Shown here: positions 1 to 64,000 of the stretch, in pieces
Position numbering within the stretch: the first letter of the stretch is position 1
Layout: the number at the start of each line of letters is the position of its first letter
Assembly: GCF_000515395.1 (NCBI RefSeq)
Contig: NZ_KI911782.1
Span: 1,985,927-2,049,926 of the forward strand
DNA from: Jiangella gansuensis DSM 44835
Lineage (GTDB): Bacteria; Actinomycetota; Actinomycetes; Jiangellales; Jiangellaceae
DNA length: 64,000 nt
Direction: 5' to 3'
The notes under the pieces: generated by a model
Databases searched by the model: none
Seen by the model: the letters and a program-made list of their open reading frames with translations, nothing else
What the model was told of the DNA's origin: nothing
Made by a program: the position numbers and the translations under genes

Positions 1-982
1 GGCTGCCGCGCGTGTCGGCGTGGCTGGTGCCGCAGCTGTCGCTGGTGCCAGCGTGATTGCCGCCGGTGCCGGTGCCGTCGCGGGGGCTTGTGCAGGTGGG
101 GTGGCAGCAGCCGAGGTGGCCGAGGGTGAGGGCGGTCCAGCCCAGGCCGGTGAGGGTGTCGAAGCGGAGTTGGTCCAGGGTGCGCCGGTCGCCGTGTTTG
201 CGGGCGCGGGTGCGGGCGTGGTGGGCGGCGGCGTCGATGGCGGTCCAGAGGGCGGTGAGGTCTTCGGCGGGCCCGTAGAGGTAGAGCTGGGCCATGCCGT
301 CGTCTCCGCCCGGCGATGCGGGCTCGGGTCGCTGGACCCGGCGCCGGTCGGTGGCGTCGCGGTGGCGTTGTTCGGCGCCGGTGGGGTCGGCGGCGATGAC
401 CGCGCGGCGTAGGGCGGTGTCGAGGGCGGTGCGGGTTTTGTGTTCGGCGACGGGGAGGACGGCGGCTTCGACGCTGCGGCGGGTGTCGGGGTTGGGCAGG
501 CAGCGGGTGCGCTCGGTGATCAGTCGCGCCTTGTCCGCGTCGATCCGTCCGGCGGTCAGCGCGTCCAGGGTGGCGGGCAGTTCCTCGGTCAGCTCGACCG
601 CGGTGGCGACGCGGTGGGCAGCGCGTCCGGGGGACCAGGCCAGGGTGAGGGAGACCTCGCTGCCGGCGGCTTGCACGGCGCGGTGCTCGTGCGTTCCCCC
701 GGCGGTGTCGGGGTAGGTGCAGTGCTGGTATTCGGGTTGGGCGGCCAGCGCGGCGAACACGGCGAGCTGGCGGGCCTCGGTGTGGGCTTTGAGGCGTTCC
801 CAGGCTTGCGCGAGCAGGATCAGGTCGCGCGCGGACAGCTTGGCGGGATCGATGCCGGCCAGCGCCACGGCCAGCTCTGGCCCGGGCGACAGACACGCCA
901 GCCGGGCCACCTCGTCGCCGTCGCCGAGGTTGCTGTCGTCGCCATGGTTGTCTTCGTGGCTCGCGGGTGTTTGGACGGACAC
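1..982 (-). CDS. DUF222-type protein of the HNH endonuclease (13E12-like) family, partial
   Basis: The frame is open from a GTG at 982 to the left edge of the window, giving 327 N-terminal residues. An in-frame TGA lies three codons before the GTG, so no earlier start exists. The translation has the conserved segments of DUF222: a helical block around SARDLILLAQAWERL, a block with GRAAHRVATAVEL followed by ALTAGRIDADKARLI, and later MAQLYLYGPAEDL. In this family the DUF222 region is normally followed by a C-terminal HNH nuclease motif, which would lie outside the window and cannot be confirmed. Such genes are multi-copy in actinobacteria, and some 13E12-type members are known to be LexA-controlled. 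The perfect SOS box in its promoter fits that. The cellular role is not established. Confidence 0.8.
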   Translation of the reverse strand, partial: MSVQTPASHEDNHGDDSNLGDGDEVARLACLSPGPELAVALAGIDPAKLSARDLILLAQAWERLKAHTEARQLAVFAALAAQPEYQHCTYPDTAGGTHEHRAVQAAGSEVSLTLAWSPGRAAHRVATAVELTEELPATLDALTAGRIDADKARLITERTRCLPNPDTRRSVEAAVLPVAEHKTRTALDTALRRAVIAADPTGAEQRHRDATDRRRVQRPEPASPGGDDGMAQLYLYGPAEDLTALWTAIDAAAHHARTRARKHGDRRTLDQLRFDTLTGLGWTALTLGHLGCCHPTCTSPRDGTGTGGNHAGTSDSCGTSHADTRGS

Positions 983-1308
983 GGCGGCTCACCCCACTCG
1001 TTGCGGATCGGTCGTGGAAGCGCTCGACGTGTGAGCGCGCCACCCGCATTGACCGACCGGCTGGGGCGGACGACCACCTCACCACCCGGTGGGTGACCGT
1101 GAAAAGACCTGACATCCCGCGAGGGACGCCCGTCTCAAACAGCTGACGCCAATATATCGAACCTCCGTTCGAAGCGCAATGCGACGGTCATCGACCTGAA
1201 ACTGCTGGCGCCGGCCACCAGGCATCAGGCGGACGATGGCCATCAGTGCCGCTGGTCGGGCGGCGAAACTGGATCGATACGTCGGACGAGGGTCATCGGG
1301 CCCAACCG
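983..1308. other. 326-bp intergenic region, two minus-strand genes
   Basis: The gap lies between the hydrolase stop at 1309 and the DUF222 gene start at 982. It holds the SOS-box promoter described separately and then an untranslated leader of about 160 nt before the DUF222 start. I found no terminator hairpin with a T-tract for the hydrolase and no additional gene. Confidence 0.5.
1151..1179 (-). promoter_or_regulatory. Sigma70-type promoter with a LexA (SOS) box filling the spacer
   Basis: Read on the minus strand, TTGCGC (1179-1174) is followed after exactly 17 nt by TATATT (1156-1151). Inside that spacer is TCGAAC-N4-GTTCGA (1157-1172), a perfect inverted repeat and an exact match to the actinobacterial/Gram-positive LexA box. 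The promoter points toward the DUF222 gene, about 170 nt upstream of its GTG. Repressor binding there would block RNA polymerase, so damage-inducible expression is the natural inference. Confidence 0.8.
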
Positions 1309-2169
1309 TCAATCGGCGCGGCCACCGTCCACCAGGTGAGCGACGGCCGTCAGCACCGCCGGCCAGGCGGCCGAGGCCGGATCGATGAGCGCGAAGTGCT
1401 CGACGCCGGGAAGCTCCACCAGCCGGGTGCGGGGCCCAGCCGCCGTGGCGTACCGGCGGCTGAACGCGTGCGGGACCTGGCGGTCGGCGGTGCCGTGCAC
1501 GAGCACCGTCGGCACGCCGACCGGGGTGAGGCGCAGCGGGTCGGCGACGGCGTAGCGTTCCGGCTGGTCGACGGGCCCGCCACCGATCAGCGTGCGGGCG
1601 GCGCCGTCGTCGAGGTCGAGCTCGGCCGCTGTGGTGAGGTCGAGCACCCCGGCCAGCGACACCACCCCCGCCACCGCCGGTGCCGGCGCCGGCAGCCGCC
1701 ACGGCGAGCCCGCGGGCAGCCGGTGCCGCGAGGCGGCCCACACCGCAAGGTGCCCACCCGCCGAATGCCCCACCAGCACCGCCCGCGGCGGCGCCGAACC
1801 AGCCGGGCGGCCGGAGCGCCGCGCGGCCGCACCGACCTGCCCCGGCACGGTGTCGACCGCCAGCGCCACGTCGTCGAAGGTGGCCGGCCAGCCGCCGCCC
1901 GCACCGACCCGCCGGTACTCGATGGACACCACCACGTACCCAGCCGCCGCCAGCGCGGCACACTGCGGCCGGGCATGGCGGCGGTCGTACTCCGCGCGCC
2001 AGAAGCCACCGTGCATGACGAGCAGCATCGCGGTGCGCGGCCGGGCGTCGTCGCCCACGGGAAGCCACACGTCGGCCACGTGGTCGGGCAGTGGCCCGTA
2101 GGTGACGGTGAGATCGGGCGAATGCGCCGCCCGGCTGTGGACGTCGCGACCGGACATGCCGCTGCTCAT
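1309..2169 (-). CDS. Alpha/beta hydrolase (esterase/lipase-like)
   Basis: The 286-residue protein has an oxyanion-hole HGGFWR segment near residue 58, a nucleophile elbow GHSAGG, and late acid and base candidates in VHGTADRQVPH and GVEHFALID. These features place it in the serine alpha/beta hydrolases related to BD-FAE, kynurenine formamidase and esterase families. The substrate cannot be read from the sequence. No signal peptide is seen, so it is probably cytoplasmic. I chose the ATG at 2169 because it overlaps the TGA of the preceding acetyltransferase gene (ATGA), which suggests translational coupling. An ATG at 2157 is the alternative. Confidence 0.8.
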   Translation of the reverse strand: MSSGMSGRDVHSRAAHSPDLTVTYGPLPDHVADVWLPVGDDARPRTAMLLVMHGGFWRAEYDRRHARPQCAALAAAGYVVVSIEYRRVGAGGGWPATFDDVALAVDTVPGQVGAAARRSGRPAGSAPPRAVLVGHSAGGHLAVWAASRHRLPAGSPWRLPAPAPAVAGVVSLAGVLDLTTAAELDLDDGAARTLIGGGPVDQPERYAVADPLRLTPVGVPTVLVHGTADRQVPHAFSRRYATAAGPRTRLVELPGVEHFALIDPASAAWPAVLTAVAHLVDGGRAD

Positions 2170-2798
2170 TCGCTCAGCGACCGGCGCATGATCCAGCGTG
2201 GCCGCTTGCCGCTGGTGGCGTCGGTGGGTGCGAACCGTTCGAACCCGGAGCGCTCGAACATGGCGGTGGTGCCCACATAGGCCAGCGACGTGCTGATGCG
2301 CGTGCCGCCGGACTCGACCGGGTAGCCCTCGATCGCGGGTGCGCCATGCCCGCGCGCGAAGGCCACGGTCTCGTCCAGCAGCTCCTGCGCGATGCCCCGG
2401 CCCCGGTGTCCGCTGCGCACGACGAAGCACACGACGGACCAGACCGGGACGTCGTCGACCGGGCGGATGGTGGTGGAACGCAGCAGCCGGCCCATGGAGG
2501 CACGGGGCCCGACGTTGCACCAGCCGACCGGATCGTCGTCGAGGTAGGCGAGCAGCCCCGGCGGCGGGCCGTCGGCCACCAGGGCGTGCAGCCGGGCCTC
2601 GCGCTCGGCACCCGCCGTCCGGCCGAACTCGCCGGACGGCAGCCGCCAGGCCAGGCACCAGCACGCCTCGGAGCCACCGCTGCGCGGTACCAGGATGGAG
2701 CGCAGATCCTCCCAACGTTCCGGCGTGGCGGGGTGCACGGCGAGCTGCGGCGCCGGCGTCGATGGCGAGCTCGTGACCATGCCAGCAGTCTGGCTCAT
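2166..2798 (-). CDS. GNAT-family N-acetyltransferase
   Basis: The 210-residue protein carries the GNAT core. The acetyl-CoA pyrophosphate loop is the RSGHRGRGIAQELL segment, followed by a FARGHGAPAIEGYPV strand/helix and a typical late FERSGFER segment. It presumably transfers an acetyl group from acetyl-CoA to a small-molecule or peptide amine; the acceptor is unknown. It is the first gene of a two-gene minus-strand operon with the hydrolase (4-nt overlap) and is divergent from ffh. The start is the first of three closely spaced ATGs; those at 2780 or slightly downstream are possible alternatives. Confidence 0.85.
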   Translation of the reverse strand: MSQTAGMVTSSPSTPAPQLAVHPATPERWEDLRSILVPRSGGSEACWCLAWRLPSGEFGRTAGAEREARLHALVADGPPPGLLAYLDDDPVGWCNVGPRASMGRLLRSTTIRPVDDVPVWSVVCFVVRSGHRGRGIAQELLDETVAFARGHGAPAIEGYPVESGGTRISTSLAYVGTTAMFERSGFERFAPTDATSGKRPRWIMRRSLSE

Positions 2799-2875
2799 GT
2801 CACCGACAATGTCGGCGCGTTACCCTTGCCATGAACCCCGAACTCCGCCGACGACCTCCGAGGACTCCTGCCGAC
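2799..2875. promoter_or_regulatory. Divergent GNAT/ffh promoter region
   Basis: A short perfect inverted repeat CCGAC-AAT-GTCGG lies at 2803-2815. A TANNNT-type -10 (TACCCT, 2821-2826) points toward ffh. A GAGGA ribosome-binding site at 2860-2864 precedes the preferred ffh GTG at 2876. These are motif-level readings only. Confidence 0.35.
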
Positions 2876-4495
2876 GTGTTCGCCACCCTCACCGACCGCC
2901 TCACCGCGACGTTCAAGACCCTGCGCGGCAAGGGGCGCCTCTCCGACGCCGACATCGATGCCACCGCACGCGAGATCCGTGTTGCGCTGCTGGAGGCCGA
3001 CGTCGCGCTGCCGGTGGTCAAGGACTTCATCGCGGCGGTGAAGGAACGCGCCCGCGCTGCCGAGGTCTCCCAGGCGCTCAACCCCGCGCAGCAGGTCATC
3101 AAGATCGTCAACGACGAGCTGGTACGCATCCTGGGCGGGGAGACCCGCCGGCTGCGCTTCGCCAAGCAACCGCCGACGGTCATCATGCTGGCCGGTCTGC
3201 AAGGTGCCGGTAAGACGACGCTCGCCGGCAAGCTCGCGCTCTGGCTGAAGAACCAGGGCAAGCAGCCGCTGCTGGTCGCCGCCGACCTGCAGCGCCCCAA
3301 CGCCGTCACCCAGCTGCAGGTGGTGGCCGAGCGGGCTGGTGTGGGTGTCTGGGCGCCGGAGCCGGGCAACGGCGTGGGCGACCCGGTGGCCGTCGCGAAG
3401 TCCAGCATCGAGCACGCCGCCAGCAAGCTGTACGACGTCGTCGTCGTCGACACCGCCGGCCGGCTGGGCGTCGACGAGGAGATGATGCGGCAGGCCGCCG
3501 ACATCCGCGACGTCGTCAAACCGGACGAGACGCTGTTCGTCGTCGACGCCATGATCGGCCAGGACGCCGTCAACACCGCCACCGCGTTCCTCGACGGGGT
3601 CGGGTTCGACGGCGTCGTACTCACCAAGCTCGACGGCGACGCCCGCGGTGGCGCCGCGCTGTCGGTCGCCTCCGTCACCGGTCGGCCGGTCATGTTCGCC
3701 TCGTCGGGGGAGAAGCTGACCGACTTCGACGTCTTCCATCCCGAGCGGATGGCCTCGCGCATCCTCGACCTCGGCGACATGCTGACCCTGATCGAGTCGG
3801 CCGAGCAGGCATTCGACGCCGAACAGGCCGAGCAGATGGCCCGCAAGCTGCAGGCCAAGGGCGGCAAGGACTTCACCTTCGACGACTTCCTGCAGCAGAT
3901 GCAGGCGATCAAGAAGATGGGCTCGTTCAAGAGCCTGCTCGGCATGCTGCCCGGCGCCGGCCAGATGCGGGAGGCCCTGGACGCCTTCGACGAGCGGGAG
4001 CTCGACCGCGTCCAGGCGATCATCCACTCGATGACGCCGGCCGAGCGGGAGAACCCGAAGATCATCAACGGGTCGCGCCGGGCTCGCATCGCCCGCGGTT
4101 CGGGTCGCGAGGTCAGCGAGATCAACCAGCTCGTCGAGCGGTTCTTCATGGCCCGCGACATGATGAGCCAGGCCGCCCGGGGCAAGCTCGGCGGGCTCGG
4201 TGGCATGCCCGGAATGCCTGGCATGGCCGGCGGCGTGCCCGGGATGCCGGGGATGCCAGGTATGGGGGGCAAGAAGAGCAAGGGCCGGCAGCCCAAGCAG
4301 GGCAAGAAGGGCAAGCGTGGCGCACGCTCGGGCAACCCGGCCAAGCGCGCCGCCCAGCTCGCCGCTGCCGACGAACGCCGTGCCCAGGAGCCTCAGGCGG
4401 GTCAGTTGCCGTCCGCGTTCGGCGGCGATGCGCCGTCGCCCGACGGCAACTTCGAGTTGCCCGACGACGTCGCCGAGTTCCTGAAGAAGCGGTGA
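2876..4495 (+). CDS. ffh: Signal recognition particle protein Ffh (SRP54 homologue)
   Basis: Ffh is the GTPase of the SRP, which binds signal sequences emerging from the ribosome and delivers the complex to FtsY at the membrane. The 539-residue product has the helical N domain, the G domain with GLQGAGKTT, DTAGRL and TKLDGDARGG, and the methionine-rich M domain. Its C-terminal tail consists of MPGM/GMPG repeats and a Lys/Arg-rich stretch. I chose GTG 2876 because the family's N-terminus VFATLTDRL begins there and a GAGGA site stands 11 nt upstream. An ATG at 2831 would add 15 residues, rich in Arg and Pro, that the family does not have. The stop overlaps the next start. Confidence 0.97.
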   Translation: MFATLTDRLTATFKTLRGKGRLSDADIDATAREIRVALLEADVALPVVKDFIAAVKERARAAEVSQALNPAQQVIKIVNDELVRILGGETRRLRFAKQPPTVIMLAGLQGAGKTTLAGKLALWLKNQGKQPLLVAADLQRPNAVTQLQVVAERAGVGVWAPEPGNGVGDPVAVAKSSIEHAASKLYDVVVVDTAGRLGVDEEMMRQAADIRDVVKPDETLFVVDAMIGQDAVNTATAFLDGVGFDGVVLTKLDGDARGGAALSVASVTGRPVMFASSGEKLTDFDVFHPERMASRILDLGDMLTLIESAEQAFDAEQAEQMARKLQAKGGKDFTFDDFLQQMQAIKKMGSFKSLLGMLPGAGQMREALDAFDERELDRVQAIIHSMTPAERENPKIINGSRRARIARGSGREVSEINQLVERFFMARDMMSQAARGKLGGLGGMPGMPGMAGGVPGMPGMPGMGGKKSKGRQPKQGKKGKRGARSGNPAKRAAQLAAADERRAQEPQAGQLPSAFGGDAPSPDGNFELPDDVAEFLKKR

Positions 4496-5580
4496 CGGCG
4501 ACGACGATGTCGCTGCATGTCCGTGGCGTGGTGTTGCCCGACGGGGAGTACCGCGACCTGTGGGTGCGCGACGGCGTCGTGACCTACGAGTCGGTGCCCG
4601 GCGCCGAGACCGTCGCCACCGGGTGGGTCCTGCCCGGCCTGGTCGACCTGCACTGTCACGTCGGCATCGCGGCGGGCGGCGCCGTACCCGACGACGTCGC
4701 CGAGGAACAGGCGCTCACTGACCGCGACACCGGCGTGCTGCTGCTCCGCGACGCCGGGTCGGCCGCCGACACCCGCTGGATCGACCAGCGCGACGACCTC
4801 CCGCGGATCATCCGCGCCGGCCGCCACATCGCCCGCACCAAACGCTACCTGCGCAACTACGGCTGGGAGATCGAGCCGGACGAGCTGGTTGCCTACGTGG
4901 AGCAGGAGGCCCGCCGCGGCGACGGCTGGGTGAAGCTGGTCGGCGACTGGATCGACCGTGAGACGGGTGATCTCGGCCCCTGCTGGCCGCGCGAGGCACT
5001 GGACGCCGCGATCGCCCGCGCGCACCAGCTGGGCGCCCGCGTTACCGCGCACGTGTTCGGCGAGGACGCGCTACCGGACCTCCTCGACGCCGGGATCGAC
5101 GGCATCGAGCACGGCACGGGGCTGTCCCCGGACCTCATCGCGCAGATGGCAGCGCGTGGGGTGTCGCTGGTCCCGACGCTGGTCTGCATCGGGAAGTTCC
5201 CCGAGTTCGCCGACCAGGGTGCACCGAAATTCCCCGCCTACGCTGCCCACATGCGCGCCCTGCACGAGCGGCGCCACCAGAACGTCCGCGACGCCTACGA
5301 CGCCGGCGTCCCGGTGTTCGCCGGCACCGACGCCGGTGGGCAACTGCCGCACGGCCTCATCGCGCACGAGGTCCTGGAGCTGGTGGCGGCCGGCATCCCG
5401 GCAGCGGACGCGGTGGCCGCCGCGTCCTGGAAGGCCCGGGCCTATCTGCTCGGCGGCAGCGGACTGCTGCGCGAGGGCGCTGCCGCCGACCTGTGCGTCT
5501 ACGCCGCGGATCCCCGCGTCGAGCCGGAGACCCTGCTGGATCCGGTCCGCATCGTGCTGCGCGGCCGCGTGGTGCGCTGA
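4492..5580 (+). CDS. Amidohydrolase-family protein (imidazolonepropionase-like)
   Basis: The 362-residue protein has a metal-dependent hydrolase fold. It shows the early HxH motif in LVDLHCHVG, a Lys-containing WVKLVGDW, His residues in VTAHVFGED and IEHGTG, and the catalytic Asp in FAGTDAGG. Members deaminate or hydrolyse amide or ring bonds; the substrate here is unknown. The GTG start overlaps the ffh TGA (GTGA), so it is probably translated from the ffh message. An ATG five codons later (4507) is an alternative. An amidohydrolase between ffh and rpsP is, as I recall, a recurrent arrangement in actinobacteria. Confidence 0.85.
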   Translation: MTATTMSLHVRGVVLPDGEYRDLWVRDGVVTYESVPGAETVATGWVLPGLVDLHCHVGIAAGGAVPDDVAEEQALTDRDTGVLLLRDAGSAADTRWIDQRDDLPRIIRAGRHIARTKRYLRNYGWEIEPDELVAYVEQEARRGDGWVKLVGDWIDRETGDLGPCWPREALDAAIARAHQLGARVTAHVFGEDALPDLLDAGIDGIEHGTGLSPDLIAQMAARGVSLVPTLVCIGKFPEFADQGAPKFPAYAAHMRALHERRHQNVRDAYDAGVPVFAGTDAGGQLPHGLIAHEVLELVAAGIPAADAVAAASWKARAYLLGGSGLLREGAAADLCVYAADPRVEPETLLDPVRIVLRGRVVR

Positions 5581-5760
5581 GCGGCTGCGCGCGCGTTCGG
5601 GTCTCGCGGCCACGTGGCGGCTGACCGCCCGGTCGGGGCATGCGCGCAAGGAATTCGAGTACGAGCCCATCCTGCGGCTCGGGCGGTCGATTCCTGTCCG
5701 TGTGCTGGCCCGCGCCTACTCAGCCCGCTGGTCGCCGCCGGGAAAAGATCCTCAAGAACT

Positions 5761-5784
5761 CTTGCTAAAGACATCTTTAGCAAG
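5761..5784. promoter_or_regulatory. Perfect 11-bp palindromic operator with overlapping promoter
   Basis: CTTGCTAAAGA (5761-5771) and TCTTTAGCAAG (5774-5784) are exact inverted repeats separated by CA. TTGCTA (5762-5767) could serve as a -35 and ATAGCT/TAGCTT just after the palindrome as a -10, leaving at most about 8 nt before the ATG at 5799. It is probably the autoregulatory site of the ArsR-like regulator encoded immediately downstream. Confidence 0.75.
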
Positions 5785-5798
5785 ATAGCTTTATCGTC

Positions 5799-6389
5799 AT
5801 GGTGGACGGTGACCCGAGGATCAGCGACCCGCAGCGCGTGCGTGCGATGGCCCACCCCCTGCGGCTGCGGCTGCTCGACCTGCTCGGCATGGAGCCTGAG
5901 CTCACCGCGACCGAGTGCGCCGAGCGCACCGGCGAAAGTGTCGCCAGCTGCTCCTTCCACCTGCGCATGCTCGCCAAGTACAGGTACATCGAGCCGGGAG
6001 AGCCACGCGGTCGCGAGAAGCCGTGGCGGCTGCTGAGCCGGGAGCGCACCATCGTGCCCGACTTCGACGATCCGGACTCGGTCCGCGAGGTGTCGGCGTT
6101 CGCTGAGCTCGTCGTCGATCGGGAGGCCGACCGGCTGCGGCGCTGGCTTGCGGCGGGAGCGTCCGAGCCGGAGGAGTGGGCCAGCGCGGGTACCGTCAAC
6201 ACGTCGTCGTTCTGGCTGACCGCGGCCGAGATGAGAGAGGTGAGCGACACGCTCACCGAGCTGAACAGCCGGCTGGCCGAGCGTTTCGCCGCGCGCCGCG
6301 ACCACCCCGCACGTCGCCCCGACGGCGCGCGCTTCGTCCACGTCTTCTCCGCCACCAGTGCCGAGTCCATCGACAGCGAGGAAGCATGA
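5799..6389 (+). CDS. Winged-helix ArsR-like transcriptional regulator
   Basis: The 196-residue protein begins with an ArsR-type winged helix. MAHPLRLRLLDLL is followed by TATECAERTG and the recognition helix SCSFHLRML, then a wing with GREKPWRLL. The C-terminal 110 residues contain no metal-binding Cys cluster and look like a helical dimerisation or ligand domain, so metal sensing is unlikely. The perfect palindrome directly upstream and the 4-nt overlap with an MFS transporter gene suggest a repressor that controls its own exporter operon. The message is probably near-leaderless. Confidence 0.85.
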   Translation: MVDGDPRISDPQRVRAMAHPLRLRLLDLLGMEPELTATECAERTGESVASCSFHLRMLAKYRYIEPGEPRGREKPWRLLSRERTIVPDFDDPDSVREVSAFAELVVDREADRLRRWLAAGASEPEEWASAGTVNTSSFWLTAAEMREVSDTLTELNSRLAERFAARRDHPARRPDGARFVHVFSATSAESIDSEEA

Positions 6390-7633
6390 GCGCGCTACGG
6401 CGGCCGGCCTTCCGTCGCCTCACCGTCGCCTGGACCTTCAGCAATGCCGGCGACAGCGCGCTGTTCCTCACCGCAGCCATGTGGGCGAAGGACCTGACCG
6501 GCAGCAACGCCGCAGCTGGCATGGTGTTCCTCGCGCTCGGGCTGCCGGTGTTCCTGGCGCCGCTGGCCGGTCAGTTGGCTGACCGGATGTCTCGCCGCCG
6601 GCTGGTCGTGATCGTGAACCTGGTCGCCGCACTGGGTGTGCTGAGCCTGCTCGCCGTCGAATCCGCCGACGAGATGTGGCTGCTCTACGTCGTCATCTTC
6701 GGTTACGGGTGTGTCGGGTACGTCACCAGCGCGGCACAGTCCGGGCTGCTGCGGGACCTGCTCGACGACGGCGAGCTGGCCGGCGCGAACGGGCTGCTCA
6801 GCAGTATCGACCAAGGGCTCCGGCTACTGACGCCGCTGGCCGGGGCCGGCCTCTATGCGTGGTTCGGCGGAGGAGCGGTGGCCGTGCTGACGTCGGCGAT
6901 GCTGCTGCTCGCCGCGTTGATGCTGCTGACCGTCCGGGTGCGTGAAACGCCACCGGCCGGGCGCAGCGAGCGGGACGGCTTCGTACGAGAGCTGACCGCA
7001 GGGGTGCGGCACATCCGGACCGTCCCGGCGCTCGGGCAGCTGGTCGTGGTCGTGAGCATCGCCTTCGCCCTGACCGGCCTGGCCAACTCGACGATGTTCG
7101 CCGTCGTCGACGAGGGTCTCGGCCTGGGCAGCGAGTTCTTCGGCGTGTTCGCCAGCATCCAGGGCGGTGGGTCGATCATCGCGGGACTGACCGTGGCGGT
7201 CCTCATCCGGCGGCTCGGGGAGCGCGCCACCACCGGAATCGGGCTCGGCTGCCTCGCGGCCGGCATGGCTGGTGGGCTGACCACGTCGGTCGCCGTCGTC
7301 AGCGCCGGGTCGGCCGTGGCCGGGCTGGGTGTGGTCTGGATGGTCGTCGGCCTGGTGACGCTGCGCCAGCGGCTCACCCCGGCCCGGCTGCAGGGGCGGG
7401 TCTCCGCGGCGACGAATCTCGCGCTCAACGGTCCGCAGGTGGCCGGCACCGCGGCCGGTGCCGCTCTGATCGCCGCGGTCGACTACCGCGTCCTGGTGGC
7501 CGTGATGGTCGGCACCATCCTCCTCTGCGCCGTGCTGGCGCTGCTGCGCCGCACTGCCGAACTGCCCGAACCGTCCGACCAGGCCGCGGCGGCCGACGCC
7601 GACGACCAGGCCGCCGAGACCGTCAACAGCTGA
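6386..7633 (+). CDS. MFS transporter, probable drug/metabolite exporter
   Basis: The protein has 415 residues and about 12 hydrophobic segments. Between the second and third segments is the MFS motif A, GQLADRMSRRR. The fold is that of the small-molecule exporters often paired with regulators. I took the ATG at 6386, which overlaps the regulator stop (ATGA), because the frame upstream of it is just the regulator gene read in another phase. Co-transcription with the regulator is very likely. The substrate is unknown. The C-terminus ends in an Ala/Asp-rich cytoplasmic tail. Confidence 0.88.
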   Translation: MSALRRPAFRRLTVAWTFSNAGDSALFLTAAMWAKDLTGSNAAAGMVFLALGLPVFLAPLAGQLADRMSRRRLVVIVNLVAALGVLSLLAVESADEMWLLYVVIFGYGCVGYVTSAAQSGLLRDLLDDGELAGANGLLSSIDQGLRLLTPLAGAGLYAWFGGGAVAVLTSAMLLLAALMLLTVRVRETPPAGRSERDGFVRELTAGVRHIRTVPALGQLVVVVSIAFALTGLANSTMFAVVDEGLGLGSEFFGVFASIQGGGSIIAGLTVAVLIRRLGERATTGIGLGCLAAGMAGGLTTSVAVVSAGSAVAGLGVVWMVVGLVTLRQRLTPARLQGRVSAATNLALNGPQVAGTAAGAALIAAVDYRVLVAVMVGTILLCAVLALLRRTAELPEPSDQAAAADADDQAAETVNS

Positions 7634-7652
7634 GACCGCAGGAGGTCGCATC

Positions 7653-7832
7653 ATGCACCCGATCAACGACGCCGATCGCTTCCACCGCGAGCGCTCGGCC
7701 CGATTGCGGCACGAGTTCCTGGTCGCCCGGATGCGCCGGGCGCGCCGCTCGAAGCGGTGGGCCGAGCGCTCGGCGCGGCTGGCCTCGGTGCTGGCCCGGC
7801 GCGCTCAGACGCAGCGCGTCCGGGCGTGCTGA
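7653..7832 (+). CDS. Small basic protein of 59 residues, unknown function
   Basis: An ATG at 7653 with an excellent AGGAGG-type site (7640-7645, spacing 7) opens a 59-codon frame ending in TGA at 7832. The product is strongly basic: roughly a quarter of its residues are Arg (for example RMRRARRSKRW), with short ARL/ERSARL repeats. It is predicted to be helical and has no membrane segment. It lies 19 bp after the MFS gene and before the rpsP promoter. I do not recognise a family. The strong ribosome-binding site is the main reason to believe it. Confidence 0.6.
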   Translation: MHPINDADRFHRERSARLRHEFLVARMRRARRSKRWAERSARLASVLARRAQTQRVRAC

Positions 7833-7852
7833 CCGCGCGCTGGTCGCACGAC

Positions 7853-7882
7853 TTGGGTCCGGCGGCCGCAATCTGGCACAAT
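7853..7882 (+). promoter_or_regulatory. Probable rpsP operon promoter
   Basis: TTGGGT (7853-7858) and CACAAT (7877-7882) are spaced 18 nt apart in the 182-bp gap before rpsP. A leader of about 125 nt would result, ending in AAGGAG at 7998-8003. The -10 is imperfect, so this is a motif-based guess. Confidence 0.45.
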
Positions 7883-8014
7883 GGCCTGCTGAACCGGCGA
7901 TCGCGTGGCCCTCTCACCCGCGAGCACCGGATCCATCGAACCGTCGTGACCGGCGCCCCACCCGGGTGACGGCGGCTCACCCGTGCGTCACCACTCCAAG
8001 GAGACTCCACCCCA

Positions 8015-8584
8015 GTGGCTGTCAAGATCAAGCTGAAGCGAATGGGCAAGATCCGTTCGCCGCACTATCGCATCATCGTCGCCGACGCGCGTACCAAGCG
8101 CGACGGCCGGGCCATCGAGGAGATCGGCCTGTACAACCCGAAGCTCGAGCCGAGCCTCATCCAGGTCGACTCCGAGCGGGCGCAGTACTGGCTGGGCGTC
8201 GGCGCCCAGCCGACCGAGCCGGTCCTGGCCATCCTCAAGGTCACCGGCGACTGGCAGAAGCACAAGGGCCTGCCCGGTGCCGAGGGCACGCTGAAGGTCG
8301 CCGAGCCGAAGGCCGAGAAGCGCGCCGCCTTCGACGCCGCTCTGGCAGAGGTGCACGGCGAGCCCAAGTCCGAGGCCACCACGGCGAAGAAGAAGCCGGC
8401 CAAGAAGTCCGCCGCCAAGGCTGACGACAAGAAGGCCGACGACAAGAAGGCCGACGACAAGAAGGCCGACGAGGCCGTCGAGGAGACCCCGGCGGCTGAG
8501 TCGACCGAGGCCAAGGCGGACGAGGCGGTGGAGGCCAAGGCCGACGACGCCAAGGCCGACGAGGCGAGCACGGACGCGTCCTGA
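8015..8584 (+). CDS. rpsP: 30S ribosomal protein S16 with long charged C-terminal tail
   Basis: The first 80 or so residues are a canonical S16, beginning [11 protein letters not shown] and containing [12 protein letters not shown] and IGLYNPK. S16 binds 16S rRNA and helps assemble the 30S subunit. The protein is 189 residues, about twice the usual bacterial length. The extra part, from about residue 105, is an Ala/Lys/Asp/Glu low-complexity tail with three identical DDKKA units. The GTG start has AAGGAG 11 nt upstream. It is the first gene of the rpsP-khpA-rimM-trmD cluster. Confidence 0.97.
8423..8467 (+). repeat. 15-bp tandem repeat in the S16 tail
   Basis: The unit GACGACAAGAAGGCC occurs three times without mismatch, encoding DDKKA each time. 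It lies wholly within the rpsP coding sequence and preserves the frame, so copy-number change would lengthen or shorten the tail only. Confidence 0.9.
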
Positions 8585-8820
8585 TGCTCGCCGAGGCACT
8601 GGAGCACCTGGTCGCTGGCGTCGTCGATCACCCCGACGACGTCAGCGTCCGCACCCGCCAGCTGCGGCGCGGCCGGCTGCTCGAGGTGCGTGTCCATCCT
8701 GACGATCTCGGCAAGGTCATCGGCCGCGGTGGTCGCACGGCCACGTCGTTCCGCACCGTTGTCTCGGCGCTGTCCGACAGCGGTGTGCGCATCGACTTCG
8801 TCGACATCGACGGACGCTGA
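8584..8820 (+). CDS. khpA: KH-domain RNA-binding protein KhpA
   Basis: The 78-residue protein is a single KH domain with the GxxG loop in DLGKVIGRGGRTA. This is the conserved partner found between rpsP and rimM in many Gram-positive bacteria. KhpA-type proteins bind RNA, often with KhpB/Jag, and affect cell elongation and translation. Its ATG overlaps the rpsP stop by one base (TGATG). Confidence 0.93.
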   Translation: MLAEALEHLVAGVVDHPDDVSVRTRQLRRGRLLEVRVHPDDLGKVIGRGGRTATSFRTVVSALSDSGVRIDFVDIDGR

Positions 8821-8834
8821 CCGCCCGATTCGCG

Positions 8835-9341
8835 ATGATCGTCACGGTCGGGCGGATCGGGCGCGCGCACGGCGTCCGCGGCGAGGTGACCGTCGAGGTG
8901 CGTACCGACAGCCCTGACGAGCGCTTCGCCGACGGCGCCGTGCTGACCACCGAGCCGGCCGCAGCCGGTCCACTGACCGTGGTGGCGTCGCGGTGGCACA
9001 GCGGGCGGTTGTTGGTGCGCTTCGACGCCGTCACCGACCGAACCGCCGCCGAGCGGATGCGCGGCACGGTGTTACAGGCGGACGTCGCCGACGACGAACA
9101 GACCGGTGACCCCGACGAGTTCTTCGACCGTCAGCTCGTCGGGCTGACCGTGGTCACCGTCGGCGGCGACGACGTCGGCACCGTCCGCGAGGTCCTCCAC
9201 GCGCCCGGCCACGACCTCCTCGCCGTCACCCGGCCCGGGGGCGGCGAGGCGCTGATCCCGTTCGTCACCGAGATCGTGCCCGAGGTCGAGCTCAGCGCGT
9301 CGCGGCTCGTGGTCGACCCACCGCCCGGCCTGCTCGAGTGA
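8835..9341 (+). CDS. rimM: Ribosome maturation factor RimM
   Basis: The 168-residue protein starts with the RimM barrel signature [14 protein letters not shown] and ends with a PRC-barrel-like half that includes [10 protein letters not shown] and [15 protein letters not shown]. RimM assists 16S 3'-domain maturation together with S19 and acts in the cytoplasm. It sits 14 bp after khpA and 13 bp before trmD, as expected for the operon. Confidence 0.95.
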
Positions 9342-9354
9342 GGGGCGCGACCAC

Positions 9355-10146
9355 ATGAGGATCGACGTCGTCACGATCTTCCCGGACTACCTGACCCCGC
9401 TGGACCTCTCGCTGGTCGGCAAGGCCCGGGAAGCCGGCGTCCTCGACGTCCGAGTCCACGATCTGCGTGACTGGACCACCGACCGGCATCGCACCGTCGA
9501 CGACACCCCGTACGGCGGCGGCGCCGGCATGGTCATGAAGCCCGACGTGTGGGGTGCCGCGCTGGACGCCGTCATCGGTGAAGCGGGAACGGACGCGTCC
9601 GAGCGGCCGGCGCGGCTGATCGTGCCGACGCCGTCCGGCCGGCAGTTCACCCAGGAGTTGGCCAACGAGCTGGCCGGTGAATCGCGGCTGGTGTTCGCCT
9701 GCGGCCGCTACGAGGGCATCGACGCGCGGTTCGTCGACGACGCCCGTGGCCGCATGCCGGTCACCGAGCTGTCCATCGGCGACTACGTCCTCAACGGGGG
9801 CGAGGTCGCCGTGCTCGTCGTCGTCGAGGCCGTCGCGCGGCTGCTGCCCGGCGTCGTGGGCAACCCGGAGTCACTGGTGGAGGAGTCGCACGGGGCCGAT
9901 GGCCTGCTCGAATACCCCGTCTACACCAAGCCGCCGACGTGGCGCGGGCTCGACGTCCCCGAGGTGCTGCTGTCCGGGCACCACGGCAAGGTCGCCCGGT
10001 GGCGGCGCGACGAGGCGCTGCGCCGGACCGCTGAGCGGCGGCCGGACCTCCTCGACCGGCTCGACCCCGACCGGCTCGACCGGCACGACCGCGAGGTCCT
10101 CGACGCCGCCGGGTTTCGTGTCCGGCCCCCATCTGTGGCAGACTGA
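9355..10146 (+). CDS. trmD: tRNA (guanine37-N1)-methyltransferase TrmD
   Basis: TrmD uses S-adenosylmethionine to methylate G37 next to the anticodon, preventing +1 frameshifting. The 263-residue protein shows TIFPDYL at the N-terminus, the [12 protein letters not shown] loop, and the trefoil-knot cofactor segments [12 protein letters not shown] and [11 protein letters not shown]. The length is normal. It is followed by a 124-bp leader before rplS. Confidence 0.97.
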
Positions 10147-10270
10147 TCAGCCGTTGCCCGGTTCGCGGACGCCCCTGCCACAGGGGGAGCGCCGACGCGA
10201 AAGCCGGGACCACACCGAAACCCCGATCGCCGTAGGCGACCTGTGGCGCCTGCGAGGAAGCGAACACGAC
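10147..10270 (+). promoter_or_regulatory. rplS leader with two short hairpins
   Basis: The trmD-rplS gap contains CCCCTG-CCA-CAGGGG (10172-10186) and AGGCG-N8-CGCCT (10234-10251). The second hairpin ends just before the AGGAAG ribosome-binding site at 10255-10260. Leader RNAs controlled by L19 are known in other phyla. Whether this one is autoregulatory is inference. Confidence 0.35.
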
Positions 10271-10621
10271 ATGCACACGCTCGATGCAGTCGACGCCGCA
10301 CAGCTGCGCGACAACATCCCGGCCTTTCGCGCCGGTGACAACCTGAAGGTCCACGTCCGGGTCGTCGAGGGCAACCGCTCCCGCGTCCAGATCTTCCAGG
10401 GCGTGGTCATCCGCCGCCAGGGCTCGGGCGTGCGTGAGTCCTTCACCGTCCGCAAGGTCAGCTTCGGCGTCGGCGTCGAGCGCACCTTCCCGGTGCACAC
10501 CCCTGTCATCGAGAAGATCGAGCGGGTCAGCCGCGGCGACGTCCGCCGCGCGAAGCTCTACTACCTGCGCAATCTGCGGGGCAAGGCCGCCAAGATCCGC
10601 GAGAAGCGCGAGACGGCCTGA
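10271..10621 (+). CDS. rplS: 50S ribosomal protein L19
   Basis: The 116-residue protein is a standard L19, with [19 protein letters not shown], a [10 protein letters not shown] segment and the C-terminal [14 protein letters not shown]19 lies at the 30S-50S interface. The ATG at 10271 follows AGGAAG with 10-nt spacing. A strong hairpin follows the stop. Confidence 0.97.
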
Positions 10622-10634
10622 CGGTTTTTCGGCA

Positions 10635-10671
10635 GTACCCGGCGGCGGGCGTGAGCACCGCCGCCGGGTAC
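10635..10671 (+). terminator. Terminator-like hairpin after rplS
   Basis: A perfect 14-bp inverted repeat starts GTACCCGGCGG and ends CCGCCGGGTAC (10635-10648 with 10658-10671), with a 9-nt loop. There is no U-tract after it, which is common for actinobacterial terminators. It separates the ribosomal genes from lepB. Confidence 0.65.
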
Positions 10672-10759
10672 CGTGCTGCTGGCACGTATTGTTCTCTACG
10701 TGCCAGCCGACGCGTTCGACTCTTCTCCGGGCCGGTCCCGGACACCCCAGGGAGATGCC

Positions 10760-11521
10760 GTGACCGAGGAGAGCCGACCTCGGGGAAGCGACGGCGAACG
10801 GCCGCACGGTGACGGCGCCGTACCCGGTTCGGGATCCGCTTCCGACACCGGATCCGCCGGCGCGGCGCGGCGTGGCCTGAGCGCCTTCGTCAAGGAGACC
10901 GCCATCGTGGTGGCGCTCTCCCTGATCATCGCCACTGTCGTGCGCATCTTTCTCGTGCAGGCGTTCCTCATTCCCTCCGGGTCGATGGAGGACACCCTGC
11001 TCGTCGGCGACCGCGTCCTGGTGTCCAAGATCAGCCTGCACTTCGGCGACATCCACCGCGGCGACGTCGTGGTCTTCGAGGACCCCAACCGCTGGCTGGG
11101 CGCGCAGGCGCCGGACGGCGACGGTGGCATCGGTGAAGCGGTCAAGGACGTCTTCGAGTTCGTCGGCGTGCTGCCCGACGACTCCGAGGAACACCTGATC
11201 AAGCGCGTGATCGGCCTCGGCGGCGACACCGTGACCTGTTGCGACGACGCGGGGAGCATCACCGTCAACGGGCAGGCCATCGAAGAGTCCGCCTACCTGT
11301 ACCCGGGCGACTCCCCGTCGCTCAACGAGTTCGAGGTCACCGTGCCCGACGGCGAACTGTTCGTCATGGGCGATCACCGGTCCAACTCCGGCGACTCCCG
11401 CATCCACGGCTCGTTCTCCGAGGACCTCGTGGTGGGGCGCGCGTTCGCGGTCGCGTGGCCGCTGTCGCGGTGGGGAGGCGTCGGCAGTGACGGTGCGTTC
11501 GACGCTGTCCCCGAGCCCTGA
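10760..11521 (+). CDS. lepB: Signal peptidase I
   Basis: The 253-residue membrane serine peptidase cleaves signal peptides from secreted proteins. A Gly/Ser/Asp-rich cytoplasmic leader of about 45 residues precedes one membrane segment (about 48-68). Catalytic Ser75 lies in IPSGSM and the general base Lys148 in IKRVIGLGGD. The late box MGDHRSNSGDSR is also present. I chose GTG 10760 because AGGGAG stands 5 nt upstream. The next downstream gene is rnhB, after a short gap with a TAGGCT -10-like site at 11545. Confidence 0.95.
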   Translation: MTEESRPRGSDGERPHGDGAVPGSGSASDTGSAGAARRGLSAFVKETAIVVALSLIIATVVRIFLVQAFLIPSGSMEDTLLVGDRVLVSKISLHFGDIHRGDVVVFEDPNRWLGAQAPDGDGGIGEAVKDVFEFVGVLPDDSEEHLIKRVIGLGGDTVTCCDDAGSITVNGQAIEESAYLYPGDSPSLNEFEVTVPDGELFVMGDHRSNSGDSRIHGSFSEDLVVGRAFAVAWPLSRWGGVGSDGAFDAVPEP

Positions 11522-11560
11522 GCCCCACCCCGTCCCGACCGCTCTAGGCTGAGACGTGAG

Positions 11561-12253
11561 ATGACCATTTCCCTCACCCGTCGCCGCATCCCGGTCCGGC
11601 GCGACGCCGGGATCTACGCCTACGAGCGCACGCTCGCCCGGTCCGGGTTCACCACGGTCGCCGGCGCGGACGAAGCCGGGCGCGGCGCCTGCGCCGGCCC
11701 GCTGGTGGTGGGCGCGGCGGTGCTCAAGCCCGGCAAGCGCGGCGAGATCCCCGGGCTGGCCGATTCCAAGCTGCTGACGCCGGCGGCCCGCGAGCGCGCG
11801 TACGACGAGGTGGTCGCCCGTGCGCTCGCCTGGTCGGTCGTCATCGTCCCGCCCGACGAGGTCGACCGCGTCGGCCTGCACCGCTCCAACATCGTGGCGA
11901 TGCGCCGGGCCCTCGCGCGGCTGGAGCTCACCCCCAGCTACGTGCTCACCGACGGCTTCCCGGTCAGCGGTCTGGGCGTGCCGGGCCTGGCGATGTGGAA
12001 AGGCGACCAAGTGGCCGCCTGCATCGCCGCGGCATCGGTGATCGCCAAGGTCACCCGCGACCGCATCATGTGCGAGTTGCACGAACGCTGGCCGCACTAC
12101 GGCTTCGACGCCCACAAGGGCTATGTCACCGACGACCATCAGCAGGCCCTCGCCACGCACGGCCCGAGCCCGGTTCACCGTCGCTCGTACGCCAACGTCG
12201 CGCGCGTGGTATCCCTGGGAGACGAAGGCTTGAGAGGGGACCCCGACCTATGA
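11561..12253 (+). CDS. rnhB: Ribonuclease HII
   Basis: RNase HII removes ribonucleotides and RNA primers from DNA duplexes. The 230-residue protein has the metal-binding Asp-Glu pair in AGADEAGRGACAGP, the next Asp in VLTDGFP, and the ASVIAKVTRD segment. These are all signature parts of the family. The stop overlaps the DUF2469 gene start (ATGA). Confidence 0.96.
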   Translation: MTISLTRRRIPVRRDAGIYAYERTLARSGFTTVAGADEAGRGACAGPLVVGAAVLKPGKRGEIPGLADSKLLTPAARERAYDEVVARALAWSVVIVPPDEVDRVGLHRSNIVAMRRALARLELTPSYVLTDGFPVSGLGVPGLAMWKGDQVAACIAAASVIAKVTRDRIMCELHERWPHYGFDAHKGYVTDDHQQALATHGPSPVHRRSYANVARVVSLGDEGLRGDPDL

Positions 12254-12558
12254 GTGCTGAGGATCTCGAGAAGTACGAGACCGAGATGGAGCTCTCGCTG
12301 TACCGCGAGTACCGCGACGTGGTCGGCCTGTTCTCGTACGTGGTGGAGACGGAGCGACGTTTCTACCTGACCAACAACGTCGACTTCCAGGTCCGCGGCG
12401 AGGGCGGCGACGTCTACTTCGAGGTCACCATGAGCGACGCCTGGGTGTGGGACATGTACCGCCCGGCCCGCTTCGTCAAGAACGTGAAGGTCGTGACCTT
12501 CAAGGACGTCAACGTCGAAGAGCTCGCCAAGAGCGACTTGGAGATCCCCAAGCCCTGA
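12250..12558 (+). CDS. DUF2469 family protein
   Basis: The 102-residue protein is rich in Glu and aromatic residues (EKYETEMELSLYREY, ETERRFYLTNNV, SDAWVWDMYRPARFVK). It matches what I recall of the actinobacterial DUF2469 family that regularly follows rnhB. Function is unknown. No signal or membrane segment is present. It is translationally coupled to rnhB. Confidence 0.88.
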   Translation: MSAEDLEKYETEMELSLYREYRDVVGLFSYVVETERRFYLTNNVDFQVRGEGGDVYFEVTMSDAWVWDMYRPARFVKNVKVVTFKDVNVEELAKSDLEIPKP

Positions 12559-12716
12559 CCCGGGCACGACGGCGACACCGGCGACGAGGCGGCCGGCCCG
12601 GTCCTGACCAGGGCCGTCCACAGGCCGCACGGCATCCGGGAGTTGTCCACATTTCGCCGAACCGGCCTTGGATCGGCCCCGCGACCGCGTGAAGCTCGGT
12701 CCGGGAGGTGAGGCCG

Positions 12717-13073
12717 GTGCGGGTCAAGGACAGCATCGGGGCCTACGGCGAGCAGGTCGCCGCCGAGCATCTGGTGCGGGCCGGGTTCGTCGTGGTCGAG
12801 CGCAACTGGCGCTGCGACATCGGCGAGGTCGACATCGTCGCCATGGACGGCCCGACGGTCGTGGTCTGCGAGGTGAAGACGCGCAGCGGCCTGGGATTCG
12901 GGTCCGGGCTGGAGGCGGTCACCAGGCAGAAGCTGGCGCGTTTGCACCGGCTGGCGGCGCGCTGGCTGGCCGAGAACGGCGCGCGCGGCACGGCGGTGCG
13001 CGTCGACGTGGTCGCCGTTCATCGCCGCCGGGTCGGGCCGCCGGTCGTCGTCCATGTGCGGGGTGCGCAGTGA
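12717..13073 (+). CDS. YraN-family (UPF0102) endonuclease-like protein
   Basis: The 118-residue protein carries the restriction-endonuclease-like core of the family: GAYGEQVAAEHL, ERNWRCDIGEVDIVAMDG and VVVCEVKTRSG. The Glu/Asp/Glu-x-Lys pattern is that of a PD-(D/E)XK fold. Its biological role is unsettled. I chose GTG 12717 because GGGAGG (12703-12708) is 8 nt upstream. A GTG at 12708 would overlap that site. Confidence 0.9.
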   Translation: MRVKDSIGAYGEQVAAEHLVRAGFVVVERNWRCDIGEVDIVAMDGPTVVVCEVKTRSGLGFGSGLEAVTRQKLARLHRLAARWLAENGARGTAVRVDVVAVHRRRVGPPVVVHVRGAQ

Positions 13074-14605
13074 CGCGGCTCGCACGGTGCCGCAGCGTGG
13101 TGTTGATCGGCGTCCAGGGCACGGTCATCGACATCGACGTGCACATCGGCGGCATGCCCGGGTTCACGTTGGTCGGGCTGCCCGACGCCTCGCTGTACGA
13201 GGCGCGGGACCGGGTCCGTGCCGCCGTCATGTCCAGCCAGGAGCCCTGGCCGTTGCAGCGCATCACGGTCAGCCTGTCACCGGCCTCGCTGCCCAAGCGG
13301 GGAAGTCACTTCGACCTCGGCGTCGCGGTGGCCATCCTGGCGGCGGCCGAGGAGGTCCCGCTCGGCGGGCTCGACGGCGTGCTGTTCCTCGGCGAGCTGG
13401 CGCTGGACGGCCGGCTGCGTGAGGTCCGCGGCGTGCTCCCGGCGGTCCTCGCGGCCGAACGGGCCGGGCTGACCCGGGCCGTCGTGCCGGAGCCGAATGC
13501 GGCCGAGGCTCGGCTCATTCCGGGCATGCGGGTGTTCGGCGCCAGGTCGTTGCGTCAGGTGCTGGCGTTCTTGCGCGGCGAGCCCGTGCCCGACGAAGAG
13601 CCCGACGACATACAACCGGACGCCTGGGAGGCCATGGACGCGGCCGGCCTCGACCTGGCCGACGTCGCGGGGCAGCACAACGCGAAGCTGGCGGTCGAGA
13701 TCGCGGCTGCCGGCCACCACCATCTCATGCTCAGCGGACCACCGGGCGCGGGTAAGACCATGCTGGCGCGCCGGCTCCCGTCCCTGCTCCCCGACCTCTC
13801 GGTCGACGAGTCGTTGCAGGTCACCTCCATCCATTCGGTGGCCGGCTCGCTTCCGGCGGGGCGGCCGCTGATCGTGCGCCCGCCGTTCGCCGACCCGCAC
13901 CACACGTCGTCGGCGGCGGCCGTGGTGGGAGGCGGCAGCCGGATCCCCAAACCCGGAGCGGCCAGCCTGGCCCATCGCGGGGTGCTGTTCCTGGACGAGG
14001 CACCGGAGTTCTCGCCGCGGGTGCTGGATTCCCTGCGCCAGCCGCTGGAGAGCGGTGAGATCGTGCTGGCCCGCACCGGCGCCACCGCGGTCTTCCCGGC
14101 GCGGTTCCTGCTGGTGCTGGCGCAGAACCCGTGCTCGTGCGGCAACTTCGGCAGCACCGCGCAGGAGTGCACGTGTAGTCCCGAGTCGGTGCGCCGTTAC
14201 GGCCAGCGGCTCTCCGGTCCGGTGCGCGACCGCGTCGACATGCAGGTTCGTGTCGACGCGCCGAGCATCGCCGACCTCGATGCCGCGGTCGAGTCGGCCG
14301 AGCCCAGCAAAGCCGTCGCGGACCGGGTGGCCGAGGCGCGGGCACGGCAGGAACGGCGATTGCGCGACACCCCGTGGCGGTGCAACGGAGAGCTTCCTGG
14401 TCCGTATCTGCGCCGCGAGCTGAAGCTCCCGGCCGCCGCGACGGCACCGGTGTACGACGAGCTGCGCCGCGGGCGGGTCACCATTCGTGGCGCGGACCGT
14501 ATCCTGCGCGTCGGCTGGACGGTCGGTGACCTGGCCGGACACGACCAACCCACCGCCGAGGACATGAAGACCGCGGTCGACCTGCGGCTGGGGCAGCTGA
14601 CATGA
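13070..14605 (+). CDS. YifB/ComM-family Mg-chelatase-like AAA+ ATPase
   Basis: The 511-residue protein has an N-terminal ChlI-like domain (GMPGFTLVGLPD, SLSPASLPKRGSHFDL). A AAA+ module follows, with Walker A GPPGAGKTM and Walker B VLFLDEAPEF, then a C-terminal domain. The related ComM is a helicase acting in branch migration during natural transformation, which fits the dprA neighbour. Its GTG overlaps the yraN stop and its own stop overlaps dprA, so the three form one coupled unit. Confidence 0.92.
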   Translation: MTRLARCRSVVLIGVQGTVIDIDVHIGGMPGFTLVGLPDASLYEARDRVRAAVMSSQEPWPLQRITVSLSPASLPKRGSHFDLGVAVAILAAAEEVPLGGLDGVLFLGELALDGRLREVRGVLPAVLAAERAGLTRAVVPEPNAAEARLIPGMRVFGARSLRQVLAFLRGEPVPDEEPDDIQPDAWEAMDAAGLDLADVAGQHNAKLAVEIAAAGHHHLMLSGPPGAGKTMLARRLPSLLPDLSVDESLQVTSIHSVAGSLPAGRPLIVRPPFADPHHTSSAAAVVGGGSRIPKPGAASLAHRGVLFLDEAPEFSPRVLDSLRQPLESGEIVLARTGATAVFPARFLLVLAQNPCSCGNFGSTAQECTCSPESVRRYGQRLSGPVRDRVDMQVRVDAPSIADLDAAVESAEPSKAVADRVAEARARQERRLRDTPWRCNGELPGPYLRRELKLPAAATAPVYDELRRGRVTIRGADRILRVGWTVGDLAGHDQPTAEDMKTAVDLRLGQLT

Positions 14606-15732
14606 GCGCGGAGCGGGAGGCGCGAGCGGCGTTGTCGGCCGTGGTGGAACCCGGTGACGAGCGGGTCGCCGAACGGCTCGAGAAGGCCGGTGCGGAAGCG
14701 GCCTGGCACGCCGTCAGGGGCGGTGACGACGGCGTCGACCCCACCGGGCTGTTGCGGCGGCGGTCCGAGCACGCCGACGGCGCCGAGATCCTCGAGCGGG
14801 CCGAGGGCCTCGGGGTCCGCTACCTCTGCCCGGGCGAGCCCGGCTGGCCGGAGCCCCTGCTGGCGACGGCGGCCACCATGGCGTTCGGCACCGATCGCGT
14901 ACCGCCACCGTTCGGCCTGTACCTGCGCGGGGAAGCCGACCTGGCCGCGTCGGTGCGCAGCGCGGTCGCCGTGGTCGGCGCCCGCAGCGCCACCCGGTAC
15001 GGCGAACGGGTCGGGTCGGATCTGGCCGCCGATCTCGCTCTCGCCGGGTGGACGGTGGTGTCCGGCGCGGCGTACGGCATCGACGCGGTCGCACACCGGG
15101 GCGCACTGGCCCTGGGCGGCATCACGATCGCGGTTCTGGCCAGCGGCGTCGACGTTCCCTATCCACGTGCGCACGCCGACCTCCTGGATCGGATCGCCGC
15201 GAACGGCCTAGTCGTGAGCGAGGTGCCGCCGGGCAGCCGGCCGATGCGCTCGTGGTTCATCGCCCGCAACCGCATCATCGCGGCGCTGACGGCGGGCACG
15301 GTGGTCGTCGAGGCTGCCGCCAGGTCCGGAGCGCTGAACACGGCCCGGTGGGCGGACAAGCTGAGCCGCGAGGTGCTGGCCGTGCCGGGGCCGGTCACGT
15401 CGTCGCAGTCGGCCGGCTGCCACACGCTGATCCGCGACCGCGGTGCCCGGCTGGTCGCCGACGCCACCGACGTGCTGGACGCGGTCGGCCGGCTCGGTGG
15501 GGACGCGGCGCCGCTCCGGCAGAGCGAGACCCGGCCGATCGATCTGCTGCGGCCGGTGCAGCGGCTGGTTCGGGAACGGATGGTGGCCGACGGTCCGTCC
15601 AGCGTGGAGATGCTCACACAGGCGACCGGCCTCGACGCCGTCTCGCTCCGGCGAGTGCTGCGGGAGCTGACCATCGCCGGTTGGGTCAGCGAAGTGCCGG
15701 GAGGATGGCGGCTCGGTTCCCCCGGCCCATGA
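14602..15732 (+). CDS. dprA: DNA-processing protein DprA
   Basis: DprA loads RecA on incoming single-stranded DNA. The 376-residue protein has the Rossmann-like DprA core, VVGARSATRYGER, SGAAYGIDAVAHRGAL and MRSWFIARNRIIA. It ends with a C-terminal winged-helix segment, SVEMLTQATGLDAVSLRRVL. ATGA overlap with the upstream ATPase gene suggests co-translation. DprA is kept in many bacteria not known to be competent. Confidence 0.95.
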   Translation: MSAEREARAALSAVVEPGDERVAERLEKAGAEAAWHAVRGGDDGVDPTGLLRRRSEHADGAEILERAEGLGVRYLCPGEPGWPEPLLATAATMAFGTDRVPPPFGLYLRGEADLAASVRSAVAVVGARSATRYGERVGSDLAADLALAGWTVVSGAAYGIDAVAHRGALALGGITIAVLASGVDVPYPRAHADLLDRIAANGLVVSEVPPGSRPMRSWFIARNRIIAALTAGTVVVEAAARSGALNTARWADKLSREVLAVPGPVTSSQSAGCHTLIRDRGARLVADATDVLDAVGRLGGDAAPLRQSETRPIDLLRPVQRLVRERMVADGPSSVEMLTQATGLDAVSLRRVLRELTIAGWVSEVPGGWRLGSPGP

Positions 15733-15850
15733 CGGCAGTCACCTCGTCCGGGCGGTGGCTGGATGACGAAAGACGCCACACGATCCGGCCAGCAGCGGTA
15801 TCTATGGACGCGACGGCATCGGCCGTCGCGCTTCGGAGAAGGGAACCGCC

Positions 15851-16057
15851 ATGGGTTCGGTGGCACGCATCACCAACATCAGCGCACGGTCGGAAACGAG
15901 CTTCGACGACGCGGTTCGGGTGGGAATCGACCGCGCCAACCAGACGCTGCGCAACGTCTCCGGTGCCTGGATCAAGGACCAGAAGATCGAGGTCCGGGAC
16001 GGTGCGATCGTCGCCTACCAGGTCGCCATGGAGGTGACCTTCGTCCTCGAGGACTAG
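15851..16057 (+). CDS. Dodecin family protein
   Basis: The 68-residue protein has the dodecin pattern, with [30 protein letters not shown] and [13 protein letters not shown]. Dodecins form hollow dodecamers that store flavin or coenzyme A. The Trp in GAWIKDQ is the flavin-stacking residue of the family. It stands alone between dprA and xerC, 118 bp from dprA. Confidence 0.93.
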
Positions 16058-16134
16058 CCGACCAGCCGGCCGGACGCTCAGCCGGCCAGCGTGGCGCGCC
16101 GCGCCGGGTGGCCCGGTGGGCGATGCTGGGATGC

Positions 16135-17064
16135 ATGGACGCGGTGGAGGAGCTGCCCGAGCCGCTCGCGGTGGCCGTGGCGGAATTCGCCCGGCACCTC
16201 GAGTCCGAGCGGGACCGGTCCGAACACACCGTGCGCGCCTACCTGGGCGACGTCAGCGGCCTGCTCACACACCTGGCGCGCCACGGCCGCACGGAGGTTC
16301 GTCAGCTCGACCTCGCCGTGTTGCGCAGCTGGCTGGCCAGTCTGAGCACCCGCGGCCGTTCCCGCGCGACGCTGGCCCGGCGCGCCTCGGCGGCCCGTAC
16401 CTTCACCGCATGGGCACACCGGACCGGCCGGCTGGATCAGGACGTCGGCGCGGCACTGGCCTCGCCCAAGGCTCGCCGGGCGCTGCCGGATGTACTGCGC
16501 GAGGGGGAGGCCGCGACCCTTCTGGACGCGGCGGCGGACGACGCCGGGGCCGGTGAGCCGGTGGACCTGCGCGATCACGCGCTGTTGGAGTTGCTGTACG
16601 CCAGCGGGATCCGGGTCGGTGAGCTGGTCGGGCTCGATGTCGACGATCTCGACGCCGGACGTCGCGTCGTACGCGTCCTGGGCAAGGGCCGCAAGGAACG
16701 CACCGTCCCGTACGGCGCACCCGCGGCCGACGCCCTGGACCGGTGGCTGCGCGTCGGGCGGCCACAGCTGGTGAAGCCCGCCGCCGGGCCGGCGCTGTTC
16801 GTCGGCGTCCGCGGTGGCCGGCTCGATCAGCGCGCCGCTCGCAGCGTGGTGCACAAGCGCCTGCGAGCGGTACCGGGTGCGCCCGACGTCGGGCCGCACG
16901 GCCTGCGGCACACCGCCGCCACTCATCTCCTCGAGGGCGGGGCGGACCTGCGCAGCGTCCAGGAGCTGCTGGGGCACGCCTCGCTGGGTACGACGCAGAT
17001 CTACACGCACGTGTCGGTCGACCGTCTGCGGAAGGCCTACAAGCAGGCGCACCCACGCGCCTGA
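16135..17064 (+). CDS. xerC: Tyrosine recombinase XerC
   Basis: XerC with XerD resolves chromosome dimers at dif. The 309-residue protein has an N-terminal SAM-like core-binding domain (about 12-95). Its catalytic domain has R160 in SGIRVGEL, K184 in GKGRKER, H255 and R258 in HGLRHT, H281 in LLGHAS and the nucleophile Y290 in TTQIYTH. All key residues are present. The ATG at 16135 gives the usual family length; an ATG four codons earlier is possible. Its place between dprA and rpsB and its full motif set favour housekeeping XerC over a phage integrase. Confidence 0.92.
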
Positions 17065-17072
17065 GGCACGAC

Positions 17073-18023
17073 CTAGGTGAGCGGACGCCGGCCGGCGGGC
17101 AGCCACGGCATCGGGTCGGTGACCCGGCCGCCGGCGTAGACCATGAAATGCAGGTGGCAGCCGGTGGACATGCCGGTGTCGCCGGCCCGGCCGACGGGCC
17201 GCCCCGTCGCAAGTGTCTGCCCGGGCGTCACCGACAACGCCGACAGGTGGCTGTACGACGTGCTGACCGGAGTGCCGCGGATGGTTCCGTGGTCCACCGT
17301 GACCTGCAGGCCGTACGCGCCGCGGGTGCCGGCATCGGTGACCCGGCCGGCCGCCGCGGCGCGGACAGGTGTCCCGCATGCGGTACCGAAGTCGGTGCCG
17401 TCGTGCAGCTTGTAGATGCCGGTGACGGGGTGAACGCGCATGCCGAACGGTGAGGTGACCCGCGGCGACGCCACCGGCCAGCCGAGCCCGGCCGGCGCGG
17501 GCGGCCGCGGCGGTGGCGCACCCGACAGCGTCCGATCGTCGAGCGGGAGGAGCCGAACGTCGCCCCCGGCGGCGCCGACCAGGGCGAGCGGGTCGACGTA
17601 GCGGTCGCCCTCCCGTGCGCCCCAGTGCAGGCAGATGTCCGGGGCGCAGTGGCTACCCGCTGCCGCGAGGGTCCCGACGGCCTGTCCGGCGATGACCGCA
17701 TCACCGACCGTGACCGACGCCGTCACGGGCTCGTACGTGGTGCGCACCGTCCCGTGGTCGATCACGACGACGCCGCGCCCGGCGAGTGGGCCCGCGTAGG
17801 TGACCCGGCCCGGCCCGGCGGCTCTGACCTCGGCGCCGGCGGTCCCCGCCAGGTCGGTGCCGCGGTGGCCGGCGAGCCACGGACTGTCGGGCGGGTCGAA
17901 ACCGTGCACGACGGGGGCCGGCCCGGCCGGCGGGCCGATCGGATAGACCCAGCCGGCGGCCGACGCCAGAGCGGTGACGGCAGCGATGAGGGATGCGACG
18001 CTGGTGGCGAGGATCGGGTTCAT
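17073..18023 (-). CDS. Tandem-domain M23 (LytM-like) metallopeptidase, secreted
   Basis: The 316-residue protein opens with a hydrophobic signal segment (about residues 4-24) and then has two LytM/M23 domains joined by a Pro-rich linker (about 166-180). The C-terminal domain is complete: H207 and D211 in KLHDGTDFG, H259 in SYSHL, and H290/H292 in GCHLHF. The N-terminal domain keeps zinc ligands H53, D57 and H133. It has Tyr-Glu-Pro where the catalytic YxHL His should be (residues 97-99) and Cys131 where the first His of HxH should be. Single-domain proteins ending CLHWG are, as I recall, typical at this locus. It probably cuts peptidoglycan cross-links or binds them. It converges on xerC with an 8-bp gap. 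Confidence 0.88.
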   Translation of the reverse strand: MNPILATSVASLIAAVTALASAAGWVYPIGPPAGPAPVVHGFDPPDSPWLAGHRGTDLAGTAGAEVRAAGPGRVTYAGPLAGRGVVVIDHGTVRTTYEPVTASVTVGDAVIAGQAVGTLAAAGSHCAPDICLHWGAREGDRYVDPLALVGAAGGDVRLLPLDDRTLSGAPPPRPPAPAGLGWPVASPRVTSPFGMRVHPVTGIYKLHDGTDFGTACGTPVRAAAAGRVTDAGTRGAYGLQVTVDHGTIRGTPVSTSYSHLSALSVTPGQTLATGRPVGRAGDTGMSTGCHLHFMVYAGGRVTDPMPWLPAGRRPLT

Positions 18024-18294
18024 GCCACCGAGGCTCGCCGCCCGTGGCCTCCGGCGCAGCCGCCCGAACCGGATTTGGGGACAACCGGCCATCGCACCGA
18101 GGCCTGTGGACAACCACCCCCATCGCCGACACGCCCACGAGCTTGCTCACAGGTAGGTCACGAAATGACAACGAACCCGTGGTCGACCCCGGATCGATTG
18201 GACGCACCCACGGGTGAACCCGAAAGGCTCGATGGCGAGACTGCCTGCACAGAACTGACGTGAATCCACGGTGACCGAGGGTATGGGTGACGAT
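18024..18294. promoter_or_regulatory. Divergent M23 / ABC-operon intergenic region
   Basis: The 271-bp gap holds an inverted repeat ACCCGTGG (18175-18182) / CCACGGGT (18208-18215) with a 25-nt loop, a possible operator for the importer operon. No clear -35/-10 pair stands out. Confidence 0.3.
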
Positions 18295-19875
18295 ATGACG
18301 CGAGGACGACGGCGAATGGCGGCCCGGGCCGGTGCGGCCGCTCTCGGTGTGGCGCTGCTGGTCGGTGCGTGTGGCGGCGGCGACGAGGTGGATGTCGACA
18401 ACCCGGAGGGTGACGGCGCCACCGACGATCCCGGTACCGGCGGCGCAGAGGCCCCTGAAGGCACGCTCGTCGCGGCCATCTCCGCCCAGCCCGACCAGTT
18501 CGACCCGCACCGGACGCAGGCGTACGCCAGTTTCCAGGTGCTCGAGAACGTCTACGACACCCTCGTGGTGCCCGACGCCGAGGGCGAGTTCCAGCCCAGC
18601 CTGGCCACGGAGTGGACCACGAGCGAGGACGGTCTGACCTGGACCTTCACCCTCCGCGAGGGCGTCACCTTCCACGACGGCAGCCCCTTCGACTCCGCCG
18701 ACGTCGTCTACTCGTACCGGCGCATCATCGACGAGCAGCTGGCCAACGCCTACCGGTTCGCCAGCGTGGCGGACATCCAGGCACCGGATGCGCAGACCGT
18801 CGTCATCACGCTCAGCACCCCGACGCCGGCCCTGCTGGACAACATCGGCGGCTTCAAGGGCATGTCGATCATTCCCGAGGGCGTGGCCGAGACCACCGAT
18901 CTCGCCACCGCGGCCGTCGGCACCGGGCCGTTCACGCTCGAGGAGACCGGGGCCGGCGGCGTCACGCTTGCCCGTTACGACGGCTACTGGGGTGACCCTG
19001 CCACCGTCGACGGCGTCGAATTCCGCTTCGTGAGCGAGCCTGCGGCAGCCCTGACGGCGCTACGCTCCGGCGACATCCACTGGACCGACAACGTCCCGCC
19101 GCAGGAGATCGAGGGTCTGGAGGACGACGAGGACGTGGAGCTCGGCGTCACCCCGAGCGTCGACTACTGGTACCTGGCGATGAACCAGACCCGCCCGCCG
19201 TTCGACAACCGCGACTTCCGCCGCGGCGTCGCCTACGGCATCGACCGCGACGAGGTCACCGAGGCCGCCTGGTTCGGCGCGGCCACCACCAACCAGACCG
19301 CGATCCCGGAGCAGAGCGTCTGGTACCACGAGTACGCGCCGTTCGAGCACGACCCGGACCAGGCCGGCGAACTCATCGAGGCCAACGCCGCCGCCAGCCC
19401 GCAGCCGATGGGCCTCATGGTCACCGACGAGTACCCCGAGACCATCCAGGCCGCTCAGGTGATCCAGGCTCAGCTCGCCGAGGTCGGCGTCGAGATCGGC
19501 ATCGAGCAGGAGGCCTTCGCGACCTGGCTGGACCGGCAGGCGGCCGGGGACTACGACGCGTTCCTGCTCGGCTGGCTGGGCAACCTGGACCCGTTCGGCT
19601 TCTACCACGCCCAGCACGTGTGCGAGGGAACGTCGAACTTCCAGGGCTACTGCAACCCGGAGGTCGACGAGCTGCTGAACCAGGCCGCGGCCGAGACCGA
19701 CCAGGACGCCCGTAAGGCGCTCTACGACCAGGCGGCGGAGCTCATCGTCGACGACGTCAGCTACCTCTACCTGTACAACCCGGACGTCGTGCAGGCCTGG
19801 GCGCCGGACCTCGAGGGCTACGAGATCCGTCCGGACAAGGCGATCAACTTCGAGACGGTGAGGCTGCCGGAGTGA
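18295..19875 (+). CDS. Peptide ABC transporter substrate-binding lipoprotein (SBP family 5)
   Basis: The 526-residue precursor has a Lys/Arg-rich n-region, a hydrophobic segment and a lipobox LVGAC, so it should be lipid-anchored outside the membrane. The mature part shows the family 5 pattern (SLATEWTTSEDGLTWTF, GVTFHDGSPFDSADVVYS, VGTGPF, the late RRGVAYGIDRDEV). It binds di- or oligopeptides, or possibly nickel or other ligands, for the ABC importer that follows. I chose ATG 18295 because it gives a classic signal peptide. GTG 18271 and ATG 18283 add acidic residues. Confidence 0.9.
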   Translation: MTRGRRRMAARAGAAALGVALLVGACGGGDEVDVDNPEGDGATDDPGTGGAEAPEGTLVAAISAQPDQFDPHRTQAYASFQVLENVYDTLVVPDAEGEFQPSLATEWTTSEDGLTWTFTLREGVTFHDGSPFDSADVVYSYRRIIDEQLANAYRFASVADIQAPDAQTVVITLSTPTPALLDNIGGFKGMSIIPEGVAETTDLATAAVGTGPFTLEETGAGGVTLARYDGYWGDPATVDGVEFRFVSEPAAALTALRSGDIHWTDNVPPQEIEGLEDDEDVELGVTPSVDYWYLAMNQTRPPFDNRDFRRGVAYGIDRDEVTEAAWFGAATTNQTAIPEQSVWYHEYAPFEHDPDQAGELIEANAAASPQPMGLMVTDEYPETIQAAQVIQAQLAEVGVEIGIEQEAFATWLDRQAAGDYDAFLLGWLGNLDPFGFYHAQHVCEGTSNFQGYCNPEVDELLNQAAAETDQDARKALYDQAAELIVDDVSYLYLYNPDVVQAWAPDLEGYEIRPDKAINFETVRLPE

Positions 19876-20825
19876 CCCGGTACGTCCTGCGCCGGCTGCT
19901 GCAGTCCGTCGCGGTGCTGTTCGGCGTCAGCGTGCTGGTCTTCGCGATCATGCAGCTGGTGCCGGGCGACCCGATCCAGCTGGCGCTGGGGCAGCAGGCC
20001 GACCCGGAGACGTACGCGGCGCTGCGTGAGCGCGCCGGGCTGGACGACCCCGTCGTCGTGCAGTACTTCACCTGGATCGGCGGCGCCCTCACCGGCGATC
20101 TCGGGGTCAGCTTCCGCACCGGAGAGACCGTGCTGTCGCTGATCATGGAGCGGGTGCCGGCGACGTTGTCGCTGGCGGGTGCGGCCATCCTGGTCGCGCT
20201 GCTCATCGCGATCCCGCTGGGCACAATCTCCGCGCTGCGGCCGCGCAGCCCGGTGGACTGGTTCGCCAGCCTGTCCAGCCAGGCCGGGCTGAGCGTGCCG
20301 GACTTCTGGCTCGGCATCCTGCTCATCCTGCTGTTCGCCGGCACGCTGGGCTGGCTGCCGTCGGCGGGCTACACGCCGCTGACGGAGGACCCGGTGGAGT
20401 GGGCCCGGCACCTGATCCTGCCGGCCATCACCGCGGGCGTCTCCAGCGGGTCGATTCTCACGCGATTCGTCCGCTCGTCGGTACTGGAGTCGATGGGCCA
20501 GGACCACGTCCGCACCGCGCGGGCCAAAGGCATGCGCGCCCGCGACGTGTTGACGTGGCACGTGTTGCGCAACGCGCTCGTGCCGCTGGTGACGGTGGGC
20601 GGCGTGCAACTGGCGTACCTGCTGTCCGGCGTGGTGGTCGTGGAGTTCGTCTTCGCCTGGCCCGGCCTCGGCCAACTGGCGTTCCAGGCCGTGCAGTCAC
20701 GCGACTACCCGGTGCTCCAGGGCGCGGTGCTGCTGTTCGCCGTCATCTTCTTGGTCGTGAACCTCGTGGTGGACCTCGCCTACGCGAGGCTGGATCCGCG
20801 CATCACCTACCGGAGCGCACGATGA
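19872..20825 (+). CDS. Peptide ABC transporter permease (DppB-like)
   Basis: The 317-residue protein has about six membrane segments and the coupling EAA-type loop around HVRTARAKGMRARDVL that contacts the ATPases. The N-terminal YVLRRLLQSVAVLFGVS and MQLVPGDP segments are typical of DppB/OppB. Its GTG overlaps the SBP stop (GTGA) and its stop overlaps the next permease (ATGA). Confidence 0.92.
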   Translation: MTRYVLRRLLQSVAVLFGVSVLVFAIMQLVPGDPIQLALGQQADPETYAALRERAGLDDPVVVQYFTWIGGALTGDLGVSFRTGETVLSLIMERVPATLSLAGAAILVALLIAIPLGTISALRPRSPVDWFASLSSQAGLSVPDFWLGILLILLFAGTLGWLPSAGYTPLTEDPVEWARHLILPAITAGVSSGSILTRFVRSSVLESMGQDHVRTARAKGMRARDVLTWHVLRNALVPLVTVGGVQLAYLLSGVVVVEFVFAWPGLGQLAFQAVQSRDYPVLQGAVLLFAVIFLVVNLVVDLAYARLDPRITYRSAR

Positions 20826-21681
20826 GGGCCCGCGAGACGCTGTCGCTGCTGTTCCGCAGCCCGATGGCGGTGGCGGCCGGCGTGGTCCTGCTGGTGCTGA
20901 TCGTCACCGCCCTGCTCGGCGACGTCCTGGCTCCGCACGACGCCCGCGCCACCGACGTGTCCGCCCGGCTGCAGAGCCCGAACGCCGAGCACTGGTTCGG
21001 CACCGACGAGCTGGGACGCGACGTGTTCTCACGTGTGCTGCTCGGCGCGGAGGTGTCGCTGCGCGTCGGCGCCGTCGCCGTCGGCATCTCGCTGCTGGCC
21101 GGTGTGCTCATCGGCCTGACCGCCGGGTACTACGGCCGCTGGGTCGACGACGTGTTGATGCGGCTGTCGGACGTGCTGTTCGCGTTCCCGGCGATGCTCA
21201 TGGCCATCGCGGTGCTGGCGATCCTCGGTCCCGGCTCAACCAACGCGATGATCGCGATCGGCATCGTCTACATCCCGATCTTCGCCCGCATCACCAGGGC
21301 CAGTGTGCTCAGTGTCCGTGAGGAGGTGTACGTGCGCGCGGCCCGTTCCGCCGGCGCCGGCGACCTTCGCATCATCGGCCGGCACGTGCTGCCGAACGTG
21401 ACCGCGCCGATCATCGTCCAGACGTCCATCAGCCTCGCCTTCGCGATCCTGTCCGAGGCCGCGCTGAGCTTCGTCGGTCTCGGCACCCAGCCACCGGACC
21501 CCTCGTGGGGCCGGATGCTCTCCGAGGGACGCGGCTTCATCGAACAAGCCTGGTGGATGGCCGTCTTCCCGGGGTTGGCGATTTTCCTGACGGTGCTGGC
21601 GTTCAACGTCCTCGGCGACGCCCTGCGCGACGTGCTCGACCCGCGGCAGCGATCGGCCATGAGCGGAACGGGGGTGACGCC

Positions 21682-21685
<4 letters not shown>
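20822..21685 (+). CDS. Peptide ABC transporter permease (DppC-like)
   Basis: The 287-residue protein has an N-terminal membrane segment, the HWFGTDELGRDVFSRVL motif of DppC/OppC proteins, and the EAA-loop segment YVRAARSAGAGDLRII. It pairs with the DppB-like permease to form the channel. The start ATG 20822 overlaps the previous stop. Confidence 0.92.
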
Positions 21686-22688
<1,003 letters not shown>

Positions 22689-22692
<4 letters not shown>

Positions 22693-23645
22693 GCGACGTG
22701 CTGGTGCGGGCGTCCGGCCTGCGGGTTCACTTCGGCGACGTCCGTGCCGTCGACGGCGTCGACCTCGAGGTGCGGCGCGGGGAGACCCTCGGCCTGGTGG
22801 GGGAGTCCGGGTGCGGGAAGTCCACCCTCGGCAACGCGTTGTTGCGCCTCGTCGAGCCGACCGGCGGGACGGTGGAGTTCGACGGCACCGACGTCACCGC
22901 CGCCGGACGGCGGGAGCTGCGGGCGCTGCGCCGGCGGACCGCGATGATCTTCCAGGACCCGTTCGCCTCGCTCGACCCGCGCCGAACGGTCGCGGAGTCG
23001 ATCGGGGAGCCGCTGGCCATTCACAAGCTGCACCGCGGCCGGGACGCTCGGCGGGCCCGCGTCGGCGAACTGATGGAGCTGGTCGGGCTCGACCCGCGCA
23101 ACGGGCACCGGTACCCGCACGAGTTCTCCGGCGGCCAGCGGCAGCGGGTGGGCATCGCCCGGGCGCTGGCCGGTGAGCCGGACTTCGTCGTCTGCGACGA
23201 GCCGATCGCGTCGCTGGATGTGTCGGTGCAGGCGCAAGTGGTCAACCTGCTGGTGCGGCTGCAACGCGAACTCGGGCTGACCTACCTCTTCGTGTCGCAC
23301 GACCTCGCCGCCGTACGGCAGGTGGCCGACCGCGTGGCCGTCATGTACCTGGGCCGCGTCGTGGAGATCGGCGACGGCGCCGCCGTGGCGGAGACCCCCG
23401 GGCACCCGTACACCGAGGCGCTGGTGTCGGCCGTTCCGGTTCCGGTGCCGTCGCGGGAACGGGGCCGGCAACGCATCGTGCTGCGCGGCGACGTGCCCAG
23501 CCCGGCCGACCCGCCGTCGGGCTGCCGGTTCCGGACCCGCTGCCCGAAGGTGTTCGAGCCGTGCCCGGACCACGACCCCGTCCTCCAGCCGACCGGGCCG
23601 GCCCAGGAGGCAGCCTGCCACCTGCACGGCGTCACCGACCACTGA
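22689..23645 (+). CDS. Peptide ABC transporter ATP-binding protein (DppF-like)
   Basis: The 318-residue second ATPase has [37 protein letters not shown] and [11 protein letters not shown], plus the C-terminal [18 protein letters not shown] motif. It forms a heterodimer with the DppD-like subunit. It is the last gene of a five-gene operon whose junctions are all 4-nt overlaps. Repeat element copy 1 begins about 5 nt after its stop. Confidence 0.93.
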
Positions 23646-23978
23646 CCTGGAAATGATCACGTAGAGCATGGGTGCTCCCGCTTCACCAGGAATGCTTGCC
23701 CGGTGAAGCGGGAGGACGCCTGGTGGGCGGCCCAGCGCCGGATCGCCGGTGTGGCCTGCACTCGGGTCTCTCCCGTACACTGATCCTTGGCCCAGGTATG
23801 CCTGGGTCAAATTCGCGTGCCCTGAGCGCGGACTTCGCCATCGGTCCCGGCGTCCCCACGGACGGCGGGTGGCGCAGTGCCCATGGGCACCAGGCGCGGC
23901 GGCCGACCACCGTCGCGATGAACCGGAACAACGCGCCGGGCGGTCACCACGACCGGCGCGAGAGGAGGAGACGAGGCC
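23646..23978 (+). promoter_or_regulatory. dppF-rpsB intergenic region: repeat element, then rpsB leader
   Basis: The 333-bp gap contains repeat element copy 1 (23650-23727). Next come a candidate -10 TACACT (about 23775-23780) and a small hairpin CCCAGG-TATG-CCTGGG (23791-23806). A leader of about 150 nt follows, ending in AGAGGAGGAG (23961-23970), 8 nt before the rpsB ATG. No gene is evident. Confidence 0.5.
23650..23727 (+). repeat. Dispersed hairpin repeat, copy 1
   Basis: The element starts GAAATGATCACGT and has a 13-bp perfect stem (23675-23687 with 23702-23714). The loop holds the core AGGAATGCTTGCC. CCTGGTG (23719-23725) can instead pair with CACCAGG (23684-23690). Copies 2 and 3 are near 37.1 kb and 43.9 kb. 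It has no recognisable coding content and no transposase nearby. Confidence 0.85.
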
Positions 23979-24977
23979 ATGGCCGTCGTCACCATGCGTC
24001 AGCTGCTCGAGAGCGGCGTGCACTTCGGGCACCAGACCCGGCGCTGGAACCCGAAGATGAAGAGGTTCATCTTCACCGAGCGCAACGGCATCTACATCAT
24101 CGACCTGCAGCAGTCGCTGTCCTACATCGACCGCGCCTACGAGTTCGTCAAGGAGACCGTGGCGCACGGCGGGACGGTTCTGTTCGTCGGCACGAAGAAG
24201 CAGGCTCAGGAGGCCGTGCGCGAGCAGGCCACCCGGGTGAACATGCCGTTCGTCACCGAGCGCTGGCTCGGCGGCATGCTGACCAACTTCCAGACCGTGA
24301 ACAAGCGGCTGCAGCGTCTCAAGGAGCTCGAGGAGCTCGACTTCGACGACGTCGCCGGCTCCGGTCTGACGAAGAAGGAGCTTCTCATGCGCAAGCGTGA
24401 GAAGGACAAGCTGGAGCGCACCCTCGGTGGTGTGCGCAACATGGCCAAGGTGCCCAGCGCGGTGTGGATCGTCGACACCAAGAAGGAGCACCTGGCCGTC
24501 GACGAGGCGCGCAAGCTCGGCATCCCGATCGTCGCCATCCTCGACACCAACTGCGACCCGGACGAGGTCGACTTCCCGATCCCGGGCAACGACGACGCCA
24601 TCCGCGCGGTCAGCCTGCTGACCCGGGTCGTGGCCGACTCCGTGGCCGACGGTCTGCTCGGCCGTCAGGGTGGGCGTGCCGACGCCGGCGCCGGTGCCGA
24701 GCTGGGCTCGGACGAGCCGCTGGCCGAGTGGGAGAAGGAGCTGCTGCAGCAGTCGCAGTCCGAGGTCGCCGAGGCTCCGGCCGAAGCGCCCGCCGCTGCT
24801 GAGGCTCCGGCCGCTGAAGCTTCCGCTACCGAGGCTCCGGCCGCTGAAGCTCCCGCTACCGAGGCTCCGGCCGCTGAAGCTCCCGCTACGGAGGCTCCGG
24901 CCGCTGAGGCCCCGGCCGAGGCCGAGGCCGACGCCGCCGTCCAGGGCGCGGACGAGCCCGCCACGCAGCAGGCCTGA
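23979..24977 (+). CDS. rpsB: 30S ribosomal protein S2 with long Ala/Pro/Glu tail
   Basis: The first 230 or so residues are canonical S2 ([53 protein letters not shown]). The protein totals 332 residues, against about 250-300 usually. The C-terminal extension, from about residue 240, is EAPA-rich with a 10-residue tandem repeat. It leads the conserved rpsB-tsf-pyrH-frr block and has a strong ribosome-binding site. Confidence 0.97.
24801..24890 (+). repeat. 30-bp tandem repeat in the rpsB tail
   Basis: Three near-identical 30-bp units (24801, 24831, 24861) encode EAPAAEA[S/P]AT. They differ at two positions, and a fourth, degenerate unit follows. The frame is preserved. Confidence 0.9.
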
Positions 24978-24990
24978 TCCGACGAACGAC

Positions 24991-25052
24991 GCGGTCCCGG
25001 CTCGCCGGTGACCGCACCCGGCCGGGCGGGCGGTCCTGAGCCGCACCGCCCG
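24991..25052 (+). terminator. Two consecutive hairpins between rpsB and tsf
   Basis: GCGGTCCCGG / CCGGTGACCGC (24991-25015, one bulge) and CGGGCGGT / ACCGCCCG (25027-25052) form two stable stems. A partial terminator or attenuator that sets the rpsB:tsf ratio is plausible. No T-tract is present. Confidence 0.45.
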
Positions 25053-25102
25053 GTACGTGAACGACCACGAGACCACACAGCTGATACAGAGAGAGTGTGA
25101 GG

Positions 25103-25927
25103 ATGCCGAACGTCACTGCAGCCGACGTCAAGCGGCTGCGCGATGCCACGGGCGCGGGCATGATGGACGCGAAGAAGGCGCTGGACGAAGCCGGCGGCGA
25201 CTTCGACCAGGCCATCGAGGTTCTGCGGATCAAGGGTGCGGCCAAGGCCGCCAAGCGCAGCGCCGAGCGCACCACTGCCAACGGCCTGGTGGCCGCTGAG
25301 GGCCCGGCCATGATCGTGCTGGCCTGTGAGACCGACTTCGTCGCGAAGAACGCCGACTTCCAGAAGCTCGCCGCCGACATCGTCGGTGTCGCCGCCACCG
25401 CGAAGCCGGCCGACGTCGAGGCGCTGCTGGGCGCGGCGCTGGCCGACGGACGTACGGTCGGCCAGGCCGTCGAGGCCGCGGCCGCCGTCATCGGCGAGAA
25501 GATCGAGATCACCAATGTGGCCGTCGTCGACGGCCAGGTGGCCACGTACCTGCACAGGCGGTCGGCCGACCTGCCGCCGCAGGTGGGTGTGCTCGTCGAG
25601 TACGCCGCCGACGGCTCCGAGACCGCCGCGCAGGCTGCTCGCGACGCCGCCATGCAGGTGGCCGCGCTGCGTCCGACGTACGCCGTCCGCGACGACGTGC
25701 CGGCTGACGTGGTCGAGAACGAGCGGCGCATCGCCGAGGCGACCGCCCGCGAGGAAGGCAAGCCCGAGCAGGCGCTGCCGAAGATCATCGAGGGTCGGGT
25801 CAACGGCTTCTTCAAGGAGACCGTGCTGGTCGACCAGCCGTCGGTCAAGGAGTCCAAGAAGACCGTCGGCGCGGTGCTCGAGGCAGCGGGCGTGACGGTG
25901 AAGCGGTTCGTCCGTTTCGAGGTCTGA
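25103..25927 (+). CDS. tsf: Translation elongation factor Ts
   Basis: EF-Ts exchanges GDP for GTP on EF-Tu. The 274-residue protein begins with a UBA-like domain including [17 protein letters not shown]. The core domain contains [13 protein letters not shown]-type sequence (here [13 protein letters not shown]), and the end is [10 protein letters not shown] and [10 protein letters not shown] chose ATG 25103 because GAGAG lies 7 nt upstream. A GTG two codons earlier is the alternative. Confidence 0.96.
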
Positions 25928-25976
25928 CCAGACCCGCCCAGGACGAGCGCAGACACGACCTCAGGAGGCCGGCACC

Positions 25977-26795
25977 GTGACGGAGACGAATGGAACCCAG
26001 ACGGTGCCGGCCTCGGCTGTGCCGGGCCCGGCCGAGGGAATGCCCGCCGGAGGCCCGGTCACCCCGTCCGGCCGGCGGGTGCTGCTGAAGCTGTCCGGCG
26101 AGGTGTTCGGCGGCGGCGCGGTCGGTGTCGACCCCGAGGTCGTCAAGCGGATCGCCGGGCAGATCGCCGCTGTCGTCCAGGACGGCGTGCAGGTCGCCAT
26201 CGTCGTCGGCGGGGGCAACTTCTTCCGCGGCGCCGAACTACAGCACCACGGTATGGACCGCGCCCGCGGCGACTACATGGGCATGCTGGGCACGGTCATG
26301 AACTGCCTGGCCCTGCAGGACTTCCTCGAACACCGCGGCGTCGACACCCGGGTGCAGACGGCCATCACCATGGGCCAGGTGGCCGAGCCGTACATTCCGC
26401 GGCGGGCCGCGCGGCACCTGGAGAAGGGGCGCGTCGTCATCTTCGGCGCCGGCGCAGGCATGCCGTACTTCACCACCGACACCGTCGCAGCCCAGCGGGC
26501 GCTCGAGATCAGTTGTGATCGGCTCCTGATGGGCAAGAACGGCGTCGACGGTGTCTATGACGCCGACCCGCGGACCAACCCGCAGGCGCGCAAGTACCGG
26601 AGCATCACCTACGCCGACGTGCTGCGGCAGCGGCTGAACGTCGCCGACCCGGCCGCGTTCAGCTTGTGCATGGACAATCAGCTGCCCATCGTGGTCTTCG
26701 GGTTGGGCGAGGACAATGGCATCGCCCGGGCCATCCGGGGGGAGCGGATCGGTACCTTGGTCGCCTCGAACGTCGAGACCGTCGTCGAGGCCTGA
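25977..26795 (+). CDS. pyrH: UMP kinase
   Basis: PyrH phosphorylates UMP to UDP and belongs to the amino acid kinase fold. The 272-residue protein has [25 protein letters not shown], the [14 protein letters not shown] segment and the [16 protein letters not shown] segment. The first 30 or so residues are a low-complexity extension before the core. The GTG start has AGGAGG 8 nt upstream, so the extension appears to be translated. Confidence 0.96.
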
Positions 26796-26863
26796 AGCCC
26801 ACCCCGGGCGGACCGCCGGCAATCCGCGGCCCGGACGGGGGCACTGAGGGCTTCCGGAACCCC

Positions 26864-26869
26864 TAGGAT
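26864..26869 (+). promoter_or_regulatory. Candidate -10 element before frr
   Basis: TAGGAT lies 30 nt upstream of the frr start and fits the actinobacterial TANNNT pattern. No convincing -35 is seen. Confidence 0.3.
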
Positions 26870-26899
26870 CGACCGCACACGCAACGCGAAGGAGTAGTG

Positions 26900-27457
26900 G
26901 TGATCGACGAGACCCTCCTCGAAGCCGAGGAGAAGATGGAGAAGGCCGTGTCGGTCGGCAAGGAGGACTTCGCCTCGATCCGGACCGGGCGAGCCCATCC
27001 GTCGCTGTTCAACAAGATCGTGGTCGACTACTACGGTGCGCTGACCCCGGTCAACCAGCTCGCGTCGTTCCACGTCAGCGACGCTCGCATGATCACCGTG
27101 CAGCCGTACGACAAGGGTTCGCTCGCTGCCATCGAGCGTGCCATCCGCGACTCCGACCTCGGGGTCAACCCCACCAACGACGGCAACATCGTGCGCGTCG
27201 TGCTGCCCACCCTCACCGAGGAGCGTCGCCGCGAGTACATCAAGCTCGCGCGCGAGAAGGCCGAGGGCGCGAAGGTGTCCATCCGCAGCGTGCGCCGGCA
27301 CGCCAAGGAGACGCTGGACAAGTTGGCCCGTGACGGCGAGGTGGGCGAGGACGACGTGGCCAGGGCCGAGAAGCACCTCGAGTCCGTCACGAAGTCGTAC
27401 GTGGAGCAGATCGACGAGTTGCTGAAGCACAAGGAAGCCGAGCTGCTCGAGGTCTGA
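26900..27457 (+). CDS. frr: Ribosome recycling factor
   Basis: RRF with EF-G splits post-termination ribosomes. The 185-residue protein has the three-helix-bundle family segments [28 protein letters not shown] and the long C-terminal helix. Two adjacent GTGs are available. The second (26900) has AAGGAG with 5-nt spacing and gives the usual [14 protein letters not shown]-terminus. Confidence 0.96.
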
Positions 27458-27463
27458 TAAGAC

Positions 27464-28330
27464 GTGGTGATGACTGACGGGGCCGCGGACGCTGCCGCTT
27501 CGGGTAGCCGGACTCGCCGGCATGGCCGGGCCGGTCGCGACCTGCGCGCCGCCACGCTGGTGGGTGTGGGGCTCGCGGCCGTCGTGCTCAGCACGCTGTT
27601 CCTGCTCCGGCCGGCCTTCGTCGCGCTGGTCGTGCTGGTCATGGTGGTCGCCGTCTGGGAGCTGGCCACGGCGTTGGGCACCCGGTCGGTGGCGGTGCCC
27701 ATCGTCCCGGTGGTCCTGGGCGCCGTGCTCATGCTCGCCGGTGCCTACGCCGGCGGCGGATCGCCGCTCATGGTGGGGCTCGGCCTGACCGCCGCGGCGG
27801 TCTGTGCCTGGCGTCTCGGCGACCCCGCGCCCGGGTATCTGCGCGATATCTCCGCCGGCATCCTGACCAGCGTCTATGTCCCGTTCCTGGCCGGTTTCGC
27901 CGTCCTCATGGTCCGGGCCGACGACGGCGACTGGCGCGTGTTCGCGTTGCTCGCCGTCGTCGTCGCGTCCGACACCGGTGGCTACGCGGCCGGGGTGCTG
28001 TTCGGCCGCCATCCGATGGCACCGAGCGTCAGCCCCAAGAAGTCCTGGGAGGGCTTCTGCGGCTCCCTGCTGCTCGGCACCGGCGCCGGGGTGGCGGTCG
28101 CGGTCCTCGCGTTCGACGGGCCCTGGTGGAGCGGCGTCGTCCTGGGCCTGGTCGGCGTCGTCGGCGCCACCCTCGGCGATCTCGGCGAGTCGCTGATCAA
28201 ACGCGACATCGGCGTGAAGGACATGAGTTCGCTGCTGCCGGGGCACGGCGGGCTGATGGACCGCCTCGACTCCCTGCTGCCGTCCGCGCCGCTGGTCTGG
28301 CTGGTGCTGGAGTACGTCGTCACCGCCTGA
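27464..28330 (+). CDS. cdsA: Phosphatidate cytidylyltransferase (CDP-diglyceride synthase)
   Basis: CdsA makes CDP-diacylglycerol from phosphatidic acid and CTP in the membrane. The 288-residue protein has about eight hydrophobic segments. It carries the family signature [11 protein letters not shown] followed by [12 protein letters not shown]. It follows frr after 6 bp. A basic cytoplasmic N-terminus (about 25 residues) precedes the first membrane segment. Confidence 0.95.
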
Positions 28331-28362
28331 GCCCGCACGCTTGTGGGACAATCGGTGCCATC

Positions 28363-29484
28363 ATGCCCAGACCCGGTGAGCTCACGCTCGTTCCCGCCCG
28401 CCGTGGCAAACCGCCGCGCCACCTTGCCGATCTCGACGTCCAGGGCCGCCGCCAGGCGGTCACTGAGCTGGGGGAGAAGCCCTTCCGGGCGGACCAGCTG
28501 TCGCGGCACTACTTCGCCCGGTTCGTGTCCGACCCGCAGCACATGACCGACGTTCCCGCCGGAGCGCGTGAGGCCCTGGCCGGACAGCTGTTGCCGACGC
28601 TGGCCACCCCGGTGCGGCACCTGGAGACCGACGCCGGCGACACCCGCAAGACGCTGTGGCGGCTGTTCGACGGCGCCTTGGTCGAGAGCGTGCTCATGCG
28701 CTACCGGGGGTCGCGCCCCCGGGTGACGCTGTGCGTGTCCAGCCAGGCCGGCTGTGGCATGAACTGTCCGTTCTGCGCGACCGGTCAACAGGGCCTCACT
28801 CGGAACATGTCGGCGGCCGAAATCGTCGAACAGGTCGTGGCGGCGGAACGGATGCTGGCGAACGGCGAGGTCGCCGGCGGCCCCGGCCGGGTGACCAACG
28901 TGGTCTTCATGGGCATGGGCGAGCCGCTGGCCAACTACAAGGCCGTGCTCACTGCGGTGCACCGGCTGGTCGAGCCGGCACCGGCGGGCCTCGGCATCGG
29001 CCGTCGCGGTGTCACCGTCTCCACCGTCGGCCTGGTGCCGGCCATCGACAAGCTGGCGGCCGAGGGCCTCGGCGTCACCCTGGCGCTGTCGCTGCACGCG
29101 CCCGACGACGAGCTGCGCGACGAGCTGGTGCCCATCAACACCCGCTGGAAGGTGGGCGAGGCCATCGACGCCGCGTACCGATATTTCCAGAAGACCGGCC
29201 GGCGCGTCTCCATCGAGTACGCTCTGATCCGCGACATCAACGACCACGCCTGGCGCGGCGACCTGCTGGGTAAGCTGCTCAATCAGCGTGGCCGGGGGTG
29301 GGTGCACGTGAACCCGATCCCGCTGAACCCCACACCCGGTTCGAAGTGGACCGCGTCGCGTCCGGAAGCGCAGGACGCGTTCGTGGCGGCACTGCAGGAC
29401 CGTGGGGTTCCGGTGACGATCCGGGATACCAGAGGTAGTGACATCGACGGGGCGTGTGGTCAGTTGGCTACCGTTGGCGATTAG
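28363..29484 (+). CDS. rlmN: Dual-specificity 23S rRNA A2503 / tRNA A37 C2-methyltransferase RlmN
   Basis: RlmN is a radical SAM enzyme that methylates C2 of A2503 in 23S rRNA and A37 in some tRNAs. The 373-residue protein has the CxxxCxxC cluster in [12 protein letters not shown], the downstream [11 protein letters not shown] motif, and the methyl-carrying Cys in the late [17 protein letters not shown] element lies 10 nt upstream of the ATG, so the gene may have its own, nearly leaderless promoter. Confidence 0.95.
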
Positions 29485-29618
29485 TATGCATTGCGCTTGG
29501 CTCGGCCGGTCTCGGGGGATATCGGCGTCCTGGCGACAGAGTTGGCTGGACTCGTCGTCGCCTGGACTCCGCCGCCCGGAGGCCGGCCGTTTGCTGTTCG
29601 GGAGGAGAGTGACACCTG

Positions 29619-30722
29619 GTGGCCGTCAGTCGCGAGCCTGAGTTCCGCACCACCCGTATGCGTGAGGGATATGACCTGGATGCGGTCGACGACTTCGTCG
29701 ATGTGGTGATCGACGCCTTGGAGGGTCGGCCCGCTGGCCGTTCGGTGACTCCGGAGCAGATCGAAGCCGAGGAGTTCAAGGTCGTCCGCATGCGTGAGGG
29801 TTACGTCATGGACGACGTCGACGACTGGCTCGATGCCGCCGCCGCCGAGCTGCGACGGCAGCGCAAGGCCGCGCAGGCGTCGCAGCAGGTCTCGGCCCAG
29901 GCGTACAACCCGCAGACCACGACCATGGGCACCGCGCCGGTCGGTCCGCCGCCCGCCGCGCAACCACCGGTCGCGCAACCACCGGTTGCACCGCCGCCGG
30001 TCGCGCCCCCGGTGCTGCCGCCGCCGGCCGGGTACGCGGCCGCGCCGAGCGCACCGGCCGGCCCGGGCGGTCCCGGGCCGACGGCGCCGAACCCTACGTA
30101 CCCCGCGTACTACGAGACGTCCCACGGGACCACGCACGGCTCCACCGCGAACTACGACACCCAGGCGTACGACCCGCTCACCGATTCCGCGGTGAACGAG
30201 CTCGACCCGGTGTTGCGGGCGCTGGACCCCTCATTCGGCGCGTCGCAGGAGCAGTACGCACACACGCCGGTGCCCCGCACGCCGGAGCCGGCCGTCGACG
30301 ACGCCTCGCTGGCCCCGTCGACCACGCCGTCCACCGGGCTGCACCACGTCGAGATCTGGGTGCGCGACCTCGACTCCGCCACTCGCTCCTTCGGGTGGCT
30401 GTTCGAGCGGCTGGGGTGGACCCTGTTCCAGGCATGGGAGAACGGCCGCTCCTGGCAGGCGCCGGGCGGCGGGCCGTACGTGGTGCTGGAGTGCTCCCCG
30501 GACCTCAGCTGGGTGGCCTACGACCGCAAGGCTCCCGGCCTGAACCATCTAGCGCTGGCGGTGCCGGAGCAGTGGATGGTCGACCGCATCGTCTCCGAGG
30601 CGCCGGCCTACGGCTGGCGGCTCATGTTCGCCGACCGGCACCCGCACGCCGGCGGGCCGCATCACTACGCGGCCTACATGGAGAACGAGGACGGCTTCGA
30701 GGTCGAGGTCGTCGCGCCCTGA
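29619..30722 (+). CDS. DivIVA-motif / VOC-domain fusion protein
   Basis: The 367-residue protein has two short DivI1A-type motifs (EFRTTRMREGYDLDAVDDFV at 8-27 and EFKVVRMREGYVMDDVDDWL at 52-71). Next come a Pro/Ala-rich region (about 105-160) and a low-complexity spacer. From about residue 240 there is a glyoxalase/bleomycin-resistance (VOC) domain, LHHVEIWVRDLDSA to FEVEVVAP, with His and Glu residues at the usual metal positions (HHVEI, LNHLALAV, FEVEV). DivIVA motifs normally mark septum- or pole-associated scaffolds. A DivIVA-motif gene after rlmN is normal in actinobacteria, but the VOC tail is unusual to my knowledge. GTG 29619 has GGAGGAG 11 nt upstream. Confidence 0.85.
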   Translation: MAVSREPEFRTTRMREGYDLDAVDDFVDVVIDALEGRPAGRSVTPEQIEAEEFKVVRMREGYVMDDVDDWLDAAAAELRRQRKAAQASQQVSAQAYNPQTTTMGTAPVGPPPAAQPPVAQPPVAPPPVAPPVLPPPAGYAAAPSAPAGPGGPGPTAPNPTYPAYYETSHGTTHGSTANYDTQAYDPLTDSAVNELDPVLRALDPSFGASQEQYAHTPVPRTPEPAVDDASLAPSTTPSTGLHHVEIWVRDLDSATRSFGWLFERLGWTLFQAWENGRSWQAPGGGPYVVLECSPDLSWVAYDRKAPGLNHLALAVPEQWMVDRIVSEAPAYGWRLMFADRHPHAGGPHHYAAYMENEDGFEVEVVAP

Positions 30723-30745
30723 GCGTGAGGTGACGCCGCAGCGGC

Positions 30746-31483
30746 TCACCGGCCGAGGTAGGCGCCGCCGTTGACGTGCAGCACCTGGCCGGTGACGTGC
30801 CCGGCGCCCGATGAGGCCAGGTATCGCACCGCGGCCGTGACGTCGTCGGTGGTGCCTTCGCGCTTGGTCATCGTGGCGTCCACCAGCCGTTGCCGCCTGG
30901 CCTCGGTGAGCCTGCCGCGGAAGAACTCGGTGCCCGCGGTCAGTCCCGGTGCCACCACGTTGGCGGTGATGCCCCGTGGCCCGACCTCAGCCGCCAGCGA
31001 CGCCGTCCACGTCTCGACGGCGGCCTTGGCGGCGCCGTAGTCGCCTGCACCCTGCCTGGCGGCGATGGACCCGATGGTGATGACGCGCCCGCCGGACGGC
31101 ATCCGTGGCAGCAGGCCCGTGGTCACGAGCACCGCCGTGAGCACGTTCGCCTCGAAGTTCGCCCCCCACAGTGCCGCCAGGGCGGCAAGGTCGCCCGGCG
31201 CCGGTGTCGGCAGGTCGAAACCGGTGTTGCCGCCGGCCGCGTTGACCAGAACGTCCACGGTGGGTGGCAGCGTGTCCAGGGCCGCCGTGACCGCGGCCGG
31301 GTCGGAGGCGTCGAAGTCCACGGCGCGCACGCCGGCGGAGCCCAGCGAGGCGACGGCGTCGTCGAGCACCTCGCGGCGCCGCCCGGTGATGACGACGGTG
31401 TCGCCATCGGCCGCGAACGACGCCGCGACGGCCCGCCCGATGCCGGTGCCGCCGCCGGTGACCACGATCGTGCGTCCAGTCAT
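30746..31483 (-). CDS. Short-chain dehydrogenase/reductase (SDR)
   Basis: The 245-residue protein is a classical SDR. It has the cofactor motif TGGGTGIG near the N-terminus, NAAGG, a catalytic Ser in ITIGSIAA, and YxxxK in GDYGAAKAAVE. It ends with the LHVNGGAYLGR segment common in 3-oxoacyl-ACP-reductase-like members. The presence of an Arg after the first strand (ITGRRRE) suggests NADP(H). The substrate is unknown. It is divergent from a marR-type gene and shares a palindromic operator with it. Its AAAGGAG ribosome-binding site lies inside that palindrome. Confidence 0.9.
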   Translation of the reverse strand: MTGRTIVVTGGGTGIGRAVAASFAADGDTVVITGRRREVLDDAVASLGSAGVRAVDFDASDPAAVTAALDTLPPTVDVLVNAAGGNTGFDLPTPAPGDLAALAALWGANFEANVLTAVLVTTGLLPRMPSGGRVITIGSIAARQGAGDYGAAKAAVETWTASLAAEVGPRGITANVVAPGLTAGTEFFRGRLTEARRQRLVDATMTKREGTTDDVTAAVRYLASSGAGHVTGQVLHVNGGAYLGR

Positions 31484-31492
31484 CCCAAACTC

Positions 31493-31506
31493 CTTTAGTG
31501 CTAAAG
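31493..31506. promoter_or_regulatory. MarR-type palindromic operator
   Basis: CTTTAG-TG-CTAAAG is a perfect inverted repeat between the divergent SDR and MarR genes. It is of the size and AT-rich composition typical for MarR-family binding. It overlaps the SDR ribosome-binding site (CTCCTTT on the plus strand), 10 bp from the SDR start. Confidence 0.75.
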
Positions 31507-31534
31507 TAATTGCCGTGACGGAGCGTAGCGCGGG

Positions 31535-32107
31535 ATGAGCGGCCAGGCCAGCGACGACGGTGCCGACCGCATCCAGGCTGCCTGGCGGCGCGAGTTGCCC
31601 GGCGTGCCGGTCGGCTCCATTGGCGTCATCACCCGGATCTGGCGCCTCGGGCAGCTGCTGGCCGAGGACCGCCGCCGCACGCTGGAGCGGCTGGGCATCG
31701 ACAACCCCACCCTCGACCTGCTCAGCACGCTGCGTCGCGGCGGCCCGCCGTACCGGCTCACCGCGGGTGAGATCGCCGCCAACAGCTTCGTCACGCCCGG
31801 CGCGGTGTCGCAGCGGGTGGCCCGGGCCGAGGCCGCCGGGCTGGTGCGGCGTGAGCGCTCCGGCCAGGGTGGACGTCACGGCCACGACGGCCGCACGGTC
31901 GTCGTCGCGCTCACCGACGCGGGACGGGAGCTGAACGAGCGCGTCGTCACCGAGCTGCTGCGGCACGAGGAGACGTTGCTGGACGGGCTCGGCGACGCCG
32001 AGCGCGAGACCTTGGCCGGGCTGCTGAAGACGATGCTGGGCCAGCTGACCGAACGGTTCGGTGCGCAGGACCGGCCGCCGCCCGCCGGCGGCAACCCGTT
32101 ACGGTAG
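31535..32107 (+). CDS. MarR-family transcriptional regulator
   Basis: The 190-residue protein has the MarR winged-helix core. RLTAGEIAANSFVTPGAVSQRVARAEAAGLVRR gives the helix-turn-helix in pieces (LTAGEIAANS, GAVSQRVARA), followed by a GRTVVVALTDAGREL wing. Helical dimerisation ends flank it. It most likely represses the divergent SDR gene and itself through the palindrome upstream. The ATG is followed seven bases after its stop by the next gene, so read-through into the peptidase cluster is possible. Confidence 0.88.
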   Translation: MSGQASDDGADRIQAAWRRELPGVPVGSIGVITRIWRLGQLLAEDRRRTLERLGIDNPTLDLLSTLRRGGPPYRLTAGEIAANSFVTPGAVSQRVARAEAAGLVRRERSGQGGRHGHDGRTVVVALTDAGRELNERVVTELLRHEETLLDGLGDAERETLAGLLKTMLGQLTERFGAQDRPPPAGGNPLR

Positions 32108-32113
32108 CCCGCT

Positions 32114-32950
32114 ATGAAGGTGCTCATCTCGGCCGATATGGAAGGCGCCACCGGCGTCACCTGGCCGGCGGACGTCGAGCCGGGAACCGAGCAGTGGCAG
32201 CGCTGCCGGTCGATGTTCACGTCCGACGTCAACGGTGCCATCGCCGGGTTGTTCGACGGCGGAGCCGACGAGGTCCTCGTCAACGAGGCCCACGCCACCA
32301 TGCGCAACCTGCTGCTCGAGCAGCTGGACGAGCGCGCCACCATGATCACCGGCCGGCACAAGGCGCTGACCATGGTCGAGGGCCTGCAGGCCGGCGACGT
32401 CGACGGCGTCGTCTTCCTCGGGTACCACGCCGGTGCCGGAGCCGAAGGCGTCCTCGCCCACACGTACCTGCCCAACTCCATCACCGGTGTCTGGGTTGAC
32501 GGCGAACCGGCGAGCGAGGGCCGCCTCAACGCCTTCGTCGCCGCGGAGTACGGCACGCCGGTCGTCCTGGTCACCGGCGACGACAAGGCCTGCGTCGACG
32601 CCGCCACCTACGCGCCGCACGCCCGCACCGTCGCCGTCAAGGACTACGTCTCCCGCTACGCCGCCCGCTGCCGCCCACCGGCGCGGACGTTCGGCGACAT
32701 CCGAGCCGAGGCGAAGGCCGCCGCGGCGCTCGCGGTCCGGTCCGCACCCCGTACCCGGACGGAGTCGTACACCGTCGAGGTTGAGGTCGACGCCACCCAG
32801 CTGGCGGACTTCGCCGGCATGGTTCCGACGGTGGAGCGGGTGGCCGAGCGCCGGGTCCGCTACGTCGTACTCACCGCGTACGAGATGATCCGCTGTTTCA
32901 AGGCCGTGACCACCCTCATCTCCAACGGCATCGAGAAGAACTATGGCTGA
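32114..32950 (+). CDS. M55-family D-aminopeptidase (DppA-like)
   Basis: The 278-residue protein starts with the M55 signature VLISADMEGATGV, whose Asp and Glu bind zinc. It also has NEAHATMRN and FLGYHAGAG with the other ligands. DppA from Bacillus removes N-terminal D-amino acids such as D-Ala from short peptides, a murein-peptide salvage step. TACGGT 8 nt before the ATG resembles a -10 for a leaderless message. Its stop overlaps the next gene by 8 nt. Confidence 0.92.
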   Translation: MKVLISADMEGATGVTWPADVEPGTEQWQRCRSMFTSDVNGAIAGLFDGGADEVLVNEAHATMRNLLLEQLDERATMITGRHKALTMVEGLQAGDVDGVVFLGYHAGAGAEGVLAHTYLPNSITGVWVDGEPASEGRLNAFVAAEYGTPVVLVTGDDKACVDAATYAPHARTVAVKDYVSRYAARCRPPARTFGDIRAEAKAAAALAVRSAPRTRTESYTVEVEVDATQLADFAGMVPTVERVAERRVRYVVLTAYEMIRCFKAVTTLISNGIEKNYG

Positions 32951-34235
32951 GCCGGACGTCGTCACCCTCACCTCCGACCTCATCCGCATCGACACCACGA
33001 ACCCCGGCGACGGCACCGGCCGGGAGCTGCCGGCCGCCGAGTACGTCGCCGAGAAGCTCGCCGATGTGGGCGTCGACGCCGACGTCCTGGTGTCCGCGCC
33101 GAACCGGGCGAACGTCGTCGCCCGCATCCCCGGCACCGAGCCGGACCTTCCGGGGCTGCTGGTGCACGGCCACCTGGACGTCGTCCCGGCCGAGGCGGCC
33201 GACTGGTCGGTCCCGCCGTTCTCCGGCGAGGTCCGCGACGGCGTCGTCTGGGGCCGCGGCGCCGTGGACATGAAGGGCATGGACGCGATGATGCTCGCCG
33301 TCGTCCGGGCCTGGATGCGTGAGGGACGGCGGCCGCGCCGCGACGTCGTGCTGGCGTTCACCGCCGACGAGGAAGGCAGCGCCCGGCACGGCTCGGGCTG
33401 GCTCGCTGCCGAGCACCCGGAGCTGTTCGAGGGGTGCACCGAAGGCATCAGCGAGTCCGGCGGCTACACATTCCATGTGGGCGACCAGCGGTTGTATCCC
33501 GTCGCCGCCGGCGAACGCGGCACCGCCTGGATGAAGCTGACCGCCACCGGCCGGGCCGGGCACGGGTCGAAGGTCAACGCCGAGAACGCCGTCGCCGCCC
33601 TGGCCGGCGCCATGCACCGGCTGTACGAATACGAGTGGCCGGTCCGGCTGACCCCGACCGTCCAGGCGTCGGTCGAGGCGATCGGGGCTGCCCTCGGTGT
33701 CCCGGTCGATCTGACCGACCTGGACGGGACCGTCGCGAAGTTCGGGGAGGCCCGCGCGCTGGTCGAGGCGGTGCTGCGCAACAGCACGAACCCGACCATG
33801 CTCAACGCCGGCTACAAGGTCAACGTCATCCCGGAGACCGCCGTCGGCATGGTCGACGGCCGGATCGTGCCCGGCGCCCGCGACGAGTTCGAAGCCACCG
33901 TCGCCGAGCTCGTCGGGCCGGACGTGCGGTGGGAGTACGAGCACGCCGAGATCCCGCTGTCCGCGGACCCGGCCTCGCCGACCTTCGCGGCGATGGCGGC
34001 GGCGCTGACCGCCGAAGACCCGGGCGGGCACGTCGTCCCGATGTGCATGGCCGGCGGCACCGACGCCAAACAGTTCTCGCGGCTGGGCATCGTCGGTTAC
34101 GGCTTCGCTCCGCTGCGGATGCCGCCGGATCTCGACTACGGTGCCTTGTTCCACGGTGTCGACGAGCGGGTGCCCGTCGACGCGCTGGAGTTCGGTACCC
34201 GCGTACTCGACCGTTTCCTCACCACCGTCGGCTGA
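32943..34235 (+). CDS. M20-family metallopeptidase
   Basis: The 430-residue protein has the M20 di-zinc pattern: HGHLDVVPA, GRGAVDMKG, TADEEGSARHG and the late LFHGVDERV. A dimerisation domain is inserted around AGRAGHGSKVN. It would hydrolyse dipeptides or acyl-amino acids; the exact substrate is open (the ArgE/DapE/carboxypeptidase group). The start ATG lies inside the end of the DppA-like gene, so the two are coupled. Confidence 0.92.
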   Translation: MAEPDVVTLTSDLIRIDTTNPGDGTGRELPAAEYVAEKLADVGVDADVLVSAPNRANVVARIPGTEPDLPGLLVHGHLDVVPAEAADWSVPPFSGEVRDGVVWGRGAVDMKGMDAMMLAVVRAWMREGRRPRRDVVLAFTADEEGSARHGSGWLAAEHPELFEGCTEGISESGGYTFHVGDQRLYPVAAGERGTAWMKLTATGRAGHGSKVNAENAVAALAGAMHRLYEYEWPVRLTPTVQASVEAIGAALGVPVDLTDLDGTVAKFGEARALVEAVLRNSTNPTMLNAGYKVNVIPETAVGMVDGRIVPGARDEFEATVAELVGPDVRWEYEHAEIPLSADPASPTFAAMAAALTAEDPGGHVVPMCMAGGTDAKQFSRLGIVGYGFAPLRMPPDLDYGALFHGVDERVPVDALEFGTRVLDRFLTTVG

Positions 34236-34252
34236 CGCAAGGAGTTTGTGCC

Positions 34253-36202
34253 GTGCCGCAGATCGCACCGTACGGAAGTTGGCCCTCGCCGGTGGCAGCG
34301 GACCTGGTCGCCGAGCACGACGGCCGGCCGGGCTGGGTCAGCCACGACGGCGAGCGCGCCTGGTGGTTGCGGCCGCAGCCGGCCGAGGGCGGCCGCATCG
34401 CGTTGCTGCGCTCGGGGGCCGACGGTGAGCCCGAGGTGGTGCTGCCGGCGCCGTGGAACGTCCGCACCCGGGTGCACGAGTACGGCGGCATGGCGTACCT
34501 GCTGGTTCCGGAGTCTTCGGGCGGCGGGCCGTCGGTGGTGTTCGCCGAGTTCTCCGACCAGCGGCTGTACCGGTACTGGCCGGACGACGCGCGGCGCGAG
34601 GCGGTGGCGCTGACACCGGAGCCGCCGCTGCCGTCGGGGCTGCGCTACGCCGAGCCGGTGCTGTCGCCGGACCGCCGCGAGGTGTGGTGCATCCGCGAGG
34701 AGCACACCGGGCCGCAGTCCACGGACGTGCGGCGGGCCATCGTCGCGGTGCCTCTGGACGGCTCGGCCGACGTCCGGGTGCTGGTCGAGGACACCCACTT
34801 CCTCGCCTGCCCGCGCACGTCGCCCGACGGCAGCCGGTTGTCCTGGATCGGCTGGGAACACCCGAGCATGCCCTGGGACGGAACGCTGCTGCGCGTCGCG
34901 CCGGTCAGCGTCGGCGCGGGCGGCGTCGCCGACGTGGGTGAGCCGGTCACCGTCGCCGGCGGTCCGGACGAGGCCATCGCGCAGGCGGAATGGGAGTCCG
35001 CGGAGTCACTGCTGGTGGCCACGGACCGCACCGGCTGGTGGAACCTGCACCGGGTGACCCTGGACGGCGGCGAGCCGGTCAACCTGTGCGAGCGGGACGA
35101 GGAGTTCGCCGGCCCGCTGTGGCAGCTCGGCATGCGCTGGTTCGCGCTCCTGCCCGACGGCCGGGTCGCCACCATCCACGGGCGCGCCGCCACCACGCTG
35201 AGCCTCCTCGACCCCGCCACCGGCCTGCTGCACGACCTCGCCGAGGACGACCGCACCGAGTGGGCGCCGACGCTCGCGGTCGCCGGTGACGCCGTGGCCG
35301 GTGTCGCGGCCTCTCCGGACACTCCGTTCGAGGTGGTCACGGCAGCGGGTGGTCAGACGCGGGTCACGGCGCCGGCGTCGTCCACGGTGCCGGCGACGGC
35401 GCTGCCCCGGCCGGAGGCGCGTACGTTCGCCGGGCCGGAGGGCCGCGACGTGCACGCCATCGTGTATCCGCCCACCGGGGACGGGTTCGCCGCGCCCGAC
35501 GGTGAGCTGCCGCCGTACGTCGTGTTCGTGCACGGCGGGCCGACCAGCCGGGTGCCGATGGTGCAGGACCTGGAGATCGCGTACTTCACCAGCCGAGGGA
35601 TCGGCGTCGTCGAGGTGAACTACGGCGGATCCACCGGCTTCGGCCGCGACTACCGCAACCGGCTGCGGCACAACTGGGGTGTCGTCGACGTCGAGGACGC
35701 CGTCGCGGCGGCCCGCGCGCTGGTCGCGGAAGGCGCCGCCGACCCGGACCGGCTGGCCATCCGCGGCGGCAGCGCCGGCGGCTGGACGTCGGCCGCCGCC
35801 CTGGCATTCACCGACGCCTTCGCCTGCGCGACGATCATGTACCCGGTGCTCGACCTCGTCGCCTTCCGCAGCGGTGAGACGCACGACTTCGAATCGCAGT
35901 ACCTGGAGTCGCTGGTCGGTCCGTGGCCCGAGACGGCCGAGCGGTACCGGTCGCGGTCGCCGATCAACGTGCCCGAGCGGTTCACCGTCCCGTTCCTGCT
36001 GCTGCAGGGCCTCGAGGACGAGGTCTGCCCGCCGGGGCCGACGGCGCGGTTCGTCGAACGAGTGGCAGAGCTCGGCTCGCCGCACGAATACATCACGTTC
36101 GAGGGTGAGCAGCACGGCTTCCGCCGCAAGGAGACCATCGTGGCCGCGCTGGAGGCAGAGCTGGCGCTCTACGCCCGCGTCTTCGGGTTCACGGCCGCAT
36201 GA
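34253..36202 (+). CDS. S9-family prolyl-oligopeptidase-like serine peptidase
   Basis: The 649-residue protein has an N-terminal beta-propeller-like half and a C-terminal alpha/beta hydrolase. Its nucleophile lies in RGGSAGGWTSA, an Asp in GLEDEVCPPG and a His in EQHGFRRKE. Such enzymes cut short peptides (acylaminoacyl-peptidase or dipeptidyl-peptidase type). No signal peptide is visible, so it is cytoplasmic. I chose GTG 34253 with AAGGAG 8 nt upstream. The open frame further upstream belongs to another phase of the M20 gene. Confidence 0.92.
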   Translation: MPQIAPYGSWPSPVAADLVAEHDGRPGWVSHDGERAWWLRPQPAEGGRIALLRSGADGEPEVVLPAPWNVRTRVHEYGGMAYLLVPESSGGGPSVVFAEFSDQRLYRYWPDDARREAVALTPEPPLPSGLRYAEPVLSPDRREVWCIREEHTGPQSTDVRRAIVAVPLDGSADVRVLVEDTHFLACPRTSPDGSRLSWIGWEHPSMPWDGTLLRVAPVSVGAGGVADVGEPVTVAGGPDEAIAQAEWESAESLLVATDRTGWWNLHRVTLDGGEPVNLCERDEEFAGPLWQLGMRWFALLPDGRVATIHGRAATTLSLLDPATGLLHDLAEDDRTEWAPTLAVAGDAVAGVAASPDTPFEVVTAAGGQTRVTAPASSTVPATALPRPEARTFAGPEGRDVHAIVYPPTGDGFAAPDGELPPYVVFVHGGPTSRVPMVQDLEIAYFTSRGIGVVEVNYGGSTGFGRDYRNRLRHNWGVVDVEDAVAAARALVAEGAADPDRLAIRGGSAGGWTSAAALAFTDAFACATIMYPVLDLVAFRSGETHDFESQYLESLVGPWPETAERYRSRSPINVPERFTVPFLLLQGLEDEVCPPGPTARFVERVAELGSPHEYITFEGEQHGFRRKETIVAALEAELALYARVFGFTAA

Positions 36203-37149
36203 CGGCGCGCGCTGTGGCGGCGGGGATGCGGCCGCGCCGGCTGGTGCCGGGGGACCGGGTCGCCGTCGTCGCGCCGAGCGGCCCGGTGCCGAAGGACCGT
36301 CTCGACCGAGGCTGCGACATCTTGCGCGGCTGGGGCCTGGACGTCGTCGTCATGCCGCACGTCCTGGACACGCATGCGTCGTTCGGGTACCTGGCCGGCG
36401 CCGACGCCGACCGGGCCGCCGACCTCGAAGCCGCCTGGTGCGACCCTGACGTGGCCGCCGTGTTGTGCGCGCGGGGCGGGTACGGCGTCCAACGGCTGTC
36501 CGAGCTGCTCGACTGGTCGCGGATGGCGGCGGCGGTGCGGGACAACGGCCCGAAGGCGTTCGTCGGCTACAGCGACATCACCGCACTGCACGCCGCGTTC
36601 GCCACCAAGCTCGGGGTGGCCACGGTGCACGGCCCGATGGTCGCCACCGAGGCGTTCGTGACCGACGGGCGGACGTCGTCGTCCCTGCGGGAGCAGCTGT
36701 TCGCGCCGGAGTCGGACACCGCCCGGGTGCTGACGTCGCCGGGGGCTCGGTGCCTGGTGCCGGGGCTCGCATCCGGTGTGACCGCGGGAGGCTGTCTCGC
36801 ACTGGTGGCCGCCGAGCTCGGGACGCCGACCGGCCTGCCGTCGGCGGCCGGCGCGATCGTGCTGCTGGAGGACGTGGACGAGAAGGCCTACCGGATCGAC
36901 GGTTTCCTCACCCACCTGCTGCGGGCCGGCTGGTTCGACGGCGTAGCCGGGATCGCCCTGGGCTCCTGGCACGAGTGCGAACCCGTGGAGGACCTGGTCC
37001 TGGACCGCCTCGGCGGGCTCGGAGTCCCCATCGTGACGGAGCTCGGCTTCGGCCACGGCCCGTCCACCATCAGCGTCCCGCTCGGCGTTCCCGCGGTGCT
37101 CGACGCCGACGCCGCCACCCTGACGCTGGCCATCCCCGCATCGACCTGA
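36199..37149 (+). CDS. S66-family LD-carboxypeptidase (murein tetrapeptide carboxypeptidase-like)
   Basis: The 316-residue protein shows the S66 segments: RVAVVAPSGPV at the N-terminus, CARGGYGVQRL, the nucleophile Ser in VGYSDITALH, LLEDVDEKAYRIDG and GFGHGPSTI. LdcA-type enzymes release the terminal D-Ala from murein tetrapeptides during recycling; related MccF enzymes inactivate peptide-nucleotides. The ATG overlaps the S9 gene stop. With M55, M20 and S9 it forms a compact peptide-degrading cluster. Repeat copy 2 begins at its stop codon. Confidence 0.9.
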   Translation: MTARAVAAGMRPRRLVPGDRVAVVAPSGPVPKDRLDRGCDILRGWGLDVVVMPHVLDTHASFGYLAGADADRAADLEAAWCDPDVAAVLCARGGYGVQRLSELLDWSRMAAAVRDNGPKAFVGYSDITALHAAFATKLGVATVHGPMVATEAFVTDGRTSSSLREQLFAPESDTARVLTSPGARCLVPGLASGVTAGGCLALVAAELGTPTGLPSAAGAIVLLEDVDEKAYRIDGFLTHLLRAGWFDGVAGIALGSWHECEPVEDLVLDRLGGLGVPIVTELGFGHGPSTISVPLGVPAVLDADAATLTLAIPAST

Positions 37150-37226
37150 AAATGATCACGTGCACCATGGGTGTACCCGCTCCACCAGGAATGCTTGCCC
37201 GCTGCAGCGGGAGAAACCCTGGTGAC
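37148..37226 (+). repeat. Dispersed hairpin repeat, copy 2
   Basis: This copy has the GAAAATGATCACGT start and the identical CACCAGGAATGCTTGCC core. Its main stem is weaker: CCCGCT (37176-37181) / AGCGGG (37206-37211), continued by GGGT (37169-37172) / ACCC (37216-37219). The alternative pair CACCAGG (37183-37189) / CCTGGTG (37218-37224) is fully kept. It overlaps the TGA of the S66 gene. Confidence 0.85.
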
Positions 37227-37282
37227 GCGGCCCGGCGCGATTTCCGGTCAGACGGCTTCGGCGACCGCTATCGTCCAATGCC

Positions 37283-38008
37283 GTGAGCGCGCTGCTGTGG
37301 GGCCTGCTGGCCAGTTCCTCACTGGTGATCGGCGCGCTCATCGTGCTGGTGCGCCCGCCCGGTCAGCGCACCGTGGCGCTGGTCATGGCGTTCGGTGCCG
37401 GCGTCCTGATCAGCGCCGTCGCCTATGACCTGGTCGAAGACGCCTTCGAGCATGCCGACGCGTGGACGCTGCTGCTCGGCCTCGGCGCGGGCGCCGTCAC
37501 CTTCTACGCCGGCGACCTGCTCATCGACCGGCTCGGCGGTGCCGACCGGAAGCGCTCTACCGGCGCGCAGGCTGCCGGCGGGGGAGCGGCCATCGCGTTC
37601 GGCACCGTCCTGGACGGCGTGCCGGAGTCCGTCGTCCTCGGGACCACGCTGGTCGGCGGCTCGGGCGTCAGCGTCGCCATGCTCGCCGCGGTGTTCCTGT
37701 CCAACCTGCCCGAGGCGATGTCGGCGACGTCCGGGCTGGTGAAGTCGGGGACGCCGCGCCGTTCGATCATGCTCCTCTGGTTGGCGACGACGGCGGTGTC
37801 CGGCGTGGCCGCGTGGCTGGGCTGGTACGTCCTCGGCGGCGCGGACGCGGGTGCGGTCGGGTTCGTGCAGGCGTTCGCCGCCGGCGCTCTGCTGACCATG
37901 CTCGCCGACACCATGATCCCTGAGGCCTACGAGTTCGGCGGCCCGTCCACCGGCCTCATGACGGTGCTCGGCTTCAGCGTCGCGTTCGGCCTGAGCACCC
38001 TGGCGTAG
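37283..38008 (+). CDS. ZIP-family-like integral membrane protein
   Basis: The 241-residue protein has about seven to eight membrane segments and the overall ZIP/GufA layout. The TM4-equivalent motif reads LDGVPESV where metal transporters have HNxPEG. The TM5-equivalent reads LSNLPEAM where they have His-Asp/Glu-x-Pro-Glu. The Pro-Glu pairs are kept but the His ligands are gone. Metal transport is therefore uncertain. The GTG start is close to the repeat element. It converges on the VanY-like gene with an 11-bp gap. Confidence 0.75.
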   Translation: MSALLWGLLASSSLVIGALIVLVRPPGQRTVALVMAFGAGVLISAVAYDLVEDAFEHADAWTLLLGLGAGAVTFYAGDLLIDRLGGADRKRSTGAQAAGGGAAIAFGTVLDGVPESVVLGTTLVGGSGVSVAMLAAVFLSNLPEAMSATSGLVKSGTPRRSIMLLWLATTAVSGVAAWLGWYVLGGADAGAVGFVQAFAAGALLTMLADTMIPEAYEFGGPSTGLMTVLGFSVAFGLSTLA

Positions 38009-38019
38009 ACGGGGGCCAG

Positions 38020-38739
38020 TCACTGCATCCGTGGATCGCGGGTGGGGTCGGCATACATGGCCGGGCAGTCGTCGTCGACGGCTTGACGACGCAGTTCGTA
38101 GTGCCAGGGCTCGTTGCCGTAGATCTGGCACAGCCCGTACTCGGCGCCGTGTTCGGACAGCCACGCCGTCGCATCGGAGGGGCCGATGTCGACCGCGTCC
38201 CCCGACACGTGAAGTGACGTGTCCGCGCTGGAAACCCATCGGGCCGCTTCCTCCTCCGACCCATACTCGGAGATCGCCTCGCGAAGCAGCTGATCCTGGT
38301 ACTCCGGGGAACGCCAGCCACTGTTGACGTAGAACGTGACGCCGTCGTCCGCGGCATCCGTCGCCGCTTCGCGCAGGGCTCGGAGCAGCTCGGAGTCGAG
38401 GTTGGCGACGCCGGGATACTCGTCGTCGAACACCGTCACGCCGTCGGGAACGGCGCCGTCCGCCACATCGCGATCGTCACCTGCACCGTGGGGGCCGCCC
38501 GCAGGACGAGGTGGCCTCAGGTGACGATCTGTGGCCGCCGACGGGGCGTCGGGAGTCACCGCGGGGGTGTCGGTGACCGCCGTGTCGACGGCGGGCGATG
38601 CGCCCGACGACGACGAGGATTCCTGCGGCCGGAGAACGAGGACCCCGACAAGCGTCGCGCTGACGGCCAGGGCGGCAACGAGAGCAGCGAGGACGGTCGA
38701 CAGGGTACGGCGGGTTCGTGCTGGGTGGTTGTCGGACAT
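38020..38739 (-). CDS. VanY-like D-alanyl-D-alanine carboxypeptidase (M15B), membrane-anchored
   Basis: The 239-residue protein has one N-terminal membrane segment (about 13-36) and a Ser/Pro/Ala-rich spacer. The M15 catalytic domain has SGWRSPEYQ, HVSGDAVDIG (zinc His and Asp) and EPWHYE (base Glu and zinc His). It would trim the terminal D-Ala of peptidoglycan pentapeptides outside the membrane, which lowers glycopeptide targets. It is divergent from a response-regulator gene, as in VanRS-controlled systems. No vanHAX genes are present here. Confidence 0.9.
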   Translation of the reverse strand: MSDNHPARTRRTLSTVLAALVAALAVSATLVGVLVLRPQESSSSSGASPAVDTAVTDTPAVTPDAPSAATDRHLRPPRPAGGPHGAGDDRDVADGAVPDGVTVFDDEYPGVANLDSELLRALREAATDAADDGVTFYVNSGWRSPEYQDQLLREAISEYGSEEEAARWVSSADTSLHVSGDAVDIGPSDATAWLSEHGAEYGLCQIYGNEPWHYELRRQAVDDDCPAMYADPTRDPRMQ

Positions 38740-38773
38740 GCATCCCAGTCAAGGCGGCGCGGTGTTGCCAGGG

Positions 38774-38820
38774 CGTATGCGGTTTTCGATATGCCGGCGA
38801 TATGCGCCGGTCCGTAGCAT
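38774..38820 (+). promoter_or_regulatory. Direct repeats and leaderless promoter of the response-regulator gene
   Basis: CGATATGC occurs at 38787-38794 and 38798-38805, an 11-bp helical-turn spacing. A related CGTATGC lies at 38774-38780. TAGCAT (38815-38820) is a -10 only 6 nt before the ATG. OmpR-family regulators bind such tandem repeats, so autoregulation and control of the divergent VanY-like gene are likely. Confidence 0.55.
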
Positions 38821-38826
38821 CGAGGC

Positions 38827-39522
38827 ATGCGTGTGTTGGTCGTCGAGGACGAGCCCTACATGGCAGAAGCCATCCGCGACGGGCTGCGTCTGGAAGCGAT
38901 CACGGCCGACATCGCCGGTGGCGGAGACACCGCTCTGGAGCTGCTGAGCGTCAACGCCTACGACCTGGCCGTCCTCGACCGCGACATCCCTGGGCCCTCC
39001 GGCGACGAGATCGCCACACGCATCGTCGCCTCCGGCAGCGGCATGCCGATTCTCATGCTCACCGCCGCCGACCGGCTCGACGACAAGGCCTCCGGGTTCG
39101 AGCTCGGCGCCGACGACTACCTGACGAAGCCCTTCGCACTCCGAGAACTCGTACTGCGTCTCAGAGCACTCGACCGCAGGCGCGCCCACAACAGGCCACC
39201 CGTGCGAGAGCTCGCGGGCCTACAGGTGGACCCGTTCCGCCGCGAGGTCTACCGCGACGGCCGCTACGTCGCGCTCACCCGCAAGCAGTTCGCCGTGCTC
39301 GAGGTTCTCGTCGCCGCCGAAGGCGGTGTCGTCAGCGCCGAAGAGTTGCTGGCGCGGGCGTGGGACGAGAACGCCGACCCGTTCACCAACGCCGTGCGCA
39401 TCACGGTCTCGGCCCTGCGCAAACGCCTCGGCGAACCCTGGGTCGTCGCCACTGTGCCCGGTGTCGGGTACCGCATCGATACCGGACCGGACGCCGGAGG
39501 CGCGGCAGGTGAGCGTGGCTAG
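38827..39522 (+). CDS. OmpR-family response regulator
   Basis: The 231-residue protein has a receiver domain with acidic EDE at residues 7-9, phospho-acceptor Asp51 in LAVLDRDIPG, and LTKPF. It ends with a winged-helix DNA-binding domain (VALTRKQFAVLEVLVAAEGG, VSALRKRLGEP). It is paired with the overlapping histidine kinase gene. The VanR-like context is inferred from the divergent VanY gene. The kinase gene starts 14 nt before its stop. Confidence 0.93.
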   Translation: MRVLVVEDEPYMAEAIRDGLRLEAITADIAGGGDTALELLSVNAYDLAVLDRDIPGPSGDEIATRIVASGSGMPILMLTAADRLDDKASGFELGADDYLTKPFALRELVLRLRALDRRRAHNRPPVRELAGLQVDPFRREVYRDGRYVALTRKQFAVLEVLVAAEGGVVSAEELLARAWDENADPFTNAVRITVSALRKRLGEPWVVATVPGVGYRIDTGPDAGGAAGERG

Positions 39523-40618
39523 AGCACGCGGCCTGAGCGTCCGCCTCAAGCTCACCCTCAGCTACGCCGGCTTCCTCATGCTCGCGGGCGCCCTGCTGCT
39601 CGCGACCGTGTGGAGGTTCCTCCTGCACTACGTGCCCGACCGCGTGCGCTTCAGCCCCGGCCCCTTCAGCCCTACCCGCTCCGATCTCCTGGATGCTTTC
39701 GCGCCGAGGGCGGCCCAGGCGCTGGCGTTCCTACTGGTGTTCGGCCTGGTGGGAGGGTGGATTCTCGCCGGGCGGATGCTCGCCCCACTGACGCGCATCA
39801 CCGACGCCACCCGTCTGGCGGCGGACGGATCGCTCGCCCACCGGATCCAGTTGGAGGGCCGCAAGGACGAGTTCCGTGAACTCGCGGACGCCTTCGACAC
39901 CATGCTCGCCCAGCTCGAGGCACACGTCGCCGAACAGCAGAGATTCGCCGCCAACGCCTCCCACGAACTGCGCACCCCACTGGCTATCACGCAGGCACTC
40001 CTCGACGTCGCCCGCAACGATCGGCAGCGCGACACCGACGAGCTCCTCGAACGCCTGCACCTCGTCAACACCCGAGCGATCGACCTCACCGAGGCACTGC
40101 TCCTGCTCAGCCGCGCCGACCAACGCTCCTTCACCCGAGAACACGTCGACCTGTCCCTCATTGCGGAAGAAGCCACGGAAGCACTCCTCCCCCTCGCGGA
40201 GAAGCGCGGCCTGACCCTCGAGACCTCCGGCGCGATGGCCCCCACCATCGGCTCGCAAGCGCTCCTGCTGCAGATGACGACGAACCTCGTGCACAACGCG
40301 ATCGTCCACAACCGGCCTGAACAGGGCGCCGTGTGGGTGACGACCAGCGTGCACCCCGAGGCCGTGGCACTCACTGTCGAGAATACCGGCGAGAAGCTCG
40401 CGCCGCAGTTGGTCTCGACCCTCACCGAACCGTTCCAGCGCGGCGCCACACGCACCCGCGCCGACCACGCAGGCGTCGGCCTCGGCCTGGCGATCGTCAA
40501 GAGCATCGCCCGAGCACACGACGGAACGCTCACCATCGTTCCCCGCCCCGGCGGCGGACTCCGCGTCACGGTGCGGCTCACTTCCGCGCGCGTCCGAGGA
40601 GACGCCGCACCGGTGTGA
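39509..40618 (+). CDS. Sensor histidine kinase
   Basis: The 369-residue protein has two membrane segments (about 19-38 and 68-88) flanking a short extracellular loop. A HAMP region, the H-box NASHELRTPLA, an N-box NLVHNAIVHN and the G-box GVGLGLAIVK follow. It should autophosphorylate and pass phosphate to the preceding regulator. The loop is only about 30 residues, so ligand sensing may be intramembrane. GTG 39509 has GGAGG 8 nt upstream and overlaps the regulator gene by 14 nt. Confidence 0.93.
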   Translation: MSVARARGLSVRLKLTLSYAGFLMLAGALLLATVWRFLLHYVPDRVRFSPGPFSPTRSDLLDAFAPRAAQALAFLLVFGLVGGWILAGRMLAPLTRITDATRLAADGSLAHRIQLEGRKDEFRELADAFDTMLAQLEAHVAEQQRFAANASHELRTPLAITQALLDVARNDRQRDTDELLERLHLVNTRAIDLTEALLLLSRADQRSFTREHVDLSLIAEEATEALLPLAEKRGLTLETSGAMAPTIGSQALLLQMTTNLVHNAIVHNRPEQGAVWVTTSVHPEAVALTVENTGEKLAPQLVSTLTEPFQRGATRTRADHAGVGLGLAIVKSIARAHDGTLTIVPRPGGGLRVTVRLTSARVRGDAAPV

Positions 40619-40710
40619 TCGTCTTCTGGGCTGCGGTTTCGACGGCGTGAAGCTCCGGCCCGGGCGGCGGGTGGGTGCGTAGGCACGCGGCCAGCCCCGG
40701 CTCGACCGCT

Positions 40711-40747
40711 ACTCGGTGTTACCGTATAGTGGTACTCGGTACTACCG
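40711..40747 (+). promoter_or_regulatory. PadR promoter flanked by two CGGT-N3-ACCG palindromes
   Basis: CGGT-GTT-ACCG (40714-40724) and CGGT-ACT-ACCG (40737-40747) are each palindromic. They are part of a 14-bp direct repeat starting ACTCGGT at 40711 and 40734. The -10 TATAGT (40725-40730) lies between them. Repressor binding to both sites would bracket the promoter, so autoregulation by PadR is likely. Confidence 0.6.
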
Positions 40748-40774
40748 GGTACCGGAAGACCGAAAGGGTCCGCG

Positions 40775-41101
40775 ATGGACGACCTGACGGAAATGCTGAA
40801 GGGCACGCTCGAGGGCTGCGTGCTCGAGATCATCGGCAGCGAGGAGACCTACGGGTACGCCATCACACGTCGGCTCAACGAGCTCGGCTTCGCCGACGTC
40901 ATCGAGGGGACGATTTACACCATCCTGCTCCGACTGGAGAAGAACGGGCTCGTCCAGGTGACGAAACGACCGTCCGACCTGGGCCCGCCGCGCAAGTTCT
41001 ATGCGCTCAACGACGCGGGACGCGAAGAACTCGCAAGATTCTGGGCGAAATGGGAGTACATCACATCTCGGATCGACAAGCTCAAGGAGGGCGGGCGATG
41101 A
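40775..41101 (+). CDS. PadR-family transcriptional regulator
   Basis: The 108-residue protein has the PadR winged helix: KGTLEGCVLEIIG, YGYAITRRLNELG, the recognition helix around IEGTIYTILLRLEKNGLV, and the wing GPPRKFYALNDAG. It has only a short C-terminal helix (PadR-s2 size). It leads a three-gene operon with two DUF1048 proteins. Its stop overlaps the next ATG. Confidence 0.93.
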   Translation: MDDLTEMLKGTLEGCVLEIIGSEETYGYAITRRLNELGFADVIEGTIYTILLRLEKNGLVQVTKRPSDLGPPRKFYALNDAGREELARFWAKWEYITSRIDKLKEGGR

Positions 41102-41454
41102 AGTTCTGGGAGACCATCACAGGCAGCGATCTCACCAGGGACTGGAAGGCCTTCGAAGCCCGGGCCGACGCATTGCCGGCCGACTACCGGGCGGCGTGGG
41201 ACCAGATCAAAGGTCATCTCTTTCCCTACGCGGACTTCACAGGTCGCAACCTGACGCCGATTCTCGACGGTGCTCTGGGGCTGCTCGAAGAGACAGCGGC
41301 CGATGGGCAGAGCGTCGAGGAAGTGCTGGGTGACGACATCGAGGGCTTCTGCGCTGCTCTGGCCGGTGAAGAAGGCGCCCGCAGCTACCGCGACCGGTGG
41401 CGCGAGCAGTTGAACCGGAACGTCGCGAGGAAACTGGGCCAGCTAGGAGGCTGA
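41098..41454 (+). CDS. DUF1048 family protein
   Basis: The 118-residue helical protein begins MKFWETITGSDLTRDWKAFE. It contains LPADYRAAWDQIK and GDDIEGFCAALAGEEGA, which I recognise as the DUF1048 family commonly encoded after PadR regulators. The molecular function is unknown. There is no membrane segment. The start overlaps the padR stop. Confidence 0.88.
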   Translation: MKFWETITGSDLTRDWKAFEARADALPADYRAAWDQIKGHLFPYADFTGRNLTPILDGALGLLEETAADGQSVEEVLGDDIEGFCAALAGEEGARSYRDRWREQLNRNVARKLGQLGG

Positions 41455-41455
41455 C

Positions 41456-41779
41456 GTGGGCATCCAGGACATCATCGAGGGAAAGAAGCAATGGCGGTCG
41501 CACCTGGCGCGGGTCAAGGCGCTCCCACCGGACTACCAGATCGTCTACAAGGAGATTCAGCGGTACTTCTTCAAGATCGGGCCGGTCGGGTTGGCTGACG
41601 GGTCCCTGCTCACGGGGATCGTGGACTTCTTCGAGGAGGGCGTCGCGGCCGGCAAGGGGGTTCTGGAGCTCATCGGCACCGACGTCGCGGCCTTCTGCGA
41701 CGACCTGGTGAAAGACTCGCCTACCTATGCGGACATCTATCAGGAATCCATCAGCGCGAGGCGCCCGGTCGAGGAGTAG
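41456..41779 (+). CDS. DUF1048 family protein, second copy
   Basis: The 107-residue protein shares the family pattern with its neighbour: HLARVKALPPDYQIVYKEIQ, a central Gly/Leu-rich helix, IGTDVAAFCDDLV. GTG 41456 has AGGAGG (41445-41450) 5 nt upstream. The pair probably arose by duplication and may work as a heteromer with or under PadR. Confidence 0.88.
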   Translation: MGIQDIIEGKKQWRSHLARVKALPPDYQIVYKEIQRYFFKIGPVGLADGSLLTGIVDFFEEGVAAGKGVLELIGTDVAAFCDDLVKDSPTYADIYQESISARRPVEE

Positions 41780-41815
41780 CGTCAACTGACTACCCCGGTT
41801 AGCCCGGACCTTTCA

Positions 41816-41851
41816 GGGGGCCGGCGGGTGCGACGGTTGCTGCCGGCCTCC
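41816..41851 (+). terminator. Terminator of the padR operon
   Basis: GGGGGCCGGC (41816-41825) pairs with GCCGGCCTCC (41842-41851), with one G.U pair and a 16-nt loop, followed by CTTTCG. It lies 37 nt after the second DUF1048 gene. Confidence 0.65.
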
Positions 41852-42020
41852 CTTTCGTCCGTCCTCATGTGACCATCGGAACCGCTGTAGATGGGGAAGG
41901 ATGAGTGTGCGCATCGGGGGCGCTTCGAGGACGCCATCGAGGAAGCCAGGCTGGCGCAAGGGGACCGCAGCCAACCGCCGTGGGCTGAGAGGCCCAGGCC
42001 GTTCACGTGCCGGGTGTCGG

Positions 42021-42674
42021 CTATTCGTCGCGGGGCTCCCGATCGGCCAGGATCTTGTCGATGCCTGCCGCCTGCTCGGTGTGTCCGGTGGCCAGGTAGC
42101 TCTCCTTGGCGTCGAGCAGGTCGGCGCGGGCCGAGTCGGCGTGCTCACCCTCGACCGGTCCGGAACGCCGGCCGGCCGCCGTCAGCTCGGCCAGACGCTG
42201 GCGGTAACCGGGCGGCTCCGGCCGCGAGTACTCCCGCTCTGCGCCCGGCTCCCGGTACGCGGCGAGGTCGTCAAAAGTGAGGCCACGTGCAGCGAGCCAT
42301 TGCCTCGTCGCTTCCGGTACGCGTGTGGTGTCCTTGGTGGGGATGTCGCGCATGTAGGTGGTCATGCGATGCCGGCCCCAACGGTCGCGGGGGACAGGAT
42401 ACGGGTCACCAGGTGGCGGTTCAGCCCCGAAGACGTCGAACCACAGATCACGCAGGATCTCGTCGGTGTTCCATTGGGTCTCGGAGGGCAGCGGACCAAA
42501 CGACGAGTCTCGGATGTGAGCGGCCAGTTCGTCGCGGAAGCCGCGGATATCGTGGAAATTCGTCTCCAGCCTCGCGGGGACGTTGTTGCAGGCCTCCTGG
42601 TAGAAGTCCAGCAACTCGCCGCCGCCGTCGCTGAAGGTCTGTCGCCACCACCGAAAGTTTGCACTGATCTCCAT
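42021..42674 (-). CDS. Unknown protein, possible partner/immunity of the upstream toxin-like gene
   Basis: I do not recognise a family for this 217-residue protein. It starts MEISANFRWWRQTFSDGGG. The first 80 residues are acidic and rich in aromatic residues (ILRDLWFDVFGAEPPPGD). The second half is charged and helical, ending EPRDE. It has no signal or membrane segment. Its ATG overlaps the stop of the upstream gene by one base (TGATG), so the two are translated together. The pairing suggests an immunity or chaperone role, which is inference only. Confidence 0.55.
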   Translation of the reverse strand: MEISANFRWWRQTFSDGGGELLDFYQEACNNVPARLETNFHDIRGFRDELAAHIRDSSFGPLPSETQWNTDEILRDLWFDVFGAEPPPGDPYPVPRDRWGRHRMTTYMRDIPTKDTTRVPEATRQWLAARGLTFDDLAAYREPGAEREYSRPEPPGYRQRLAELTAAGRRSGPVEGEHADSARADLLDAKESYLATGHTEQAAGIDKILADREPRDE

Positions 42675-43789
42675 CACATCTCCACGTACTCGAACTGATG
42701 GCCGCTGTCGTCGAGGAAGTAGCTGGTGATCAGCCGCCACGACTGGTCGGGCCGCTTCGCGAACATCACCAGGCTGCCGGGGCGCTGTCCTCGGCTCACG
42801 ATGTCGTACTCGCGGACAGCAGGTGCCTCGCCATGACCCTTGTTGGCGGAGGCGCGGCTGTCCAGCCACATTCTCATGCCTGGGTCGGTGTCAGTGCCCG
42901 GCGCCCGAAGCGAATAGACATCCTCGGATCTGATGCTGGCGGTCTCCGGCCGGAGGAACAGTCCGACGAATGTCTCGCCCTCCGCCTTGGCATCGAGGTA
43001 GGCGTCCAACTCGGCCTGGGTGCGGCCGGCGGCGTTGAACACAGCGATCAACGGCTTGGCGACGGCATCTGGCGAGGTGTAGTGACCGCAGGTGGTGCCG
43101 ACCTGATGCGCTTGGCCGTTCCAGCGGTGCGACTCGGTCGAACCGTCCGGGTTGAGCTGCCAGTCGTCATCGCCCGCCGGGTCAAGGCGCCACTGGACGC
43201 GTGCGAGTTGGTGCTCGCGCCGCAGGTGGTGCCCGTGCCGCTGGACCGCATGCGACGACTGCCCGAACAGGAGCGTACGGGCCAGTGCTTGGAGCTTCGG
43301 TGGAAAGCGGGCCACCACCTGGTTGATCGCCCGACGTTTCGACGCGGCATCCGGTAGGCGCCGTGCAATGGCGTCGGCGTCGTGGGCGGTGCTGACAAGG
43401 TCGGGGAGGGGCGCGGGCGGTTCGGCCAGGTCGGCTGGCTCGCCGGGCCCGGTGGCGTGTGGCGGCGCCAGCGGGGCGGTGTCGCCGTCGGGCGGTCGCA
43501 GGAGCGCCTCGATCTGGCTCGCTTCGGTGGCCATGGCGTGGCCGATGGCGTCGGTGGCGTCCTCGCGGATGGCGGTCATCTGGGTGCCGAGGAGCCTGAT
43601 CTCGTGCGCGGTCTCGTGCAGTACCTGTCTGAGCTCAGGCGTCGTCGGCCGTTCGATGAGCTCGACGATGGCGTCGATAGCCGTCTTGATCGAGTCGTCG
43701 ACGGGTTCGGCGTCGGCGGACAGGCCGGCCCGTACCGCGCGCAGCCTCCGGGCAGCCGAAGCCACGTCGGGGTCGTCGTCCGCGCTCAT
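42674..43789 (-). CDS. Hypothetical protein with possible polymorphic-toxin-like C-terminal domain
   Basis: The 371-residue protein has a helical N-terminal part (about 1-95), a Pro/Ala-rich linker (about 100-135) and a C-terminal domain. That domain starts with a segment like those of actinobacterial toxin modules (SSHAVQRHGHHLRREHQL) and ends with RPDQSWRLITSYFLDDSG, reminiscent of small RNase-fold toxins. This layout (helical adaptor, linker, C-terminal effector, adjacent small gene) is that of polymorphic toxins. I cannot name the family and see no secretion signal. ATG 43789 was preferred over 43807 because of a G-rich upstream site. Repeat copy 3 lies immediately upstream. Confidence 0.5.
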   Translation of the reverse strand: MSADDDPDVASAARRLRAVRAGLSADAEPVDDSIKTAIDAIVELIERPTTPELRQVLHETAHEIRLLGTQMTAIREDATDAIGHAMATEASQIEALLRPPDGDTAPLAPPHATGPGEPADLAEPPAPLPDLVSTAHDADAIARRLPDAASKRRAINQVVARFPPKLQALARTLLFGQSSHAVQRHGHHLRREHQLARVQWRLDPAGDDDWQLNPDGSTESHRWNGQAHQVGTTCGHYTSPDAVAKPLIAVFNAAGRTQAELDAYLDAKAEGETFVGLFLRPETASIRSEDVYSLRAPGTDTDPGMRMWLDSRASANKGHGEAPAVREYDIVSRGQRPGSLVMFAKRPDQSWRLITSYFLDDSGHQFEYVEM

Positions 43790-43839
43790 ACCTGCCCGCC
43801 CCTGCATCGCGCCGATCTATCGCACCACCGTAATGCACA

Positions 43840-43917
43840 CACCAGGCGTGTTACCGCTGCACCAGGCAAGCATTCCTGGTGAAGCGGTAACACGCATGGG
43901 GGACGTGATCATTTCCG
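43840..43917 (-). repeat. Dispersed hairpin repeat, copy 3 (reverse orientation)
   Basis: Read on the minus strand it follows the phosphoesterase stop, starting GGAAATGATCACGT. Its stem is the longest: 19 bp with one mismatch (43846-43864 with 43877-43895), including TTACCGC / GCGGTAA where copy 1 has TCCCGC / GCGGGA. The loop is the conserved core. CACCAGG/CCTGGTG is again present (43840-43846 and 43875-43881 on the plus strand). Confidence 0.85.
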
Positions 43918-43938
43918 GGCGGGGGAGAGAGGGGCAGG

Positions 43939-45612
43939 TCAGCGGGGGCGGCCGTGGATCAGGGGGTTGGTGATCTCGAGGCGGCGGACGACCTCGTTGA
44001 CGTCGTTGTCGCCGGAAGCGTCGGGGAGGCCGAAGTCGCGGGCCTCGATGACGACGCGGTCGGCATAGACGTCGAGGGTGAGGCCGCGGTTGATGTCGCG
44101 GGTGACCACTTCGGAGATGCCACTGGTGTTCTCGCCGCGGGCGTCCCATTCGACGTGCATGGCGCCGGTGTTGACGGCGGTGAACCCGTCGGGGTGGCCG
44201 CCGGGGACGCGCCGCTGGACGGCCCAGTCGCCGAGTTCGAACGGATAGTGGGTGTGCCCGGTGAGCAGGATGGCGTTGGGGTGGTCGCCCAGGATCGCGG
44301 TCAGTTCGGCGTTGCGTTCGTGGTGGTCGTGGTACCAGGGGATCCACGACGCGGAGACGGTGTCGCCGAGCGGGAAGTGCGTGATGACGACGACCTGCTT
44401 GCGCTGCCGGGTCCAGTGGTCCAGGCGCGACTCGAACCAGGCGACCTGCTCGTCGGACATCCCGACCTCCGGCGGCCGGGGGTACTCCTGGCCGAGCACC
44501 AGGACGGGGACGTCCCCGCCGGCGCCGGAAATGACGTACTCGTCCCACACCCGGTCGCGCGAAGCGAACTGGAGGAAGCGGTCGCGCAGCGTCTCCCAGG
44601 TCTCGCCGGCGTAGCTCTCGTGGTTGCCGATCGCGGCCACCACCTCGTCCGGGACGATGTCCTGCGCACCGTCCATGACGTCGTAGATCTCCTGCCACTC
44701 CCGGGTGGTGCCGGAGTTCACGATGTCGCCGACCATCAGCATGCCGGCGGCGTCGGGCCGGACGGCGGACAGGTCGCGCAAGCCGTGCGCGAGGTCGCCG
44801 GGGTGGCCCTGGATGTCGCTGACCACCCACAGCGAGGTGGCCTCGTCGACGGGCGGGGTGGGTGTCGCGGTGGTGCGGACGGAGACGCTGTCGACGGCCC
44901 AGTACCAGGAGTTGCGCGGCGCATCGAGCCGCCAGCGGAACACCGCCTGTCGCACGCCCTGGGGTACGTCCACCCGCAGCGCTTCGGTGCTGTTGGCGAG
45001 GGTGCCGTCGTAGTTGTTCACCGTGTTGGTGCTGTCGTAGCGCAGTAGTTCGGTCTGGATGCCGCTGCCGTCGAACTCGACCGTGACGGTGGCGGTCTGG
45101 CCGGTCCATGGCCGCAGGTGGGAGTCGAAGGTCAGCTCGACGGCGTCGTGGCCCCAGACCCGCACCGGTGCCGACACGAGCGTGGTGTCGTAGCGGTCGG
45201 CCGCACCCGGTGCGTCGTCGTACTCGTCGGAGTCGGCGACGGCGATGACGTCGTCGGCGCGGCCGAACCGGTGGCGCATCTGGTCCTCGGCGGCGACCCA
45301 GTGCTCGCGCGTGGTGAACGTCCAGCCGCGCCAGTCGTCGACGCCGCCGGCGCTCATCTCGGGCGCGATCTCGACCGACCAGCCCTTCGGCCCGGAGTGG
45401 GTGTAGCCGGAGGCGGCGACCTCGCCGGCCAGGCCGTTGAAGCTCTCCCGCCACAGGGTCTGGTGGCCGAGCCGCTGGGACGCGCGCTCAGCTCGCTCGT
45501 CGTCCGTTGCGGCACCGGCCGACAGCCCGGCGAACAGGCCGGCGACCACCGACGTCGCCGTCGCCGCCGCCAACAGGGCCACACTCGCGCGACCGCGCGC
45601 TCGGATCGTCAT
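43939..45612 (-). CDS. Secreted calcineurin-like metallophosphoesterase
   Basis: The 557-residue protein has a signal peptide (hydrophobic from about residue 9 to 31, ending near SAGAAT). A beta-rich region of about 230 residues resembles a carbohydrate-binding or jelly-roll module (WYWAVDSVSV end). The phosphoesterase domain then follows, with VVSDIQGHPGD, MVGDIVNSG, IGNHESY, VITHFPLGD and LTGHTHYP. The first motif has Gln where the family has His (DxH). It is probably exported and may act on phosphate esters, but the substrate is unknown. ATG 45612 gives the correct signal peptide. Confidence 0.85.
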   Translation of the reverse strand: MTIRARGRASVALLAAATATSVVAGLFAGLSAGAATDDERAERASQRLGHQTLWRESFNGLAGEVAASGYTHSGPKGWSVEIAPEMSAGGVDDWRGWTFTTREHWVAAEDQMRHRFGRADDVIAVADSDEYDDAPGAADRYDTTLVSAPVRVWGHDAVELTFDSHLRPWTGQTATVTVEFDGSGIQTELLRYDSTNTVNNYDGTLANSTEALRVDVPQGVRQAVFRWRLDAPRNSWYWAVDSVSVRTTATPTPPVDEATSLWVVSDIQGHPGDLAHGLRDLSAVRPDAAGMLMVGDIVNSGTTREWQEIYDVMDGAQDIVPDEVVAAIGNHESYAGETWETLRDRFLQFASRDRVWDEYVISGAGGDVPVLVLGQEYPRPPEVGMSDEQVAWFESRLDHWTRQRKQVVVITHFPLGDTVSASWIPWYHDHHERNAELTAILGDHPNAILLTGHTHYPFELGDWAVQRRVPGGHPDGFTAVNTGAMHVEWDARGENTSGISEVVTRDINRGLTLDVYADRVVIEARDFGLPDASGDNDVNEVVRRLEITNPLIHGRPR

Positions 45613-45904
45613 GAGCCGGACGGTAGGGGCGCAAGGTGACGAAACGTCGGGAAGCGGGCGACGCGCAGGTGACCAGCTGGGGGCGCCTGCCCTTCCCGCT
45701 GTGATGACCGACACAGTGTGCAACTTTTCAGGCATAGAAGAATTGCGCACAGCGCAAGATGTGAGTTAGTGTCAGATCACGCGAACCGTCGCGTGACCGC
45801 AGTCTCACACCGAAGTGACGCGGCGCTCACCTGGCTCTCAGCCCGTTCACAGGTTCGTCGTGGTGTCCTGACGCCGCTCTTCTCAACTTGACTTGGAGTC
45901 CTCG
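45613..45904. promoter_or_regulatory. Divergent phosphoesterase / MMPL region
   Basis: The 292-bp region carries TTGCGC (45743-45748) and TAGTGT (45767-45772), spaced 18 nt, pointing to the first MMPL gene. The perfect inverted repeat TTGCGC-ACA-GCGCAA (45743-45757) overlaps that -35. CACA-G-TGTG (45712-45720) and GCAACTTTTC (45719-45728) lie upstream. The latter recurs inverted before the second MMPL gene. Confidence 0.5.
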
Positions 45905-48118
45905 GTGGCGACTTTCCTCTACCGGCTCGGCCGGTTCTCGTATCGACGCCGCAGGCTGGTCGGAGCGATCTGGCTGGCCCTGCTCGCGCTGTTCGGCGTG
46001 GGTGCCGCGACGCTGTCCGGCCCCACGTCGGACACGTTCTCCATTCCCGGCACCGAGTCCCAGCAGGCCTTCGACCTGCTCGAGGAGCGGTTCCCCGGCG
46101 GCAACACCGACGGTGCGACGGCGCGCGTCGTGTTCGCCGCCCCTGACGGTGAGACGCTCACCGATCCGCAGAACCAGGCGGTCGTCTCGGACGTGCTCGC
46201 CGAGCTGACGACGGCCCCGCAGGTCGCCGACGTGCCCGACCCGTTCCAGGTCGGTACCGTCTCCGAGGATGGGCGCATCGCGTTCTCGCAGGTGACGTAC
46301 TCGGTTCCGTTCTTCGACCTCACCGACGAAGCTCGTGAGGCGCTGACCGAGGCGGCCGACGTCGGGCGCGACGCCGGGCTGACGGTCGAGCTCGGTGGCG
46401 AGGCGGCCATGAGCAACGAGGAGCCGGCCGGCACGGAGATCATCGGCATCGGCGTCGCCGCGGTGGTGCTGATCATCACCTTCGGTTCGCTCATCGCGGC
46501 CGGGCTGCCGCTGCTCACGGCCATCCTCGGCATCGCCGTCGGCATGTCGGCCATCACCGCCGCCAGCGGGTTCATGGACATCGGGTCCAGCACGCCGACG
46601 CTGGCGCTGATGCTCGGTCTGGCGGTCGGCATCGACTACGCCCTGTTCATCGTCTCGCGGTACCGGCACGAGCTGGCCGAAGGCCGAGCGGGGGAGGAGG
46701 CGGCCGGCCGGGCCGTCGGAACCGCGGGTTCGGCGGTCGTGTTCGCCGGTCTGACTGTCATGATCGCGCTGGCCGGACTGTTCGTGGTCGACATCCCGAT
46801 GCTGACCGAGATGGGTCTGGCGGCCGCGCTCACCGTCGGCATCGCCGTCATCATCGCGCTCAGCCTGCTGCCGGCACTGCTCGGTTTCGCCAAGCACCGC
46901 GTCCTGGGCGGGCGTATCCCCGGACTGCGGCGCACCCGCGACCCGGAGGCGAGCGACGGGCGCCGGACGCTGGGCCGCCGGTGGGCCGAGCTCATCACCC
47001 GCCGGCCAATCCCGGTGCTGGTGATCGCCGGAGCGGCCATGCTCGCGCTGGCGGCTCCGCTGACCGACCTGCGACTGGGGCTGCCGGACGAGGGCAGCTC
47101 CCCGCCGGACAGCACTCAGCGCCAGGCCTACGACCTCACTGTCGAGGGCTTCGGCGCGGGGTTCAACGGCCCGCTCACGGTCGTGGTCGACGCGGCCGGC
47201 AGCTCCGACCCGCAGGCCGCGGCCGATGAGGTCGTGACGTCGCTGCAGGGCCTGGACGGTGTCGTCAACGTCACGCCGCCGGCGTTCAACGAGGCCGGCG
47301 ACACCGCGATCGTCAACGTCGTGCCGCAGTACGGGCCCGGCAGTGCCGAGACCGAGGACCTGGTCGGTGACATCCGTGACCAGGTCGGCGACGTCGGCGA
47401 GGTGACGGGGGCGGAGGTCTCCGTCACCGGCAACACCGCCATCAACATCGACTTCTCCGAGCGGATGGCCGAGGCGCTGCTGCCGTACCTGGCATTGGTG
47501 GTCGGTCTGTCGTTCGTGCTGCTGATGCTGGTGTTCCGGTCGCTGCTGGTGCCGCTGAAGGCGGCGCTGGGCTTCCTGCTCACCATGGGTGCCACGTTCG
47601 GCGCCATCGTGGCGGTGTTCCAGTGGGGTTGGTTCAACGGGCTGCTGGGTATCGAGCAGACCGGGCCGATCATCAGCATGCTGCCGATCTTCCTGATCGG
47701 TGTGGTGTTCGGCCTCGCGATGGACTACCAGGTGTTCCTGGTCACGCGGATGCGCGAGGAGCACGTGCACGGTGCGTCGCCCACGGACGCGGTGGTGGTC
47801 GGCTTCCAGCACGGCGCGCGGGTGGTGGCCGCGGCCGCGGTCATCATGATCAGCGTGTTCGCCGCCTTCATCTTCGGTGGCGAGGACGTGATCATGCAGG
47901 TGGGCCTGGCGCTGGCGGCCGCCGTGGCGTTCGACGCCTTCGTGGTCCGCATGACCATCGTCCCGGCGGTCATGACGCTGCTGGGCAGCCGGGCCTGGTT
48001 CCTGCCGAGGTGGCTGGACCGCATCCTGCCCAACGTGGACGTCGAGGGGGAGAAGCTGACCCAGTACCTCGAGGACCCGCCGGAGCGGGAGCCGCGGCTG
48101 GAGCCGGCCAAGAGCTGA
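45905..48118 (+). CDS. MMPL-family RND transporter
   Basis: The 737-residue protein has the MMPL layout, two repeats of one membrane segment, an extracellular loop and five membrane segments. Diagnostic segments are LGLAVGIDYALFIVSRYRHE and FGLAMDYQVFLVTRMREE, which carry the proton-relay Asp residues. Members export lipids, siderophores or drugs. GTG 45905 has GGAG 6 nt upstream and gives an N-terminus (ATFLYRLGRFSYRRR) matching its paralogue. A strong terminator follows. Confidence 0.92.
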   Translation: MATFLYRLGRFSYRRRRLVGAIWLALLALFGVGAATLSGPTSDTFSIPGTESQQAFDLLEERFPGGNTDGATARVVFAAPDGETLTDPQNQAVVSDVLAELTTAPQVADVPDPFQVGTVSEDGRIAFSQVTYSVPFFDLTDEAREALTEAADVGRDAGLTVELGGEAAMSNEEPAGTEIIGIGVAAVVLIITFGSLIAAGLPLLTAILGIAVGMSAITAASGFMDIGSSTPTLALMLGLAVGIDYALFIVSRYRHELAEGRAGEEAAGRAVGTAGSAVVFAGLTVMIALAGLFVVDIPMLTEMGLAAALTVGIAVIIALSLLPALLGFAKHRVLGGRIPGLRRTRDPEASDGRRTLGRRWAELITRRPIPVLVIAGAAMLALAAPLTDLRLGLPDEGSSPPDSTQRQAYDLTVEGFGAGFNGPLTVVVDAAGSSDPQAAADEVVTSLQGLDGVVNVTPPAFNEAGDTAIVNVVPQYGPGSAETEDLVGDIRDQVGDVGEVTGAEVSVTGNTAINIDFSERMAEALLPYLALVVGLSFVLLMLVFRSLLVPLKAALGFLLTMGATFGAIVAVFQWGWFNGLLGIEQTGPIISMLPIFLIGVVFGLAMDYQVFLVTRMREEHVHGASPTDAVVVGFQHGARVVAAAAVIMISVFAAFIFGGEDVIMQVGLALAAAVAFDAFVVRMTIVPAVMTLLGSRAWFLPRWLDRILPNVDVEGEKLTQYLEDPPEREPRLEPAKS

Positions 48119-48135
48119 GTCTCCCAGTGGCGCCT

Positions 48136-48172
48136 GAGCGGGCGGCCCGGACCGTGGTCCGGCCGCCCGCTC
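48136..48172 (+). terminator. Strong terminator between the two MMPL genes
   Basis: GAGCGGGCGG (48136-48145) and CCGCCCGCTC (48163-48172) form the outer stem of a hairpin that continues as CCGGACC/GGTCCGG with one bulge. TTTCG follows. It isolates the second MMPL gene, which has its own promoter. Confidence 0.8.
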
Positions 48173-48177
48173 TTTCG

Positions 48178-48241
48178 TGCAGTGTGAGAAAGACTGCATC
48201 TCAAGAAAAGTTGCGCAAGGTGAAAAGATCCGGGGTAGAGT
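48178..48241 (+). promoter_or_regulatory. Promoter/operator of the second MMPL gene
   Basis: TTGCGC (48211-48216) and TAGAGT (48236-48241) are 19 nt apart, close to the first MMPL promoter (TTGCGC, 18 nt, TAGTGT). TGCAGT-N9-ACTGCA (48178-48198) is a perfect inverted repeat just upstream. GAAAAGTTGC overlaps the -35. The TetR gene downstream is a candidate regulator. Confidence 0.5.
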
Positions 48242-48249
48242 GAAGAACC

Positions 48250-50454
48250 ATGGCAACGCTTCTCTACCGGCTCGGCCGGTTCTCGTACCGGCGCCGCCGC
48301 CTCGTCGCGCTGATCTGGGTGGTGCTGCTCGGCGTCTTCGGCGCCGGCGCCGCCACCCTGTCCGGGCAGACGTCCGACTCGTTCTCCATTCCGGGCACCG
48401 AATCCCAGGAAGCCCTGGACCTGCTGGCCGACCGGTTCCCCGAGGCCGCCGCCGACGGCGCCCAGGGCCGGGTGGTCTTCGCCGCCCCGGACGGTGAAAC
48501 GCTCGCCGACCCGGCCAACCAGCAGATCGTGCAGAGCGTCGTCGCCGAGCTGGCCGAGGCGCCGCAGGTCGCCAGCGTCGCCGACCCGTACCAGTCGCAG
48601 GCGGTGTCCCCGGACGGCGCCATCGCGTACGCGCAGGTCAACTACGACGTCATGTTCGGTGACCTGTCCGACGAGGCGAGGGAAGGGCTGGACGATGCCG
48701 TGCAGGCGGGCCGCGACGCCGGGCTGACCGTAGAGGTCGGCGGCGACGTCGTCGAGGAGGTGCCGGCCACCGGCGCCACCGAGCTGGTGGGTGTGGCGGT
48801 CGCCGCGCTGGTCCTGATCATCACGTTCGGCTCGTTCGTTGCCGCCGGGCTACCGCTGCTGACCGCCGTCCTGGGCGTGAGCATCGGCGTCGCCGGCATC
48901 ACCGCGCTCACCGGGTTCATCGACATGGGGTCCACCACGCCGATCCTGGCGATGATGCTGGGCCTCGCCGTCGCCATCGACTACGCGTTGTTCATCGTGT
49001 CCCGATACCGCCACGAGCTGGAGGTCCGCGGCGACGGCGAGGAAGCGGTCGGCCGGGCGCTCGGCACGGCCGGGTCGGCGGTGGCCTTCGCCGGCCTGAC
49101 CGTCGTGATCGCGCTGTCCGGGCTCGCGGTGGTCGGCGTGCCGTTGCTGACCGAGATGGGCCTCGCGGCCGCGGCCACCGTGCTCGTCGCGGTGCTCATC
49201 GCGCTGACCCTGCTGCCGGCGCTGCTCGGCTTCGCCGGCCAGCGGGTGCTCTCCGGGCGCATCCCCGGGCTGAAGGCGCGTGACCCGGAGTCCGACGAAG
49301 GAAGGCCCGGCCTGGGTCAGCGGTGGGGCCGGATGGTCACCCGCCGTCCCATCCCGGTGCTCCTGGTGGCCGTGGCCGGCATTCTCGCGCTGGCCGTCCC
49401 CGCCCTCGACATGCGCCTCGGCCTGCCCGATCAGGGCACGGCCGGCGCCGAAACCACCCAGCGCAAGGCCTACGACATGCTCGCCGACGGGTTCGGGCCC
49501 GGCTTCAACGGTCCGCTGCTGGTGGTGGTCGACACCACCGGCGCCGCCGATCCGCAGCAGACCGCCGGACAGGTGGCGGGCGCCGTCGGCGAGCTCGACG
49601 ACGTCGCGGCCGTCGTGCCGCCGATGCTCAACCAGTCCGGCGACACCGCGTTGATGACGGTGATCCCGCAGAGCTCGCCGTCCAGCGCGGCGACCGAGGA
49701 CCTGGTCGGCGACATCCGTGCCGCCGCCGGCGACTTCGAGAGTGCGACGGGCGCCGCCGTCATGGTCACCGGCACCACCGCGATCACCATCGACTTCTCC
49801 GAGACGATGAACGACGCGCTGGTGCCCTACCTGGCGCTGGTTGTCGGGCTGTCCTTCGTCCTGCTGGCCATGGTGTTCCGGTCCGTGCTGGTGCCGCTGA
49901 AGGCCGCCCTGGGGTTCCTGTTGTCCATGCTGGCGACGTTCGGCGTCACCGTCGCGGTGTTCCAGGAGGGCTTCCTCGCCGACGTCATCGGCGTGGAGCA
50001 GACCGGACCGATCGTCAGCCTGCTGCCGATCCTGCTGATCGGCGTGGTGTTCGGGCTCGCCATGGACTACGAGGTCTTCCTCGTGACCCGGATGCGCGAG
50101 GAGTACGTCCACGGCGCCTCGCCGAAGCAGGCCATCGTGACCGGCTTCCAGCACGGAGGCAGGGTGGTGGGCGCTGCGGCCATCATCATGATCAGCGTCT
50201 TCGCGGGCTTCGTCTTCGCCCACGATCCGATGATCAAGCAGATCGGGTTCGCGCTGGCGGTCGCGGTGGCGCTGGACGCCTTCGTGGTCCGCATGACCAT
50301 CGTGCCGGCGGTCATGTCGCTGCTGGGCCGGGCGGCCTGGTGGCTTCCGCGCTGGCTCGACCGGATCCTGCCGGACGTCGACGTCGAAGGGGAGCGGCTG
50401 ACCCGGCGGCTGGAGGCCGGCGCGGAGGCTCAGCAACCTGTTCACACGACGTAG
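48250..50454 (+). CDS. MMPL-family RND transporter, paralogue
   Basis: The 734-residue protein is clearly homologous to the preceding MMPL protein along its whole length: ATLLYRLGRFSYRRR at the start, LGLAVAIDYALFIVSRYRHE, FGLAMDYEVFLVTRMREE, and the closing WLDRILPDVDVEGERL. The pair looks like a tandem duplication with separate promoters. It stands just upstream of a TetR regulator gene. Confidence 0.92.
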   Translation: MATLLYRLGRFSYRRRRLVALIWVVLLGVFGAGAATLSGQTSDSFSIPGTESQEALDLLADRFPEAAADGAQGRVVFAAPDGETLADPANQQIVQSVVAELAEAPQVASVADPYQSQAVSPDGAIAYAQVNYDVMFGDLSDEAREGLDDAVQAGRDAGLTVEVGGDVVEEVPATGATELVGVAVAALVLIITFGSFVAAGLPLLTAVLGVSIGVAGITALTGFIDMGSTTPILAMMLGLAVAIDYALFIVSRYRHELEVRGDGEEAVGRALGTAGSAVAFAGLTVVIALSGLAVVGVPLLTEMGLAAAATVLVAVLIALTLLPALLGFAGQRVLSGRIPGLKARDPESDEGRPGLGQRWGRMVTRRPIPVLLVAVAGILALAVPALDMRLGLPDQGTAGAETTQRKAYDMLADGFGPGFNGPLLVVVDTTGAADPQQTAGQVAGAVGELDDVAAVVPPMLNQSGDTALMTVIPQSSPSSAATEDLVGDIRAAAGDFESATGAAVMVTGTTAITIDFSETMNDALVPYLALVVGLSFVLLAMVFRSVLVPLKAALGFLLSMLATFGVTVAVFQEGFLADVIGVEQTGPIVSLLPILLIGVVFGLAMDYEVFLVTRMREEYVHGASPKQAIVTGFQHGGRVVGAAAIIMISVFAGFVFAHDPMIKQIGFALAVAVALDAFVVRMTIVPAVMSLLGRAAWWLPRWLDRILPDVDVEGERLTRRLEAGAEAQQPVHTT

Positions 50455-50470
50455 GAATATGCGACAGTGA

Positions 50471-50496
50471 GCCCCGCCGCGCCACGGTGGCGGGGC
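50471..50496 (+). terminator. Hairpin after the second MMPL gene
   Basis: GCCCCGCCGC and GTGGCGGGGC form a 10-bp stem (one G.U pair) with a 6-nt loop, 16 nt after the stop. It would act as a terminator or reduce read-through into the TetR gene. The GGAGAGGA site of that gene follows at about 50502. Confidence 0.5.
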
Positions 50497-50519
50497 CCGC
50501 CCGGAGAGGAAACACCGAT

Positions 50520-51131
50520 ATGTCTGGTCCAGTGGGTCTACGCGAGCGCAAGAAGGCGGCCACCCGTGCGGCGCTGAGCGCCGCGGCCAACCGGCTGGCC
50601 ATCGAGCACGGTGTCGAGAACGTGACGGTCGAGGCCATCGCCGCCGCTGCCGACGTGTCGCCGCGGACGTTCCACAACTACTTCTCCAGCCGCGAAGAGG
50701 CCATCGTCGCCTCCATCGTCGACTGGGCCGTCGCGCTCACAGACAAGCTGCGCGACCGTCCGGCCGACGAGCCGATCTGGGACTCGCTGCTGGCCGTGCT
50801 CCTGGACGGGCTGGAGGACAGCCCCGAGGCCAAGGCCCGGTGGAAGGCCCAGTCCGACATGATCATGGCCAACCCGTCGGTGGTGGCCAGCCAGCTCGCG
50901 GCCCTGGACGGCATGCGCCGCCGGGTCACCGCCGCGGTCGCCGAGCGCACCGGCACCGACCCGGCGGTCGATCTCTACCCGCACCTGGCGGGCGGCGTCG
51001 CGGCCATGGCGCTCAAGAGCGCGATGGACCTGTGGCTCACCGGCGACTCCGGCCGCGGCATCAAGGACCTCGTCACCGAGGCCTTCGCGATGCTGCGGGC
51101 CGGGTTGCCGCAGCCACCGCGGACGCCGTAG
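50520..51131 (+). CDS. TetR-family transcriptional regulator
   Basis: The 203-residue protein begins with the TetR DNA-binding domain: RERKKAATRAALSAAA, NVTVEAIAAAADVSPRTFHNYF. A ligand-binding helical domain follows (the MftR-like C-terminal class is a guess). It probably represses the two MMPL exporter genes just upstream. The ATG has GGAGAGGA about 10 nt upstream. It converges on a peptide ABC operon with a 5-bp gap. Confidence 0.92.
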   Translation: MSGPVGLRERKKAATRAALSAAANRLAIEHGVENVTVEAIAAAADVSPRTFHNYFSSREEAIVASIVDWAVALTDKLRDRPADEPIWDSLLAVLLDGLEDSPEAKARWKAQSDMIMANPSVVASQLAALDGMRRRVTAAVAERTGTDPAVDLYPHLAGGVAAMALKSAMDLWLTGDSGRGIKDLVTEAFAMLRAGLPQPPRTP

Positions 51132-51136
51132 CCGGC

Positions 51137-52117
51137 TCAGTCGCGCTGAGCCAGCGCGTAGTGGCAGGCCACCTGCGTGTCCGTGCCGCCGTCGAGGATC
51201 GCCAGGTCGGTGCCGCGGCAGCGGTCGCCGACGCCGATCTCGTCCGGCGCGCCGGATGCCAGCACCTGGCAGCGCACGTGGAAGCGGCAGCCGCCCGGAA
51301 TGCGCGTGGGGTCCGGCGGCTCGCCCTGCAGCACGACCGGTTCCCCGGGCGCCTCCGGCAGTACCGACAGCAGCGCCTGGGTGTAGGGGTGCTCCGGCGC
51401 GGTGAGGATCTTCTCCACCGGCCCGGTCTCGACGATCCGGCCCAGGTACATGACGGCGACCCGGTCGGCAATGTTCCAGGCCAGCCCGAGGTCGTGGGTG
51501 ACCACCAGCGCGGCCAGCCCGAGGTCGTCGCGCAGCCGCAGCATCAGCGCCAGGATCTCGCCGCGCACGGACGCGTCCAGCGACGCCACCGGTTCGTCGG
51601 CGACGATGACCTTCGGATCGAGGACCAGCGCGCCGGCGATGACCACCCGCTGCCGCTGACCGCCGGACAGTTCGTGCGGGAAGCGCAGGAAGAACCGCTC
51701 CGGGGGCCGTAGCCCGGCCCGGGACAGCGCGTCGGCCACCCGGTCGCGCTCGTCGGCCACGTCGCCGTGGATGCGCAGCCCTTCGGCGACGGCGTCGTAG
51801 ACGGTGTGCCGGGGGTTCAGGGAGCCGCTGGGGTCCTGCAGCACCAGCTGGATGTCGCGCCGGTAGGCCTTGAGCGCCCGGCTCGAGTACTCCAGGGGAG
51901 TGCCGCGGTGCAGCACGCGCCCGGCCGTCGGCCGCTCCAGCCCGAGCAGCGTGCGGGCCAGCGTCGTCTTGCCGCAGCCGGACTCGCCGACCAGGGCGAC
52001 GATCTCGCCCTCGCCGACGTCGAGGTTGACGCCGTCGACGGCGCGCGCCCGGCCGCCGCCCCGGCGGGCCTCGAACTCCACGCGCACGTCCTGTGCGGCC
52101 AGGATCGGAGTCGTCAC
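51137..52117 (-). CDS. Peptide ABC transporter ATP-binding protein (OppF-like)
   Basis: The 326-residue protein has [50 protein letters not shown] and VVTHDLG. The C-terminal oligopeptide-ATPase motif is PGGCRFHVRCQVLASG. GTG 52117 overlaps the stop of the upstream ATPase gene. It is the last gene of the second five-gene importer operon. Confidence 0.92.
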   Translation of the reverse strand: MTTPILAAQDVRVEFEARRGGGRARAVDGVNLDVGEGEIVALVGESGCGKTTLARTLLGLERPTAGRVLHRGTPLEYSSRALKAYRRDIQLVLQDPSGSLNPRHTVYDAVAEGLRIHGDVADERDRVADALSRAGLRPPERFFLRFPHELSGGQRQRVVIAGALVLDPKVIVADEPVASLDASVRGEILALMLRLRDDLGLAALVVTHDLGLAWNIADRVAVMYLGRIVETGPVEKILTAPEHPYTQALLSVLPEAPGEPVVLQGEPPDPTRIPGGCRFHVRCQVLASGAPDEIGVGDRCRGTDLAILDGGTDTQVACHYALAQRD

Positions 52118-53121
52118 GCGTGCTCCTTCGACGCCACGGGCACGAGCGAGCGGCCCTGGTCCGGCAGGACGTGGACGCAGGCGGCGTGGGCTCCGCCGCC
52201 GGCCGGCCACAGCTGCGGGTCGATGCGGTCGCAATGCTCCAGCCGGGCCGGACAGCGCGGGTGGAACGTGCACCCCGGGGGTAGATCGGCCGGGTCGGGC
52301 GGGTCGCCGGCCAGGCCGCGCGGGTTGCGCCGCGACGACGGGTCGCCGATCGTCGGGAACGCCGCGGCCAGCGCGGCTCCGTAGGGGTGCCGCGCCGCCG
52401 CGAACACCTCCGCGGCGGGTCCCTCCTCGACGATGCGTCCCGCGTACATGATGGCCAGCCGGTCGCAGGTGTCGGCCAGCACTGACAGGTCGTGGCTGAT
52501 CATGAGCAGGCTGATGCCGTTCTCGGCCACCAGCGACTCGATGAGCTTGAGGATCTGCGCCTGGATCATGACGTCCAGCGCCGTCGTCGGCTCGTCAGCG
52601 ATGATCAGCGACGGGTCGCAGGCCAGCGCCATCGCGATCATGACCCGTTGGCGCTGCCCGCCGGACAGCTCGTGCGGGTAGGCGTCGGCGCGCCGGGCCG
52701 GCAGCCCGACATGTTCCAGCAACTCGCCGACCCGCCGCTTCACCTCGGCGTCGCCGGTCTTCTTCGAGTGCAGCTGGATCGGCTCGGCGATCTGGGTGCC
52801 GATGCGCTGCACGGCGTTGAGCGAGTGCATCGCGCCCTGGAAGACGATGGAGGCGCCGGCCCAGCGCACCGCGCGCAGCCGCCCCCAGGACATCGTCAGG
52901 ATGTCCTCGCCGTCGAACATGACCGACCCGGTCATCCGGGCCGACTTCGGCAGCAGCCGCAGCAGCGCCAGCGCCATGGTCGACTTCCCGCAGCCGGACT
53001 CGCCGGCCAGGCCGAGCTTCTGCCCGGCGCCGAGGCTGAGGTTCACGCCCCGGACGGCGGGCACGCTGGTGCCAGCCGTCCGGTACGTGACCGTCAGGTC
53101 CGAGATCTCCAGCACGCTCAC
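52114..53121 (-). CDS. Peptide ABC transporter ATP-binding protein (OppD-like)
   Basis: The 335-residue protein has Walker [10 protein letters not shown], signature [15 protein letters not shown], Walker [13 protein letters not shown] and the H-switch MISHDLS. The C-terminal motif is [17 protein letters not shown]. Its Q-loop reads [10 protein letters not shown] where Asp normally follows Gln, a mild variant. The GTG overlaps the permease stop. Confidence 0.92.
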
Positions 53122-54038
53122 GACTGACGCTCCCTCAGCTTCGGGTTCAGCACGCCCTCGATGGCCCGTCCGCACAGTGTGAACGCCAGCACCACCAGGA
53201 CGATCGCGATGCCCGGCGGCAGGATGTACCACCACATGCGAGAGCTCACGGCGCCGACGTCTCGGGCGGCCTGGATGGTCGCGCCCCAGGATGCCGTCGT
53301 CGGGTCGCCCAGGCCGAGGAAGGCGAAGGTGGACTCGGTGAGGATGGCCGAGCCGACCATGAGTGTCGTCTGGGCGAGCACGATCGGCATGACGTTCGGC
53401 AGCACATGCCGGCTCATGACATGCCAGTGCCCGCCGCCCAGGGCCTTGGCCCGTTCGATGTAGGGGCGGGCCTCGACGGCGAGTGTCTGCGCGCGTACCA
53501 GTCGCGCCGTCGTCGGCCACGACGTCACGCCGATGGCGATGATGATGGTGGTCAGGCTACGCCCGAGCACGGCGGCCAGCGCCACTCCGAGGACCAGCGA
53601 CGGCATCACCAGGAACCAGTCGGTGACGCGCATCAGCACCGTGGAGCCGAAGCCGCCGAAGTGACCGGCCAGGATTCCGAACAGGGTGCCGAACGTGATG
53701 GAGATGAACGTCGCCCAGAACCCGACCGTCAGCGACACTCGCGAGCCCCAGATGAGCAGGTCGATCATCGACCGGCCGGACCGGTCGGTGCCCAGGAGGA
53801 AGTCGCTGCTCGGCCCGTCCAGCGGACTGCCGGGCGGCCGGGTGACGCTGAGCGCGTTGTCGGCGGTGATCAGCGGTGCGAGCAGCGCTGTCAGCACGAA
53901 CAACGCCAGCACGATCAGGCCGAAGAGTCCGGCCCGGTTCTGCCGGTACTGCCGCCAGAACCGCGCCGCGGTGCGTCGCCGGCGCTCCCACGCCAGCCGC
54001 CGCGGACTCGCCGTGGCCACCGTCGCCGGCGCGCTCAT
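53118..54038 (-). CDS. Peptide ABC transporter permease (OppC-like)
   Basis: The 306-residue protein has a basic N-terminal tail, six membrane segments, the FLLGTDRSGRSMIDLLIWG motif typical of OppC/DppC, and the EAA loop around YIERAKALGGGHWHVM. The start overlaps the preceding permease stop, as in the first importer operon. Confidence 0.92.
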   Translation of the reverse strand: MSAPATVATASPRRLAWERRRRTAARFWRQYRQNRAGLFGLIVLALFVLTALLAPLITADNALSVTRPPGSPLDGPSSDFLLGTDRSGRSMIDLLIWGSRVSLTVGFWATFISITFGTLFGILAGHFGGFGSTVLMRVTDWFLVMPSLVLGVALAAVLGRSLTTIIIAIGVTSWPTTARLVRAQTLAVEARPYIERAKALGGGHWHVMSRHVLPNVMPIVLAQTTLMVGSAILTESTFAFLGLGDPTTASWGATIQAARDVGAVSSRMWWYILPPGIAIVLVVLAFTLCGRAIEGVLNPKLRERQS

Positions 54039-55069
54039 GGGCGCACCCGCGGGTCCACGACCGGATAGATCAGGTCGGCGAGCAGGTTCATGAGGATCAC
54101 CGCCGCGGAGAAGATGATGAACAACCCCTGCACCAGCGGGAGGTCGGGAACGGCCAAGCCGGAGTAGAAGAGCTGGCCCAGGCCCGGCCAGGAGAAGATC
54201 GTCTCGACCAGGACCGCGCCGAACACCACGAAGCCGAGGTTCACGAAGATCAGCGTGATGGTCGGCAGTAGTGCGTTCGGCACCGCGTGACGCCGTCGTA
54301 CGACGATGTCACGCAGGCCCTTGGCCCGGGCGGTGACGATGTAGTCGCTGCCCATCTCGTCCAGCAGCGACGACCGCATGATCATCAGGTACTGCGCGTA
54401 CACCACCGCCACCAGCGTCGCCAGTGGCAGCACCATGTGGTGGGCGATGTCGGGGATGCGTTCCCAGCCGGTCACCCCGGTGCTCTCCATGCCGCTGGTG
54501 GGGAACCAGCCGGCGCCGGAGGCGAAGACCACGATCAGGATCAGGCCGAGCCAGAAGCTCGGCACCGACCACAGCATCAGCGCCACCCCGGAGTTGACCC
54601 GGTCGCCGATGCTGCCGTGGTTCCAGGCACCGCGCACGCCCAGCCACAACCCGAGCGTCGCGGAGATCACCACACTGGTGCCGACCAGCAGCACCGTCGG
54701 CCAGAGCCGGTCGCCGATCAGGTCGGTGACCGGCCGGTTGTACTGGAACGAGGTGCCGAGGTCCAGGCGCAGCACGCCGGTCAGATAGTCGAGGAACTGC
54801 TCGGCCAGCGACTTGTCCAGCCCGAAGTCGCGACGCAGCTGTTCCTGCTGCTCGATGCTGACCGGGCGGCCGTGCGTCATGGTGCGCACCGGGTCGCCGG
54901 GGATGATCCGGAACAGGAAGAAGCTGGTCAGGATCACGGCGAAGAGCGAGACCAGCGAGCCGGCCACCTTCTCGCCGTAGTACCGGAGTCTGCGCCGAGC
55001 GCCGGACCGGTCCCGCACGCTCTCGGCGAGGTGCGGGACCGGCGCGGTCGGCAGAGCCGAATCAGCCAT
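54035..55069 (-). CDS. Peptide ABC transporter permease (OppB-like)
   Basis: The 344-residue protein has a 30-residue hydrophilic leader, then membrane segments starting VAGSLVSLFAVILTSFFLF. RIIPGDPVRTM and an EAA loop around YIVTARAKGLRDIVV follow. Its ATG follows the SBP stop with no gap (TAG directly followed by ATG), so translation is coupled. Confidence 0.92.
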   Translation of the reverse strand: MADSALPTAPVPHLAESVRDRSGARRRLRYYGEKVAGSLVSLFAVILTSFFLFRIIPGDPVRTMTHGRPVSIEQQEQLRRDFGLDKSLAEQFLDYLTGVLRLDLGTSFQYNRPVTDLIGDRLWPTVLLVGTSVVISATLGLWLGVRGAWNHGSIGDRVNSGVALMLWSVPSFWLGLILIVVFASGAGWFPTSGMESTGVTGWERIPDIAHHMVLPLATLVAVVYAQYLMIMRSSLLDEMGSDYIVTARAKGLRDIVVRRRHAVPNALLPTITLIFVNLGFVVFGAVLVETIFSWPGLGQLFYSGLAVPDLPLVQGLFIIFSAAVILMNLLADLIYPVVDPRVRP

Positions 55070-56935
55070 CTACTCGCGGTCGTCGGCCGCGGCCGACCGG
55101 CGGCGCAGCAGCAGGAAGACCAGGGCCAGCACGACCAGCACGGCGGCGACGATGCCGATGATCAGCCCGGTGTTCGAGTCGCCGTCGTCGGAGTCGGAGC
55201 CGCCGGCCGCGGAATCGTCGCCCTCCTCGCCGACCGGGACCGCGGACCACCAGCTCCAGTAGCCGTCCTGGCCGTAGTAGTTCCCGCCCGGGTCCGGTTG
55301 CGGCGTCATCTCGGCGATGACGTCGGACCGGTAGGCCTCGAGCGCGTCGGCGTAGCCCCACACCACGAAGATGTTGTCTTCGTAGAGCACTCGCTGCATC
55401 TCGTGGACGATCTCGGCGCGGGCGTCGACGTCCAGCTCGGACAGCTGCTGGGCGTAGAGCTGGTCGTACTCCTCGTTGCAGTAGTACGCGTCGGACAGGT
55501 ACGGCCCGCCCACCTCCGTCGGCAGCCCGCTGCACAGGTTGATCGACAGCACGTAGTTCGGGTCGGGGTTGACGTTCCAGCCGGTGGTCAGGATGTCGTA
55601 GGTGCCCTCGTCGAGCAGGGAGCCCACCTCGGACACCGGCTCGACCAGCAGCTCCATGCCGGCCTCGCCGGCCCACTCGGCCATCATCTCCGCGGCCTGG
55701 ACGTACTGCGGGTTGTCGCCGTGCACGTTGAACCGGAACGACAGCGGCCGGCCGTCCGGGCCGACCCGGATGCCGTCGCCGCCCGGCGCGTAGCCGGCCT
55801 CGTCGAGCAGCCGGTTGGCCTCGTCGATGTCGAAGCCGATGGCCTCGTCCTCGCTCGGCTCCCAGTGGAACGTGTCGTACCGCGACGGGATGTACCCGCC
55901 GTTCGGCTCGCCGTAGCCGCCGTAGGCGACCTCGTAGATGGCTTCCCGGTCGATGGTGTGCACCAGGGCCTGACGAACGACCGGATCCTGCAGCGCCGGA
56001 TGCCCGTCGCCGAACGGGGTGCCGTCCTGCAGCCGGGCGCCGGGGTTCAGGGTGATCGCCTGGAACCGCTTGCCCTGCGCGTTGTTGACGGCGATGTTCT
56101 CCTGGCCGTCCAGGGCGTTGAACTGCGCCGGGGTCAGGTTGTAGACGAAGTCGACCTCGCCGCTGCGCAGCGCCTCGACCTGGGCGTCCGGGTCGTCGAT
56201 GTAGCGCAGGATCAGCTGGTCGAACTGCGGCGCGCCGCGCCAGTAGTCCGGGTTCGCCTCCAGCGTGATCGACACGTTCGGCTGGTAGTCGGTGAGGATG
56301 AACGGCCCGTTCCCGACGATCGGGAACTCCTGGTCGTTGTTGAACGTGCCGAAGTCGTCGACCTGCGACCAGATGTGCTCCGGCAGGATCGGCACGTCCA
56401 GCGCGAGCATGGTGACCTGCGGCTCGTTGAGCACGATCTCGACGGTGAACTCGTCGGTTGCGGTCACGGAGGCGAAGTTCTCGACGAAGTTGCCGTTCGC
56501 CTCGGCGGCGGCCGGGTCGGTCATCATCGTGTTGAACGTCCACGCGACGTCCTCGGCGGTGACCTGCTCGCCGTCACTCCACATGGCGTCCTCGCGGATG
56601 TGATACGTCCAGGTCAGGCCGTCCTCGGAGGTCTCCCACTCCTCGGCCAGCGCCGGGATGGTCTCGCCGGTCTCGGGGTCGTAGTTGGTGAGGAAGTCGT
56701 ACATCCACCGGTGCATGTTGGTGGTGATCAGCCGGACCGCCTGGAACGGGCTGAGGGAGTCGACCTCCTGCGCGACGGCGATGGTGATCGACGTCGGCTC
56801 GGCGTCGGCGGCGGCCGTGGGCGCACCGGCGGCCATGCCGGTGGCGGCCAGTGCCGCGGCGGCCACTCCGGCCGCGAACTTGCCCGGCCGGCCGGCGAAC
56901 CTGCCCGGACGGGGCCGGATGACGGATGTCGTCAT
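55070..56935 (-). CDS. Peptide ABC transporter substrate-binding protein with C-terminal membrane anchor
   Basis: The 621-residue precursor has a Sec-type signal peptide (hydrophobic to about residue 35, ending GAPTAAADA) but no lipobox Cys. The SBP family 5 core includes PALAEEWETSEDGLTWTY, AMWSDGEQVTAEDVAW and VRQALVHTIDREAIYEV. An acidic Asp/Ser linker is followed by a C-terminal membrane segment (GLIIGIVAAVLVVLALVFLL) and an RRR stop-transfer. It is therefore probably tethered at its C-terminus rather than by lipid. ATG 56935 has a GAGG-type site. Confidence 0.9.
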   Translation of the reverse strand: MTTSVIRPRPGRFAGRPGKFAAGVAAAALAATGMAAGAPTAAADAEPTSITIAVAQEVDSLSPFQAVRLITTNMHRWMYDFLTNYDPETGETIPALAEEWETSEDGLTWTYHIREDAMWSDGEQVTAEDVAWTFNTMMTDPAAAEANGNFVENFASVTATDEFTVEIVLNEPQVTMLALDVPILPEHIWSQVDDFGTFNNDQEFPIVGNGPFILTDYQPNVSITLEANPDYWRGAPQFDQLILRYIDDPDAQVEALRSGEVDFVYNLTPAQFNALDGQENIAVNNAQGKRFQAITLNPGARLQDGTPFGDGHPALQDPVVRQALVHTIDREAIYEVAYGGYGEPNGGYIPSRYDTFHWEPSEDEAIGFDIDEANRLLDEAGYAPGGDGIRVGPDGRPLSFRFNVHGDNPQYVQAAEMMAEWAGEAGMELLVEPVSEVGSLLDEGTYDILTTGWNVNPDPNYVLSINLCSGLPTEVGGPYLSDAYYCNEEYDQLYAQQLSELDVDARAEIVHEMQRVLYEDNIFVVWGYADALEAYRSDVIAEMTPQPDPGGNYYGQDGYWSWWSAVPVGEEGDDSAAGGSDSDDGDSNTGLIIGIVAAVLVVLALVFLLLRRRSAAADDRE

Positions 56936-57230
56936 GCGGGTACCTCGCAATCGCGTCGAGGAATGAACGGTAGAGGTACGTCGTAGGCCGGGGCCTCATG
57001 CCCCCGGGCTCGCCCACAGACCTTAGACCTGTTGGCGCGTTGGTCTACCACCGGGCCGACATCACGTCAATGGTCTGGACCTGTCTCGTGTGTGAACTGC
57101 CTGAGCCGTATGCCTGATCGAGACCAAACTGCAGATCTTCCCGTGACCAGCCCTCGCCGCTGGACGATCGGCGGTGTGAGCGGCGCCACGGCGGAAACGG
57201 TGGCACCTGCCGCCAGGGGACAATGGGGCC
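56936..57230. other. Divergent intergenic region, importer operon 2 / dxr
   Basis: The 295-bp gap contains the inverted repeat TAGACC-N12-GGTCTA (57024-57047), a possible operator of the minus-strand importer operon with a TAAGGT -10-like site overlapping it. A GACAAT (57219-57224) lies 6 nt before the dxr ATG. No gene is seen. Confidence 0.35.
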
Positions 57231-58433
57231 ATGCAGCCACCGCGCGAGGTCGTCATCCTCGGCTCGACCGGTTCCGTCGGCACCCAGGCGGTCGAGGTCG
57301 CCGCCAGCAACCCCGACCGGGTCCGGGTGGTGGGCCTGGCCGCCGGCGGCTCGGACCCGGCGGCGCTCGCGGCGCAGGCGCTGCGGCTCGGGGTCGGCAC
57401 GGTGGCCGTGGCGCACGCCAGTGCCGCGCAGGACCTGCTGCTCGCGTTCTACGCCGAGGCGCAACGGCACGGCTACGAGACCGGGCAGTACCGCGTCCCG
57501 CGTGTCATCACCGGGCCCGACGCCGCGGCCGAGCTGGCCGCCGCCGAGTGCGACATCGTCCTCAACGGCATCACCGGCTCCATCGGGCTGGGGCCGACAC
57601 TGGCGGCCCTGAAGGCCGGCCGGACGCTCGCGCTGGCCAACAAGGAGTCCCTGATCGCCGGCGGTCAGCTGGTCAAGGCCGCGGCGGCGCCCGGTCAGCT
57701 CGTGCCGGTCGACAGCGAGCACAGTGCGCTGGCGCAGTGCCTGCGCGGCGGCCGCGCCGACGAGGTGCGCAAGCTGGTGCTGACGGCCAGCGGCGGCCCG
57801 TTCCGCGGCCGCGCCCGGGGAGAGCTCACCGACGTCACCCGCGAGCAGGCGATGGCGCACCCGACGTGGAACATGGGCCCGGCCATCACCATCAACTCCG
57901 CCACCCTGGTCAACAAGGGGTTGGAGCTCATCGAGGCGCATCTGCTCTTCGACGTGCCGTTCGACGCCATCGAGGTGGTGGTGCACCCGCAGTCCGTCGT
58001 GCACTCCATGGTGGAGTTCATCGACGGGTCCACGCTGGCGCAGGCCAGCCCGCCGGACATGCGCATCCCGATTGCGCTGGCGCTGTCCTGGCCCGACCGG
58101 CTCGCCGACGCCGCACCCGCCTGCGACTGGAGCACCGCATCCACCTGGGAGTTCATGCCGCTGGACAACGACGCGTTCCCCGCGGTCGAGCTGGCGCGGG
58201 CGGCGGGCACCCGCGGCGGCCTCGCCCCGGCCGTCTACAACGCGGCCAACGAGGAGTGCCTGGCGGCGTTCGTCGGCGGGCGGCTGCCGTTCCTGGGCAT
58301 CGTCGACACCATCGCCCGTATCCTTGACGAGTACGGTGGAGGTGACGCGCTGAGCGTGGACGACGTCGTGGCGGCCGAGGGCTGGGCGCGCGCCCGGGCC
58401 CGCGAGCTCGTCGGATCGGAAGAGGAACGCTGA
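57231..58433 (+). CDS. dxr: 1-deoxy-D-xylulose-5-phosphate reductoisomerase
   Basis: Dxr (IspC) makes MEP from DXP with NADPH in the non-mevalonate isoprenoid pathway. The 400-residue protein has the cofactor loop [47 protein letters not shown], and [17 protein letters not shown] with substrate and metal residues. The length is normal. Two genes later comes ispG of the same pathway. Confidence 0.97.
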
Positions 58434-58434
58434 C

Positions 58435-59757
58435 ATGGACCTGCTCGCCGTCGTCGGCATCCTGCTCTTCGCCGTCGGCCTGATGCTCTCCATCGCGCTG
58501 CACGAGATCGGTCACCTCGTGCCGGCCAAGCTGTTCGGCGTCAAGGTCACCCAGTACATGATCGGGTTCGGCCGCACCGTGTGGTCGCGGCGACGCGGCG
58601 AGACCGAGTACGGGTTCAAGGCCGTCCCGCTCGGCGGCTTCGTGCGCATGATCGGCATGTTCCCGCCCGAGCCCGGCGGCCGCAGCAGCGAGCTGCGCCA
58701 GTCCAGCACCGGCCTGTTCCAGACCATGGCCCGCGACGCCCGCACCGCCGCGAAGGAGGAGATCGGCCCCGGCGACGAGGGCCGCGTCTTCTACCGCAAG
58801 GCGTGGTGGAAGAAGCTCATCATCATGCTTGGCGGGCCCGCCATGAACATCGTGCTGGCCATCTTCCTCGCCGGTGGTGTGCTCATGACCTTCGGCAACC
58901 CGGACAAGCCGGTGTACTCGCCGGTGGTGAGCGTCGTCAGCGAGTGCGTCATCCCGGCGTCGCAGGCCGAGGCCGAAGGCGACGACTGCACCGGCTGGCC
59001 GGCCGCACCGGCCGCCGAGGCCGGAGTCCTGCCCGGCGACCGCATCCTCGCCGTCGGCGGCACCGAGGTGTCCAGCTGGCCGGAGGTGTCCGCGGCCATC
59101 GCGGCGGCCGGGCCGAACACCGTCGACATCGTCGTCGAGCGTGACGGCGCCGAGCGCACCCTGCGGGCGGAGCTCATCCTGGCCGAGCGGCCCGACCTGG
59201 ACGGAGAAGCCGGCGCGGTGCAGACAACCAGCTTCTTGGGTGTCCAGCCGACCTTCGAGCGGTTCGAGCGCGAGGACGTCGTCGGCACCCTTGGCTGGAC
59301 CGGCGGGTTCATCAGCAACACGGCGGAGGCGATGTCGCGCATCCCGCAGCGCATGGTCGACGTCTGGGATGCTGCGTTCGGCGGCGCCGAACGCAGCAGG
59401 GAGACCCCGGTCAGCATCGTCGGCGCCGGGCGCATTGGTGGCGAGATCGCCTCGGCCGACGAGTTCACCGGCGGGCAGCGGGTGGCCACGTTCGTCATGA
59501 TGCTGGCGTCGTTCAACATGGCCATCGCGCTGTTCAACCTGGTCCCGCTGCTGCCGCTGGACGGCGGGCACGCCGCCGGCGCCATCTGGGAGGCCATCAA
59601 GCGGGCGTTCGCGCGCGTGTTCCGCCGCCCGGAGCCGCAACCCGTCGACGTCGCCAAGGCGCTGCCGCTGGCCTACGGAGTCGCGGTCGTCCTGATCGGG
59701 ATGAGCGCCCTGCTGATCTACGCCGACCTGGTCAACCCGGTCCGGCTGCTGGGCTGA
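58435..59757 (+). CDS. rseP: RIP metalloprotease RseP-like (M50, site-2 protease)
   Basis: The 440-residue membrane protease has zinc motif H23-E-x-x-H27 in ALHEIGHLVPAK near the N-terminus, a periplasm-side PDZ domain (AAEAGVLPGDRILAVGG) and the late third ligand in LLPLDGGHAAG. It cleaves membrane-bound anti-sigma factors or signal-peptide remnants. It starts one base after the dxr stop, so the genes are co-translated. Confidence 0.94.
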   Translation: MDLLAVVGILLFAVGLMLSIALHEIGHLVPAKLFGVKVTQYMIGFGRTVWSRRRGETEYGFKAVPLGGFVRMIGMFPPEPGGRSSELRQSSTGLFQTMARDARTAAKEEIGPGDEGRVFYRKAWWKKLIIMLGGPAMNIVLAIFLAGGVLMTFGNPDKPVYSPVVSVVSECVIPASQAEAEGDDCTGWPAAPAAEAGVLPGDRILAVGGTEVSSWPEVSAAIAAAGPNTVDIVVERDGAERTLRAELILAERPDLDGEAGAVQTTSFLGVQPTFERFEREDVVGTLGWTGGFISNTAEAMSRIPQRMVDVWDAAFGGAERSRETPVSIVGAGRIGGEIASADEFTGGQRVATFVMMLASFNMAIALFNLVPLLPLDGGHAAGAIWEAIKRAFARVFRRPEPQPVDVAKALPLAYGVAVVLIGMSALLIYADLVNPVRLLG

Positions 59758-59778
59758 GAGGTATAGGAGAGGTTCTAC

Positions 59779-60933
59779 ATGAGTGTCGCCCTGGGCATGC
59801 CCCAGTCGCCCCCGCCGGTGCTGGCGCCGCGGCGCCGATCCCGCAAGATCCGCGTCGGCAAGGTCGAGGTCGGCGGTGACGCACCGATCAGCGTCCAGTC
59901 GATGACCACCACCCCCACCACCGACATCAACGCGACCCTGCAGCAGATCGCCGAGCTCACCGCGTCCGGCTGCGACATCGTGCGGGTGGCGGTCCCCAGC
60001 GCCGACGACGCCGACGCGCTGCCCGTCATCGCGAAGAAGTCGCAGATCCCGGTCATCGCCGACATCCACTTCCAGCCCAAGTACGTCTTCGCCGCCATCG
60101 ACGCGGGCTGCGCGGCGGTGCGGGTCAACCCGGGCAACATCAGGAAGTTCGACGACAAGGTCGGCGAGATCGCCCGGGCCGCCAAGGACGCCGGTGTCTC
60201 GCTGCGCATCGGCGTCAACGCCGGCTCGCTCGACCCCCGGCTGCTGGCCAAGTACGGCAAGGCCACCGCGGAGGCGCTGGTCGAGTCCGCGGTGTGGGAG
60301 GCGTCGCTGTTCGAGGAGCACGACTTCCACGACTTCAAGATCTCGGTCAAGCACAACGACCCCGTCGTCATGGTCCGCGCCTACGAGCTGCTCGCCGAGC
60401 GCGGTGACTGGCCGCTGCACCTCGGCGTCACCGAGGCCGGGCCGGCGTTCCAAGGGACCATCAAGTCGGCGACCGCGTTCGGCGCGCTGTTGTCGAAGGG
60501 CATCGGCGACACCATCAGAGTCTCGCTGTCCGCGCCTCCGGTCGAGGAGGTCAAGGTCGGCAACCAGATCCTGCAGTCGCTGAACCTGCGCCCGCGCAAG
60601 CTCGAGATCGTCTCCTGTCCGTCCTGTGGCCGCGCCCAGGTCGACGTCTACACCCTCGCCGACCGCGTCACCGCCGGCCTGGAAGGCATGGAGGTGCCGC
60701 TGCGCGTGGCCGTCATGGGCTGCGTCGTCAACGGCCCGGGCGAGGCCCGCGAGGCCGACCTCGGCGTCGCGTCCGGCAACGGCAAGGGGCAGATCTTCGT
60801 CAAGGGTGAAGTGATCAAGACCGTGCCGGAATCGGAGATCGTCGAGACCCTCATCGAGGAGGCCATGCGCATCGCCGAGACCATGGAGTCAGCCGACGAC
60901 GACACCGCCGGCCCCGTGGTCACGGTCGGATGA
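59779..60933 (+). CDS. ispG: 4-hydroxy-3-methylbut-2-en-1-yl diphosphate synthase (flavodoxin)
   Basis: IspG (GcpE) converts MEcPP to HMBPP with a [4Fe-4S] cluster. The 384-residue protein has [26 protein letters not shown] and the ligands in ISCPSCGR-like SCPSCGRAQ and [11 protein letters not shown]. It is 21 bp after rseP with a GGAGAGG ribosome-binding site. Confidence 0.97.
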
Positions 60934-61030
60934 CAGGGCGGCTCCCCGACCTGACAGAACGTCCGGTGCCTGCTTCACTAGCACCGTGAGGGGGACGCTT
61001 GCCCCGGGCGGTGGGGGAGGAGGGGACGCC

Positions 61031-61876
61031 GTGCTCGGTACGTCGACTGCGGTGCGTCCGCTGATCCAGGCCGACATCGACGACGTCGTCACCCTGCTCG
61101 ACCAGGCGCCGCACGTCGACGTCTTCGTCGGCTCCCGGGTGCACGCCTCTGGCCTCGCGCCGTCGCGGCTGGCCGGCGAACTGTGGGGGTTCTTCGAGGA
61201 GGACCGGCTGCGGTCCATGTGCTACTCCGGCGCCAACCTGGTGCCGGTGGCCGCCAGCGGCCCGGCCGCCCGCACCTTCGCCGACCTCGCGTTGCGCCGC
61301 GGCCGGCGCTGCTCGTCCATCGTCGGGCCGGCCGACGCGGTGCTGACCATGTGGGACCTCCTGCGTCCCGAGTGGGGGCCGGCCCGCGAGGTGCGTGCCT
61401 GCCAGCCGGTGATGGCGCTGGCGACGGCCTCGAAGGTCGCGCCTGACCCCCTGGTGCGCCGGGTCCGCCCGGACGAGCTCGACCTGCTGCTGCCGGCGGC
61501 GGTCGCCATGTTCACCGAGGAAGTGGGCGTCTCGCCCAACGGCACCGACGGCGGCGCCTACTACCGGGCCCGGCTGTCGGAGCTGGTGCGCGCCGGCCGG
61601 GCGTTCGCCCGGTTCGACGAGCACGGCATCGTGTTCAAGGCCGAGGTGGGTGCGGTGACGCCGCACGCCTGCCAGGTCCAGGGCGTCTGGGTGCGCCCGG
61701 ACCGCCGCGGCGAGCGCCTGTCGGTCGGCGGCATGGCCGCGGTGGTGGACACCGCGCTGCGCGAGATCGCGCCGGCCGTGTCGCTGTACGTGAACGACTT
61801 CAACCTGGCTGCCCGCAGCGCCTACCGGCGTGTCGGCTTCACCGAGGTCGGCCGCTTCGCCACCGTCATGTTCTGA
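61031..61876 (+). CDS. GNAT-family protein with DUF4081-type N-terminal domain
   Basis: The 281-residue protein has an N-terminal domain (about 1-140, VGSRVHASGLAPSRLAGELWGF) I recognise as DUF4081. A C-terminal GNAT fold follows, with VQGVWVRPDRRGERLSVGGM and a closing SAYRRVGFTEVGRF. A gene of this kind between ispG and proS is common in actinobacteria. The acceptor is unknown. I preferred GTG 61031 because a GGAGGAGG site ends 7 nt upstream. GTG 60986 would add a Gly-rich stretch that is that site in translation. Confidence 0.88.
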   Translation: MLGTSTAVRPLIQADIDDVVTLLDQAPHVDVFVGSRVHASGLAPSRLAGELWGFFEEDRLRSMCYSGANLVPVAASGPAARTFADLALRRGRRCSSIVGPADAVLTMWDLLRPEWGPAREVRACQPVMALATASKVAPDPLVRRVRPDELDLLLPAAVAMFTEEVGVSPNGTDGGAYYRARLSELVRAGRAFARFDEHGIVFKAEVGAVTPHACQVQGVWVRPDRRGERLSVGGMAAVVDTALREIAPAVSLYVNDFNLAARSAYRRVGFTEVGRFATVMF

Positions 61877-63087
61877 TGTCCGCCGTGCGCCGTCCCTTCC
61901 TCGTCCTTGCCGCCGTCGTCCTCGCCATCGGCGGCTGCGCCGGTGACGACGGCGGCGACGACAGCGCCGCGCCGTCCCCGACGCCGTCGGCTGCCACGCC
62001 GAGCCAGGCACCGTCGCCGACGCCAACGCCCACGCCGGAGCCGCGTGAGTTCACCCTGGTCGCCACCGGCGATGTCCTGCTGCACGAGCGGCTGTGGGCG
62101 CAGGCGCAGCGCGACGCCGGCGCGGGGGAGGAGATGGACTTCGCGCCGCAGCTGGTGAACATCGCACCGGTCGTGACCGCTGCCGACCTGGCCATCTGTC
62201 ATCTCGAGGTACCGCTGGCGCCGACCGGCGGGCCGTATGAGGGCTACCCGGCGTTCTCGGGGCCGCCGCAGGTGGCCACGGCGTTGGCCGAATCCGGCTA
62301 CGACGCCTGCACCACCGCCTCCAACCACACGTTCGACCAGGGCGCCGACGGTGTCGACCGCACCCTCGACACGCTCGACGCGGCCGGTCTCGCGCACGCC
62401 GGGTCCGCCCGCACTCCCGCCGAGGCCGAGCAGATCACCGTCGTCGACGTCGCCACCGACGCCGGGCCGGTCGCCGTCGCGCTGCTGTCGTACACCTTCG
62501 GGTTCAACGGCATCCCGGCGCCGGGCGGTGAGACCTGGCGGGGCAACGAGATCGACCAGGCCCGCATCCTCGCCGACGCCGGCCGGGCCCGGTCCGAGGG
62601 CGCCGAGGTCGTCGTCGTGGCCATGCACTGGGGCGACGAGTACGTCCACGAACCCAACCCGCAGCAGAGCGAGCTGGCGCCGGCGCTCATCGCCTCGCCC
62701 GACATCGACCTGCTGCTCGGCCACCACGCGCACGTCGTCCAGCCGCTGGAGAACGTCGACGGCGAATGGGTGGTCTACGGCATGGGCAACCTGATGGCCA
62801 ACCACGCCGAGCCGGAGGGCCCGAAGGCGGAGGGCCTGCTGACCCGGTTCACGTTCACCGAGGACCCGGCGGCCGGCGAGTTCACCGCCGCGGCGGCGGA
62901 GTACCTGCCGCTCTATCAGACCTACCAACCGCCGGTCGAGGTGCTGGCCGTGCCGGACGCGCTCGCCAGCGGGGACGTCGGCACGGCGACGGCGGCCCGG
63001 CTGCAGGAGGCGCTGGACCGCACCACCCAGGTCGTCGAGAGCCGCGGCGCGGCCGCCGCCGGCCTGAGGTTGCTGGAATCCCCGTGA
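61876..63087 (+). CDS. CapA-family lipoprotein (poly-gamma-glutamate synthesis-like)
   Basis: The 403-residue precursor has a signal peptide with lipobox AIGGC (Cys21) and a Pro/Ser/Thr-rich linker. A metallophosphatase-like CapA domain follows, with TLVATGDVLLHERLW, ICHLEVPLA, TTASNHTFDQG, VAMHWGDEYVHEP and LLLGHHAHVVQP. It should be anchored at the outer face of the membrane. CapA proteins take part in polyglutamate capsule formation in bacilli; here the function is open because capB/capC are absent. The ATG overlaps the GNAT stop by one base. Confidence 0.9.
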   Translation: MSAVRRPFLVLAAVVLAIGGCAGDDGGDDSAAPSPTPSAATPSQAPSPTPTPTPEPREFTLVATGDVLLHERLWAQAQRDAGAGEEMDFAPQLVNIAPVVTAADLAICHLEVPLAPTGGPYEGYPAFSGPPQVATALAESGYDACTTASNHTFDQGADGVDRTLDTLDAAGLAHAGSARTPAEAEQITVVDVATDAGPVAVALLSYTFGFNGIPAPGGETWRGNEIDQARILADAGRARSEGAEVVVVAMHWGDEYVHEPNPQQSELAPALIASPDIDLLLGHHAHVVQPLENVDGEWVVYGMGNLMANHAEPEGPKAEGLLTRFTFTEDPAAGEFTAAAAEYLPLYQTYQPPVEVLAVPDALASGDVGTATAARLQEALDRTTQVVESRGAAAAGLRLLESP

Positions 63088-63158
63088 CCGGCCGCCGGAC
63101 CGCCGGATATCCTCGTCCTTCGTTCCCCCGATCGTCCGTTTGAGCACTGGAGTCCTTC

Positions 63159-64000
63159 GTGGTCCTGCGCATGTCGACGTTGTTCCTGCGAACCCTGCGC
63201 GAGGACCCGGTGGACGCCGAGGTGCCGAGTCATAAGCTGCTCGTCCGGGCCGGGTATGTCCGGCGTGCCGCGCCCGGCATCTACTCGTGGCTGCCGCTGG
63301 GCTACACGGTCCTGCGCAATGTCGAGAAGATCGTGCGCGAGGAGATGGACGCCATCGGCGCGCAGGAGGTGCACTTCCCGGCGCTGCTGCCGCGCGAGCC
63401 CTACGAGGCCACCAACCGGTGGGAGGAGTACGGCGACACCCTCTTCCGGCTCCAGGACCGCAAGGGGGCGGACTACCTGCTCGGCCCGACCCACGAGGAG
63501 ATGTTCACGCTGCTGGTGAAGGACCTGTACTCCTCGTACAAGGACCTCCCGCTGTCGCTGTACCAGATCCAGACGAAGTACCGGGACGAGGCACGGCCCC
63601 GGGCCGGCATCCTGCGCGGCCGCGAGTTCGTCATGAAGGACTCCTACTCCTTCGACGTCTCCGACGAGGCGTTCATGAAGTCCTACCTCGCCCACCGCGG
63701 TGCCTACATCAAGATCTTCGACCGGCTCGGCCTCGACTACGTCATCGTCAAGGCCACGTCGGGTGCCATGGGCGGTTCGGCCAGCGAGGAGTTCCTGGCC
63801 ACGGCGGTGAACGGCGAGGACACCTACGTCCGTTCGCCCGGCGGGTACGCGGCCAACGTCGAGGCGGTGACGACACCCGTGCCGCCGCCGGTGCCGTACG
63901 ACGACGTGCCCGCCGCGCACGCCGAGGACACCCCGGACACGCCGACCATCGAGACCCTCGTCGACCACCTCAACGAGCACTTCCCACGTGAGGACCGGCC
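63159..64000 (+). CDS. proS: Prolyl-tRNA synthetase, partial
   Basis: The frame runs from GTG 63159 (GGAG 6 nt upstream) to the right edge, 280 codons. It shows [14 protein letters not shown], motif 1 around [20 protein letters not shown], motif 2 around [21 protein letters not shown], and the start of the insertion/editing domain ([13 protein letters not shown]). This is the bacterial-type ProS, which charges tRNA-Pro. The ATG at 63171 is the only alternative start nearby. Confidence 0.95.

Follow-up and report, generated by a model that had tools for sequence, protein, structure and literature searches.

The fusion gene and its surroundings

The gene described here lies in a genome held on a single contig of 5,585,780 bases, within the window (the whole stretch of DNA that was analysed, 64,000 nucleotides of Jiangella gansuensis DSM 44835). 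It begins 134 nt downstream of rlmN and runs as one frame from a GTG start to a TGA stop, with no internal stops (29619-30722), through a tandem pair of DivIVA-like (DivI1A) motifs, a Pro/Ala-rich linker and a VOC domain. The features of the locus are as follows.

25977..26795, + strand: pyrH-like gene (PF00696, 115 bits), which we take to encode UMP kinase
28363..29484, + strand: rlmN, the upstream neighbour (PF04055, PF21016; TIGR00048 in its own genome)
29601..29607, + strand: ribosome-binding-like GGAGGAG before the GTG start, read from the sequence
29619..30722, + strand: fusion gene (PolyDIV-type DivIVA-like pair, linker and VOC domain), 367 aa
29640..29720, + strand: DivIVA-like (DivI1A) motif 1 (TIGR03544, 25.3 bits, cut-off 22)
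29745..29852, + strand: DivIVA-like (DivI1A) motif 2 (TIGR03544, 33.1 bits, cut-off 22)
29871..30173, + strand: Pro/Ala-rich linker, residues 85-185, 25% Pro, variable in length and sequence
30174..30233, + strand: short conserved element PLTDSAVNELDPVLRALDPS in the linker, residues 186-205 (dN/dS 0.13)
30330..30719, + strand: VOC domain, residues 238-367 (PF13669; 3ct8)
30345..30347, + strand: His243, presumed metal ligand, invariant in 43/43 rows
30546..30548, + strand: His310, presumed metal ligand, invariant in 43/43 rows
30705..30707, + strand: Glu363, presumed metal ligand, invariant in 43/43 rows
30746-31480, - strand: SDR gene, beside the fusion
31535-32107, + strand: MarR gene, beside the fusion
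32114-32950, + strand: Peptidase_M55 (D-aminopeptidase) gene, beside the fusion
32943-34235, + strand: Peptidase_M20 gene, beside the fusion

Over the whole protein TIGR03544 totals 46.4 bits (cut-off 22) in two stretches that lie within the first 85 residues, and Pfam Glyoxalase_4 (PF13669) aligns residues 242-353 with profile positions 1-109 of 109 (43.2 bits, cut-off 27). The earlier note had described two DivI1A motifs, a Pro-rich linker and a complete VOC domain in one uninterrupted frame, a description that TIGR03544, PF13669 and the 25% proline content of the linker bear out. The length of the frame alone is no evidence, because a second frame in the same GC-rich stretch is also open, for 311 codons. 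A promoter and terminator scan detected nothing.

The fusion is maintained as one protein across family f1

The fusion is intact as a single frame in 20 of the 22 genomes of family f1 (Jiangella and its kin, soil actinobacteria; the genome analysed here and 21 more). In G002 its two halves lie at the ends of two contigs, and in G013, which is 81% complete, the fusion has no match anywhere in the genome and no DivIVA-like frame lies within 1.5 kb of rlmN. Ten loci from named records represent, at least in part, genomes already counted here and add no independent evidence. Linker length ranges from 118 to 224 residues over the 20 complete copies, and the frame is never broken; judged from the sequences, this conservation in 20/22 genomes puts the fusion beyond chance.

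A missed stop between the halves, one of two flaws that the earlier note had considered, is found in none of the 20 complete copies, and on the strength of these copies the reading of a missed stop or frameshift was rejected. The other, that the VOC half is translated by itself from an internal start, could draw on the in-frame GTG, ATG and TTG codons in the linker, on a GTG (the Val of DPV) in the linker element that, by our reading of the alignment, 12 of 20 copies share, and on the GGAG that precedes the last GTG in one copy (L022); chance long frames are moreover common at this GC content. Against an artefact of either kind stand the stop-free frame in 20 complete copies, the scatter of the in-frame start nearest upstream of the VOC half (-47 to 0 codons, varying by copy, with no start common to all 20) and the AGGAG upstream of the first GTG in every one of these copies, and we regard it as extremely improbable.

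Both ends of the protein are constrained

Nei-Gojobori mean dN/dS values over the 20 complete copies are 0.05 for motif 1, 0.12 for motif 2 and 0.12 for the VOC domain, as against 0.59 for the linker and 0.76 for its tail. Among the 11 Jiangella genomes the VOC domain is the most constrained region of all (dN/dS 0.045). These ratios indicate that both ends of the protein are under strong purifying selection and that the linker is not. Within the linker, the element PLTDSAVNELDPVLRALDPS has a value of 0.13 and is found in 19 of the 20 complete copies, being missing from L022. A derivation of this element from a decayed DivIVA-like motif is not claimed, as the best BLAST E-value against 8 proteins was 0.014 with the composition correction off.

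The N-terminal half resembles a two-copy PolyDIV

According to Martinez-Goikoetxea and Lupas (2023, PMC9858780), PolyDIV proteins are widespread in Actinobacteria. These actinobacterial proteins are reported to carry 2 to 8 tandem DivIVA-like domains, most of them four, which are modelled as pairing within one chain; most of their clusters lie near a UMP kinase gene, and a role in cell division is proposed by the authors without experiment (PMC9858780). The N-terminal half of the fusion fits this group and looks, by its motifs, like a two-copy PolyDIV and not like a classical DivIVA. At least two DivIVA-like motifs per chain define the group, and the fusion has two, at 25.3 and 33.1 bits with TIGR03544; the domain number is even, with the motifs at 29640-29720 and 29745-29852 paired through a short connector, and the PF00696 gene at 25977-26795 places a presumed UMP kinase gene nearby.

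The profile for DivIVA domain repeat proteins (TIGR03543) gives the fusion 24.3 bits against a cut-off of 154.2, and only over positions 3-79 of 178, and that for DivIVA/Wag31 proper (NF050102) gives it 9.4 bits against a cut-off of 260. The same genome encodes a separate Wag31-like protein, which reaches 151 bits with NF050102 and is itself below the cut-off of 260. The scaffold proposed in the earlier note on the basis of its DivIVA motifs thus stands in that a DivIVA-like module is present; the module is PolyDIV-like, in two copies, and at 9.4 bits with NF050102 is not a classical DivIVA. An AlphaFold model of the full-length protein, built on 9 close sequences, is weak (mean pLDDT 44.7).

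Elsewhere in the genome, a 160-aa frame at L138 (G000:C1:1361014-1361109, + strand) has one DivIVA-like motif (TIGR03544, 34.5 bits) after a hydrophobic stretch, and no Pfam match. It is possibly a small membrane-anchored DivIVA-like protein.

The VOC half keeps a putative metal site

The nearest solved chain to the VOC half is 3ct8, a 'Putative glyoxalase' presumably from Bacillus halodurans, which matches residues 241-367 at E 9.8e-22 and is matched end to end by the subfamily profile at E 2.1e-36. Of the VOC subfamily, 8/8 members match PF13669 above its cut-off. Our alignment comprises 38 chosen columns and 43 rows (21 from family f1 and 22 free), of which 37 rows are different and some identical; the partial VOC matches of G198 and G260 were left out of both the tree and the 43 rows. 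Eleven of the 38 columns are invariant (H242, H243, D250, R303, G307, N309, H310, P342, A344, A351 and E363). Three of these residues, H243, H310 and E363, we take to be metal ligands by analogy with VOC enzymes, and their invariance in 43/43 rows, fused and free, supports the plausible metal ligands that had been noticed in this domain. E291, considered as a fourth ligand, was dropped since it is kept in just 37 of 43 rows.

The 6 NCBIfam matches at E≤1 include neither glyoxalase I (TIGR00068) nor methylmalonyl-CoA epimerase (TIGR03081), and both assignments were rejected. An AlphaFold model of the VOC half is weak (mean pLDDT 62.5, built on 9 close sequences), with an order of strands and helices that fits the paired beta-alpha-beta-beta-beta fold of VOC proteins. 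A Foldseek search with this weak model gave no match at E≤0.001; its top rows (spermine synthase and others) were disregarded as the model is too weak, and no VOC entry was recognised among the best 50 rows.

The subfamily occurs in 40 of 296 genomes of the class at E≤1e-20, 21 of the 40 belonging to family f1, and in 9 of 246 genomes of the phylum at E≤1e-15. Each of the 21 fusion-bearing genomes has a single copy of it (E≤1e-20), so that none holds a free copy that could take the place of the fused domain. When the whole protein was searched against plasmids, 30 records matched, and in all 8 that were listed the match is to the VOC half. Free relatives are found on large plasmids or plasmid-like records of Streptomyces and Nonomuraea (e.g. 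L143, L144 and L145), which suggests an accessory, mobile function; three of their Streptomyces plasmid neighbourhoods, out of the 30 records, held nothing that explains their function. A Streptomyces-like genome of family f19 (G059, L130) has methyltransferase-like and Nudix-like parts and the same VOC domain in one open frame (897-2399), with NCBIfam scores that are below their cut-offs.

Gene order around the fusion

Upstream of the fusion, the order pyrH-frr-cdsA-rlmN is found in 8/8 loci that reach that far. On the other side, the 8 loci long enough to show it keep the order SDR, MarR, Peptidase_M55, Peptidase_M20, with the fusion and SDR about 2.3 kb apart in L039. The earlier note had held that actinobacteria usually carry a DivIVA-motif gene after rlmN, and this is overstated: such a gene follows rlmN in 8 of 41 non-family stretches and in 4 of 24 sampled families (f9, f28, f37 and f44). 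The survey covered 39 stretches chosen from part of the 286 rlmN-matching genomes, together with G053 and G029 (making 41 non-family stretches) and also G013. It used a home-made profile with seeds partly from its own hits and examined up to 3 kb downstream, families f23 and f41 being covered by stretches under 1.1 kb only.

Two loci of family f37 (L096 in G111 and L103 in G202) encode, next to rlmN, DivIVA-repeat proteins in which a very long Pro/Gly-rich linker separates two motif pairs; the G111 protein has a run of MPERD/MLERD-like repeats. In the fusion's own genome, the - strand at about 1717457-1718776 of G000:C1 (L141) encodes a coiled-coil protein resembling FilP, with a DivIVA-like motif that is weak (18.5 bits, below the cut-off). 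Its gene lies head to head with one for methylmalonyl-CoA epimerase, a VOC enzyme (about 1719096-1719488, + strand, L142), and the same epimerase neighbourhood is reported for Scy/FilP (PMC9858780). That a DivIVA-like gene lies beside a VOC gene twice in this genome is perhaps coincidence.

The fusion probably joined neighbours of one operon

A counterpart to the fusion as separate genes is present in G053, a member of family f9 in another order. Here rlmN is followed on the same strand, and in the same order, by a DivIVA-repeat gene with four motifs (109 bits to TIGR03543) and then by a VOC gene; the start of the repeat gene overlaps the rlmN stop by 4 nt and the VOC gene lies 11 nt further on. 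Because the parts lie in this order in G053 as closely packed single genes, the fusion probably arose by the joining of the adjacent PolyDIV and VOC genes of an rlmN-PolyDIV-VOC operon. The joining of the last two genes of such an operon is the simplest explanation, though short of proof. A DivIVA-like gene lies near the VOC gene in 1 of the 22 distinct non-family neighbourhoods scanned (28 loci, six of them repeats), namely in G053, and we estimate that chance would give 0.004 such placements in 22 trials at about 3000 genes per genome. The neighbourhood in G211 holds one chance-level DivIVA-like match (E 0.84).

Against an origin from an operon, the rlmN-PolyDIV-VOC order is known from G053 alone, and a VOC of this kind is missing from the other 7 genomes of its order. 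Only after omission of a long branch (L136) does the G053 VOC group as sister to the fused VOCs, with support of 71/71; it gets no resolved place in the tree with all rows, and a grouping of the fused VOCs with that of G202 instead is not rejected (p-AU 0.364). Its identity is 65% to the free VOC of G144 versus 58% to the one in the window. The pair of motifs in the fusion is most similar to the second of the pairs in the G029 repeat protein (44% over 66 residues), and this similarity is a hint only.

A proposed docked metalloenzyme and its alternatives

The reading we prefer, and to which we give an even chance, is that the protein is a VOC metalloenzyme docked through a scaffold-type module. 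In such a model the DivIVA-like pair would fold on itself into a small docking head, and this head would bind a partner (the membrane, Wag31 or another scaffold) at the poles or septum. The disordered linker would serve as a tether, and the VOC domain would pair with another copy, bind a divalent metal and act there on a small metabolite. We favour this model because the frame is intact in 20/22 genomes, both ends are constrained and the triad is invariant in 43/43 rows; polar or septal tethering of the fusion, which the earlier note had proposed for the growth zone, is plausible. Against it count the family member G013, which lives without the fusion gene, the free VOC relatives, which show no link to division genes, and the weakness of both AlphaFold models (mean pLDDT 44.7 and 62.5).

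The main rival is that the protein is a metabolite sensor, in which the VOC domain would bind a small molecule without important turnover and its ligand occupancy would alter how the DivIVA-like head assembles or binds partners, making growth or division responsive to metabolism. Enzyme folds are reported to serve actinobacterial morphogenesis elsewhere, as with Glp, a repurposed molybdotransferase that acts with GlpR and Wag31 in Corynebacterium glutamicum (PMC10522489), and OtsA, described as an osmotic sensor in actinobacterial morphogenesis (PMC5685639). The stability of the fusion would also fit a read-out between its two parts. The long and variable linker (118-224 residues), however, speaks against rigid allosteric coupling, and the presumed metal triad is invariant, as an enzyme needs; a sensor could keep the triad too, so that on this point the sequence is undecisive. 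We hold a sensor to be possible, if on the unlikely side.

A broader version is a metabolite-responsive polarity hub in one chain: at the growth zone the VOC metalloenzyme would sense or clear a reactive metabolite, which the DivIVA-like pair would report to the division or elongation machinery. We put this forward tentatively and consider it unlikely.

Neutral joining, finally, would mean that operon neighbours became one frame, that the halves work independently and that the fusion only fixes their ratio. The separate genes of G053, in their order, and the very variable linker are what such an event would leave; the fused state, however, persists in 20 complete copies, no renewed split was observed, and the conservation of a 20-residue linker element (dN/dS 0.13) goes beyond the need of an indifferent spacer. 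This explanation appears quite improbable to us.

Significance and comparison with known systems

In the collection of papers searched, our literature search found no account of a VOC or glyoxalase domain joined to a DivIVA-like domain, nor of DivIVA in Jiangella genomes; for a DivIVA domain-containing protein together with glyoxalase it returned a Streptococcus suis methyltransferase study only. The sole extra folded domain reported on PolyDIV proteins is a Ser/Thr kinase, and the main text of that report mentions neither VOC, glyoxalase nor Jiangella (PMC9858780). As predicted from its domains, the fusion is a PolyDIV whose folded partner domain is of a second type, beside the reported Ser/Thr kinase (PMC9858780). 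Should the polarity-hub reading be true, the VOC domain would bring the kinds of folded domain known on a PolyDIV to two and provide the first small-molecule enzyme among them. A fusion found across a family, with a separate-gene counterpart in another order, amounts to a Rosetta-stone link, and the VOC substrate or the docking partner, once found, would give the PolyDIV group its first function. The fusion adds to the few cases of enzyme folds wired into actinobacterial division and polar growth and could help reveal the role of tandem scaffold proteins.

Glp/GlpR resembles the proposed system in that an enzyme fold works with the Wag31 system (PMC10522489). It differs in that Glp, as described there, has another fold, is not fused to a DivIVA-like domain and is linked to Wag31 via GlpR (PMC10522489). 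3ct8 and the free actinobacterial VOC relatives belong to the same subfamily end to end and have the same His/His/Glu set, but are free-standing proteins. With DivIVA/Wag31 the fusion shares the DivIVA-like motif; classical DivIVA has one domain and a long dimerising coiled coil, whereas the fusion has two motifs and no long coiled coil. TIGR03543 partly overlaps the PolyDIV group, and the rlmN-adjacent repeat proteins of families f9, f28 and f37 match most of it at 71-117 bits, all below its cut-off of 154.2. The closest likeness in the DivIVA-like half is to PolyDIV itself, with which the fusion shares the tandem DivIVA-like pair, an actinobacterial host and the UMP kinase neighbourhood. It departs from the PolyDIV proteins described so far, most of which have four domains, in having one pair only and, at its C-terminus, a VOC domain (PMC9858780).
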